Part shown: one piece after another, positions 1-64,000 of the stretch
Numbering within the stretch: the stretch's first letter is position 1
How the letters are laid out: every line of letters begins with the position of its first letter
Assembly (NCBI GenBank): GCA_004154925.1
Contig: QJNS01000190.1
Location: 92,660 to 156,659, forward strand
From: Monosporascus cannonballus
Taxonomy: Eukaryota; Ascomycota; Sordariomycetes; Xylariales
DNA length: 64,000 nt
Reading direction: 5' to 3'
Notes under the pieces: generated by a model
What the model was told of the DNA's origin: nothing
The model's input: only the letters and a program-made list of their open reading frames with translations
Databases searched by the model: none
Made by a program: the position numbers and the translations under genes

Positions 1-3000
1 CTTTACTATAATAGGTCGTATCCAAAAAGAAAAAAGAAAACCCCGGTTGAATTAATGCGGTTTCCGCGATATTTATATTAATTTAATTAAAAATTTGGTA
101 TTAAGGCTTTTTCTTATTCGAATTGTGTCCGATTTAACGAAACCAATTTTTTTATTACGAAATATTTAAATTATAATTGTTATATCCGTCGGTAACGTTT
201 TTTTATAACGTTTTAATCATAAATTTGCTGCAAAAAATAAACGAAACGCAAAACCGTTTATTGCCCGAATAACGTAAAACCGAAAATAGCTTTTTGTTAT
301 ACTAAGAAGTTGCAAAAAAAAAATAAAAGGCAGTAAAAAAAAGGTTAGCCGAATTATGCCGTTAGTAAAACGAAAAATCGAAGGAATTTGTTTAAAAATT
401 AAGGCGTTTACGCCTTTAATAAAGCTTTTTTAAAAAAAGGGCCGTAAAATTATTAAAAGAAATTTGAATTTAAATTAATTAAAAAAACGGGAAAGAATGA
501 AAAAAAGCGGCGCTACGTAGACGTGAAGCAAGTACAGTTTATATCTAAGATGGACGTTATTTTAAAGGCGTTTATTTTTTTAACTGGAACGCCGAAAGTT
601 TGGATTTAAATAAGGGACCGTTATCGCCCGTAACTTTAGCCGTATTAAAAACGGTCGGTTAGGATTTTGTCGGTAAAATGTTTTAATTAAGTCTATCGTA
701 TACGTTAAATTATTAAATGATTTTTATATGTTTTATTTATATAAGTATTTTTTTTATTTAATTAGGTATTACATCTTATTTTTGATTATTTTGAAATTTA
801 ATATTTATTCGATTTTGTATTTGTTAAAAATGTTTTTAAATTTTCGGTCTTTTCTAATAAGGCGTTTATAAATGCTAATTTTAATAAATAAAATATGAAA
901 AATAAGGTGTATTTTTATGTTTTTGGGTAGTAATAATTAATAATTAGTTCTAGAAATAATTTCTTTAATTTTAAGTAGGTTAAAATTTTTAAAATTAAAT
1001 TTATTACTAGGTTTTTTTATTTTGATTTAAAAGATGTTCAAAGTTACGTTTTGCCTCTGGTGTAATAGATATATTTTATTTCTTTTTGTTAAAATTATTT
1101 TTTTAATTCCTTTCTTATTATAATATTAGGTTTTTTAGTATTAAAGAAATTATAATTCGTTTTAAAGACGGGCTTAAATCGTTTTAATTTCTGTTATTAA
1201 TATTTTTATTTTTAAAATAATCGTAACAATTTTTGGTACCTTATTAAGATATTGTTTGAGTTATTTTGTTTTTATATTATATTGGTATATTGTTATATAA
1301 AATAACAAATTTATATTTTTGTTAACAGATATATTATAAACGATTTGCGCCAGTGGTAAAAATTTTACCTAGTTATTTTGTTAATAATTATAATAACCTT
1401 TAAAATATTATTTTATAATTTGGTTTAATTATTCAATTTGGCCGTTTATTTAAGATTAAAATGTTATTAAGAATTTAAATTTAATATTAATTTGTTTAAA
1501 AAAGCTGGTACCAAATTTAAAGTTAAAAACGTATTTTTGTCGGAAATAATTCTTTTGGTATTCCGTATTTGTTAAAGTAATATCTAATAAAGGCATAAAC
1601 TAATTGCTTTGTCGTTACGTTTTTTTTAAAAGGTAAAAAATACCCATACTTAATAAATCTATTAACGATTACCTACATTCCGTCATATTGGATTTTAATA
1701 ATTAGATTTTTTTAATGGAAATAAGTTAATAATAAAGTTTTAAATTAGGGTATTTTATATTTTGTTAGGAATGTCCGTAAGTTATAACAGTCCGTAGTGC
1801 TTATGGCGTGTTACCTTGGCCTTATTGTAAATATTGCAATTTTTAATAATTCTTTTGACCATTCGACGTAACTTTGAGAAGTTGTCTTTTTCTTATAACC
1901 GTCGGATGGTTTTAAAATTTTCTTAATGTTTATATAATGGATTTTCGTAAAATTCCTTTACGAATCGTTTTTGTTGATTTTTTTGGAATAAAATCTTGTT
2001 ATGGTATAATAACTGGTCCATTGGTTATTCCTTTAACTGTTGAATCTTTTCTTATTCCTTCGTATTATAAAAATTCCGAAACCGTTTTAAAAGTTTGGGG
2101 AATAGTTTTTCTAGGATTTCGTATAATTATATAATGTTATCCTTATTTTATTATAGTATTTGCATATTCTTTTGGGAATTTCGGTATCATAATTGTTTTT
2201 GCAACTAAAAATATCTGCTTGGATATTTTTTTCCTTTAATATAATATATTTTAAAATTAAATCTGAATAGGAAAATTATCTAAGTTTTCTATTTTTTGTT
2301 TAAGCGTTATACTTTTATAAATCGGGTAAGATTTTTATAATTAAAGTAAATATTAAAAGGTTTTTTTGTTCCGTTAAAGAAAGGTTTTTATTCCTTAGAG
2401 GTATTAATAATTATTAATAATTCCTTATCATAAATTAAATATTTGGATTTTGTATTTTAAAATGCTTTTAAGTAATATACCATTAGGTACCATTTGCCGT
2501 TATTTTTTAATTATTTTAAAACGGTATTTAATATATAGTTTAAAAAATCCGTTTTTAAGCGTTTTTTTTTCTGTCGGCGTTAGGTAATCTTATTATGGGT
2601 CCGCTAGTAATTGCATTTTTCAAAATTTGGAATGCTTTTTTCGTTTTCTTTTAGGAGTTCAAATATTTTTCCCATATATTCTTTAATAATAAGTTTCGTT
2701 AATAGCTTAATTATATTTCCGTATTTCTTAATTAGGCCACGGACGTAATCCGTAAATTTTAAGATTTGTCGGATATTTATAATAATTATTTTGTTAGAAA
2801 TAGGTCAGTTTTTAATTATTTTTATCTTAAAGAATTAAATTTGAATTTGGCCGGAGATGAAAATATATTTCAGAAAATCTAGTTTTTATATATGTTATAC
2901 GTTTTTGGCAGAGATAATTCAGATATTTACTTTGTTTAACGTTTAAAGTATTTAAATAATTTGCTTTTTGCACTTCTTAAAGGTTTCAAAATAAATAAGA

Positions 3001-4089
3001 ATGTTGTCGAAATAAACAAATATAAACTTATCTAGGAATTTTCTGAAAATAGTTATAATTAATCGTTAAAAACTGGCGGGAGCATTAATAAGTCCTATAA
3101 GTATTATTTTGTATTCGTAAAGTCCATATATTGTTTTAAATGCCGTTTTTCATTTTTTGGCCATTTTACTACGGTAATAACCGTTTCGAAAATTAAATAC
3201 GATAAATTATTTAATTTTACTAATGTTTTTTTAATGTACTTTTTAAAGTTAAAGAATATCTGTTTTTAATCGTAATGTCATTTAATTATTTATAGTTAAT
3301 TACTTTCCTAAAAACCAAATTTTCGATTTCGTTAACTTTTTATTTTTTATCTTTAGGTTTTAATATTATTAAAACGGGGTATTCCGTAAGAAAATCAAAA
3401 AAATTAAATATATTTTCTTTTTAAATTAAATTAAAATTTTTATAATGTCTTTAACTTATTCGGATTTATATAGTAAATCTTGTAAACTTTAGAATAATAT
3501 TTTTTTAATATGAATTTTATAATCCTATTATCCGTATAATAATAATTTATAGGTTTTTTTTTATTTTTAAACAATTTTTTAAATCGTTAATATTTAGGCG
3601 GTATCATGGAAGCTTAATTTGCAATCTGGATTACCTTAATAATATAGCAAACTTTTTGGTTATTTTTTAAGTAATTTGTTTTTTTATAAAAGTATTTAAT
3701 ATCATTAATTAATATATGCATTACTGGACCTGAATTATGATATTCTCAAAATAATGTCGTACCTAAAAATATCTGCAATATTTAACGAAATCCGTTTTTA
3801 ATATCTTTAAATCCGTATTAAAAGTATTTTAATTTTTCGAAAAGTTCGTCCGTTTTCGTACGTAAATAGATTTTCGTACATTATACGTAATTTATAAAAC
3901 CTTAATTTATATTTTTAAGAAATCTTATGTTTTTTTATTATTATGAAAAAGATAAAAATTTTTGGAGTTTTTAAGTTAATTATAGCTTTAAACGTTTTGT
4001 CTTTATATCGAAAAAAATGTTTATTTAATTGTATAATTTTTTAAATACCTTATATAAGGTTTTATATGTTGGGGTTTTTCGATACTTTA

Positions 4090-4510
4090 TGTAACGAACC
4101 TGTTATACATCCACCTGGAGGTATGAGCAGTATCCGAAAAGGGTCTTAATTTGCAGGTAACAATAGGGCGAGGAATAATTTAATGATCTGTTTGTTAAAA
4201 AGATTTAAAGATTTTTCCCTTAATTAGAGAACGATGTAATTACCTTTTGATTAAGAGCTTAGGTTAATAGCTAAGGAACGAAATTAAGTAGGTGGTTATT
4301 TACATAAAAAACTTAAAGTTTTTATACCTTTTTCCATTTTGCTGGTATAACATTGATTTTTTAAATTTGTTAGATTATCCAGATTACAGTAATCTATATA
4401 ATTTAATAAATCAGTTAGATTATTTTAAATTACGTGACTTAAAGTGTGAAGCTTTCCTTTTTTTGCAGCCCTGGGGCTTTTAAAACGGGTTTACTCGGGG
4501 ATCTGTAATA
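4090..4510 (-). repeat. Left-hand LTR of Gypsy A (3' LTR in coding sense)
   Basis: It matches 10952-11372 over its whole length. It starts TGTAACG and ends TGTAATA (RIP form of TGTAACA). It contains a clustered GATC/AGATTA segment and a GGGGATCTGTAATA end. The same first 270 bp or so recur in the LTRs at 13645, 62202 and 63028. Confidence 0.93.
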
Positions 4511-7500
4511 TTATTCTCCTTTTTTCAAGATCTTTATCCTAAAGATAAAAAGGTAAGCACTTTTTTTTTCTAATTGAAAATTATTTTTCTTATTGCCAAC
4601 TTACTATGGCAGGTCAAGCAGAAAAATTAACGCGTTAATCCCGTGCGAATTAGCGTTAAACTTGCAATAATCGGTTTGCTTACATTTTCAAGTTTGGGTT
4701 CGAGGTGTTACCTTATTCCAATTGTTTTTTATTCGGGGAATTTAAGTATTTCATAACGGAAAACATTTTAAGCTGTTATTATTGTACCCGTCGTTAACGT
4801 TATTATGACGGATTAACAATTATTATGTTTTTATTAAAGAATATCGGTTTTGAACGCGACCGCCTTTAAAGGGAACGTCGTGCTACTAAAGATAAACTTA
4901 TGGAATTGCAGCGAAAATTTCAAAAGAAGATATTAAAAAGAATAAACAAATTATAACGTTTGCGTCGCCAGGAAGACTTTTTAAAGGAAAAAAGGTTATA
5001 GCTACTTTTTAAGGGTTACGAATTAAACTAATTAAAGGAGCGGAAAAGGATGGAAAAAAAACGACGTCGTGTGGAAACGGAATAAACGTAACTTATTTTA
5101 AAAATAAACGCCATAATAAAGGCGTTTACTTTTTTCGACTGGAACGCTGAAAGTTTGGATTTAAAAGGGGGGCCTTTATCGTTTACGACCTTAGCTGCGC
5201 TGGAGACGGTCGGTTAGGATTTTGGCGGTGGAACGTTTTAACCAGGTCTATCGCATTCGTTAAGTGGTTAAATGGTTCCTAAGTATTTTTTTATGTAAAT
5301 ATCCTTCTTATTTAATTAGGTACTGAACTTTGTTTTTGACTATTTTGGAGTCCAGTATTCGTTTAATTTCGTATTTGTCGGAATCCTTTTTAAGTTCTAG
5401 GTCTGTTTCTAACGGGGCGTTTTTAGGTATTGGTTCAAGTAAAGAAATGTGGAAAATAGGGTATATTTTCATGTTTTTGGGTAACGATAATCGGTAGTTG
5501 GTTTTGGAAACGACTTTTTTAACCTTAAACGGGCCAAATTTCTTAAAGTCGAGTTTGTCGCTAGGTTTTTTCGTTTTAATCTGTAAAATGTTCGAAATTA
5601 CGTTTTATTTTTGGCGTAACAAATAAACTTTGTTTTTCTTCGTTAAAATTGGTCCTTTAATTCTTTTTTTATTATAATATTAAGTTATCCGTTATTAAAA
5701 GAATTACAATTCGTTTTGGAAATGGGCTTGGATTGTTTTAATTTTTGTTATTAATATTTTTGCTTTTAAAGTAATTATAGCAATTTTTGGTGCCTTATTA
5801 AACGGTTATTTAGGTCGTTTTATCTTTGTATTATGCCCGTATATAGCTATATAAAGAGATATGCTTATATTTTCGTTAACAGATGTATTATAAGCGATTT
5901 GTGCCAGTAATAAAAGCTTTACTTAATTATTCTATTAATAATTAACGTAACTTCGGAGATATTATTTTAAGGTTTAGTTCAGTTTTTCGGTTTGGCCGTC
6001 CGTTTAGGGATAATAAGCTGTTGAAAATTTAAATTTAGCACCGATTTATTTAAAAAAGCTGGTACCGAATTTCGAAGTAAACAACGTATTTTTGTCAGAA
6101 ATAATCTTTTTTGGTATCCCGTATTTATCGAAGCAATACCTGATAAAGGCGTAGGCTAACTATTTTGCCGTTACGTTTCCTTTAAAAGGCAGAAAATACC
6201 TATATTTGGTAAATTTATTAATAATTACCTATATTCCGTCGTATTCGACTTTAGTAACTGGGTTTTTTGATAAAGGTAAACTAGTAATAAAGTTCTAAGT
6301 TATAGTATTCTATATTTTATTAGGAATGTTAATGGGTTATAGTAGCCTATAGGGCTTATGGCGTAATACCTTCGCCTTGTTATAAACGTTATAATCCTTA
6401 ATTATTTTTTTAACTATATGTCGTAACTTTGGGAAGTTGTATTTTTCTTGTAGTTGTTAAATGGTTTTAAAAATTCCTTAATATTTATACAACGGGTTCT
6501 CGTAAAATTCTTTTATAAACCGTTTTTGTTAATCTTTTGGAACATAAATTTTGCCATGGTATAATAATTAGTTTTTTGGTTATTCCTTTAGCTGCTAAAT
6601 CTTTTTTTGTTCCTTTTCGTTATAGGAATTCCGAAACCGTATTAGGAGTTCGGGAAATGGTTTTTTTAAGATTTCGCATAACTATATTATGCCATCTTGG
6701 TTATACTGTAATATTTACATGCTTTTTTTGGGAATTTTAAAGTCGTAATCGCTTTTACGATTAAGAATATCCGCCTGGATGTTTTTTTTTCTTTTGATAT
6801 GATATATTTTGAAGTTAAATTTTAATAGAAAAATTATCCAAGTTTTATGTCGTTTTTTCAGTTTTTATGCTTTTATAAATCGGGTAAAGTTTTTGTGGTT
6901 AAAGTAAATATTAAAGGGTTTTTTCGTTCCGTTAAAGAAAAGTTCTTATTTCTTAAAAGCGTTAATAATTGCCAATAATTCTTTATCGTAAATTAAGTAT
7001 TTAAATTTTGTATTTCGGAATGCTTTTAAATAATATGCCATTAGGTATTATTTGCCGTTATCCTTTAATTATTTTAGGACGGTACTTAATGTATAATCTG
7101 AAATATCCGTTTTTAGTCGTTTTTTTTTATTTGCGTTAAATAATTTTATTATAGGTCCGTTAATAATTATATCCTTTAAAATCTGGAATACTTTTTTTAC
7201 TTTTTCTAAAAGTTCGAACTTTTTTCTTACGTACTTTTTGGTAATAAGTCTCGTCAATAATCTGATTATATCTCCGTATCCTTTAATTAGGCCGCGTACG
7301 TAACCCGTAAATCTTAAGATTTATCGGATGTTGGTAACGGTCGCCTTATTAAAGATAAGCCAGTCCTTAACTGCTTTTATCTTAAAGCGTTAAATCTAAA
7401 TTTGGCCGGAGGTGAAAATATATTTTAAAAAGTTTAGTTTCTGCGTATATTATACATTTTTGGCGGGGTTAATTCGGATATTTGTTTCGTTTAACGTTTG

Positions 7501-10500
7501 GAGCACTTGGGTAATTTGTTTTTTGTGCTTTTCCAAAGTTTCGGAATAAATAAGAATATCGTCGAGGTAAACAAATATAAACTTATCCAAAAATTTTTTA
7601 AGCGTAATTATAATTAGGCGTTAAAAGCTGGCGGGAATATTAGTAAATTCTATAAGCATTATTTTGTATTCGTAAAGTCTATATATTATTCTAAATACCG
7701 TTTTCCATTTTTCTCTTTTGGCCATTTCAATACGGTAATAACTGTTTCGAAAATCAAATGCAATAAATTATTTAACTTTATTAACGTTTTCTTTTAACGT
7801 ATTTATAAAGGTTAAAAAATATCCATTTTTAATCGTGATATTATTTAACTATCGGTAATCGATTATTTTTTTGAAAACCAGGTTTCCGTTTTCGTTAATC
7901 TTTTGCTTTTTATCTTTAGTTTTTGGTACTATAAAAACAGGATATCCCGCAGGAGAATTAAAGGGTTAAATATATTTTTTTTTCAAGTTAAGCCGAATAT
8001 TTTTTTACAAAGCCCTTAATTTATTAAGGTTTATATAATAAATTTTATAAAGTTTAAGATGGTATCCTTCCTTAATAGGTATCTTATAGTCCCATTAACC
8101 ATATGGCGGTAGTTTATGATTTTCTTCATCTTTAAACAATTTCTTAAATCGTCGATACTCAGGTGGTATCGTAAAGGCTTGATTTGTAACTTGGATTTCC
8201 TTAATAACATAACAAATTTTTTGGTCGTTTTTTTCGGGTGGTTTTCGTTTTTGTTCCCATAAGAATGTTTGGTTTTTCCAATTAATATGTAAATTGCTGG
8301 ATCTGAACCACGGCATTCCCAAAATAATGTCGTACTTAGAAATGTCGGTAATGTCCAGCGAAATCCGTTTTTGGTATCCTTGAATTTGTATTGGAAATTT
8401 TTTAGTTTTTCGTAGAATTCGTCCGTTTTCGTATATGGATAAATTTCCGTTTACTATACGTAATTTGTAGGACTTTAACTTATATTTCTAAGAAATCTGA
8501 TATTTTTCTGTTATTAAAAGGGAAATAAAATTTCTTTCGGTTCCTAAGTCGATTATGGCTTTAAACGTTTTGCCTTTATATCGAAAAAGAATCTTTATTT
8601 GATTACGTAATCCTTTTATTACTTTACATAAGGTTTTGTATATTAAGGCTTTTCGATACCTTATTTTCGAAGGCTTTTATCGTTTTTTAACTGGTATGGT
8701 TTTGCGAAAAGGCGTTTCTATTCCCGAGTTTTCTTGGCTGCATACTTAGTACAGTGGTCGTCTATGTACTTATACCATTTCTTTCTGCCCAACTGGCATC
8801 CGAAAGTAACCATTTTTTTCTGGCTTATCCCTTGGTTTTATATTTTTTAAATCGTAAGGTCGGAAAAGTATATTTCCGAAAGAGGTATTCCTATATTTAG
8901 AAGTTCGTATTGAATATAAAGCGTTAAGGCATAATATAAATATCTTTGCAATATGGCCTTTTAACTCTGTTTTGAATTGGGATATAAGTAATAAAATTTG
9001 GGGTATTTTAACCATTAAGGGTTTTTTGTGCATTTATACTTGTTATCAGGTTCGGTAAATATCTTCTCGTTTTATCCAGGCCAAAAATTATTGTTTTTTT
9101 TAGCTTTAAAATAAACGAAATAATCGTCGAGGTAATAAGCAATAAAATGCAACGAATTGTGATAATTTATTTGGGGTTTCTTGATATGCATTAAGCATTC
9201 GGGAAGCTTACAAAACTTTAGGGATAATTATTTATAATTATTAACGTCGGGTCGGAACTAATCGTTTTCGTCGTGCATCTCATATTAAGATAAATCGAGA
9301 TAGCAGCGGCATCTTAACTTTATAATTATCTTAAAGGCCGTTTGTCCTAGGTAATATTTATAGGCTTTAACCTTAAAATTCTGGCAAACTGGATAATTTT
9401 TGTATTTTGGGATATCACTTTAAATCTGAATAATTATGGTAATAATAAATTCTGGCTAGGAAGAAGTTAAATTAATTTCTTTTTCCTTTTTTTCTGCCTT
9501 ACTGTTAATTTTTTATTCAATTATTTTAACTTTTTTCTGGGGTTAAGGAATTCCTTCTTTTTTGGAGTTCCTTTTAGCAGGAAAGCAATATTCGCTTTTG
9601 AAATATCCCTTTTTGCCACAGTTAAAACATTTTACGTTAAACTTATCCTTTTTGGGTTTTTTCGAAACGGCATTCGCTTTTTTCTAAGGCTTGCCCTTAT
9701 CTTTCTTGTTTCGGCTATTAAGGCCTTTATCGTTACTTCGCTTATTAATCTTTTTCTTCTCGAAATATCGGTCGAAAATGCGCCGGTCGGCAATAATAAC
9801 CTTATTGGTATATTCCGGGAAAAATCCAATCTTAGGTACTTTATACATTTCATCCTTAATTAAAAGCTTTAGGCCATCGTAATAAAAATAAAATAACGCA
9901 TTTTTTAACAAATTGGAAATAGCAGCAAAGCGGTTAAATTCCGTCGTATATTCGGCGGCTAACTTAATTTACTGAAAAAGATGTAACTGCTTAACAACAT
10001 CTTATTTTTTATCAGGGTTTCCGAATAAAGTTCGTATCCGTTTTTCGAAATAGTCGTATTTACTGAAAATATAATTAGTTATATCCGAAAAATTATCCGG
10101 GTAATTCTTTAAGTAATCTTTTATAATAAACTCGAACTACAAAAGGATTTTCCCGATAAATAACTAAAAAATAACTATCACCTTTTAATAATTTTTAATC
10201 AAAGAATTATCGTAAAACTTAAGGTAAAGCCTGGCCTAAACCAGGAATCCTTTTGGGTCCTTAGATTTATCATAGGGCTTGGGGGGATTCGGCTTGTAGC
10301 CCTTAACGTTTGGCATTCCATAGTAAATAGGCAGTGGTATGGTTCTTTCGCGAATCTGGTTTGCTCCGAACAGTGGTAAAGTTAAAATTCCTTCTGGAAT
10401 TTATCCTATTTCGATCGAAGGTGGTCGAAAATTACTTCCTTAATTTTATTCTTTAGGGGAGCCAAACTGAAACAAAGTCGTTTTTTTTCCTTTGGCGAAT

Positions 10501-10951
10501 TGAATATTCTCTTACTCTAAACTTTAAACCTTTTGGGCCAAGAAGTCCAATCTTTTTTCCGTAATAAGTTTTTTTTCTTTTCCCTTTAGAACCTCGGTTC
10601 TATATTTTTCCTTAACCCCTTTTTTAATTACCTTCTTTTCCGACTCCTTTCCCTGGACTTCGATAATGTCCTTAGGGGTCGGGATAAATTACTATCTGGG
10701 CTACGAGAATAATCCTCCCTAAGATCGAATAATAAAAGGTACCATGTTATTAATTAATTGAAAAATTTCTTTAATAAGGGGTAAATTATCTAATCTAGTT
10801 ATTAATCCTTTACTAACTAATAATAAAGATCGGATATGCTATTTATTTTCTAAACGTCGTCCTATAATATCATTTTTATTAAATTCAGGAAAGCTTATAT
10901 CCAACTGGGCCTTAAATTATTCGTCGGCTATTAATTAAGGAACTATCAAAA
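4511..10951 (-). pseudogene. gag-pol remnant of Gypsy A
   Basis: Reading the minus strand from right to left: a gag zinc knuckle lies near 9560-9640 (C-F-N-C-G-K-K-G, with the usual His and one Cys changed to Tyr as RIP would do). The end of the aspartic protease lies around 8322 (L/M-G-M-P-W-F-R followed by H-I-N-W-K, as in the usual I-I-L-G-M-P-W-F-R). Reverse transcriptase spans about 8000-7330 and keeps scraps such as F-G-K-A-Q-K. An RNase H stretch follows near 6950, then integrase over about 6400-5500. Stops occur every few tens of codons, so no protein can be made. The order gag-PR-RT-RH-IN is the Gypsy (Metaviridae) order. Confidence 0.85.
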
Positions 10952-11372
10952 TATAACAAACCTGTTATATATCTACCTGGAGGTATAAGCAGTATCCGAA
11001 AAAGGTTTTAATTTGCAAGTAATAATAAGGCGAGGAATAATTTAATAATCTATTCGTTAAAAAGATTTAAAGATTTTTCCCTTAATTAAAAAACGATGCA
11101 ATTACCTCTTAATTAAAAGCTTAAGTTTATAACTAAGGAGCAAAACTAAGTAGGTAATTATTTACATAAAAAACCTAAAACTTTTATACCTCCTTCCATT
11201 CTGCTGGTATAACATTAATCTTTTAGATTTGTTAAATTACCTAGATCACAGTGATCTATGTGATCTAATAGATCAGTTAAATTACTTTAAGTCACGTGAC
11301 TTAAAGTGTGGAGCTTTCCCTCTTCTGCAGCCCTGGGGCCTCCAGAACGGGTCTACTCGGGGATCCGTAACA
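10952..11372 (-). repeat. Right-hand LTR of Gypsy A (5' LTR in coding sense)
   Basis: It is the partner of 4090-4510 and less mutated in its right half (CAGCCCTGGGGCC, GGGGATCCGTAACA). It carries GATC-rich direct and inverted repeats around 11235-11275. It is immediately followed by the second copy of the CTTTA target duplication. Confidence 0.93.
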
Positions 11373-13644
11373 CTTTATTTTCAAAGGCCTTTATCGTTTT
11401 TTAATTAATATGTTTTACTTACGCAAAAGCATTTTAATTTTTGAGCTTTTTTAATTACGTACTTAGTATAATAATTATTTATATATTTATACTATTTTTT
11501 TGCCCGATTAATATCTAAAAATAATTATTTTTTTAATTTAATTTTTGGTTTTATATTTTTTAAGTTATAAGATCAGAAAAGTGCATTTTCGAAAAATGTA
11601 TTTCTATATTTAGGAGTTCGTATTAAATATAAAGTGTTAAAACGTAACATAAGTATTTTTGCGATATAGCTTTTCGATTCCATTTTAAATTAGGATATAA
11701 ATAATAAGATTTGAGATATTTTGGTTATCGGGGGGTTTCTGTATATTTGTATTCGTTATTTGGTTCGGGAAGTATTTTTTTATTTTATTTAGGCCAAAAG
11801 TTATTATTTTTTTTAGCTTTAAAATAAACAAAATAGTCGTTACGGTAATAAGCGGTAAAATGCAATAAATTATAAGGATTAGCTTTGGTATATACTCAGT
11901 ATTTAAAGAATTTACAAAGTTTTAAAAATAATTATCTATAATTATTAACGTTGGGTTGGAATTAACCGTCCTTGTTGTATATTTTATATTAAGATAATTC
12001 GAAATAATAACGGTATTTTAGCGCTATAGTTATTTTGGAAACCGTTTATCTTAAATAATATTTACAGGCTTTTATTTTAAAATCTTAGCAAATTAAATAA
12101 TTTTCGCATTTTAAGATGTTGTTCTTGGTTTGAATAATTATGGCAATAGTGAATTCTGGCTGGGGAAAAACGAATTAATTTTTCTTTTCTTTTTTTACCT
12201 TATTATTAATTTTTCACTTAATTATCCTAACTTTTCTTGGGGTTAAAGAATTCCTCCTTTTTTAAAGTCCTTTTTTGCAGAGGATCGATATTCGCTTTTA
12301 AAATACCCCTTTTTGCCATAGTTAAAATATTTTACTTTAGATTTGTTTTTTTTTAGACTTTTTCGAAGCGGCATTTGTTTCCTTTTAAGGTTTACCTTTA
12401 TCTTTCTTAGTTTGGCTATTGGAACCCTTATTATCGCCTTACTTGTCGGTTCTTTTTTTTTCTAAGTACCGATTAAAGGTATATCGGTTAATAATAAGAA
12501 CCTTATTTATATATTTCGCAAAAAATCCCATTTTAAATTTTATATATAATTCGTTTTTAACTTAAAGTTTTAGGCCGTTATAATAAAGATAAAATAATAT
12601 ATTTTTTTGATAAATTGAAAATAATTGCCAAATAATTAAACTTAATTATATATTCGAATATTAATTTAGTTTAACGAAAAAAATGGAATTGCTTAATTAT
12701 ATATTATTTCTTATCCGGAATTTCAAATAGGGTTAATTTTTTTTTCGAACTATTTATATTTGCTAAAAATATAATTGGTTATATCCGAAGATTTTTGGGG
12801 GTAATTTTGCAAATAGTTTTTTATAATATTTTCGAATTATAAAAAGGTTTTTCCAGTAAATAATTAGGAAATAGCTATTATTTTTTGGTAAATTTCCGAT
12901 CAAAAACTTTTATAAAACTTAAGGTAAAATTTGACTTATACTAGAAATTTTTGTATATTCGTAAATTTATTATAAGGCTTAAAAAACTTAATTTATAATT
13001 TTTGACGTTTAGTATTTTATAATAATTAAGTAATGGAATATCTTTTTTTATAATTAATTTACGCCAAATAATAGCAGAATTAAATTTTTTTTTATTATGG
13101 TTATTCCGTATCGAATAAAGGCGGTTAAAAACCACTTTTTTAATTTCGTCCTTTAAGGAAGCCGATTTGCGAAAAAATCAGTTTTTTTTCCTTAAGCGAA
13201 TCGAACATTTTTTCGTTTTAAACTTTGAATTTTCTAAGCTAAAAAATCTAATTTTTCTTTCGTAATAAGTTTCTTTTTCCTTTAAAACTTCGGTTTTATA
13301 TTTTTCTTTAGCTTTTGTTTCATTATTTTCTTTTCCTATTTCTTTTTTTGGATTTCGATGGTATTTTTATGAGTTAAGGTAAATTATTATTTAAATTTCA
13401 AAAATAACCTTTTTAAAATAGGATAATAAATGGTGTTATATTATTTATTAATTGTAACGTTTTTTTAATAAATAATAAATCGTTTAATCTGGTTATTAAT
13501 CCTTTACCGGCTAATAACAGGAATTAAATATATTATTTATTTTTAAACGTTATTTTATAATATTATTTTTATTAAGTTTAAAAAGATTTATATTTAATCA
13601 GGCTTTAAATTTTTCGTTAGTTATTAATTAAAGAATTATTAAAA

Positions 13645-14063
13645 TATAACAAATCTGTTATATATTTATCTAAAAATAGAAGTAATATCCGATATAAGGT
13701 TTTAATTTGTAAATAATAATAAAACGAAAAATAATTTAATAATTTATTCGTTAAAAAATATAAAATCGTTTTCTTTAATTAAAAAATAATATAATTACTT
13801 TTAGATTAAAAGCTTTAATTCATAATTAAAAGGCGGAATTAAGTAAGTATTATTTATATAAAAAATTAATTTATTATATATCTCAATTCTTAAAATAAAT
13901 ATATCGTAGATTTATTGGATTTATGTAATTTGGTCCCCAGATTACCCAGATTAACCAGATCTTTTTAAAAGCTAAGTCTTCCGTCCGAAGTTTAACCGTA
14001 ACAGGTCCGCGCTAGGCCTTAAAGGTTGGTCTCCTCGAGACAGAAACCCCTGTTCCTGTAACA
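13645..14063 (-). repeat. Right-hand LTR of Gypsy B
   Basis: It starts TATAACAAATCTG, the RIP form of TGTAACGAACCTG, and ends TTCCTGTAACA. It is 419 bp. The first 200 bp are heavily mutated, while the last 100 bp (GGTCCGCGCTAGGCC and onward) are nearly clean. Its 3' half matches the solo LTR at 62202-62639 rather than the LTRs of A. Confidence 0.85.
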
Positions 14064-14349
14064 AGTTGCCTCTTGTTAAGAGCTTAGATTGATAGCCAAG
14101 GAGCGAAACTAAGTAGGTGCCATTTACACGAGAGACCGATTCATTATATATCCCAATTCCTAAGGTGAGTGTGTCGTGGATATATGTGATCTATGTGATC
14201 TATGTGATCTGGTCTAGATCACTTAGATCACCTAGATTAACTAGATCACTTTAGGGCCAAGCCTCCCTGTCCGTAGTTTAGCCGCGACAGGTCTGCGCTA
14301 GGCCTTAAAGGTTGGTTCCTTCGCGACAGGAACCCCTGTTCCTGTAACA
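14064..14349 (-). repeat. Partial tandem copy of the B-type LTR
   Basis: Directly after the B LTR the sequence restarts inside the LTR (AGTTGCCTCTTG..., matching the interior of the LTR at 62202) and runs to a second TTCCTGTAACA at 14349. The first 140 bp or so of the LTR are absent. It holds three GTGATCTAT direct repeats and inverted AGATCAC partners (about 14186-14250). A template switch or unequal exchange at short homology would explain it. Confidence 0.8.
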
Positions 14350-15807
14350 AGTTTGCCTTAATTATTTCGTTATCCGATTACCGCGTTTAACGCGTAATCC
14401 GAAGTATCGGTTTTTAACTTAACGGGGCGTATTGGATCGTACATGATCAGCACTAGCTCGTTAGTAATTACATCCTTAATTTCCTGAAACACCTTTTTTG
14501 TTTCGGGCGTTTATGTTACGGCTTGGTCCACCGTAAGAGCTCCAGTATATATGCAGCTGTAAGCACCAGGATGATTGCCACAATTGCGATCATTCCACTG
14601 ATTTTTTGCCCTGGTGGCGTAATGGCATGGTGCAGCCATAACAGTTTATTTGAACTTTTTTTCTTTTTTCGTAAGATTGGTTAGGGGTATAGCTATTTTA
14701 CTAAAGTTTCGAATAAACTTCCTATAATAGTTGGCGAATTTAAGGAATGTTTATACCTCTTTAACTGTAGTTGGCGTTTGCTATTCTGTAACTACAGCGA
14801 TTTTTTTAGATCCATTCTGATATGTCCCGAGGTGATAATATGTCCCAGGTATTCCATTTTTTATTTATAGAACTAATTTTTTTTTCTGTGTTGACTAATA
14901 GCCTAGCGTCCTATAAAGTTTGAAGGACCCTATGAACGTGTCCTACGTGTGCCTTTTCCGTTTCTGAATAGATGAGAATATCGTCGAGGTAGCACATAAC
15001 AAAAACGTCGAGGTATTCCCGTAACATATGATTCACCATCCGTTAGAAGGTTGCTGGTACGTTCGTAAGTCTTATTAGCGTAACCAAATACTTAAACAGT
15101 CCGTAATTCGTTTTAAAAACTATTTTCTATTCGTATCCTTTCTTAATCCTAATAAGATTATATCCATTTCTAAGGTCGAATGCTATAAATTATTTGGCTC
15201 CATAAAATCTGTTTTTTATTTCCGTAATTAAGGGTAATAATATTCGATCCTTAATGGTAATTTCGTTGAGCTGTCGATAATTAACCATAAGTCGTAATTT
15301 CCCGTTTTTTAAGCACAAAAAAATATAAAATACCCTGCCGGTAACCTCGAAAATCGAATTTATCCTCTCTGTAATCGATTTTCCAGGTATTCTCTAAAAA
15401 CGTGCAATTCGTTTCCGTTAAGGTTATAAATGGGGTAAAATTTTGTCGATAATTCTTCTTTAAGGATAATCTTATAATCTTATTCGTTATATTTTGATAA
15501 TTTCATATCAAGCTTTTTTTTTAAAAAAGCTATTTATATCGCTAATATTATGGTGACATATTAAACAGATTTTCTGACTTTTGAGATTGTTATTTTAAAT
15601 TGTTATTTAATTGCCTTAATTTTGCTTTAATAATAACAATAATACGTCGTATTGTTTTTAATGCCCATTTTCTTTTTTGTATTTTGTTCTTTTAAATAAT
15701 AAGGTATTTGTTGTATCCTTATGCCTGTATTTATCGCCATTTTCGATCGAATATTAAGATTTTATATCTTTTTTTTATTTGTTAATAAAAAGTAAAACGA
15801 ATTTTTC
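14350..15807 (-). pseudogene. Reverse transcriptase/RNase H part of Gypsy C
   Basis: On the minus strand the RT active-site motif C-Y-L-D-D-I-L-I is intact at about 14970-15000, and the palm-to-thumb region follows ([16 protein letters not shown] near 14700). The frame is broken at 14643/14514 by the 130-bp solo LTR and resumes with T-P-E-T-K-K-V-F-Q-E-I-K and the RNase H motif T-D-T-S-D-Y-A-L-N-A. Several Gln and Trp codons have become stops. At 15807 it is cut by element D. Confidence 0.85.
14514..14643 (-). mobile_element. 130-bp solo LTR (mini-LTR family), copy 1
   Basis: A 130-bp unit begins TGTTACGG and ends CCATAACA on the plus strand (TG...CA, imperfect inverted termini). It is flanked by a perfect 5-bp duplication GTTTA at 14509-14513 and 14644-14648. 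It interrupts a single RT/RNase H frame of Gypsy C. A second copy of identical length lies in opposite orientation at 55023-55152 with its own duplication. TG...CA ends plus a 5-bp duplication point to an LTR-retrotransposon LTR of unusually small size. Confidence 0.9.
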
Positions 15808-16013
15808 TGTGAAAATACAGCCCCTATAAGGATGAGGCTGGTAGCCGACCAGCCACCGATTAGCTACCGACCCACTTATTAGTATAAATCTAGTATTTGG
15901 CAGCTAGTGGGGAATTCCAAATGGAAATATTTTAATATATTTATTTTTTGGAATTTGTTTTACGACTGATCGGAAATTATCTTATTTAATTTATAGTTAT
16001 TTATTATTTTACA
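15808..16013 (+). repeat. 5' LTR of Gypsy D
   Basis: It is 206 bp and is matched by 23435-23640. The first 100 bp are GC-richer and little mutated, while the rest is AT-rich. It ends ATTATTTTACA. Confidence 0.9.
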
Positions 16014-19000
16014 ATTTTTTTATTTATTATGGAAAGTAACGTAATAATTACCAAAAGCAAAGTTTGCCGATTATAAAACGAATTTAGGTTATTAGTCGAA
16101 AAGACCGCCGATTGGAACTTAACCGACGAATGATTGATTACGGTACGGAAATAGGCGAAAAAGCTTATAACGGAGCCTTAATAAGCAAAGGATTATGGTT
16201 TCCGGGATTTTGAATCCTTTTATATATATAATAGGGATGCGTCCCGATAACCGTTAATTAAACGGTCGGAAAACGGGCGTAATATGTTAGGACCTAACGA
16301 TCTTGGCTTCTTACGGACGGTCGGAACCACAAAAGGATCAAGTTCCGACCCAAGCCAAGGCGTCACGTAACTGGCTCAAAGGTTTTAAAGCGCCAAGCGC
16401 CTTGAGCCCCTTGAGTCGGCAGAAAAGCTCAAAGGGCTCAAGGGACTTAAGGGTTTAAGCCGCTTAAGCACCTTGAGCCAAGACAAGGATATATACGCTC
16501 GTTATTTCCATAGTCTAGATAGCTTCAGCTTGTAATGGAATATCGTTATCCAAAACGCCCCTGGTATTACGAGACGTAATACGTTATTACATCCATTGCT
16601 CAGAATCCCACGATACTCCTGCCAACATAAACCCGTCGACTTAGGTTTAATAGTTGGTTAAACCGCCAAGCCGTCACATAATATAACGAATGCGTCCCGG
16701 AATTTAAAGTAAAAAAGGGTTAAGTTTTTTTTAATAATAATTAGATTTTGAAGATTATTTGTTACTAAAATAAATGATATTCGAAATTATTCCGATAATT
16801 AGCTAAATAATAAGTAATGGTATAAGTTAAAAAAACAAAGTTTTATAAGTTAATTACAATATCGTCGTAAAAGCTTAAGAGCGATAAGCGAATATCGTAT
16901 TATAATTGCCCGAAATTTTCCGAATACGCATTAATTAAAAAAAAGAAAATTAAATAAAAATTATTATAGAAATTTACGTTAAAACACCAGGGCGAAATGC
17001 TTTTATTTATATCTAATAGGCTATAAGTTATATAAACGTTTTGATTACGAATATTTAACGATTATACCGTATTATATTTAATTATTTTAATTACGAACGA
17101 AAATTAAAAATAGAATATTTATAGATTTTTATTAGAAAAAGTTATATAAATCTTAATGGTTTCAATAGGGAATATAGGGAATAATTTATAGAATTACGAT
17201 AATAATCCGATTAATTATTATTGCATTTTTACATTAAATAAAGAGTTTTAGTTTATAAAATAAAATATACGGACGTTTTTAACCCGGAAAATAATTAAGA
17301 TAATAACCGTTTTGTTTTTAATTACTTTTATAAATTAATATTAAGGTTACGAAATATTTTATTACGAAAAAACGTTAAGTTAAAATAAGTTAATAACGTA
17401 ATAAATAAGGTAAAACGTTATTAGAACGTTTGGAAAATAATAAAAGAAAACCGATTATTTTCCGCCAAAGGTATTAATAAAGATAAACCATTTTATTTTA
17501 ATGTTTTCGAAAAAAGAAATTTTTAGAACAAATTAAAGGCGATATATAGAAATAATAAGGATTACGAGCGTTTTTATATTCGGAAGGTAGATAATTGCCG
17601 ATTTAATTCCGATTAAAATAAGTCCGTACGATTTAATATCTTTAACTTTTATAAGGGCTTATTTAAATGTTATAATTGTAAGAAGCTAAATTATCAAAAC
17701 GTAAATTGCAAATTTAAAAGGGATACGAAAACCTTGTTATCCCGGCTATATGGAAATAGATTTCCAAAGGCCGTATAAAATGTCATAATATATAACGATA
17801 AATTAGATTAATTCTTAGACGTAAACCCAAAAAAGGAGCCGGAATAGGCGTATATGTCCAGTTTATTTCGGCTAATAATTATAAAACGGTTAAAATAAAG
17901 CCGCCTTTTAAAGGAAGGGTATTTATCAAAAGAAATATGGGGAATATAACAGTATAAATGGATATAGATACCGAAACATAGGTAAATATTGTAAGTAAAA
18001 AGTTAGCGAAAAAACTTAATTTTTAACCAGTTTCTGTAAATATTCTAGGTTTTATCGGCGTTAATAGCGCATATATAAAATGTTATAAAGTTTACGAAAT
18101 TCCTGTTAGCATAATAGATAATAACGGGAACTAATAAAAGTTTAAGTAAATTTATTTTATAATATGCTGTAATCGAAAAGTATTTGATTTTTTTATTGTT
18201 CAAATCCGAAATAGGTAAATTAGAGATTTTGCTAAATATAGTTATATATTAATAGTTATATAAATTATTATAAAAGGTTAATAAATAGGAAATCGTAAAT
18301 TTAACGGTTTCCTGTAAGTAATTTTATACCGTTAATTTAATAAGTTTAGCCGAAGAGTTAGATATTCCGGAATTTGAGAAATAATAAAAATAAAAAATAA
18401 CTGATTTTTTTGTATGCGTAAAGAATTTCTGGTAGGTATATTCCAAAAAATAATAAGAAAAATACCTTAATTAGTAGGGGCAAAATATATAATAAATTTA
18501 ATTCTAAGGAAAATGCCTTTATTCGGCTTAATTTATTTTATTTCGGAGGCCTAAAGGAAAAAATCCGAAAAATATATCCGAAAAAACCTAAAAGTAGGCC
18601 GGATACGTTATTTAAAAGCGGACGTAAAGGTATTAATATTATTTATGTCCAAAAAGAACGCTAATTTTCGATTATGCGTTAATTATAAGGGGTTTAATCC
18701 GGTAACGATAAAAAATTAATATTTTTTATTTTTAATTTTAAAAATAATAAATTGCTTAAGATTAATTAAAATATTTTCGAAAATTTATTTTAAGGATATT
18801 TATTATTATATTAAAATTAAAAAGGGCGATTAGTAAAAAACCGTTTTCCGAACGTAATATGGGTAATTTAAATATGCGGTTACGTTATTTGACTTTATTA
18901 ATGCGTTAATTACGTTTCAGATTTATATATATAAGATATTAATTAAATGAATTAATTATATATACATAATATATTGAAATAATATAATTATTTATTCGGA

Positions 19001-22000
19001 TAACCAAACAAATATGCAAAATATTTTTAACTAATTTATAAATAATTATTGTAATATTAATTATTTATTAAAACGTTTAAGTACGAATTTTTCAAAAAAA
19101 GGTAATATTTTTAGGATTTATAATTAATATTAACGGTTTGGAAATAAACCGTTAATGGGTTAATATTATCAAAACGTAATTAAAACCACAATTAATTTAT
19201 AATATTTAAGTATTTTTGTGATTTGTAAACTTTTATCAAATATTTATCGCTTATTATTTATATATTACCGAACTTATTATTAGGTTTTTAAAAAAAGCGT
19301 AAAGTAAAAGTAAAATAATAAAATTTCGGTAACCCGAAAAAGTTAAAAAGGCGTTCCGATATTTAAAAGATATTTTTTAATTAATAATTATTTTTCGATA
19401 TTAATATAATATTAAAAATATTAGAGTGAAAATAACCGTTTCGGTAAAATTTATATTAGGGATATTTCTATAAAAATACCGAAAATATTAATGTTTAATC
19501 GTATATTAGTTGCAAAAGTTAAGTTTAACCGAAAGCAGTAAGTTATAAGATAATAAGAATTATTAGCGATTATAAAAAGCTTAAAATATTAACGGTAATA
19601 CCTTAAGAGTACGGAAAATTTTTTTTAATATTTACCGATTATATGGCGTTAAAGGATATAGTAAAGGCGCCGGTACGTAATTTTAGGAAAAGGTTAGTCC
19701 GATAGGTTTATTGTTTTACGGAATTTGATTTTAAGATCTAATATTAACCGGGCGCCGTTAATCCGGCAGATAAGCTATTTAAACGCCCGGATTATATATT
19801 AGAGGAAATCGTATTTAAAAACGTAATTTTTACGTTATCTAAGAAATTCGAATTTACGAATAATATGCTAGAAAACATACGAAAAATAATTATAAATATA
19901 TAATATGATTTAATATATTATAAACGGGTAAAAGGCCTTATAAAAGTAATACAAAATTTGTTTGTTATAAATTCTTAAATAAATTTTAAATGGCGGAAGT
20001 TTAGGTAATCATTATTTACGTAAAAAAAGCGAAGAACTTTCGTTATACGATTGTAAAAAGTTTTTGAAAAAAAAAGAAAATAAGGAATTATATATTTGCC
20101 GAATTTATCGTTTGCAAAATAATAATGTAAATATGAATCGTAATACTAATATAATTAGTAATTAAATAATAATAATTATAAATTATAACCGTATTACGAT
20201 CGAATTCCAAAAAATTCAAAAAGAACGAAATTAATATTAAAATTATTATTTATAATTAATATGTTTTACGTTCCTTAACAAAAAAGCTGGCTAAAAACGA
20301 AACAGTATTTTAGCCGAAAATTTTTAATACTCTTACGATTAAGCCCGAAGGCTGCAGATTAAGAATTCAAATACTATGGAATTAATACGGATAGCTGGAC
20401 GCTAAGCCGGAATAAAAGGAGGATACTTCCTGGATTCAAATAAAGTTTTATATTATCGAGATAAATTCGTAACTTTGTTATAAAACGTTTAACGGAAATA
20501 ATTAATTAATTAATATTATAATAATTTAAAAATAAAATATATAGGATATATTTATACGTTAAAATTAATAATTAAAAAGTTTTATTAGAAAAATATAGCG
20601 AATAATATCCGAAAATATATTAAGTAATATCTAAATTATTAAGGCATAATAAATTTACGTTATAAATTATATAGATATTTATAGTTTTTACCGTTATATA
20701 AATAATTATTTTAAAAAATCAGGTTAAATTTTATCACGGAATTTTCTAAAAGCTTAAGTTTAAACGGGTTAAAATACGACGTAATTCTGGTAATTGTTAA
20801 TTGCTTTACGAAATTAAAACTGTTTATTTTTACCGTTAAAACCTTAATTATAACCAAATTAACCCGATTATTTTACGATAAGATTAAATGTAGATTTAAT
20901 ACGTTAGCAGGAATTATTAACGATTAAAATAAGTTATTAATAAATTAATTTTAAGCAGAATTTTGTAAAAAGCGAAAAAGAAAACGGCGAATATTAACCG
21001 TTTATTATCCGTAAACCGATAAACAAATAAAATATATTTATTAAATCTTAAAATATTATTTCCGTAATTAGGTTAACAAATATTAAAAGAATTAAATAAA
21101 GTTATTACGAAATGCGGAATTTGCATATAATAATATACGGAACGCGTTTACCAGCCGTTTTCCGTTTAAAGCCTTTTATGGGTATTATTTAAAGATAATA
21201 AAATATTTTTTATAAAGGTTTAAAGGATAAATATAAGAAATTAAAAAATATTTCGAAAAAGTAACGGTTATTCGTTAAGTAATATATAAATATTAGAGAA
21301 AAAATAGCGGTAACCCAGAAAAAATATTATAATTAATATTACATACCTATAAAATTTTACTTAAGGTAATAAATAAATTTATTAATTAAAAATTTTAAGT
21401 TTAAAAATAAAAAGTTCGTATTTATTTATATCTGAGTTAGGATTAAGGAATAAGTAAGTTTTTAAGCGTATAAAATAATCCTTTTTATTAAATATTAACG
21501 GATGCATAATATATTTTTAATATTTTTGTTAAAATTATAGCCTAACCGGAAACCGGGCGACGCTCAGATAGCGTTACCGGACCTAATAAAGGAATAGAAA
21601 AAATGGGTAATAAAAGATATTATCCGTTACCGAAATAACCAAGGGCAATATAAATATCTGATTAAATAAGAAGGTTAGCCCGCCGAATATAATATGTAAG
21701 AACTTCGAAAATATTTCGAATATATGCTTAAGATATTATAACGTTACGAAAAAAAAAAGAATTAAATACATATATAGGAAATAGGACGATCCAAAAATTA
21801 TAGGATAATAATAATCCGATCGGAAATTGATCGCTTAATAATTATAAAAATTACAAAAAATAATTTTAAATAAAATTAAGATATTAATATTAAAATATTA
21901 CTTACTTATATAATTATTTTTATGTTTTTGGCGAATAATTATTTTGTCGTACACCGGTTAAAAATTTATGAAAGATATAAAAAAAATTAAACTTTTATTT

Positions 22001-23434
22001 CGAAAATAAAACCTTTTATTTAAGTGTTAAGTTTTATGTTAATTAGCTTTTAATAAATATATTAAGGAAATTAATATAGAAATATCGGAAAATAATTAAA
22101 GAATATATAACGGCAAAACGTAAGTACGTTTATTAAATTTATTAGGCGTAAGATTCGGAAGGAATTTAAGAATGTTTTATTTTTTACGAAAGGCAGGGCT
22201 TAAATAATTAAAATATAATTTATTATTAGTCGGAAATAAGGCGCCGTTTTTAAAGCGTTTAATATATTTGAGTTTAGTAATAATTTTGCCGAATAAAACC
22301 GTTTTTTAATTATAATTATTAATAAGTATTAAAATTTGGTTAAAATAACAGAAAACGGGCGGAAAGTATTTATAAGTAAGGAATATAACGGTATATCGGT
22401 TTTCGAAAATTACCTTATTTATGGGAGTATTTTATAATTGCGCTTAATCAGAAATTAATTACAGAATAATAAAAAAAGGACCGTAATATTTATAAAAAAA
22501 ACCTAAATTTGCAAATATATAAAACGGCGTTAAAATTGGATTTCCGTAACCATAATAAACGATTAAAGGTTAATTTTTGTTATATTAAGGAAATAATGCT
22601 TTTTAATAATAATTGCGTTAAAAACGAATTCGGTTTCGCGAAGGACGTCGAATCGACGACCGACCGTAATTACGTTAAAACGTTCGTATTAGGTACCCGT
22701 AATACGAACCTTTTCAAATTAATTAATTAACTTTTAATTATCGGTACCGAATTAAGAAATCGTTTAGGCGGTACTTTAAGAACGATTAAAATTTAAACGG
22801 AAATTAAATAACGATATTAATAATATTAAGAATAATTATTTATTATGCGAAAGGTTTTATCAAAATAATTAATAATAACGTAATTTAAGGCGTTCGGAAC
22901 TTAAACGCAAACCGTACGGTAATCGAAATAACGTTATATTACGTAAATATAGTACGGCTTATTATCGCCCGTAACATAATTAATATTTATTTCGCTATCG
23001 GCGTTAAAGGCATAACGTTTAAGGAAATCCTAGTCCTTCTTAATGTCAAAATATTATTTTTCTTGGAATTCCTTACGAGAAAAAAATATGGCGAACGGAG
23101 ATAATACGTAAAACAGTCGGAGAAGGCGAAATGAAAATAAAGAAAAACGGGAGACCGAACAGAACGCGTATGCAAAAAGAATAAAGATATAAGCGTAAAG
23201 GAAAAAAAGAAAAAAAGGTAAACAAAATAGGGTTAAAAAAGGATTATAATAGGAAATTGGGCGGAACATAATTAATCACGTAATATGGTACGTATTAATT
23301 ATTACGGTAATTATTTATAACATAATATAACGGTAAATTATCGGCAAGTATACGTAATTAGATTTGCGAAGTACGTTATATCAAATTAATGATGATACTG
23401 TTAGGAATTAATAGTTTAAAAAGGGGGGAATAAT
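16014..23434 (+). pseudogene. gag-pol remnant of Gypsy D
   Basis: Plus strand. Gag ends with a zinc knuckle near 17669 (C-Y-N-C-K-K-L-N-Y-Q-N-V-N-C, the His changed to Tyr). A protease-like stretch lies about 17950-18200. Reverse transcriptase runs about 18640-19150 (L-F-M-S-K-K-N-A-N-F-R-L-C-V-N-Y, then I-F-S-K-I-Y-F-K-D-I-Y-Y-Y-I-K-I); the catalytic Y-x-D-D is lost. Integrase lies about 20740-21060 (Y-D-V-I-L-V-I-V-N-C-F-T-K-L and Y-Y-P-x-T-D-K-Q). Nonsense codons are dense. Beyond about 22300 there is 1.1 kb of 3' sequence without a recognisable domain. A solo LTR lies inside at 16285-16678. Confidence 0.85.
16285..16678 (-). mobile_element. Solo LTR of family F, nested in D
   Basis: It is 394 bp. 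On the plus strand it starts TGTTAGGACC and ends GCCGTCACA, flanked by TAATA on both sides (16280-16284 and 16679-16683). It contains many copies of CTTGAGCC/GGCTCAAGG (about 16370-16490). Its right 190 bp match the LTRs of E and C. A second copy in opposite orientation is at 61456-61873. Confidence 0.9.
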
Positions 23435-23640
23435 TATAAAAATACAGCTTTTATGAGAATAAGGTTAATAACCGATCAGCTACCAATTAGCTACCTACCT
23501 ATTTATTAGTATAAATCTACTATCTGGTAGCTAATGGGAAACGCCAGATGGCAGTAACTTAATATATTTATTTCTTGGAATCTGCTTTACGACTGGTTAA
23601 AGATCATCTTACCCAGCTTACAGCTGTCTATTATCTTATA
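23435..23640 (+). repeat. 3' LTR of Gypsy D
   Basis: It is 206 bp. Its first half is RIP-altered (CAGCTTTTATGAGAATAAGG against CAGCCCCTATAAGGATGAGG in the 5' LTR) and its second half is clean, the mirror image of the 5' LTR. Confidence 0.9.
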
Positions 23641-26241
23641 TTTACCTGGATAATTCTTTCGTTAATTAAAATTCCGTATTAACGTATCCATTGTAATTTT
23701 AATATTATATCGTAATTCTTAAATAGAACGATATCGAAATTAATTATTTAATGTCGTCCTTAAACCAAAATCTCGAAATGATTAATTTTGCGTAAGATTT
23801 TCCCGTTATTATAAACGAATTCCTAATTTTCAGCATTCGTTACTGTATAAGGTTTTAACTTATATTTCTATAATAATCTAAGTTCGTTAACTATATCCGG
23901 TGCAATATAATTTCCGTTTAAAGCTCCGCAATCCACCATTACGGTGTACCAATACGTTCCTATTCGTATGTCCAGAGTAATAAGGTTATTAATAGCTCTT
24001 ACTGTCGCATTTAAAGCCTTTTTTAAAAGTTTTCCTAATTCCTCTAAGTTTCGTCAATTTGCGGCTCTCTTATAGGTAACTTTTTCTTTTAATTTCTACT
24101 CGAATTTATTAAACTTTATTTATATTTCTTTATATAGCGCGTTAAGTTACTATATTTGTCGTTATTACCGGCGTACTATTCTTTCGAGTTATATTAGTTG
24201 CTTTTGGTTTTATTATAGCTCCTTTCCTTATTAGGTAAACTGTTTCTTAATATGGTATATGGTTTCCTATTACGCCTTATCGCCTTCCCATTAAAGGTCC
24301 CTAGTAAATCGTTAAATTTCTCCCCTTAAGGTTTGTCGTTTATTAAGGTCCGTAATAAATGCTAGCTGAAAATAAAGATCCGTAATAGCCCTTTAGTAAT
24401 ACTTCTCCACGGTGTACTGGATTAATTCTTTTTCCGTTTGGTGGTCGTATTATTTATAATAACAGAAGGAGTTTTTTTGCGGGCACCACTTTCCTTTAGG
24501 CCAGCTTTTTGCTGCAGCCAGTTAATAAATATCGTTTTCTGGGGCTATGGATTAAAAGTATCGATATTTGTGAGATAACGAAGGTGCGACGCTAGCCACA
24601 ATACCAAAAGGTCAGCAATTCCAAACCCTTCTGGGCTATATCAGCAACTAGGTACTGTTCTTGATATTTGGAGACGTCTTATCAGGATATATGGGGTCCT
24701 GTTCTAGCCCTTTTGGCTGGCTACAGGGGGCTGCATTATCTTACAATATTATTGTTTATCGTTTTTGTTATTTCCCGTTTTATTTGGAAAGTCGAATCCT
24801 TTATAATACATACGGGTAATTCTGCTGTGAATATGTCGTTTCCATTTTTCATGATAAAGGTAATTCTGTCGTCGACAATAGATAGCGTACATTCTGCCAT
24901 GTCGATCAGGGGTTCCAGGGCAGATCTTCTTTGTCCAACCTTGGTGCTCCTCTAACTATCCTTTTAGGGCATTTTATTGTTCTCGTAATGCTTTTTGGGC
25001 TAATCTCCGAGCCTTTTGCATTCCTTATTAAATCTCTCGCCATGGCGGGCCCGGCGCATATTTGGCTTAGATTATGTTAATAGCCTTATCGTTTTCTTGG
25101 TTATTTCTGGATTATCCCTCTGGTACAGGCTTCCAGTTATCCTATCGTAATTTCTTGGGCTTTTTGCAAATGCTTTAGTAATGTCCCATTTTCCCATAGT
25201 TATAACATTTGACCTAACTTTTGTTTTTTCGTTAAATCGTTCCGAAATCTATAAGTCCTGGTGCAATACCATGTAAAATGTTGTTATGTCGGAAAGCATT
25301 GGTATTAGTTCGAAGTTTGTTGTTATTTTTTCCCTTGGTACCTCTGGTACGTTAGGCATATTATCAATTATCAATCTTAATTACTATAGCGATATAATTT
25401 AATAAGTAATCGGGTCGATTAAATTTAAAAAATTCCTTCTGTATGTCCTTTTTTAAACCATCGAAAAACTTGGTTATTAATATTTCTTGTCCCTAATTTA
25501 ATTTAGATACCAGCTGAATAAGCGTATTGCCGTAACTGGATGCTAGTCCTTTTTATCGTAATTACTGGATCTGCATTTCGGCTTTTATCTTTTTGTTTAC
25601 CATTCCGAAAGTTTTCGTTAATACTTATTCAAACTATTCGTAATCCGTATACATTCGTACTACTTCCGGGTTCTGCTTTTCTGGAAATAAAGTAATATAT
25701 TCCCTTATCGCAAGCTCAAACTAAGTAACCGCGCTTCCAGTAAGTCGTCCGACTGCAAATTCGATTCGTATAATAGGTGTAACGAATCTAATAGGAAAGT
25801 ACCCAAAGTATGCTCGGCATTAAATTAGGAACAGTTGTAATTTGGTCGAGGTTCCGTCAAAAGGTTCCGGCTTGGGAGGCTTAAGAACCTCTTCTGGTTC
25901 CTTGGTAAAATTCAACTAAATAACCTAGTTTGCTTGCGGAAGCCTTCCCGTCTCCGGAGCCTTTCCTTTTTCCTTAAGCTTTTTATGGGCGGCTTGGAAA
26001 AACGTCGTAAGGTTATTTTTATCTTGCTTAAGCTAAAGGATACGTTCATTTATAGCATCCAGGCGTCGAAGAACTTCCTTTCGAAAAAGGCGAAATTATT
26101 CCTTTTCTTCCTCGGATTCCATTCCGGTGTCGGGGTTATCAAGGACCTAGTAAGTGGGCTGTTCGGGTTGCTTGCTAATAGACATAGTGTCGGCGATATT
26201 GCTCAAAGTCTGACGGTATTACTGAACAAAAGCTTGCAGCG
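23641..26241 (-). pseudogene. gag and protease part of Gypsy C
   Basis: On the minus strand gag begins with ATG at 26185 (M-S-I-S-K-Q-P-E-Q-P) and has a charged, probably coiled-coil stretch (E-V-L-R-R-L-D-A-I-N-E-R-I-L) over about 26080-25990. A zinc knuckle near 25205-25170 has one Cys changed to Tyr (C-Y-N-Y-G-K-M-G-H-Y). The C-terminal end of the protease meets the D insertion at 23641-23720. Stops are scattered but fewer than in A, B or D. Plus-strand ORFs here, such as 25934-26257, are antisense shadows. Confidence 0.75.
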
Positions 26242-26674
26242 TATAACGGCTAAATAATTTAACCAATTATTAAACCTAAGTCGTACGGGTTTATGTTAAC
26301 AGGAATATCGTAGGATTTTAAATAATAAATATAATAACGTATTACGTTTCGTAATACCAATGGCGTTTTGGGTAACGAATTATTATTATAAACTAATGCT
26401 ATCTAAATTATGGAAATAACGAATGTTTTTATACTTATTCCAAATTACCTCGTCTTACCTGGATTATTGTAATTTCGCAAAATCCCAATAATCCTATCTC
26501 TCGTGGATCTCGCAAGATCCCAATAATCCTGTCTTTCGTAAATCTCGCAAAATCCCAATAATCCTGTCTTTCGTAAATCTCGCAAAATCCCAATAATCCT
26601 GTCACGTGACTTTCCCCTTGTGCTCCACTTGTTTTGACTGTTTCTGGATATGCCAAGCACGTTGGGTCATGACA
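26242..26674 (-). repeat. 5' LTR of Gypsy C with internal 35-bp tandem repeats
   Basis: On the plus strand it starts TATAACGG (RIP form of TGTGACGG) and ends GGGTCATGACA. Its first 180 bp or so (U5 in coding sense) match the LTRs of E and F, while the rest is unique to it. The partner LTR would lie left of the window, so the target duplication (CTTTT on this side) cannot be confirmed. Confidence 0.8.
26486..26603. repeat. 35-bp tandem repeat, about 3.4 copies, in the U3 of LTR C
   Basis: The unit begins CAATAATCCTGTCTTTCG and ends CTCGCAAAATCC. Copies start at 26486, 26521, 26556 and 26591 (last one partial); the first copy has five differences. Being inside U3 of a retrotransposon LTR, these may be enhancer-type repeats. 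Confidence 0.9.
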
Positions 26675-28024
26675 CTTTTAACAAATATATTAATATTTTC
26701 TATAAGGCGAGGTTAATTTGGTACTTTTTTATTTTGACCGCAAAATATACGGATATTAACGTTAATTTAACCTTATTAAATTATTGTTATTTGTTAATTA
26801 TATAAAATATGTTGTTATTTTGTTTTTCTTTTTTCAAATATTGTTTTTGTTAATTAGTTATAAATATACGGGTTTCCGGATTTTGTATGGGAAACCCCCG
26901 GCGCGTGAAGGGGGTGGCGCGTGACCTGGGTGTCTGACTTAAACTAAGGCTCAGTAGCTGATTAATAGCTAGGGCCCTTTAGAAGTCAACCAGATAAATC
27001 TACTTCTTCAGTTGCAAATGTTTCCGTGTATCATGCCAAGGTGTAATAGGTGAGTAAGCAGTTATGTTCTTGAAACGGAGCGGCCACCGTGTCAGAGGTG
27101 TCAGCAGTGACGATGATTCATTGGCTAGATGAGCTGTCGCTTTCGAGAATTCAAGTGCCCCTGGGAGCTTAAGGTGAAGGCCCCGCCAGGAGCTATTGCT
27201 GTCGCCCTGAGAATGCAGCCTGCGTGGCGCTTGACAGGCTATACAATATCTTGCTATGTGCCGAGCGATACGCCAAGTACAACGTCTTCATTTAATCATG
27301 CAACGAGATGATCTCAGGCGCGGCATCTTTGACGAGTTGCTCGACTTCTTGCCCTTGCTGCTCCCTATATAACCGAACTTGAAGTACCTTTTCGTCGATG
27401 CCAACAAGACTTTCTATTTTGCCTTTTTGATGGCCGATCTTGTCACCGATATACCGATCTATACCGGCAGAATTTATATAAAAAAAAAGTTGAGATAAAG
27501 ATTAAATGATCTATACCCTTTACGGATATATAGTTATATAATCCTTTACACATTAACGCTGGTTATCTGCTATGGAAGTTAACGGGTATTTAGCTTAGTT
27601 CTGAAGAGTAAGTCCTAGAATAGGTACCCCGTTAGCCTCTAACTTTAGAACATGTTGCGCTTCTCCTTTAGTAGGACTTGTGATGTCATATTTGGCATGA
27701 TTAAGAAATTATATGGGATGTTAGGAGAGCCACTGCGTCATCCTGGGCTAGCTTGAAATCATATCCCGTCATGAGTTGGACGAACATGAGCCCCAGATAT
27801 CGTGAGCAAGGTACCTCCCTGACAAGCGAGGAAGGCAACACCGAAAGATACATATGTATTCTGCTTTATAATTGCAGCCAGTTCAACTAATATCGTTCTA
27901 TTGGTCGTCGCACAGGGCTGGCGCGGTAAAGGTTATGATTTACATAGGTTAGACCATTTGATTATGACTGAAAGCTCCCCTGAGGATGTTTGTCCAGCTG
28001 GTCGTTAGTTCCAAAGGCATCAGA
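26675..28024. other. Host-like sequence without a recognised gene
   Basis: The first 200 bp are AT-rich. From about 26880 the composition becomes balanced (GGGAAACCCCCGGCGCGTG and onward) with little RIP. The longest open frames are about 60 codons and show no recognisable family. It lies downstream of the 3' end of the chitinase-like gene at 28025. Confidence 0.5.
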
Positions 28025-28528
28025 CTATGGCGGCACGGGTTTCCTGTAGTCGTACGGCGGTGGTTGGCCCCTATATATCGGGTCAAAGGTTAAAAGGACA
28101 AAGGCCGGGTCATTGGGAGCGACTGCGGCAGGCCAGCAGGGGTTGACCCACAAGCCGTAATCCGGCTCCGGGTTAGGATCGTGGCCCCACCTGCCCCAGC
28201 TGAACTCGGGCCGCCCTCCGATGGTGACATAGGCGTAGGTCTGCGTCACGCCCGATATTATCGCATGCTGCCTGTTGGGCGCGGCGACGAACTTGTTTTC
28301 AAACTTTCTATCCGACAATTCTTGAACCGGAGGAACGAAGCACACCCCTTTCCAGAGTCTGCCGGCGGGCTCATTCTCTTCCGCGGGTAACCAGCGCACA
28401 GCTTGGCCCCTGCTGTTTATCCTGCCCTGGAGATAGGCCGGATGTTGGTTGTGCAGGAGGTAAGCTGGCGGGTATTCGTTTTTGTCACAGTCTTCTGCTA
28501 TCCTGTGGGCTAAATCCTGCCATCCAGG
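28025..28528 (-). pseudogene. 3'-terminal segment of the chitinase-like gene: nuclease-like domain
   Basis: An open, unmutated frame on the minus strand runs from the H insertion point to a TAG at 28025-28027. It shows C-D-K-N-E-Y-P-P-A-Y-L near 28480, then G-Q-A-V-R-W-L-P-A-E-E-N, then L-L-T-F-D-P-I-Y and a Pro/Tyr-rich end. The D-E-Y-P...E-N arrangement recalls the Pfam NucA/NucB deoxyribonuclease family; this assignment is from memory and moderate. The codons continue in frame with 35254-35520 once element H and one CCAGG are disregarded. Confidence 0.75.
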
Positions 28529-28734
28529 TGTCAGGTGCCAAGGTGCGACCCCCTTTCCGGGGCCCAGCGCCCCACCAGTATGGCTCCAATTTGTGTATAT
28601 ATAGGGGGGCTTCGCCCCCGAGTAGTTAAAAGAGGGCAGGCATTAATGGTTATCTATTTATTATCCATATTATGAATTACTTATTAAGTTATTTTTTCTG
28701 CTTTTTATTTCGTATTTTATTATTTTCCTTAATA
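28529..28734 (+). repeat. 5' LTR of Gypsy H
   Basis: The first 110 bp are clean and include TATATATA followed by a GGGGGC-TTC-GCCCCC stem-loop (about 28600-28620). From about 28640 the sequence switches abruptly to RIP-mutated, ending TTTCCTTAATA instead of TTTCCCTGACA. Confidence 0.93.
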
Positions 28735-31700
28735 TATTAATACCTTTACTTATTTACGTAAACCGTTAGGTAAAAAATAGTTTGTAACGATTAACAAGCG
28801 AAGATATTATAGGATAACAAAATACGGAACGATTTTTACGCGGGCTATAATAAGCTATTTAGAAAACTCCCAGATAATAAGGCTAGAAATATTCCCCGAA
28901 TTACCGGCTTTAGATCGGATCTCAGAAATTATCGCTGTACTGTCGGAGGAAAAATTAAATCGCAAAATCTAAAAAAGGAAGAAATAAATAAAGCTACAAA
29001 AAAACGATAATATTTGGCAGCTTTAAAAAAAGGAAAAACACCGCCTTTTAAGCTAAAAGATATTAACGCAGAAAATTACGATAAACCTGCGAAATACGGC
29101 CGTAATAAAGGAAAATTTAAATTATCGTTATTTAATTTGCGGTATAAGAGATTTTTCCGGGTAAAATTAACGATATTTTTCATTAACTTAACGGCCCGTT
29201 TTATGTTATTAACGATAAATTTCATTACGGATATAGCGAAAGTAATATACGTTAATACTTATTTTGAAAATCCGTATATTAAACGGTAATTAAAATTTTT
29301 AACGATAAAAAAAATAATAACCCGGGATTATTAACGTAATAAAAATTTAAAACCTAATTGGAACATAATATCGGAAATAAAAACATCCATAATTTTACTA
29401 TTTATATTAAGTTAATAAAATTATAATAATAATTCGGAAAAAAGTTTTAACTTTTTTTGATCGATATAAAATAATGGAAGTAAAAAATCCCGATAATTTT
29501 TTAAAAAGGATATAAATAATACGATTATTAATTAAACTTATTTCCGAATTATATAACAAAATTATTAAAGATATTATATTGGAAATAAAATAAAAGTTAA
29601 TAATAAAAATATAATAAATTAAATTTATTTTAATTATTTTATATAAAGGAAATTTAGCTAGGAAAAAAAGAAATAAAGAAATAAAAAGGGTTATACCGGC
29701 TTACGGCTAAAACTAAAGTAAATACGTAACGGCGAACCGTTAATTTTTTGGTTTTACCGGCTTTATTATTTTAATTAAAAAAGAAGTTAATATAGAACTT
29801 ATTTTAAATTAAAAAAAATAACGTAAAAGATTTATAAGCCTTTTATAATATTTTTATTACGGAAAAAAATATATATAAAACCCGATTACCCCGAAAGAAA
29901 ATGTTTCCGGTATAGGAAATTTAGATATTAAATAAAAAGTTGTTCGCAAAATAATAATAACGTTTTTATTAGAGCGAACGAAATATTATTCGGCATGTAA
30001 AAAACCTAAATTACAAAATAAGGATATTTAGTTTTTCGGTCCAGATTTAAAGTAACGGTACGGCTTTAAATCGAAAAAAAGTAAATAACGTATAAAAGCT
30101 TAATAAATAATAGTAGTAATTATGATTTAATACAGAAAAAGCTATTTCCAAAATGAACGGTTTAAGAATTAAAAGGGAAAACGATAATAGAAAACGTTTT
30201 TATAACGGGGGTATCGTTAAAGAAATTTAATATATTATCCGAAATAATGGACGATTAAGGGATAAAACGAAAAATGCGAAATAATTTTTATGTTTTAAAA
30301 GACCTTTAAAAATATAATGTAATTTTGAGATTTCCTTAAGGTAATATTATCGACCCGGACCTAAATTTTAAAAAAAAAAGTCGTAATATTTTCGGCTAAA
30401 GAAAGGAAATATTACCTTAGTTATTATAAAAAAAGAAATATAAAAGGCGGCGAAAAAATCCAGAAACATAATGACTTTAATATTGGCGGACGTATTAAAA
30501 ATATAATATGTAAATAATTAAAAAAAGAGATCAAAAAACATATTACGGCGTTTTCGGAGGGCACCGGCGGCGGAATAACGTTTTTCCTTAAATATCAAAA
30601 TTATCAAAATATTTTTAACGTATTTTCCGCGGAAATTTTTCCTTAATATTATTATATAGAATATTATATCGACTTTGAAAACGAATAAATATTATCTTAA
30701 GGATTAACATATCCTCTTTAAAAAAAATAAAAAATACTAAGAGAATATATAGCGCATATTTTCGCCAAAAGATGGATTCAGTTTTCTCGTAGCTTAATAA
30801 AGGCGTCCGTTTTATTTATTCCTAAATTAAGGGGTAAATTATAGTTATACGTAAATTATCGAGAATTTAATAAGATTATCCGAAAAAATAAAACGGTATT
30901 ATTTTTTATTAACGAGATATTAAATAAGTTTTCGAAAGCGGTAATATATATTAAGTTAAACCTAAAAAACGTATATTATCAATTACGTATTAAGAAAAAA
31001 ATAAATAAAAAACGGTTTTTCGCACGAAATACGGTTATTTTGAATATTTAATAATAATATTTGAATTTATTAATATTTCGGTATCTTTTTAAAATTACAT
31101 TAACCGCATATTAATAAGGTTAGTAAATATTATTTATATAACATACTTAGATAATATCCTTATTTATTTAAAAAATAAAATAAAATATATATAATATATT
31201 TATAATATTTTAAAACGTTTTCGTTAATAAGACTTTTACGTAAATCCGGCAAAATACGTTTTTTTATATAAAAAAACTATCGTTCCTAAGATTTGTTATT
31301 AACTTAAAAGGTATTAATATAGATCTAGAAAAGGTTAAGGCGATTTAGGAATAAAAAAAACCTAATAATATTTACGATATCTAAATTCTTTTGAGTTTCG
31401 CAAAGTTTTACAGAAAGTTTATTAAGGAGTATTCGAAAATAACGGCCTTTTTAACGGATTTGTTAAAAAAAAACCTAACCGGCAAAAATTAAACTAAAAG
31501 GTAATAACTTACTAATATTCCGCAAATTAAAAATATTTTTTACGAAAATATTATTATTTTATTATTTTAATTTACGGTTATTTATTAAGGTAGAAATCAC
31601 CGTTTTAAATTTCGTTATTGGTATTATGTTTTTATAATTATATGGCGACCGATAATACCTAATAATTTTTATATTTCGGAAATTAAAAAAAAACGGAATT

Positions 31701-34686
31701 ACGTTATTATATTCTAAATATCAAGTTATTAATTATTATATGGGCCTTTAAATAATAAAAACATTACTTAATTTATATATAATATATTGTATAAATAATT
31801 ACAAATTATTTAAATTATAAATACCTAATATTTAAACTTTAGCCAAACGCAAAATAAATAAGATAATTGAAATAGTTAACAAATTTCGATTTTAAAATTT
31901 ATTACCGGAAAGGCCGGCAAAACCCCATAAACGGGTTATCGAGGCGACCGGACCTAAAGGATATTATTGCGAAATAGCAAATTAACAAATAAATTTTACC
32001 TTTGTTTTTAAAGAAATTTAAAACGGGACCGGAAGGATAATTAATAATAAATATTAAAATAACGGAAATTCCTAATTACTAACGGGTTTGCGGTTATTTA
32101 ATAGTAATCCAGAAAAAAGAATACGCCTTAATATTAATTATATTAAAAAATTAAAATAAATTAAAAAAACCCATTATAGAATTTATATAGATAACTTAAT
32201 AAAAGGATAAATTTATAAAATCGTTAATATGGAAAAAGTGTTATGATGAAAAGGTTATTACAGAATGTATTTAGCAAATAGGTACGGATTTTTTATTACG
32301 GTTTAAGGACCGAATTTATATATTTAAAAATTACCCGTTATATAAAAAGTTGTTACGGAATACCCATGACGACCTAACGGCAAAGTATTAAGGAATTTCA
32401 AAAACTTTAAAGCGGCTAAATACCAATTATTTTTGGGAAAATTTAAAAAAAGATGTAAAAAAGTATATGGCAATATATACGGTATGTTAACGGTTGAAAA
32501 CCAGGTACCATTTACCGTATAGGAAATTAAATTCTTTACCGGTATTTATAACCCCTTTTTAAGAACTTTCGATAAATTTCGTTACCGATTTACCGGATTT
32601 ATGGTTATAAATAAGGAAACGATATAATAATATTTTAATAATAATAAACCGTTTTATTAAGTACGCCTTTTACATCTTAACGTTTAAAGATTTTATTATA
32701 TATGGGCTAACGGATTTTTTTTCGTTTATATATTTTTTTGTTTTAGCCTTTTTTAAAAATTCGTATTAAATAAGGGTTTTTTATTTATTAGCTGTTTTTA
32801 AATTACTTTATATTATTAAGTAATAATTTAAAAACGATTAAATATTGCGTTTTACTTATAGATAAATAACCAAACGGAGCGATAAAACTAAAACTTAAAA
32901 TATTATTTATAAACTTTATATAATTTTAAATAAAATATTTAAGTCGAACAACTTTTATTAATAAAATAAGTATATAATCCGTTAATATATTGAGCCCACA
33001 AATAATTATTAACTTATATTTTATATAGGTATTAATTTTGCGAACTTATCGACTTTATGAAAAAATTAGCGAAAACTAACGTAATTAAGATATCCGAAAA
33101 AATAACAAAAATTATAAATAAAAAAAAAGAAAATATAACCGAGTTATTAAAAATTAATAACTAACAATACCTAAACTAATATAATTTAAGGCATATATAA
33201 TAATTATTTAAGGCTAAATAATTAATTTTTTTATCGATTAAAAATATTAATTAAAAGCGGCCGTATAAGAAATTTACAAATAAGTACTTAAAGTCTTTCG
33301 AAATAAAAAAGGTAATAAGTTATTAAAACTTGATTTACAAATTAAAATTTTCGAAAAAATATAAAATTTACAATATATTTTAATAAGGTTATTAAAGCCT
33401 TTTTACGTTAAGAATAATAAATTATTAATTAAGTAAAAAGTAAAACCGGCAAAAAATAATATATTTAAAATATAAAAAATCCTTAATTACAAAGGATATA
33501 GACGTAATAGGCAATATTTAATCCTATAAAAAAAGTATAATAATAAAAACAATTTTTAAAAGCCGGCAAATAACGTAAATAAAAACATTAAGTAAGAATA
33601 TAAGGAAAAATAGCGAAAACTTAAAGACGAAATAAAATAAAAATAATAATTTTATTTATTTTAATAATAAACTATTAATTATTAACGAAATTCCGGCAAT
33701 ATGCCGGGCGGATATCTAAAAATTTAAAAAATCAAAAATAACGAGATTACATAACGACTTAATAATAAACCCTTTATTTTTTTACATTTTCGTTTTTTTC
33801 GTTTTTAAGCGAGAAAATTAAATTTCCGCAAAAAAGCGCTTATAAAATATCGGTATTCTAAGTAATAACCAGTTAACAGTTACGTTACCATTAATAATTA
33901 ATTATAAAGATATATATAATTTTACGATAAAATTTCTAAAAAATAACCAGTTTTTTGGATACTCTTAAAGGCGTCGGCAATACGCTTTTGCATAATTACG
34001 AACTTAATAAGGTAATTAATTACGTTATCGACCGCCTTAGCGTTTTTCTCAGCGGCGGCGGCCAGGCATTCGGTAATAAAACGTTTGCTTTCCTGCTATT
34101 TTGCCATAATAACGACGTTAGCCTCCGCCTTTTTAGCAATAAGCGTGGCGGCGGCGGCCTTTTTACCTTATAGAGCCTTTTTTATAACTATCTGGGCCGC
34201 CTTAACAATTTACTGTATTTAATTAATAATAATTTCTTAACGTAATTACGGTTATAACATTATAAAGAATAAAAATTAGATAATTTAGGCCAAGAATATT
34301 AAAGTTAACGGCTATAATCGCAATAAAATTAATAATATAAATTTTTAAGGTATTAATAAATTATCATAAAAAATTAATAATAATATAACTAATAAAGGAT
34401 AATATACCGTATAAATTATTGTATAACAATATAAAGCTTACTATAAATCTTATAAAAATCGTATTTATTCGAAACCGTTAATATTTTGCGTTAATTTTTA
34501 AATTTATTATTAAGTTATTATACCGTAATAACCTTTTTTCCAGGTAAAAAATATAAAGATCTTATATTCGTTATTTGTGCAAACGGACGTAAAACTGGAA
34601 AACTACCGATATATGGCGTTAAAACAACAATAATACGGAACGGCGCAAAAAAACATAATATTATTAATATTATTATTATTATTACG

Positions 34687-34738
<52 letters not shown>

Positions 34739-35047
34739 TATATTATTATTATTATTATATTATATTATTATTATTATTATTATTACAGTTATAATAATAA
34801 TAATACTAATAATAATAATATTAAAAAATAAAAAAAACAAAAAGGTACAATTTGGTAAAAAACTTATATTAAAATAATTAATTATTTAAAAAAATAACTT
34901 ATTTTGTTTTACGTTAAGTTAAAACTTAATTTTACGATATTTTTACTTATAGAGGTTATCGTAAATTACCGGTTACCTTTTTTTTAACCTCCTTACGGGC
35001 CTTTAATAATACTCCTAAGGACAAGAATACGGTAAAAGGGGTAATTT
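28735..35047 (+). pseudogene. gag-pol remnant of Gypsy H
   Basis: Plus strand. Gag-like basic sequence lies about 28900-29300 (K-G-K-T-P-P-F-K-L-K-D-I-N). Reverse transcriptase runs about 30830-31300 (L-Y-V-N-Y-R-E-F-N-K-I, then F-I-N-E-I-L-N-K-F-S-K-A, K-L-N-L-K-N-V-Y-Y-Q-L-R-I), and the active site reads Y-L-D-N-I-L-I (Asp to Asn) near 31145. Further degraded sequence that should hold RNase H and integrase extends to about 32700. Beyond 33.7 kb I see only low-complexity and antisense-looking frames. Stops are dense. Confidence 0.8.
34656..34822. repeat. (ATT)n microsatellite
   Basis: Long runs of TTA/ATT trinucleotides are broken by ATATT interruptions and single C or G bases. It lies in the 3' part of Gypsy H. 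Confidence 0.95.
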
Positions 35048-35253
35048 TGTTAGATGCCAAGGTGCAACCCCCTTTCCGGGGCCCAACGCCCTATTAATGT
35101 GGCTCCAGTTTATGTATATATAGGGGGGCTTCGCCCCCGAGTAGTTAGAAAAGGGCAGGTATTAATGGTTATCTATTTACTATCCATACTATGAACTACC
35201 TGCTAGGCTGCTTCTTCTGCCTTTTACTCCGTGCTTTACCATTTTCCCTGACA
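35048..35253 (+). repeat. 3' LTR of Gypsy H
   Basis: Only the first 60 bp or so carry RIP changes (TGTTAGATGCC, CAACGCCCTATTAATG); the rest is clean to CCCTGACA. A hairpin lies at 35124-35138 (six-pair stem, loop TTC) shortly after a TATATATA box. Confidence 0.93.
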
Positions 35254-38200
35254 CCAGGGCCGTTATGCTGGGAGGACCAGCTGTTTGTTGCGCTGCCGTC
35301 CAGTCGGTGCCTAGTGACAGCGGCTTCAGGATGACAAGTTATGGTTTCTCAGTCCTTGTGCGCTTTTATAACCGACCTGTAGTGGTAGCAAGTTTGCCCA
35401 AATCTGGCGTCGCAATCCCTTATTATTGGGATCGGCTTCGCCCTTGCTTTATATGCGAACGACGTAATAACCATGTCGTTTTTCTGCGTCTTGTTTGCAA
35501 CGCAACGTTGCTTCTAAAGGGTGTTACGTGCCTTATCTATCCGTTTGGTTTCCTGATTTTTTGGAATCCTGTACTTTTTTTTTTCGTGACGCCGCCGGTG
35601 CCGTTAAGGCCATTATCGGTGCCCGCTTTAGGCTTGGATCGATCGATCGGGTTTGTCCCGTCCCTTTTTTTGCCATTTCCTTTTGGGATGTTTTTTGGTG
35701 GGGTGAAGCTCGATACGCCGTCTGCCACCTGGTTAAGGATTCCGAAAACCTTTTTAATATCTTCTGGAATTAGATCTGTCCCGCCGTACGGGTTCAACCA
35801 CTACGAGAACGCGCCTTCGGGATCTTCCTCCTTTGGGTAAAGGTAAGAAGCTGTTTGTACAGCCGTAGTGGCCATATTTACTTACCATCGTAAGTACCTT
35901 GCCTAAAAAAGAAAGTGGGTTAGGGGATATAAGGGGAGGAAATAATAAAAATGGATATACCTAGGCCGGCGTTAAGGACCCTGCCGGTATTACCAATGGC
36001 GAAATTTAAGCCTATATCGAGTACGAACTTAAGGGTTAATATAAGCATATAACAGCTAATTTGGTATGGTTAGTAAATACATAATTTGAATGGCGCTTAT
36101 GGGAGTACATATTTGTGCGATAATTAGCATTATTTCGATAACGACATCCATAATTTTATTAATTAGCTAATTATCGTATAAGTATTGTCTAATTATTATA
36201 TAATAACCATCCGGCGGCTTCCTTATCTATGGGATAAATTTATTAATTGGAAAATAATTTACGTAACCGTAATTTGTTGTCTTACTTTTTTTTTTAATAT
36301 TTTCGATAGTTAATCTGCATACTTATTGGTAAGTGTTTTTAGGCTGTTAACTTATATCTTGGAAAAACATATAATTTATTATATTCTTAAATTTATCGGA
36401 CTTTTCGTTATAGTTAGGCTTAGTGGGGTCGCCGACAAACATTAACCTGCCCTTATCCTTGTCGACAACCCGATATATGCATATAGCTTCCGGGCAGTAA
36501 CCGTATTTACATATAAATTTGCAAAACCGATTTAAGTTTAGGTTAAATTCGTCCCAGGCGATAATATCGTTTATCCCTTTTATTTCGGGTGAAAAAGGTT
36601 TTATTAACCCCGTTACCCTACAGTTATATAGGGAGTCCGGGTAGAAATCGTATTTGCAAAAAAACGCGTAAAGGTATCCTAAGTTAACGGATTCGTCTCT
36701 CCCAGCGATATATCCCTTTTTCCCGGGTGCGCCATTACCAGGAACAAAGTTAAAATTATCCGAAATAAAAGCCTGTAAGTCGATAACCCAATTGATATTA
36801 TTAATAAAATTTAAGCTTTTAAAATCGGCGCGCCGCATATCCTTAGTCGTTAAAGTTATATAATTAACGTAATCCCCTATTATTATTATTATTAGCATAA
36901 CCTTTAAAAGCATACCCTAACAGAAAAAATATTAGGGTTCGAAAAAAGGTGGGGAGCCGGCGAACCTTAATATAACATAATATCCGTATTAAAGCCGCCG
37001 TCGTAAAACGTCCTAATACCGTTACCGCGGCAAATAATCTTATTAATTTCGGCATTAGAAATATAATTAATTATTTTCGTATATTTTCCTGGCTTCGCAT
37101 TTAATTAAGTTTTCGAATCGGTAAATTTATATATAGGCCCCTAATAACCGTCCTTAATTATGTGAAATAATCGTCCGTAATTCGATTTACCTATAAAAAC
37201 CTTATTATTAGGTACGCCGGCTTTAATAATTATAGGCTTAAATTAATACAGATATGTATACGGTAAATAACCGAAAAGGAAAAAATTTCGGTAAATATAC
37301 TAATTAAAAAGGAATTACGGGTTTTAATTAGGTTAACTGCCGTTTATACGTTAATAAACGATACCTAACGAATTTGCTTAAGTTAAAACACGATCTTACC
37401 GTAATTTCGGATGTATTTCTTAAACGGATAAAAATTAAACGCATTTACGTTACCATAATCTTATTAACCGTACAGATCGTAAGTTATATAAACGATATAA
37501 TCGATTATGGCGGCAATCTTATTAATAAAGAATACCTTTAAATATTAATACGATATTAGGGCGGCGATTAATATCGACTTATTTTGGAATTTGTTTTTCA
37601 AGGTTATTAAAAACTTAAGATAAGCGACGCTATCGCCCGGCTTACTTATCGGCTAACCGCCAATTAAGATATCCGGGGCTTATTATCATTTCGTATTAAC
37701 GGAAGCTTTATTGCATACATATTAATTACTGGGTCCTTAAATAAGGATAAAAATAAGTCGGTTAAGCAAGAAACTTATACCTGGATATTCCCAATTAATA
37801 TTAACGCCATTAAGGCCTTTATCTTTTATAAATTATGTAAGGTTAATAGCAAACTTTTTCCGGTTATCGATAATAACCTACCTAATGATATTATACGTAA
37901 CAAATTCCGTTAAATAAGCTTAACCGCCAAAAGAAATAATACGTTTAATATTTTTTAATACCTTAAAGTTAACTTATTATTTATAAAAATCCTTAATAAT
38001 AAGTTTTTAAGTGTTTAAATTAATTTTGGCAAAATCCTAATATATATACGTATAATTAAAGTCGTTATTAACGTTTTTGGCCTTTAGCCATAAGCAATCT
38101 TGTCCAAAGTTTTAGGATTTATAATAATTAATACGTTCGAAGGCCGTAGGCGGGCCGGAATTTTGCTTAATTTTATTTCCGTAATTAAATACGTATATGC

Positions 38201-39792
38201 TTTAAAACCCCGGCAGCTTGGAACCCGGATTACCGCCCTTAGGCGCGTAGATTTCGTAATATGCCGCAAACGGGCCATAAAAACCCTAATTGCTACAGTA
38301 CGCCTTAAGGGGATAAAGGTTAAAATTAGCTAATAAGATAGATTTGTTATTCGGCGGCTTCGTACCGGGGACCAAAGGCCCGCATTTAATTTTTTGCTAG
38401 GGCGGCGGTAAGGGTGCCGTACTTTCGCTAAAGTACATATTATAGCCGGATAGCATTATAACGTATTTGGTCCAAGCCCAGGTTTTACCCTTATTAAACC
38501 TTTCGATTTGGCTAATAGTAAGCCCATATTTTTTCGCCAAAGTAGCGCAGTTATCCCCATTTGCGATAAAATGCATTATATAGGTACTATCTGGGCCAGC
38601 CTTCGGCGGGTCAGGCTTAGGTTCCGTATACGGGTTGCCAGTTAAATAATAAACGTAATCGTCCGGCATAAAAATCGAATATAGGTTTTTCTTAAGGTTA
38701 TACTTAATAAAATCGGCACCATTAATGCCATACTTAAACGCGAAAAAAGCATAATTATCGCCGGCTATTACCTGGATATGTTTATAAATAATTCGTTTAT
38801 CGATTTTATTACGTTTTGGCGGAAACCAGCTTTTTTTTTTATAATTAAAAAGGCGAAAAGGTTTCGGAAGTTCCGTTGCCGCTAAAAGTTTCGTTAGTAC
38901 TTTTTATAAATGCTCCGGCAATATCGAATATTTTGATATTAGGGAAAATTCCCGCAAATACCAATTTCCGATCCGCGGCATAATTTCCCTAATTCCAGTC
39001 TTAAATCGTTTTTTGAACCTTTACAAAGTTACCTGTTATATTAATTAAGATATTAAAAATTCGTTCAGGTTGGCGTCTACCGTTATATAACTAAGTAACG
39101 GTACGGCTGGGGAAAAAGCCGCCGGTCTGTAAACGCGTAATTAAGGTTTCCATAATAAACCTTATAATAGGTTTACTTAAACCCGCGCCGATATAGATAT
39201 TAACGACGGTCTGCCTATAATAAGCAAATAAAAAATTCTTATCGCAGTTATTTTCGGCGTTAAAAAACGTTCGTATACCCTCCAAAAGGCTGGCTACTTT
39301 GCCGCCATTCCTTTTTCTGCCGCTGCCGCTTGCCGAACGCAACAGTTTCTCCTGGAGTTCTTTGCCTGTAACGGCGTATGCCGGTATAATATTAAGGCTG
39401 GCGTCGAGCAGTTCTTCCGAATTCTTTGGATTCTCCACCGGCATGCCAGTCGTAACCACGCCAGCGTTATTGTCGACTATTAAAACAAAACTAAGCGTGC
39501 AGCAACGTAAAAAAACGGTAGTATTTAGGTCGTCTATGGGATGGGAAACGGAGAATTGCAAAAGCATAGGTTCCTTATAACGTCGGAGACGATTAAGTAA
39601 AAAATAAAGGGTCCAATTGTATATATTTACGTAATCGACATATAAAAGCAAGTAATCAAATTGATCGGGATAATAAGTTTTAAAGTTACTAATGGGCGAA
39701 GGATCGTCCTTAATTACAGGTGCCACAACCTGGGCACCGTTGAGGTCGACGGCAAAACGAGCGAGGCTGGCCCCCTATACTAGAAAAACCAT

Positions 39793-40635
39793 GATAAACC
39801 TCCTGTTCAGCCCCATATCTCCACGAAAAGACGAACGACCGGGGGGGGGATTATATTATTTGTGTACCCTAGGGATAAGAGCTACGCCCATAAAATATCC
39901 TCGAGATGCCACGGTTCTATTTTATTTATCACAATAATAGCGGACTTCGAATATATACGATTAATTATATTAAGCAGGCGTAAGAAATATCCGCGAAATG
40001 TAAAGGGAACGAGACGAATAAGGCGGCTAAGGGAAAAAAAGCTTGGAACATTATGCCGCTAGCGAAAAAGGATTTCCAACAAGTTAACCGACCGCCAATG
40101 CGACAGGGTTGGAAACTTCCGTCGTAATGTTCCTGCATTAATTACCAATTGCATATTGAACAAACCATTTCCAGACTAATTTTTGTTGGTTACAGCCTTG
40201 TAGGGCCCAGATTCCAGTTCGCAAGTTATCCCCAACTCCTGGATACTTTAATCGAGCTACCGACCATAAAGGGAAGTTTCCCGATGCAATTTAGCATATA
40301 CGTCGCGTGCAGCGCCGGTTTATTTCTCCGAAATTATTTAAAAAATAATACAGGATCGCGAGGAAGACGGTAGCCAGTAATTTCCGAGATTCCCGGCCAT
40401 CAAGCCCGGTTTAGACCCGTATAAACGGTTGAAGTTTAGGTATATTGTATTATTAATGGATGATGATTTTTCTTGCTGCAAAAAATAGGGCAAACGAGGG
40501 GCTTGGAGCTATATGAAAAGTTTCCGGAATGCGATGATTTAAAGAAATAAGCATATATAAAGTATGCTATAGTCCTTCTTTGATGTCTTTCGTAGCAATA
40601 TTGTAGTTGCAAAACATCCAAGGTATTAAGAAATT
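39793..40635. promoter_or_regulatory. Shared upstream region of the divergent chitinase-like and LysM genes
   Basis: The 843 bp separate the two start codons and should hold both promoters. It is AT-rich in places and contains a CCGGGGGGGGGA run near 39840. I cannot point to specific binding sites. Subgroup-C chitinase genes are known to lie next to LysM effector genes in some fungi, which is what this arrangement shows. Confidence 0.55.
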
Positions 40636-41044
40636 ATGGTAAAGTTATTGTTACCCTATTTCTCGCTGCTTGCTGGTAACAATGTCGACGTCGCTCATGC
40701 GGTGGTAGCTCCTATTCGTCGAGATGGCTCTATACCGGCGTTGCCGGCCGATCCTAATACTACCAAGTATTATACCTGGTGGATTGACTTGGACACAGCC
40801 ATGCCTTGCTTTACTTTCTTGACAGACAACTTTATCACCCTGGCAGACTTTCGAAGATGGAACCCGTTTATTACAGAGGACTGCAGGAACCTGGAAGTTG
40901 GGCATTCGTACTGCGTCGAGGCTATGTCCGAGCCGCCTCCTGCAACCATAACAACCTCAACATCGTTGCCAACCTCCACCACAACTACGATAACAGTAGG
41001 GTTTGCACTACCCACCCACCCACGCTAAAATTTTCACCCACGAG

Positions 41045-41098
41045 TACCCACGCACCCCTGCTAACCACCCGTGGGTGGTTAGCAGGGGTGCGTGGGTA
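41045..41098. repeat. Perfect 26-bp-arm inverted repeat (hairpin) near the left hAT end
   Basis: Arms at 41045-41070 and 41073-41098, with a 2-nt GT spacer, are exact reverse complements (left arm begins TACCCACGCACCCC). It lies in the subterminal ACCCACGG-rich zone and may serve transposase binding. Confidence 0.95.
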
Positions 41099-41312
41099 AA
41101 ATGAAATTACCCACGGACTAACCACCCGTAGGTACCCAAAATACAAAATGGTTAACCACCCGTGGGTACCTATTTATAACCAAGTATTTATTAGATTAAT
41201 ATTATTAAATTAAACTTTATAAAGATGAAAACCTTATATAATATGAGACTGTGATTTATTAAGTACTTTTTTAAGTACTGATACCTAAGCCAAGAACGCC
41301 TAACGTAATGCC

Positions 41313-41371
41313 GTACTAATCCGAGTACTAATCACCCCGTATGCAAAGCCGTATTAATCCGAGTACTAATC
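41313..41371. repeat. 12-bp-period GTACTAATC repeat cluster, left end of hAT
   Basis: Units begin at 41313, 41325, 41351 (GTATTAATC) and 41363; spacing within each pair is 12 bp. The mirror cluster at the other end of the element is at 56068-56103 in the opposite orientation. Other clusters with the same period are at 41812-41832, 42293-42337, 45128-45184, 46659-46682, 47318-47341, 55198-55221 and 55629-55652. Confidence 0.9.
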
Positions 41372-41462
41372 CTTTATTTGTTCCTTTCTCTGTTCCTTTG
41401 TCTGTTCCTGCGGCGGATTAGATATGTCTGAATCGCTGGAATTTTTTAAGATAGGTACGTTT

Positions 41463-42370
41463 TTATATTCTTTTTCCGGGAATCGATTTATTTCTTGCTT
41501 CTGTTGGCGAGCCTGCTGGCGGCGGACTGCCCTTTTTTTTTTGCTGAGCAAGATATAGCATGTCTTGTTGTGCTCGGGCTTTTTCCAACCGTTCTTGATA
41601 TGTTCGGTTTCGGGCTTTTTGTTGTTTGGTTTTTCGGGCTTGACGTTTTTCCGCAGTTTCATGTATTGCCTGGGCGGAAATGCCGTATCCCGGCAAACCT
41701 ATAGGACCCACAGACGCCATCATGCCCGTCACATGGTAGACTAGCTTTATATCTTTAACCATTAACGTGACGCGTTTGCTATGGATATAATACAAGTTGG
41801 CGGCTATAAACGATTAGTACGTGGATTAGTACGCATATTGCTAACGTGGACATACCAGTGAAAAGGGTAGTAAAAGCAGCTTCGCTTGCTTTTTGTAAAG
41901 CTTTTATAGCTGACCGCTGGAATCGCAAATTTATTCCGCCAGGTAAACCTTGAGTGATTTCGCGTATAAGACGTTGAAATGGGGCCTTAGGTATTATAAG
42001 ACTGGTATCTTTCTGATACCTGCGGATTTTTCGAAGTGCAACGGCTTAAGCGAAAAAAGAACAAAATTAGTTAAAAAAAAAAGAGGAAGGAAAAAGAAAA
42101 CTAATAAGGCCTGATGTACTTACTACCGGGCTTCCATCGTTTGGGCTTTTTGATCTTGCCGGTTGTCTCCGTAGGGGTTTTTTTTGGCTTTCGGTTTAGC
42201 TGTGCCCTTGCTTTTAGCCGTACCTTTGCCTTGGGGTGGGTATTTGCCTCCGACGCCTTTAGCCTGCGATTGTACGTGCTGATTTGAATTAAGATTAGTA
42301 TATTGATTAATACGTAAATTAATACGTTAATTAGTACAAGTATTAACTTATTAGTTTTTATGCGGGCCAT
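41463..42370 (-). CDS. Histone H3 variant, CENP-A-like loop 1, intact four-exon gene carried by the hAT
   Basis: Exons on the minus strand: 42370-42348, 42278-42124, 42044-41856 and 41803-41463, giving 235 codons. Introns are 69, 79 and 52 bp; the last two have GTAAGT/AAG and GTATGT/TAG ends, while the first (GTTAAT...CAG) is less certain. The start M-A-R-I-K-T resembles H3 M-A-R-T-K. A Lys-rich tail leads to G-K-I-K-K-P-K-R-W-K-P-G-T, then V-A-L-R-K-I-R-R-Y-Q (residues 61-70), K-A-P-F-Q-R-L-I-R-E-I, L-R-F-Q-R-S-A-I-K-A-L-Q and I-H-S-K-R-V-T-L-M-V-K-D-I, covering alphaN to alpha3 of the histone fold. Loop 1 (E-I-T-Q-G-L-P-G-G-I-N-L-R-F-Q) is two residues longer than in canonical H3, as in CENP-A. 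After the fold comes an unusual Gln/Lys-rich tail of about 87 residues. No RIP stops are present. Whether it enters nucleosomes is inference. Confidence 0.9.
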
Positions 42371-43050
42371 AACCAAAAAATTACTTGTCGTATGCAGAAA
42401 ATAATATTAAAATCGAAATTAATTAATTGAAATTAATCGGAAGGTGCAATTATACCAAAATGCAATTGCGCAAAAAATTTGCAGTATATTATATATGGAA
42501 TAGGCAAAACGAAAAAAAATTATTACGATATCTTAGGTAACTTATTTTTGAGTTTACTTTTTAGAAAATATTGTTGATGCGAAATTTCATATACGTATAT
42601 AACAAAAAATATATAATAAAAAATATTTGAATTAAAAAATTTTTAAAAGTGAAAGATAAATAAAAATAAAGTATTTAATAATATATAAATTAATTAATAA
42701 TACGCTTATTTTTTGTTGGTATAAGTTTCCGAACTGGTTATGATAATTTTTTAAAATTATAAGCCTTTTTTTTCGTATCTTTGCCGATCCAGTTATAACG
42801 TTTTCAGTTTTTGTTTGCCTTTTGGCATTTAAGTTAGTTAAGGGTGGCGATAATTCAGATTCCTGCCGTACGGTAATCTTATCGTAAATTTGTTGCCTTA
42901 GTAAGAAATTAATTGTATTCGGAGCTGTTCCGTTATCGACTTAAGGTATAGCAGTTTGAAAAACGGGTTAGGAATTGTTAATTTCGCCGGTAATGAAAAT
43001 AGGATAGATAACGCTTAAACCCCATTTTTTCGAAAATTTCGTATAAAAGG
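42371..43050. other. AT-rich spacer between H3-A and the transposase
   Basis: Very AT-rich to about 42720 with no recognisable frame. 42720-43050 contains degraded minus-strand sequence that may be the transposase 3' end or untranslated region. No independent gene is recognised. Confidence 0.4.
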
Positions 43051-46050
43051 CCTTTTCGATTTTTTTTTACCGACGTTTTATAATTCGGGTAAGTTCGTTA
43101 TTTTCGGTATAGTTGTACTAAATATTAGGTAACGGATTTTTTAACTTATTTCGCAGATGGGATATAATAAAAAGGTTAATTTGGAATATAAAATGCGTTA
43201 ATTCGGAACGGTTATACGAATAAATTAACCTAGCTTAGTTTTACGTTTGTTCCATTAATATGGCAACGGCCTGCATATAAAAATAATTACGGGCGAATAC
43301 GGCCAGCTCAGGGAAAAATATTTTTATATTATGCCAAAATATAAAAACATTTTAGTTAAAGGGTAAATTTAGATATTAATTAATGTATTAATTTCCGTAT
43401 CGAGAATTTATATAACTTACGTATTTCCAGGTAATAATTAACAATTTATTCCTAAGGCCGACCGTTATAAGAAATTAATAGGTTCGAAAAGATGCGTTAT
43501 TAAAAATTAATAAGGGTATTATTGGGAATAAAATAAAAATAAAATGGTACGAAAAAATAAATACCTTTTAAAGGATTTTAACGTTATCGGTTATAATTTC
43601 CGATAAATTTCGATTAATACGTTATTTGCAGGATAATTTTGTTATGTTATTTTCATATTTTTCGTAATAAGATTTATAAATACTTTTAAAATAACGAATT
43701 ACTTTATTGTAAGAAAACTTATTTATAAATAATTAATCCAAAAATATCTTTTACCTATCGAAATAAAATTCTGTTTTCGAATCTAATAAAAAATACAAAA
43801 ATATTGCGAAAATAAAATGGTACTTATTATTTTTAAAAATTTTGTTAATATAACGTTAATAAAATTTAAAATAATTTTAAACGGTTTAAAGCAATCTTTT
43901 AAAATAAAGTTACAATATACTAACAGAAATTCGATTTTGTATATGAATTTTGCATTTGCGAAAATGCTTTTTTATGGTTTTAAACCTTATAAGAACATAA
44001 TTATAATTCGTTTTTTTCAAAGCGTCAAAAAGGGTTATTAATAAAAAGACGGCTTGTAAATATCGATCAAATAATTAATAATATTTTAGATAGTTTTCGA
44101 AATTTTAAAACTAATTATTTTTTCGCGATATATGTAATTCTCGATTATAAGTCTTAATCGACGAACTCGAACAAATATGTATATTACGGAATTCCAATAA
44201 ATCCTTACGTTTTAAATAACTTATAATGGTTTTTCGATATTTAAAATACCTTTTTTTAAAAGCAGTTTATATGCGCGTAAACCGCTGCTAACGTTTAATA
44301 TTAAAATTAAAATATATTACGAATTATTTAATTTAAATTAGCTAAAAAATTAATACTAAAATTAATATAATATTATTAACGGGATAATAAAGGTTAACGT
44401 ACCTTTATTACGATACGATCGGCCGTATCGAACTTAATTTGTTTAATTTTGATTATTTTTTTTCGTTTTTTTCCATTTTTAGGCCCGTTTAATCTTTTAT
44501 TTTTACGTTATCTGTAATTTTTAACCCTTTAAAAAGCCGTTTGTAAATATTTTGCAAGGAATATAAGAAATAATAAAAATAATTTGCCCTATTTATTTAT
44601 ATTTATTTTTATTTATTTTTTCTTATATATTTCCTAAAATGCTTTATGCCGAAATTCGTTTCGTTATCCGCTATAATAACTTAAACTTTTATATGGAATC
44701 CGTACTTTTTTAACGCCTCGTATAATACTTAAGTATTTAATTTTCCTTTTTTATTTTCGCATAATTAAATATTAATCAAAATATATTTAAATATCCAGTT
44801 TTTGTCGATAAAATAAATATATATATCTTGGAAAAACCATACTAGGCCAAGGGAAATCCAAACGTTAGTAATTACCGAAACGTAAAATTCGGGAGGGATA
44901 TTTTTTAATTTTAACCGTACTGTTTTTTCCGCGTATTTTTCGCATTTGTCCTTAAATGTACGAAATTTCGGAAAACTATAAATAAAGTATATATGCCGGA
45001 CTTAATTAATAAAATGCGGATTTTCGACAAAATAAAAAAATAGGTATAAACTGGCCCATATTTTAACCATAAAACAATTATTTTCGGATAAAATTTCGAT
45101 AACGTAAAGCAGATATTATTAAATAATAATTAATACAATAATTAATATAATAATTAATACGATAATTAATATAATAATTAACGTATATTAAAAAATTCTA
45201 TTTATCATAAAATTTGTAATAATATACCTTTCCTTATATTAAGCTAATCTTTTTTTTTACATAATTTATTATTTATATAATGTTTTAATAAAATAATACC
45301 ATAATTATTTTTATTCGATTTCGGATATATCCGGGTTTTATAATAAAATTCACAGATTACTATTAACTAACCTATTACTAAAATTACGCCATAAAACTAA
45401 CTCTGCCAATATTAAAACCTTTAATTAAAAACGAAAATTTTTTGAAAAAATATCTCGTTTATATTATAATCGAAAGTAACTTTTTTTTAAAATTACTGCC
45501 GCCGCATAAATTACGCCTTAAACATTTCGGCGTTTTCCGATTTATAAATATAATATATTAAAACGTTAAATCGTAAAAATGGTTCGAATATTTTTTATAC
45601 ATTATCTCGGGACCATAAGCTAAGCCCTAATTAAATTAAGGATTTAACTTCTTTAACGTATTTATTACTTAATTCGTTATCGCCCGATTTGTCAAAATCT
45701 TTTTCGCCTTTATAACTGGATTCGTTCCCTAATTCCTGGTTATTTCTTTTTTCGCAGTCCGTCTCGTCGAACACGTAATTATCTCCTAATTCGTCCCCTT
45801 CCTTAACATTAGGTTACTTCCCAAATTCAGGTTCTCCTTTATTTTTACTTTCGCTTTTATCCTTATCGTATAAGGTATCACTTAATTCTCGCAATTAACT
45901 TTCCATTTCGATAACATCTTTAATAAGGCCTAACCTATAAATTTTTTCGTCGGTTATAACCTAATTAAAAAGATTAATAAAAAACGGTAATATATTATAA
46001 TATCAAATTCGAATAATGCTTTAATTATATTACAAATTATATTATTAAAC
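43050..46050 (-). pseudogene. hAT transposase, RIP-degraded
   Basis: Minus strand, limits approximate. An acidic N-terminal region lies at 45900-45640, followed by F-E-P-F-L-R-F-N-V-L-I-Y-Y near 45560. The catalytic RNase H-like core shows V-I-T-N-V-W-I-S-L-G (about 44895-44865), Y-F-I-D-K-N-W-I-F-K (about 44810-44780) and V-I-I-A-D-N-E-T-N-F-G (about 44680-44650), matching the hAT D-x-W-T-S, H-F-I-D-x-x-W and T-D-N-A-x-N-N blocks. The C-terminal dimerisation block is F-P-E-L-A-V-F-A-R-N-Y-F at about 43318-43280. Gln and Trp codons are changed to stops throughout, so the element is no longer autonomous. Confidence 0.85.
45128..45184. repeat. 12-bp-period AATTAATAC repeat cluster inside hAT
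   Basis: Five units begin at 45128, 45140, 45152, 45164 and 45176. They are RIP-altered versions of GATTAGTACnnn. Confidence 0.9.
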
Positions 46051-46499
46051 GTAACTATATACGATCGGCATTTTGAAAACGGAAAATTAATACATTAAAA
46101 ATACAAAATTAATACGGGCGGAAACTTAAAAATAAAATTAAAACAAAATATATACGTTAAATATTATAAGCGGATTATTTATTATCCGAATTATTTATTT
46201 AACGCTTATTTCATTACACATTTTCTGGATAAATTTTAAAAATTTATTATATTTTTTTTCCAACTTTTTTAAACCTTATATAACCGGAATACCTTACTTA
46301 ATAAATGAAATTATACCTTTATTACGTCGCGTATTAGGTAATATTATAAAGGAAACCTTAATTAAACGTAGTAATATACGGTTTAATTATTTTACAAATT
46401 TATCCCATATTTTTATTATTATTATTATTATTATAACTATTAGCAATAATAATCCTACTCCTAAAAACGAAACTTTTATCCCGGGAATTCGAATAACAA

Positions 46500-47002
46500 A
46501 AACAACTAAATCATCCCGATAACAACCGCCGACTACTTTTACTAAGCAAAAGCAAATCCCGAAACTAAGTATTTGCGGTCGCCAGATACAAAAAAAAAAA
46601 ACTAAAACACAAATTCGATATCATTATTTTAAACCAGAAAGTAAATTACAGATTCCAAAATTAATACGTTAATTAATACGATTCTAATTTTAAAAAGCTA
46701 TGGCGTTACGCAAAATTAAGCGGTTTCAGAAATCGTACACCCCGTTAATTTTACAATATCTCTTTAAGCTTATAATTCGGAAAATCCTATTCAATACGCA
46801 ACCGAGGAACGATTTTAAGATTTAGCGATCCGCGCTAAAGGTATTACAAGAAGCGGCGGAAAACATATTAATTACGTTATTTACTAACAATAACTTATGT
46901 ACAATTTATACGAAAAAAATTATTATTCACTTAAAGGATTTCCGTTTAATTAAACAGATTTGTAAGCAAATAAATTTAGGCCTTTTTTTTAATATTGCAT
47001 AA
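46500..47002 (+). pseudogene. Second histone H3-like gene (H3-B) of the hAT, with one premature stop
   Basis: Plus strand. A Lys/Thr/Gln-rich tail ends R-Y-H-Y-F-K-P-E at 46640, where an intron (46641-46697, GTAAAT...AAG) splits a Thr codon A|CT. The second exon (46698-47002) reads M-A-L-R-K-I-K-R-F-Q-K-S, then L-F-K-L-I-I-R-K-I, R-S-A-L-K-V-L-Q-E-A-A-E-N, L-F-T-N-N-N-L-C-T-I and H-L-K-D-F-R-L-I-K-Q-I, covering the H3 fold. Loop 1 is again two residues longer than canonical H3. One TAG sits where H3 has the Gln of L-R-F-Q. Intron position and phase are identical to intron 2 of H3-A, so the two are paralogues. The 5' end is not resolved. Confidence 0.82.
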
Positions 47003-47626
47003 TAAGGATTTAGTATTTTTTTAAAAAAAAGTTTACCCGAAATTTAGCCGGGGTTTTTTTAATAGGTTAATTATATATATACTTATTTAATTTCTTCTCG
47101 ATTTATCCACCTAATATTAAATTTTTACTTTGGTATATCTTTATCAAATAATAAGATATTTACTTTTTTTTTATATCTTTAATCGTATTAATAATGCGAT
47201 ATTAATTTTAATACTTATAATTAATTTAGGGTAAAAGATATATTAAATAAAAAATTGCTTTTTTACGCCGCAATTGCCGATTAAAAGTATAAATATACCT
47301 TATTCCTAATATAATACGTATTAATTTCCGTACTAATCGATATTTTGTTATATTTAACATAATTTCGATTTCCAAAGAAAACGGTAATAAACTTTCTTAT
47401 AAACGTCGTAAACCCGACAATGCGCTTTCAAGTAATAAGAATACTGTAAAAGCGCAAAAACGTAACAAAAAACTTTTTCGCGAAAATCCTAACAAAAAGG
47501 CCGTAAAAAATGCCTAGCAAATATTGCGAACCAAAATCCGCCGCAATAAAGCGGCTTGGGATAAAAAACATCCCGAACCGAATCCTATTATCCAAAATAA
47601 AGCCTACCGAAATATTGTTGATACCG

Positions 47627-48000
47627 TGTTACGACCCGACAAGCTCCGGTTTCAAGAAACGGTCAGGCAGGAGCACACGGGCCACCTCCCGGGTCACGTG
47701 ACGATAATCACTGCCAAGCCAGTGATCATCAGTGATCAAAGGTGATCCCAAGTGATCGTGATCACCACCAACGGCGTAATTACGAATAATTATGCCAAGA
47801 AGAAAAAAAATATATACGTTTATTAAATTCATAATTTAGATAACTTCAGCTTGCAATATAATATCGTTACCCAAGATACCTTTGGCATTACGAAACGTAA
47901 TATGTTACTATATTTATTATTTAGATTCTTATGATATTTCTGTTAATATAAATTCGTTAACTTAAGGTTTAATAATTAGTTAAATTATTTAGCCGTTATA
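47627..48000 (+). repeat. 5' LTR of Gypsy E
   Basis: The first 140 bp are clean and hold GTGATC repeats (about 47720-47765). The last 190 bp are RIP-mutated and match the LTRs of F and C. Confidence 0.93.
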
Positions 48001-51000
48001 CGTTATAAATTTTATTTATTAATACCGTTAAACTTTAAGCAATATTTAATATTGTTAAAATATTAATTAGTACATAGGAAACCTTTATTTAGCAGCTTTA
48101 GGTTCGAATTCGGAAATTAAAAAAAAATTCGACAACTTAGGGCTACATTATTTGTCTAATTTTTTTCGCCCGCATAAAGCTAAAAAAAATTAGAACTTTA
48201 CGATAGGAAAAGTAACCCTTAAACCTTTTTGATTTAGGTACAAATTTATTTTCGTTTCTTAAATCTTAATAATTTAGCGGATATGGTCCTAATAATAGGA
48301 ATATACTTAATAGGAAATACGATTAATTAATTTAAACTTATTATAAGAAATTTTTGGAAAATAAGAAAAATAAATAAGGAGGACTTTATTAATAAGATCT
48401 TTTTAACTTATACCAATTTCGAAAACAAAATACGCGATAATTTCGGCAATCCGGATAAAAACGATTAATAACTTAATAATTTTTATAATTCCAACAAAAA
48501 AAAACTTACGTCCAAATACGCCGTAACCTTCAAAAGTTTTGCCGTTAAGACGGAATAAAGAAATAACGAAATTAACGCCTTTATTAACATATTTTATAAA
48601 AAGTTAAAAAATAATATAAAAAATAAAATTATTCGGATCGAATAATTAAATTGCCTTGAACCGGAATATTATAAAGGTAATTAAAATTAATAATTAATAA
48701 TTTAAAAAACGACAGGAAAAAAAAAGATAATATATTTTATATTCAGGATATAATAAGTTTAACGAAGGGAAAAAACGAAACGCATTTTTTATTTTTTATA
48801 GAACGGCATTAGGATTTATGGAATTCGGCGTTACCTACAGATAAGATTGGAGCCAAATTAAATGCTTTAATAATGGTAAAATGGATATAAGGTTTACAAA
48901 TATAAAAAGCTCAAAAAACTACGGTAAAATAACTAAACCTTTATACTAAAGAAATAAGTTAAAAATAATTAAGGAAACGATAATAAAGCCATTAACATAA
49001 TTTAAGCCAAATATATAACAAGTTTACGACAAAAGATTTAACAAGGATTATTACGATAAAAAATTTAACGAAGGATGCAAAAAACTAAAAAAACTGGCTT
49101 AATAAATATCGCAAACATAATAAAAAACGTTATAAAGATAATTACGCAAATATTAGAATTAAACAAAAGAAATCTGTCTCAAAACCCTTAATCGATATAG
49201 CAAAATATATGCCATATATTATCGACGACAAGAATACCCCCATTACAAAAAATGGAAATAATATATCCATATACGAATTACCCGTATATATTACGAAAAA
49301 TTCGATTTTCCAAATTATACCGGGTATAATAAAAATAACGAGCAATAATATTAATAATTTCGAATTATAACCCCAGGAAATATTTAATAATTGGCCGAAA
49401 TAAAACGTTAACTTAAAAAAAATAATACCTGTAAGAAAACCCTTTATGTTATTATAAATAATAAAATTACCAAACGGAAAAAAAGTTAATCTAATAAACG
49501 GTTAAAAAGTATTATTAAAAAGTAATTACGGACCTTTATTTTTAATTGGTATTTATTATAAATCCTTAAAAAAAGCTTTTAAGGAAAAAATACGTTAATT
49601 TATAAAAGATTTTTAAAACGATAATTAAAATAACATATAATAAAATATAATCGTAAATATAAGAAAATAATTTACTTAATAAAAAAAAGAATTATAGCAA
49701 AACTAGGAATTATTAATACGGCTCGAAGGAATAATTTACCGGTAATAACGACAGATATAGTAACTTAACGTATTAAACGAAAAAATATAAATAAGGTTCG
49801 ATAAATTCGAATAAAAATTAAAAAAAAGGTTATTTATAAAAAAGCTGCAAAATAACGAAACCTAAAGGAATTAAAGAGAATTCCTAAAAAAGGCTTTAAA
49901 CGCGACGATAAAAAATATTAACAACCTTATTCCTTTGGATATACGAATCGGAACATATTGGTATACCGTAATAGTAAATTACGAAGCTCTGGGCGGAAAT
50001 TATATTATACCAAATAAGGTTAATAAGTTTAAACTATTATAGAAATATAAATTAAAACCTGATATAACGACAAATGCCGAAAATTAGGAATTTGTTTACG
50101 ATAACAGAAAAATTATACGCAAAATTAATTACTTCGAGATTTTTATTAAAGAATAATACCAAACGGTTAATTTCGATATCTTTTTATTCGGGAATTACGA
50201 TATAATTTTAGGATTATTATGGATACGTTAATACGGAATTTTGATTAACGGCAAAATTAACTAAATAAGGTTTATTTTATATTTTATTAATTAATAAAAA
50301 AAATTAAAATTTTAATATTTAATCGATAATAATAACAAATATAGTTATAAAAATACAATAAATACTTTATTACTTAAAAAAATAAAATATAAAAAAAAGA
50401 ACATTAAAGAAAAATATAACGTATCGTTATTATTATTAAAGCGAAATTGAAATAATTGAATAACGATTTAAAATAAGAAAAATAACAGCCTAAAATTTAA
50501 AAAATGTAATTAATATATTATTATAATATTATAAATACGAATAGTTTTTTAGGAAAAAATTCGATACGAAATTATTAAAATATAATAAATAAAATTATAA
50601 AATAATTTTTAAAAAAGGATTTTCGACAAAGTTTTACCTTATTTATAATTTTAACGGAAATAAGTTACGTACTTTCAAAAAATACCTGGAAAATCGGTTA
50701 TAAAAAGGATAAATTCCATTTTCGAAATTACTAGCAAAATATCTAATATTTTTCGTCTTTAAAAAAACCGGAAAATTACAACTTATGGTTAATTATCGAC
50801 AATTAAATAATGTTATTATTAAAAATCAAATATTATTATTCTTAATTACGGAAATAAAAAACCGATTTTATAAAACCAAATAATTTATAATATTCGATTT
50901 TAAAAATGGATATAACCTTATTAAAATTAAAAAGAATACAAATAAAAAAATATTTATTAAAACGAAATATAAATTATTTAAATATTTGGTTATATTAATA

Positions 51001-53994
51001 AAACTTACGAACGTATTAGCAACTCTTTAGCGGATAATAAATTATGTATTACGAAAAAACCTCGATAATTTCGTCGTTTATTATCTCGACGATATTTTTA
51101 TTTTTTCGGAAATAGAAGAAATATACGCAAAATACGTTTATAAAATTTTTCAAATTTAATAGGACGCAAAATTACTTATTAACGCAAAAAAAAATCAATT
51201 TCATGTATAGGAAATAAAATATTTGGGATATATTATTACCCCAGAATATATTAGGATAAACCTTAAAAAATTGCTATAATTACAAAATAGCAAACGTTAA
51301 CGATAATTAAGAAAATATAGGTATTTTTTAAATTCGCCAATTATTACAGGAAATTTATTCGAAATTTTAGCAAAATAATTATACCCTTAACATATTTTAC
51401 GAAAACAAAATTTAAATAAACGCCAAATACGGAAAAAATATATTAAGATATTAACGATATAATTATTAATAAATTAATACTAATTATATACGATTTAAAC
51501 CGCCCCGTTAAGCTAAAAACCGATATTTCGGATTACGCGTTAAACGCAATAATCGGATAATAAAATAATTAAGGCAAATTATACCTTATTATATTTTTTT
51601 CGTACAAATTAAAAGGACCCGAATTTAATTACGGTATTCCAGATAAGGAATTTATAGCCATTATTATAGTATTTCGAGAATTTAAGCATTTTTTAAAAGG
51701 GAATTTGTACTAAATTAAAATTTATACGGATTATTAAAATCTTACTCAATTTATTGTAATTAAGGAATTTATAAAATAATAATTTCGTTATGCGGAAAAA
51801 TTAACGAATTTTAACTTTGTTATTATTCATAAAAAACATTTAGAAAACGGCAAAGCAAATGCCCTAAATAAGCGATTAAACCTTAAAGAAAAATTTATTA
51901 AAATTAATTATATAATTTTTTATATTATTATAAAAAATATTTACGCTTACGACAAATTACAATAATTCAGGTAATACCTAATAATATGCATTAAAATATT
52001 TAATAATACAATAATAATTTCCCAAAAAATTAAAAAACAAATAAGATATAAGTTTTAAAAAAATATCAAAAAATTTAACACGAAAAATATACAAACATTA
52101 ATTTTATAAATATCCAGGGATCCATAAAACCCTAAAACGACTTTAATATACGTATTTTTTTTCAAAAAAAAATTAATAATATAAAAAGTTATACGGCAAT
52201 ATAATATTTACGCCAAAATAAAAACTCGACGACATAAGCTATACGAAAAATTACGGTTATTATTAATCGTAAAGCGACCATAATATTTAATTATATTTAA
52301 CTTTATTATCAAACTTCCTATATTAAAAAATTTAATTACAGAAATATTTTATAATAACATTTTTATAATCGTTAACCGATTTACGAAATTTTTTATTTTT
52401 TATCATATTATAAAAATATAAACGCTAAAAAAATAATATATATTTTTTTAAATATATTTTTAACATATACGGATTATTAATAGAAATTATATTAAATAAA
52501 GAATTAATATTTATATTAAAATTTTGGCAAAGCTTAATAATACAAATCGGCCTAAATCATAAATTATTTAGCGCATTTAAACCTTAGACGGATAAATAAA
52601 TAAAGCAAATAAATTAAATTTTGAAAACTTATTTACGATGTTATATTAATTACGAATAAAATAATTAAGTTAAGAAATTATTAATTATATAATTAATTTA
52701 TAATACTAATTATTACGAAAATATCAAAATAATACCTGCGAATACAAATTTTAATTTTACTCCAGAAATTTATGAAAAAAATATACGATAACGGTCTAAT
52801 TAATATCAAAATAATCCTTACGTCGGAATAATTATAATAGCTATATTAGGAAATAAAAATAAAATTGGAATTTGTACGAAATTAAATAAGTAAGTATTAT
52901 AATTAGAAAAAATTAAAAAAATTAATTTTCGAAAAAAGGGAGATAATTTTTCTTATTACACAAAATATTTAAACAAAACAACTTAGCAAAAAGCTTGATA
53001 TTAAATATATCAATTTATACAAAATCGCCAAGAAAATCTCAGAAAATAATTATTAATTAGAATTTCCACCAAATGTTAAACTTTATTTAATTTTTTACGT
53101 TTCTTTATTCGAATTAATAGCAAATACGATTAAAGTATATACGGTATAAAACAATATAGAAATAATAGACGAATAAATATACGAAATAAAAAAAATTTTT
53201 AATATACGAAAATAAAACGGATTTATTTAGTATTTGATTAAATAGAAAAAATACCTAAATTTCGAAAATATCTGGGAATCTGTTAAGAACTTTATTAACG
53301 CCCAGCGCTTATTAAAAAAATTTTACCAATAACGACGGACGCGTCCTAATTAATAATTAACCAGTTAATAACCGGGATATCGGGTTAATCGATTATAACT
53401 TGCGTTAACGTAATAACCGTAATTACGACCTTTAATTATTTTTGTTTCCGACATTTTTGTTTTTTTAGCTTATTTAATAATTAAAGCCTATATTATATTA
53501 TAATAACGTCCTTTAAACAAATTAACGTTTTTTGTTTATGCAAACAAATAAAATAATTTTTTTTTATTTATTTCCTCCTAATATTTGCATTAAGGTTTGA
53601 AATAATGCCGCTAAAGCTTTAATAATTACTTTTCGGCAAACGTTTTTCCGTTTTCTTAATGTTAATATTTACGATAAATATTTTATAAAAAAAATATATT
53701 AATATTATTATAAAATTAATCCCGATTAACATATTCCTTATATCTTAAAACGTTTTCCATTATTTTATACCTTATGTTTTTTAAGAAATAATAAAAATAA
53801 GTCATAACTTCGTAACCAAATTCGTTAAAGGCTTTTACGAAGTTAATATGATAAACGGTAAAAAAAACGAAAAATATAACGAATTTTAAAAATGCGAAAC
53901 GATATAATTAAAAGCAAAAAAAAGGGATATTTACCAAACGAAAAAAAAGAAGAAAAGAAATCTTAAGGACAAAATTTAAAAAGAAAGGAAATCG
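48001..53994 (+). pseudogene. gag-pol remnant of Gypsy E
   Basis: Plus strand. Gag spans about 48.1-49.9 kb. The protease lies about 49970-50260 (G-G-N-Y-I-I-P-N-K, then N-F-D-I-F-L-F-G-N-Y-D-I-I-L-G-L-L-W-I-R). Reverse transcriptase runs about 50720-51350 (L-Q-L-M-V-N-Y-R-Q-L-N-N-V-I-I-K-N, V-V-Y-Y-L-D-D-I-F-I-F-S near 51085 with the catalytic Asp pair kept). Integrase lies about 52330-52640 (I-I-V-N-R-F-T-K-F-F-I-F-Y). Many TAA codons stand at ancestral Gln positions. Confidence 0.85.
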
Positions 53995-54364
53995 TATTAC
54001 GACCCGATAAGTTCCAGTTTTAAGAAACGGTTAGGCAGGAGCATACGGGCCATCTTCCGGGTTACGTAACGGTAGTTACTGCCAAGCCAATAATTATTAA
54101 TGATTAAAGGTGATCCCAAGTAATCGTAATTACCACTAACGGCATAATTACGAATAATTAAGCCAAAAAAAGGATATATATGCTTATTAAATCTATAATT
54201 TAAATAGTTTCAGCTTGCAATATAACATCGTTACCCAAGGCACCTTTAGCATTACGAGACGTAATACGTTACTATATCTATTGCTCAGATTCCCACGATA
54301 CTCCTGCCAACATAAACCCGTCGACTTAAGGTTTAATAGTTGGTTAAACCGCCTAGCCGTCACA
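53995..54364 (+). repeat. 3' LTR of Gypsy E
   Basis: The first half is RIP-altered (TATTACGACCCGATAAGTTCC) and the second half nearly clean (CTCCTGCCAACATAAACCCG, GCCGTCACA), the reverse of its partner. Confidence 0.93.
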
Positions 54365-55022
54365 TACCGCCAATAATTTATTGTAAGTTTTGCTTTTTGC
54401 AACGTATTAATTTCTATATTAATCGCTCTTAGTCGTTCGCAGAATAAATATCTTAAATAATTTACAATTTAATATAATATCGACTTTAAATTACGTTCTA
54501 ATACCGCGAAAACGGTTACAGGCGATTCGAACTGGTTGTTTTGTGAACTCCCTGGTTTAAACAATAATTTTCCATGGGCGTCCGTTAACAGAGAATGGGA
54601 ATTTGTTCCCGAAGACGAACTATCGGAAAACGAATAAATCGCTCTGTTATAATAGGATAACGCAGCCCGCCGTTATCTTTATTTCCAGAAGTTCGGAAAC
54701 AAATTGACGTTGGTAATTAACGATGCGGTATATGCTATGGCCGAAAAATTTCCCAAGCTATTGGTGCTTATTTCGGATAAATTCAACGTTATACTGTCAA
54801 ATGTTGAAAAGGTATTTTTTTAAAAAAAAAATTTTATTAATTTTTTTACTTTATCCTTTACTTTATTATATATTAATCAATATTTTTTAAATGCTTAGTT
54901 ATAAACTTAAGCTTAACCTACATTCCGATTCGGCACCCCTACATACGAAATATTTTGCCCGAATAATTATTAACGTAATCGTGGAACTTGCCGGACGGAA
55001 AGCGCTTTCGTTAAAGCATAAG

Positions 55023-55152
55023 TGTTATGGCTGCACTATGCCATTACGCCACCAGGGCAAAAGATCAGTGGAATGATCGCAATTGTGGCAATCATCCTGG
55101 TGCTTACAGCTGCATATATACTGGAGCTCTTACGGTGGACCAAGCCGTAACA
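55023..55152 (+). mobile_element. 130-bp solo LTR (mini-LTR family), copy 2
   Basis: It starts TGTTATGG and ends CCGTAACA, with a perfect 5-bp duplication ATAAG at 55018-55022 and 55153-55157. It is nearly identical to the reverse complement of 14514-14643 and shows almost no RIP. It lies within an exon of the unknown hAT gene. Confidence 0.93.
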
Positions 55153-56067
55153 ATAAGAATCATAATATTTTCGCTAAATAACGGCAGACGGTAAGCTAAT
55201 TAGTACGCGGATTAATACGTATATTCGTTGCTAACTTAATTTTATAATACCAGCTGTATTATGCCTATATCTATTAGGTCAAATTTCTCCAAAAGCCCTT
55301 ACAGACCTTATATTATAAGGCCTAACAAAGCTCTTACCATTCCCGCAATAAGAACTTGATATCCGAAATTAAGCTAGGCATCCTTAATTTTATTCGCAGC
55401 GAAAGGATAAATAACGTTTGGGCTATCCCTATTTTTTATTATTTTTGTAATTCTGCTGATATTCGCCTTTGGCTGGCGGATGACGAAAAGGAGCTCCTGG
55501 CTAATCTTATTAAACTCCAACCTTCCGATATTATAGCCTGGAAGAAGTTGTTTCCGCGGGTGGCGGACAAATTCAAATTACGCTCCGGTCCTCCAAGCTC
55601 CGGTAAGCTAATTACCTATTTTATTGGCGTACTAATCTTCGTACTAATCCATTTTTTCCGCCTTAGTTCGAAACACAAATTTCGTCGCTTCAATTACTTC
55701 CCAAAAGTACTTTCGTACTTTCAGCCTACGGTTACCGGAATATTAAGAGAAGTAATTTCCTTCGGTTACAATGCCCGCAAGCTTCGTAAGTCCTGGTCGC
55801 CTTGTCTTCCCGGCCCGGCTTGGCTCTGGAATGATGCGGCAACGCGATAGCTCGAAGGAGCCGCTTTTCGTTCGGCTCCTAGGCGAAAAGTGAAGTTGGC
55901 GGTAGCACTAATGTGCATCCCGAAGGTCTTTCCGATTGCCCCCAATGCCTTCGTAAATAACTTTCTCCCAAGCGTACATTCGCTTAACTCACAGAACATA
56001 ATGGATTAAGTAGTTTGGCCACATTGGGAAATTCGCAACCAATTTTGCTTGGTTCATAAGGCAGGGC

Positions 56068-56103
56068 GATTAGTACGCAGATTAGTACGCAGATTAGTAC
56101 GCG
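56068..56103. repeat. 12-bp GATTAGTACGCA repeat, three copies, right end of hAT
   Basis: Copies start at 56068, 56080 and 56092. They are in inverted orientation relative to the GTACTAATC cluster at 41313-41371 near the left end. Confidence 0.93.
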
Positions 56104-56346
56104 TTTAATAACAATCTTGCGTTTAAAATAAATAAGATTCTTAATTCGCTATGTTCTAACGCTATTATGATTTTTACCCAATGGGTACCCGTGGGTGGTT
56201 AGCTCGTGGGTGGGTAGTCGTGGGTATTTTTGGAAAAATGCCAAGACTACCCACGGTTACCCACCCACGGTCGTGGGTAGTCCGTGGGTACCCAATGGGT
56301 ACCCATTGCAAACCCTAGATAACAGCGCTACCATCAACTACCAAAC

Positions 56347-56552
56347 TGTCAGGTGCCAAGGTGCGACCCCCTTTCCGGGGCCCAGCGCCCCACCAGTGTG
56401 GCTCCAGTTTGTGTATATATAGGGGGGCTTCGCCCCCGAGTAGTTAGAAGAGGGCAGGCATTAATGGTCATCTATTTACTATCCATACTATGAACTACCT
56501 GCTAGGCTGCTTCTTCTGCCTTTCACTCCGTGCTTTACCATTTTCCCTGACA
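56347..56552 (+). mobile_element. Solo LTR of the Gypsy H family in the LysM gene
   Basis: It is 206 bp, starts TGTCAGG and ends CCTGACA, with a perfect duplication CAAAC at 56342-56346 and 56553-56557. It is practically free of RIP and therefore the best copy of this LTR here. It includes TATATATA followed by the GGGGGC-TTC-GCCCCC stem-loop. Confidence 0.96.
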
Positions 56553-57570
56553 CAAACCCCCTAATGGGATTAAAACGCCAACCCCTACGCAGGCGGTTAT
56601 TGACGACAATTGTGATAAATTCCACTTCGTCAAGGCTGGTAAGACATGTAACACAATCGCAAAGGCCAACGGCATCACTCAAGCCCAATTCCTGGCGTAG
56701 AACCCTTCGGCCGGCAAGCAGTGCGATGGGCTCTGGGCTAATGCATACGCTTGTGTTTCTGTTATCGGCCACGAACCTACTCCCACCGACCCAGGCAACG
56801 GCGTTAAGACACCCTAGCCAATCCAGAATGGTATGGTCGGCAACTGCAACACCTTTTACTTCGTCAAAAAGGGCCAGACGTGCCAAGTAATTGCCGGACT
56901 ATACTCGATTAACATTTCGCAGTTCACCACCTGGAACCCGGCAGTGGGAAAGGATTGTAGTGGTCTTTGGTCGCATATGTACGCTTGCGTCGGCCTTATC
57001 GGTAGCACCAAGCCACCTTTACCAACCTCCACCAAAACGAACAACGGCATCTCGACGCCTACTCCCACTCAGCCAGGCATGGTGAACAACTGTGACAAAT
57101 TCTACTTCGTCAATTCAGGGGATACGTGCGCGTCGATCGTATCCAAGTCCGGGATTTCTATGTCCCAGTTCGTCCAATGGAACCCCAGCGTTGGCAAAGA
57201 TTGCAGTGGGCTGTGGGCAAAAGTGGTATGTATCCATGTCCTAACTTGCCCCATACTCCTGGATCCAGTTTGGTTTTTCAAACGGGCGGTTAGTGGTTAA
57301 CCTGGTCCCTAATACACCTGCATTTCCATCACTGGGCACACGCCGACACCAACAAATCCAGGCAACGGGATTAAGACCCTTACCCCTATCCAAGACGGCA
57401 TAACCCGCAACTGCAAAACTTTCCATCTTGTCAAAAAGGGAGATACGTACGTTAGCATCGCAGCCAAGTACAAAATATCCGTACCACAGGTTATTAAGTG
57501 GAACCCGGCGGTGAGGACGTCTTGTACATCACTTTAGTTCGATACTTACGCTTATGTGGCAGTTCTATGA

Positions 57571-58913
57571 TGCAATATCCGTATAGCATCGTTATATATT
57601 AAGCTAGGATTTAGTGGTGGTATTTTGTGGTTCACTTCGTTTCGTAATTTTAGAATCAAATTCTTGCTTTTGATATCAATACTTTGAATACTCCTTCGCT
57701 TTGGAGTCGGCCATGGCTCGATATCATGATTACAGTTTAGTGTTCAGGTGAGACGTCCTAGACAAAGGTTTCCCCTATCCCAGGGGCACTCTATGGCTGT
57801 TGGCTGTTGGTGTTGGCTGTTGGTGTTGGTTGTTGTAAAGTGATTGGAGCTTGATCAAGCTAGCGAACTTTAATGTGGTATATCGGGTAAAAGTTAAAAC
57901 ACTGCTAGGTACTAGTGGGTCTCGATAGTTAGTAGGCTACCCAAATTAGGTGTAGCTGTTACATGACCAACTGGCGGTACTTGCGAAAATTGCAGCCCTT
58001 TTGCAGCCCCTAATCCGAGGGAGGTTATTACTAAGTGGGCCTCCTTGCCAGAATACCCAACAGCGTTTTACACCGTAGTCCTCCACCTAACATCCTCGGA
58101 AACTTAATACCCATTGGACAGGTGCCATTCTTATTCCCACTAACAACCTGGGCCTTGCCCTACGGAGTCCACCGCGGTTTAGCCGACTCCTCAGCAACAA
58201 CGCGACGATAAAAGCGGAGCTCCCCCCACCGTGACGAATCAGCACCGTTGACAAAGAAATACGCCACAACCGAGCCGCGGCTGCGGAGCAGCGGCCCGTC
58301 GGCAAGCAAATCCCTTGCACTGCCAAGACCTGCCGCGGGCTTAAGCGCAAATATAGTCTATGCACGCCTAAACATTTGTTATCCGGTGCGAAAGACCAGT
58401 CTGTAAGATCGGCCCGCCTCCCGTGGTTCGCGTGAACGTTACTGAGTACCTGATATCAGTTATAAGAAGCTTGCAGTTACGACTTGGCGCCCAGAGGACG
58501 AGTGGGAACGGAACAAGCCACGTTCGAAACTGGTAATAAATTTCGGGATGCTTTGGTATCAGGCAGAATATATTGCAAAGGGATCGCGCAGGCAGCAGGC
58601 GGGCCTGGCGGATAATACTGTATCTCCTTATATCCCTAGCGCCAACTTACATCAAGAGCCACGTGAAGTAGCTGCTCAGGGCGAACCCCTGACTTGTGCA
58701 GTTACCACTCCTCGGAGGCTGGGTTGTGATAGAGCGGTATAGGCAATACGGAAAGTTTCCTGTCTAATGTGGCAGTACCACGAAGTGAGAGATAATGCAT
58801 TTTCCACAGCGCATCCCATAGTATTATCAACCCCTATCCATAGTCTTTGAGTAACAATGATAAACAGTTCTCCTATACCTAGCGTCTCCCTCGCTTGACA
58901 GTACACCGTCTAT
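57571..58913. other. Host-like spacer without a recognised gene
   Basis: Balanced composition and little RIP. Short TGTTGGTGTTGGCTGTTGG repeats lie near 57795-57835. Open frames up to 92 codons (for example 58087-58365 on the minus strand) have no recognisable domain. I see no supported gene. Confidence 0.5.
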
Positions 58914-59597
58914 CTACATCGCCGAGTTGACGACGGTAACAGCGATTCCAGTGCCGGCAAGCATCCACATATCCACCCCCTCAGCTCGACCAAGCACGCC
59001 ATTCGTCGGCGTTGGCTCAGCCGCAGTGGCTCCGGTGCCAGGTACGGCGGTCGGGCCCGCGGCCGAGGAGGCGGAAGAAGTCGTGCCCTTTCCGCCATGC
59101 GCGTCGGCATAGCACTCCGCCTGGACGATGGTGATGTTCAGCCACGACTGCTCGAGGGGATCATAACGCTCCCACCTGATAGGACATTCCGAGGCGACTA
59201 AACTGACGGCGGAACTCTTGGCCGACCACCACGACGCCACCGCGCTAACGTAGGACGAATAGGCGGCGTTCGCGCTGGGCGGCCCGTCCGTAAAGAAGCT
59301 GCACCACTGCGACTTACCGACCGAACAGCTTAGCTTGTCGCGCCCGGTGGCCGTGGACAGGCAGGGCTCGAGCTGCTCGTCCACGTACGCGTAAATAACG
59401 TCTAGCAGTATACTGGTTGGCTTTGGCATATCGAAGTATTCCGTTATATTCTTTATCGCGCACACCCATGGGTCTGGGCTCTGAATGCTAGCTGGGCCTT
59501 CTGTCTTTGTCGGCACCTATTTAGGCATAACGGTTATTTGCATTACCGATGCGTGGGTGGCGGTAGCCGTAAAGGTTAGGAAAATCGCTATCTTCAT
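58914..59597 (-). pseudogene. Secreted, probably membrane-anchored protein with one premature TAG
   Basis: On the minus strand ATG at 59597 starts a signal peptide (M-K-I-A-I-F-L-T-F-T-A-T-A-T-H-A). Codon 27 is TAG, most likely from CAG or TGG, and the same frame then runs on for 200 codons to a TAG at 58914. The middle part (I-T-E-Y-F-D-M-P-K-P-T, Y-S-S-Y-V-S-A-V-A-S-W-W, W-L-N-I-T-I-V-Q-A-E-C-Y) is typical of a family of secreted ascomycete proteins of unknown function (I believe DUF7735, from memory). A Ser/Ala/Gly/Thr linker and a hydrophobic end (M-W-M-L-A-G-T-G-I-A-V-T) suggest a GPI or membrane anchor. A readthrough or a start downstream of the stop without signal peptide are alternatives; I favour a recent pseudogene. 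Confidence 0.75.
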
Positions 59598-60095
59598 CTT
59601 AATGGTTATTTATCCAAAGCAGCTTAACAATTAAAAACAAAATAAAAATTTCAAGATAAAAGGTTACTTATCCTTACGGGTTAATACAGGCGCCTTTGAA
59701 AAAAGCATAATATAAGGAAATATGCAGGGGCCCTTTATTTCTGTTAGTAATTAGGAAATCTATTAAAGTATTTGCCGAAATAGCCCGCTTATAAGACCCC
59801 TAACTGTAAATATCGTAAAGCTGTTATAAAGCCCTATGGAAATATCACACCGTTATACGGAAAATATTTCGTAAAATTAAGCTATTTTGGGTCTTATAGA
59901 GCCTAAACCCAAACACCTATAACCTATCATAAAGAGCAATCTGTATATTGCCAGCCCCTATTTTCTTACCGAATATAACTCCGATCTATAAGTTAAAGTA
60001 CGATTAATTAATTTAAATGTTCGGCCTATTTTTGGTATTAGTAATAATACTATTTCTTCATGCATATCGCATAAGTATTACTGCACTTATTTATC
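59598..60095. other. AT-rich intergenic stretch
   Basis: No domain-bearing frame is seen. It should contain the upstream region of the minus-strand gene at 58914-59597 and the 3' region of the one at 60096-60854. A short CTTATAA/ATAAG-rich section is present near 59650-59800. Confidence 0.5.
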
Positions 60096-60854
60096 CTAAT
60101 CAAATTCAAAATAACGCTCCCGCAAAGCTTCCAGGCACTCTCGCTTACGATAGCGCTGCAAATCTAGCCAGCTATACCTCCGATAAATATCCTGCATCAC
60201 AGGAATAACCTTATCCGAATCCGGGAAGGTCGTATAAATATCCATAACCGACCTTAAGCTTTTAGGAATAAAGTGTAATTTCCGGAATTCGTCCTTAAGG
60301 ACTTCGAAAAAATCTGTAATAGCCCAGGACCCGCATTCAGCTATCCATACGGCCTGGTTTTCAGGCGCGTAATCGTATGCGTCGTTTTGAAGCAGTTCCC
60401 GCGCCGGCGCATATTTAATCTCGTAAGGGCATTCGTACTAATATATGACGCCGAACTTCGTATCAAGCAGGATAACGGGGTTATTTCGCCCACCCCAAGT
60501 AAGTCCTATGACGTAAGGAGGCACATCATCAATTATGCCGGCTCTTTCCGATAAAAGTCTGAATATCTCCCCTTTAACCTGGCGGAGGCCCAGCTTTTGC
60601 CAGTTAGCGAAATAGCACCAAGGGGCGCCTTGGACCCTGTTGCCGTCGTTCGGTTTACGTATGTATGGCAGATCACAGAGAAAGGAAAGGACTTCGTCAG
60701 TTTTACCCATGCATTCAAGGTAGGGCTTTATGGTGGGCTACCCCCCTGCGGGCGGCTGGATAATATCCGATTCACAGATATACATCTTGGTGAGGAAATC
60801 GTAATAGTCGCGGGACCGCGGCAACAGTTGCGTCCCGTAAATAGGTAATCTCAT
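60096..60854 (-). pseudogene. Intronless protein of unknown function, 252 codons, two in-frame TAG
   Basis: On the minus strand ATG at 60854 (M-R-L-P-I-Y-G-T-Q-L-L-P) runs in one frame to TAG at 60096-60098. It is interrupted only by two TAG codons, one after P-P-A-G-G and one after F-G-V-I-Y. The sequence has V-Q-G-A-P-W-C-Y-F-A-N-W, W-A-I-T-D-F-F-E-V-L-K-D-E-F and the C-terminal L-Q-R-Y-R-K-R-E-C-L-E-A-L-R. It resembles hypothetical cytoplasmic fungal proteins, but I cannot assign a function. Both stops fit G-to-A change of TGG or C-to-T change of CAG, so light RIP of a once-intact gene is likely. No signal peptide or membrane segment is seen. Confidence 0.72.
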
Positions 60855-61455
60855 CAAGGCTCGGCATTTTTGGAGCGCGGCGGGGTTCAGAAAAAGAACA
60901 TTGGGAAAGGGGAAGAAAAGGTGGGATGATTTAAAGGGAGAAGCCTAAAGTAAACAGTGGCAGGACTAATCATGGACTCCACCCGGTTAAACCGTCAACA
61001 GGCGTTGTCGGTGCATATTCTCGGCCCATATTTTACCGAGCCAATCAAACAGCGAACGGACCGATGGTTGATACCTAGAGTAAGGCAAGGTGAGTTACCG
61101 CCCAGAAAGGTTCAGGCGAAGCCAGAGATTGAAAAATTGCTTACGAAAAAGGGGAGGGCGATACTGTCAGCTAGCCAGGTGTGCTATAGCACACCAAATA
61201 CGGAGAGGTCACCTTCTGATCGGAACATATATACTCCGTTGCTAGGCTACACAAACGCTGTACGCGTTGCGAGAACGCACGCAATTAGCTGAATACAACA
61301 ACGCAACTGATGTCCTTTATATCTGACAGATACGGCAGCCCTAGGTCAGTGAAGTGTTAATAGGCTTTGCCCCTCCTGTTTCTAAGCTACATCAGATTAT
61401 TGGACCTCGGACAAACACTATGCATAGAACAGCCTCTTTAACCTCTAATCCCTTG
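60855..61455. other. Spacer upstream of the 252-codon gene; no recognised gene
   Basis: Balanced composition. A plus-strand frame at 60957-61292 (111 codons, M-A-G-L-I-M-D-S-T) is open but has no recognisable family, and its codon content looks random. I do not call it a gene. Confidence 0.5.
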
Positions 61456-61873
61456 TGTGACGGCTAGGCGGTTTAACCAACTATTAAACCTTAGTCGTAC
61501 GGGTTTATGTTGGCAGGAGTATCGTGGGAATCTGAGCAATAGATACAGTAACGTGTTACGTCTCGTAATACCAAGGGTGCTTTGGGTAACGAATTGTTAT
61601 TACAAGCTGAAGCTATTTAAATTATGGAATTAACGAGCGTATATATCTTTATCTGAGCTCAAGCTATCTTCCTTGGCTTAAAGCCGTCTTGCTAATTAAG
61701 ACCCCTTAAGCCTTCTTGAGCCCTTTTAAGGGCTCACCCGGCTCAAAGCTACTGGGCCAATGAGACCCGTTAAACCCTTTGAGCCCCTTACGTAACTTTT
61801 TGGCCCGGATCGGAACTTACTTTCTTGACGGGTCCGACCGTCTGAAAAGGGCCAAGACTGTTAGGTCACAACA
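61456..61873 (+). mobile_element. Solo LTR of family F
   Basis: It is 418 bp, starts TGTGACGGC and ends GGTCACAACA, with a perfect duplication CCTTG at 61451-61455 and 61874-61878. Its first 190 bp match the U5 side of LTRs C and E. The second half is rich in GAGCCC/GGGCTC and CTTAAGCC words. It is in the opposite orientation to 16285-16678. Confidence 0.95.
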
Positions 61874-61878
61874 CCTTG

Positions 61879-62201
61879 CTTGGAAAAGCGGAAAGATCAA
61901 TAATAGATACTCCATTATTTTATTCCATAAATACGGATAGTTAAATATTTAAAAAGTTAATATATTTGCTATTAAACAATAATTAGCTAATTGCTTTAAT
62001 ACCTTTAGTTAACTTTATCGCTTAGTCGATTTTATGGTAATGTAAAATCTTATTAAATTAATCCGTATTAATAAAAAAATAGGCTTAATTTCCATATCGA
62101 TTATTTCGTATCGATTATAATATTTAGCTCTTTAATTATTATTAAACAACTGTAGATTTCTATTTATTAAAAGTGTTTTTTTATATTTTTGAATACGGTA
62201 T
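61879..62201. other. AT-rich, probably RIP-degraded sequence
   Basis: No frame or repeat is recognisable after the family F target duplication up to the next LTR. Confidence 0.5.
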
Positions 62202-62639
62202 TGTAACGAACCTGTCATACATCCACCTGGAGGTATGAGCAGTATCCGAAAAGGGTCATGATTTGCAGGTAACAATAGGGCGAGGAATAATTCAATGATC
62301 TGTTCGTTAAAGAGATTTAAGTACTTTTCCCTCAATTAGAGAACGGTGCAGTTGCCTCTGACTAAAAGCTTAGATTAATAGCTAAGGAGCGAAAACTAAG
62401 TAGGTGCTATTTACATAAAAGACCGATTCATTATATATCCCAATTCCTAAAGTGAGTATGTCGTGGATCTATGTGATCTATGTGATCTATGTGATCTGGT
62501 CCCAGATCACTTAGATTACCTAGATCAACTAGATCACCTTTAAGAGCCAAGCTTCCCTGTCCGGGGTTTAGCCGTGACAGGTCCGCGCTAGGCCTTAAAG
62601 GTTGGCCTCCTCGAGGCAGGAACCCCTGTTCCTGTAACA
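62202..62639 (-). mobile_element. LTR of the A/B lineage (B-type 3' half), flanks not matching
   Basis: It is 438 bp, starts TGTAACGAACCTG and ends TTCCTGTAACA, little mutated. It contains three GTGATCTAT repeats and AGATCAC inverted partners (62465-62535). The left flank is GGTAT and the right flank GAAAC, so no target duplication. The right side is a fragment of an E/F-type LTR. It may be a product of recombination or deletion. Confidence 0.88.
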
Positions 62640-62745
62640 GAAACGTAATACGGTTATTTTATTACTTAGATTCTTATGATATTCCTGCTCATATAAACTC
62701 GTACGACTTAGGCTTAATAATTAGCAAAGCTTTTAAACCGTTATA
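62640..62745 (+). repeat. Fragment of an E/F-type LTR, RIP-mutated
   Basis: GAAACGTAATACGG through AACTCGTACGACTTAGGC to ACCGTTATA matches the last 110 bp or so of the LTR ending GCCGTCACA at 54364. Confidence 0.75.
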
Positions 62746-63022
62746 TAATAAATATAATAAATAATTAATCTTTATCTGCTAGATTATTCGTTGCTCTTAA
62801 GGGAATATAATCGTGTTAAATACGTTCGATTAATTTATAATACGTAATATTTGACAATATCTACAATAATTAACAATTTATTCCGTCTGTATTATTACGC
62901 CTTTAAGTACTGGGCTATGAATTTTAGGCGGATATCTTTTGAAATTATAAACGGTTTTATAAATTATGTAAAATGTGTAAAGGTTATAATATATATACTA
63001 ATAGTAATAATAAAATCGCCGG
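62746..63022. other. AT-rich sequence without recognised features
   Basis: An open frame at 62851-63087 runs into the following LTR and has no recognisable domain. Confidence 0.5.
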
Positions 63023-63027
63023 CTTTT

Positions 63028-63458
63028 TGTAACGAACCTGTTATACATCCACCTGGAGGTATAAGCAGTATCCAAAAAGGGTCTTGATTTGCAGGTAACA
63101 ATAAGGCGAAAAATGATTTAGTATGTTCGTTAAGGAGATTTTAAGGTATTCCTCTTTTAATCAGAGAACGGTACAATTGCTTTTGGTTAAAAGCTTAAAT
63201 TGATAGCTAAGGAACGAAAAATTAAGTAAGTGGTTATTTACATAAAAGACCTAAACCTTATATATCTTTCTTATCCTTTATATCTTTTATAATTTCTGGG
63301 GATCTCGAGAGACCATGGTATCTGTCGTCCACGAATCTCCTGGTATCTTTAGAGATTAACAGAGACCCGAGGTTTATCCGATGGAAGGTGGAGATCCCGA
63401 GCGTTTCCAACTTCCTGGGCCTCCTTTGGGCCTAGTGGAGTCCCTTCTGAACGTAATA
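63028..63458 (-). mobile_element. Solo LTR of the A/B lineage with a third type of U3
   Basis: It is 431 bp, starts TGTAACGAACC and ends GAACGTAATA, with a perfect duplication CTTTT at 63023-63027 and 63459-63463. Its first 240 bp match LTRs A and B. The remainder (GGGGATCTCGAGAGACCATGG, repeated GAGATCC/GAGTCCC words) is unlike either. Confidence 0.92.
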
Positions 63459-63463
63459 CTTTT

Positions 63464-64000
63464 GAAAAGCAGTTCTAATATTTTTATTAGGATTTTAAGT
63501 ACTTTATAATTTTATCACTGGAATATAATGTTTTTATATAACTTTTAACCCTACCGTTACCTCTTTTATTTTATAAATTTTACAATATTTAAATGTATTA
63601 AGGCCGCGAGCTATCGAAACTCGGTGTTTATACTATTAACCAGTATTTGTTGTAATAAAAAAAACCCTGACCACCGCTAAGGCTAGAAATAACTAATTGT
63701 TGGCAGATGTAGTAAATGTTTTTAAAGTTTTAAAAGGGCCAAAAGGGCTTTGATTTGTAGCCGTAGGATTCCAGGAATAAAAGGCCAGCTGCAAATATTA
63801 ATCGGGGAAGCCCCTAATGTAGCTACACCCAATTAAAAAAGCACCCCCGGCATGAAAAATTATAACACTTTGCCCTTACAAACACTAATTCGAATCCATT
63901 TATGACGTTATCATGGTTTGCAGTATTGTCACTTCTCCCAGGGCAGTTGGCTTTGTTATCCAGAGTGGTAATTACTGCCATGCTTCACGCACCATGACAA
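63464..64000. other. Right edge; no recognised gene
   Basis: AT-rich to about 63600, then more balanced. No frame or repeat that I can assign. Confidence 0.45.

Follow-up and report, generated by a model that had tools for sequence, protein, structure and literature searches.

Histone genes in fungal hAT elements

Among the literature matches listed, hAT elements with histone H3 cargo appear in only two papers, whose descriptions serve as our reference. The element of Pyrenophora tritici-repentis (Ptr), published in 2013, is described as combining TIRs and a transposase with an ORF to which no function is assigned and with an H3-like gene distinct from both H3 and CenH3, as occurring in many copies, and as having ESTs for its H3-like gene (PMC3538342). 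In 2019, hAT elements with H3-like genes were published from Pseudocercospora, Cercospora and Sphaerulina; by that account the P. fijiensis element is about 9.5 kb long, with an 8-bp TSD, one or two H3-like sequences, strong RIP and a hAT dimerisation domain that is difficult to detect (PMC6710886). H3 cargo in hAT elements is thus already known, and the statement of an earlier, sequence-only reading of this locus that no such hAT had been described is contradicted by both papers. The main text of the paper on Monosporascus genomes (PMC7407469) contains none of the strings "histone", "hat" or "transpos".

The window studied here is a stretch of 64,000 nucleotides of Monosporascus cannonballus DNA, part of contig C118 in a searched genome of 88.8 Mb. 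It holds a hAT-type element that resembles the published ones, as their descriptions set the comparison, in having an H3-like gene between TIRs and many copies. Compared by description, the Ptr element is 5.6 kb long with one H3L gene and nearly identical copies (PMC3538342), whereas the Monosporascus element is about 8.6-8.7 kb long, carries two different H3L genes and is heavily marked by RIP. All P. fijiensis copies are reported to have been inactivated by RIP, to lack introns and to stem from a transcript of host H3 (PMC6710886, again compared by description), in contrast to the Monosporascus family with its open spliced copy, introns unlike those of host H3 and signal of selection. That copy and that signal are new, as are the fixed layout, in which two histone genes are accompanied by a third gene, and the occurrence in a fungus of another class. 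We lean towards reading the window element as a decayed copy of a hAT whose histone pair has been under selection and serves the element through H3-variant nucleosomes, the nucleosome step being one that we infer.

Architecture of the element in the window

The element occupies window positions 40997-56317 (Table 1). The perfect 11-bp TIRs and the 8-bp duplication that the sequence-only reading had placed around its histone gene were both located, as in a hAT element; a second H3-like gene, the transposase remnant, ORF D and a nested LTR retrotransposon had escaped that reading. The two LTRs of the retrotransposon, which is inserted inside exon 1 of ORF D, are 82.5% alike, and subtraction of this insertion and one copy of its TSD leaves a hAT of 8578 bp. 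A search of Rfam at gathering score over window positions 40900-56500 gave zero matches.

Table 1. Features of the hAT-type element in the window
Feature	Position	Strand	Basis
Left TSD, 8 bp, GATAACAG	40989..40996	.	sequence read
Left TIR TAGGGTTTGCA, 11 bp, perfect	40997..41007	+	
H3L-1 gene remnant, fold open	41463..42370	-	PF00125, alignment to C90
H3L-1 exons	42352-42370; about 42124-42283; 41856-42044; 41803 downwards	-	
hAT transposase gene remnant, RIP-mutated	42686..45990 (limits approximate)	-	blastn against C90
H3L-2 remnant, second H3-like histone, stops present	46292..46996	+	PF00125 and protein match
ORF D first exon, interrupted by LTR retrotransposon	47386..47628	+	
Nested LTR retrotransposon, RIP-mutated, foreign to the hAT	47627..54364	.	
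TSD of nested LTR retrotransposon, TACCG	47622-47626 and 54365-54369		
ORF D later exons, stops present	54425..56006	+	
Right TIR, 11 bp, perfect	56307..56317	-	
Right TSD, 8 bp, GATAACAG	56318..56325	.	sequence read

The central part of the element is very rich in AT, with a GC content of 0.24 in the transposase, 0.28 in H3L-2 and 0.23 in the LTR element, and the arms are less so (0.39-0.44); the left gene, H3L-1, appeared intact because it lies in an arm less AT-rich than the RIP-hit middle. The left arm is about 80% and the right arm 89.5% identical to the reference copy described below. Recombination between copies, faster evolution or a chimeric assembly may each account for this gap, which we count against our preferred explanation, as recombination or chimeric assembly may be at work.

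LysM repeats (PF01476, E 3.8e-11) lie at window positions 56818-57297, near the right TSD. Since they adjoin the insertion, the hAT probably interrupts a LysM gene; the frame on the left flank of the insertion gave zero Pfam matches.

A nearly un-RIPped reference copy

A nearly un-RIPped copy of 8727 bp was found on contig C90 (442188-450914), with perfect TIRs and no TSD. Spliced models gave H3L-1 as 265 aa in 4 exons, H3L-2 as 237 aa in 2 exons and ORF D as 506 aa in 5 exons, and all three are open once spliced. PF00125 matches the two histones with E 1.8e-34 (H3L-1) and 1.6e-24 (H3L-2). Outside the fold, H3L-1 carries a charged C-tail more than 100 residues long, and H3L-2 has an unrelated extension at its N-terminus of about 130 residues.

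The transposase of this copy, between the two histone genes, is interrupted by three in-frame stops and by breaks of the frame at runs of A, according to our reading of all three frames, so that even the best of the copies seen is non-autonomous. No Pfam hAT domain was detected in its whole read-through, and in its pieces PF05699 (Dimer_Tnp_hAT) scored 15.5 bits, under the cut-off of 21.4; in the sister copy on contig C132 the same domain scored 26.6 bits, over the cut-off, between that copy's H3L-1 and H3L-2, at the place that corresponds to the transposase remnant of the window. The window copy itself has been mutated too heavily by RIP for the domain to be judged. A PDB search with the transposase gave zero matches up to E 1.

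ORF D gave zero matches in Pfam up to E 0.1 and in NCBIfam up to E 1 (mg162 protein used). Its homologues, among the best 8000 candidates scored, are two, both from Monosporascus. DL766_010524 of Monosporascus sp. MC13-8B agrees letter for letter with a sister-copy ORF D (residues 1-203 and 204-416), and the relative in Monosporascus sp. mg162 is 93% identical. MC13-8B bears the name M. cannonballus in PMC7407469. A cytochrome P450 gene (PF00067; contig C90, L010 5353-5631) adjoins the C90 copy, and DL766_010524 fuses ORF D to that gene, through either mis-annotation or real read-through.

The H3L-1 gene of the window copy

The sequence-only reading had described an intact four-exon gene on the minus strand with a full histone fold and good splice sites, the first donor being less good. 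The four-exon frame is open over 235 residues and the fold stands (PF00125, 60.6 bits, E 1.1e-14). Comparison with the C90 copy rules out an intact gene: the splice sites of intron 1 are gone and both tails contain frameshifts. In C90 intron 1 starts with GTAAGT and ends with AG; at the aligned window positions the donor reads AT (42350-42351) and the acceptor AA (42284-42285), each through a G-to-A change, and the open frame proposed earlier needs a GT 4 bases and an AG 5 bases further on. The window also differs from C90 by two insertions, a single base at about 42178 in the N-tail and four bases at 41527-41530 towards the C-tail end. As a result, the earlier frame departs from that of C90 over roughly codons 7-42 of the N-tail and in the last part of the C-tail. 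Sequence resembling the C-terminus of the C90 protein is present in another window frame, down to about 41370. To judge from these differences, the window copy was damaged later, by RIP, LTR insertion, splice-site loss and frameshifts.

The introns of the element genes are packed with GTACTAAT repeats that resemble tandem branch-point motifs (C90; window 42285-42351).

A family with a common gene set

The family has a defined gene set: H3L-1 and the hAT transposase pointing leftward, H3L-2 and ORF D rightward, between TAGGGTTTGCA ends. Searches of the genome returned 115 matches for H3L-1, 95 for H3L-2 and 121 for ORF D, and 43 H3L-1 loci were picked by hand from the 115. A family TIR lies on the expected side within 2.5 kb at 24 of the 43, against 0.12 expected by chance, a count that drew on 100 of the 160 TIR sites. 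H3L-2 is placed divergently within 30 kb at 28 of the 43 loci and ORF D lies within 40 kb at 26; TIR, H3L-2 and ORF D occur together at 10. Seen from the other histone, ORF D lies directly downstream of H3L-2 at 26 of 44 H3L-2 loci. The further copies with family termini that the sequence-only reading had proposed to look for are thus present at many loci in a repeated layout; its claim that an H3-family gene lies inside a hAT element as more than a one-off event is borne out by the 43-locus survey, and the repeated association of TIR and layout over dozens of loci rules out a single chance capture.

Only the C90 copy, among the 43 loci, combines open exons with a match over most of the H3L-1 protein. 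Among the matches listed, the more diverged subfamilies on contigs C489, C511 and C13 keep the divergent H3-like pair, and the C90 transposase matches weakly within these stretches. For subfamily B a right end was seen that starts with TAGGGT and carries GGGTACCC repeats, and no TIR/TSD pair was found there. The TIR pattern TAGGGTTTGCACTACCC occurs at 160 sites in the genome (82 forward, 78 reverse), compared with 6 for the reversed control. As TIR sites far outnumber H3L loci, the family probably has short non-autonomous relatives.

Contig C165 holds a fragment of canonical H3 (L024 5110-5569; 85% and 76% identical to host H3 on C110, with the intron read through) that abuts, head to head, a 169-bp stretch with 96% identity to the promoter and first exon of H3L-1. 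The junction might reflect a recent capture or have arisen by chance.

Histone identity of the H3L proteins

Both H3L proteins have the PF00125 fold with H3 as the nearest histone, and in PDB both score highest against ordinary H3 chains. Within the fold, H3L-1 and H3L-2 share 53% identity; against host H3 the value is 56% for H3L-1 and 50% for H3L-2. The two genes share an intron at KPG|T that is absent from host H3 (C110) and host CenH3 (C5), and they lack the intron that both host genes have before REI/RDI. Among the protein-database relatives listed (120 of 3375 and 120 of 6271 matches), none was named Monosporascus, in searches swamped by other H3 proteins and with many listed rows bearing no name. 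Two short, divergent Leotiomycete H3-like proteins, from Stromatinia cepivora (P0135) and Bisporella sp. (P0153), show H3L-like IPK-PF and KDM-LV features.

The sequence-only reading had called the histone CENP-A-like on the strength of a loop 1 two residues longer than in H3. The extension is seen in our alignment, and it occurs there also in Tribonema H3 and the environmental H3 P0129, so a longer loop 1 is not diagnostic of CenH3. At the start of helix 2, where host CenH3 and S. pombe Cnp1 have the CenH3 Trp (RWQ) in the same alignment, H3L-1 has RFQ and H3L-2 RIQ. At the 35 columns that differ between host H3 and host CenH3, H3L-1 agrees with H3 in 11 and CenH3 in 7, and H3L-2 with H3 in 7 and CenH3 in 10. 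The tree with H3 and CENP-A that had been proposed as a check was built from 20 rows, with 11 of 17 inner branches open. Grouping with CenH3 gave p-AU values of 0.347 for both H3L proteins together, 0.397 for H3L-1 and 0.088 for H3L-2; a clade of H3L-1 and host H3 gave 0.0465, the only value below 0.05 among eight AU tests. As far as these alignments go, the tree favours neither a CenH3 nor a host-H3 origin. The H3-family fold stood, and "CENP-A-like" was an over-read: CENP-A identity finds no support in the diagnostic columns, the tree or the eight AU tests.

That the H3L proteins are of CenH3 type, acting at centromeres or biasing centromere identity, is in our view very improbable. The longer loop, the diagnostic columns of H3L-2 and the unrejected grouping of H3L-1 with CenH3 would fit such a role; the missing Trp, the columns of H3L-1, the PDB scores (host CenH3 scores highest against Cnp1), the low p-AU of H3L-2 with CenH3 and the position of the window insertion, beside a LysM gene and not in a known centromere, speak against it. 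As has been done for the H3L of Ptr, we describe them as divergent H3-family histones.

Selection on the cargo genes

Over 91 codons of the H3L-1 fold, the C90 and window copies differ with dN 0.11 and dS 0.48-0.59, a dN/dS of about 0.2. The 47 substitutions alter 18 residues and introduce no stop codon, while 5000 random placements of the same changes altered a mean of 30.5 residues and a minimum of 21. With RIP-type changes removed, 25 substitutions change 7 residues, compared with 16.4 expected, and no placement was as low. In the first part of the H3L-1 C-tail 30 of 58 codons are changed, against 39.1 expected (0 of 3000 placements as low), in a protein-guided alignment that itself favours likeness.

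For the other exons the picture is mixed. With all changes counted, the three ORF D exons gave P 0.05, 0.15 and 0.09. Fifteen exon tests were made on non-RIP-type changes, seven for window versus C90 and eight for C570 versus C90. In the window pair, values fell below 0.05 in only two of the seven, H3L-2 exon 2 (5 changes against 9.6 expected, P 0.005) and ORF D exon 2 (6 against 12.8, P 0.0003); the other five gave 0.08 (H3L-1 exon 3 alone), 0.09, 0.20, 0.59 and 1.0 (H3L-2 exon 1). Between C570 and C90, where the C570 changes are mostly of RIP type, no constraint was seen in the eight tests (P 0.22-0.95). The substitution pattern shows purifying selection on the H3L-1 fold along the branch between the C90 and window copies, as estimated from this one copy pair; by the same measure constraint is seen on one family branch, with none seen towards C570.

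These results bear on passive transduplication, in which a hAT accidentally picked up an H3 gene or transcript of its host and carries it as a functionless passenger, the reading published for P. fijiensis in the account cited (PMC6710886). Nearly all Monosporascus copies are broken: a PF00125 search of the genome gave 48 matches, 35 of them with stops and host histones among the remainder. Together with the lack of constraint in C570 and the canonical H3 fragment directly beside the H3L-1 promoter on contig C165, this speaks for accidental capture. We hold that explanation to be unlikely, as it has to contend with the purifying selection seen in the H3L-1 fold, with a layout that retains two different H3-like genes, with intron places unlike those of host H3, and with the AU test, one of eight, that just rejects a clade of H3L-1 with host H3. 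In Monosporascus (Xylariales), the H3L histones have the look of genes that the element has maintained for a long time, and not of passengers.

Proposed role of the H3L histones

In the nucleosome role that we favour, H3L-1 and H3L-2 would each form a pair with H4 of the host and take the place of H3 in the nucleosomes of element DNA. Their tails, which differ from the H3 tail and have no ARKS motif, may let the element use H3L to keep its own DNA, or the substrate DNA of its transposase, open against heterochromatin. In normal H3 the ARKS motif carries K9 and K27, and it is absent from both C90 H3L proteins. The positions of K4 and K36 hold R in C90 and K in the window copy, so the loss of these two sites is not stable; among the tail changes, only the absence of ARKS counts as a stable point in the predicted proteins. 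In fungi, H3K9 methylation marks RIP-mutated DNA.

The long foreign tails could also point to H3L proteins turned transposition factors, H3-fold dimers that bind the transposase or the element ends and form no part of nucleosomes. The charged C-tail of H3L-1, partly constrained in its first part, and the unrelated N-tail of H3L-2 would suit such factors. The H3 fold is preserved from end to end, the IH-KRVT-KD region included, which presumably suits histone-histone contacts, and we hold this explanation to be improbable.

Other parasitic DNA offers parallels to the nucleosome role. Fungal DNA transposons that carry TET/JBP genes, hAT elements among them, are described as bearing an epigenetic gene proposed to help them escape silencing; their cargo is a DNA demethylation enzyme, not a histone (PMC12730594), and by analogy they would be a parallel strategy to H3L cargo. 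Among single histones encoded by viruses, the bracovirus H4 is likewise described as a histone with an altered tail, encoded by parasitic DNA and thought to enter host nucleosomes, but it is viral, an H4, and active in an insect host (PMC9145170).

A broader proposal, which we regard as quite doubtful taken as a whole, is that an old Ascomycota hAT lineage encodes a selected H3-type pair that, with host H4, would form element-specific nucleosomes whose tails lack the usual K9/K27 context, giving chromatin that resists heterochromatin and RIP, the Dothideomycete "transduplications" being RIP-wrecked members of that lineage and not separate captures of host H3. If this were true, the published H3-hAT cases would no longer count as chance acquisitions of a housekeeping gene but as examples of a common strategy, and natural H3 variants with foreign tails would have been gained for chromatin work. 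If the H3L pair is functional, a transposon would be supplying its own nucleosome parts, and the rewriting of local chromatin would become directly testable.
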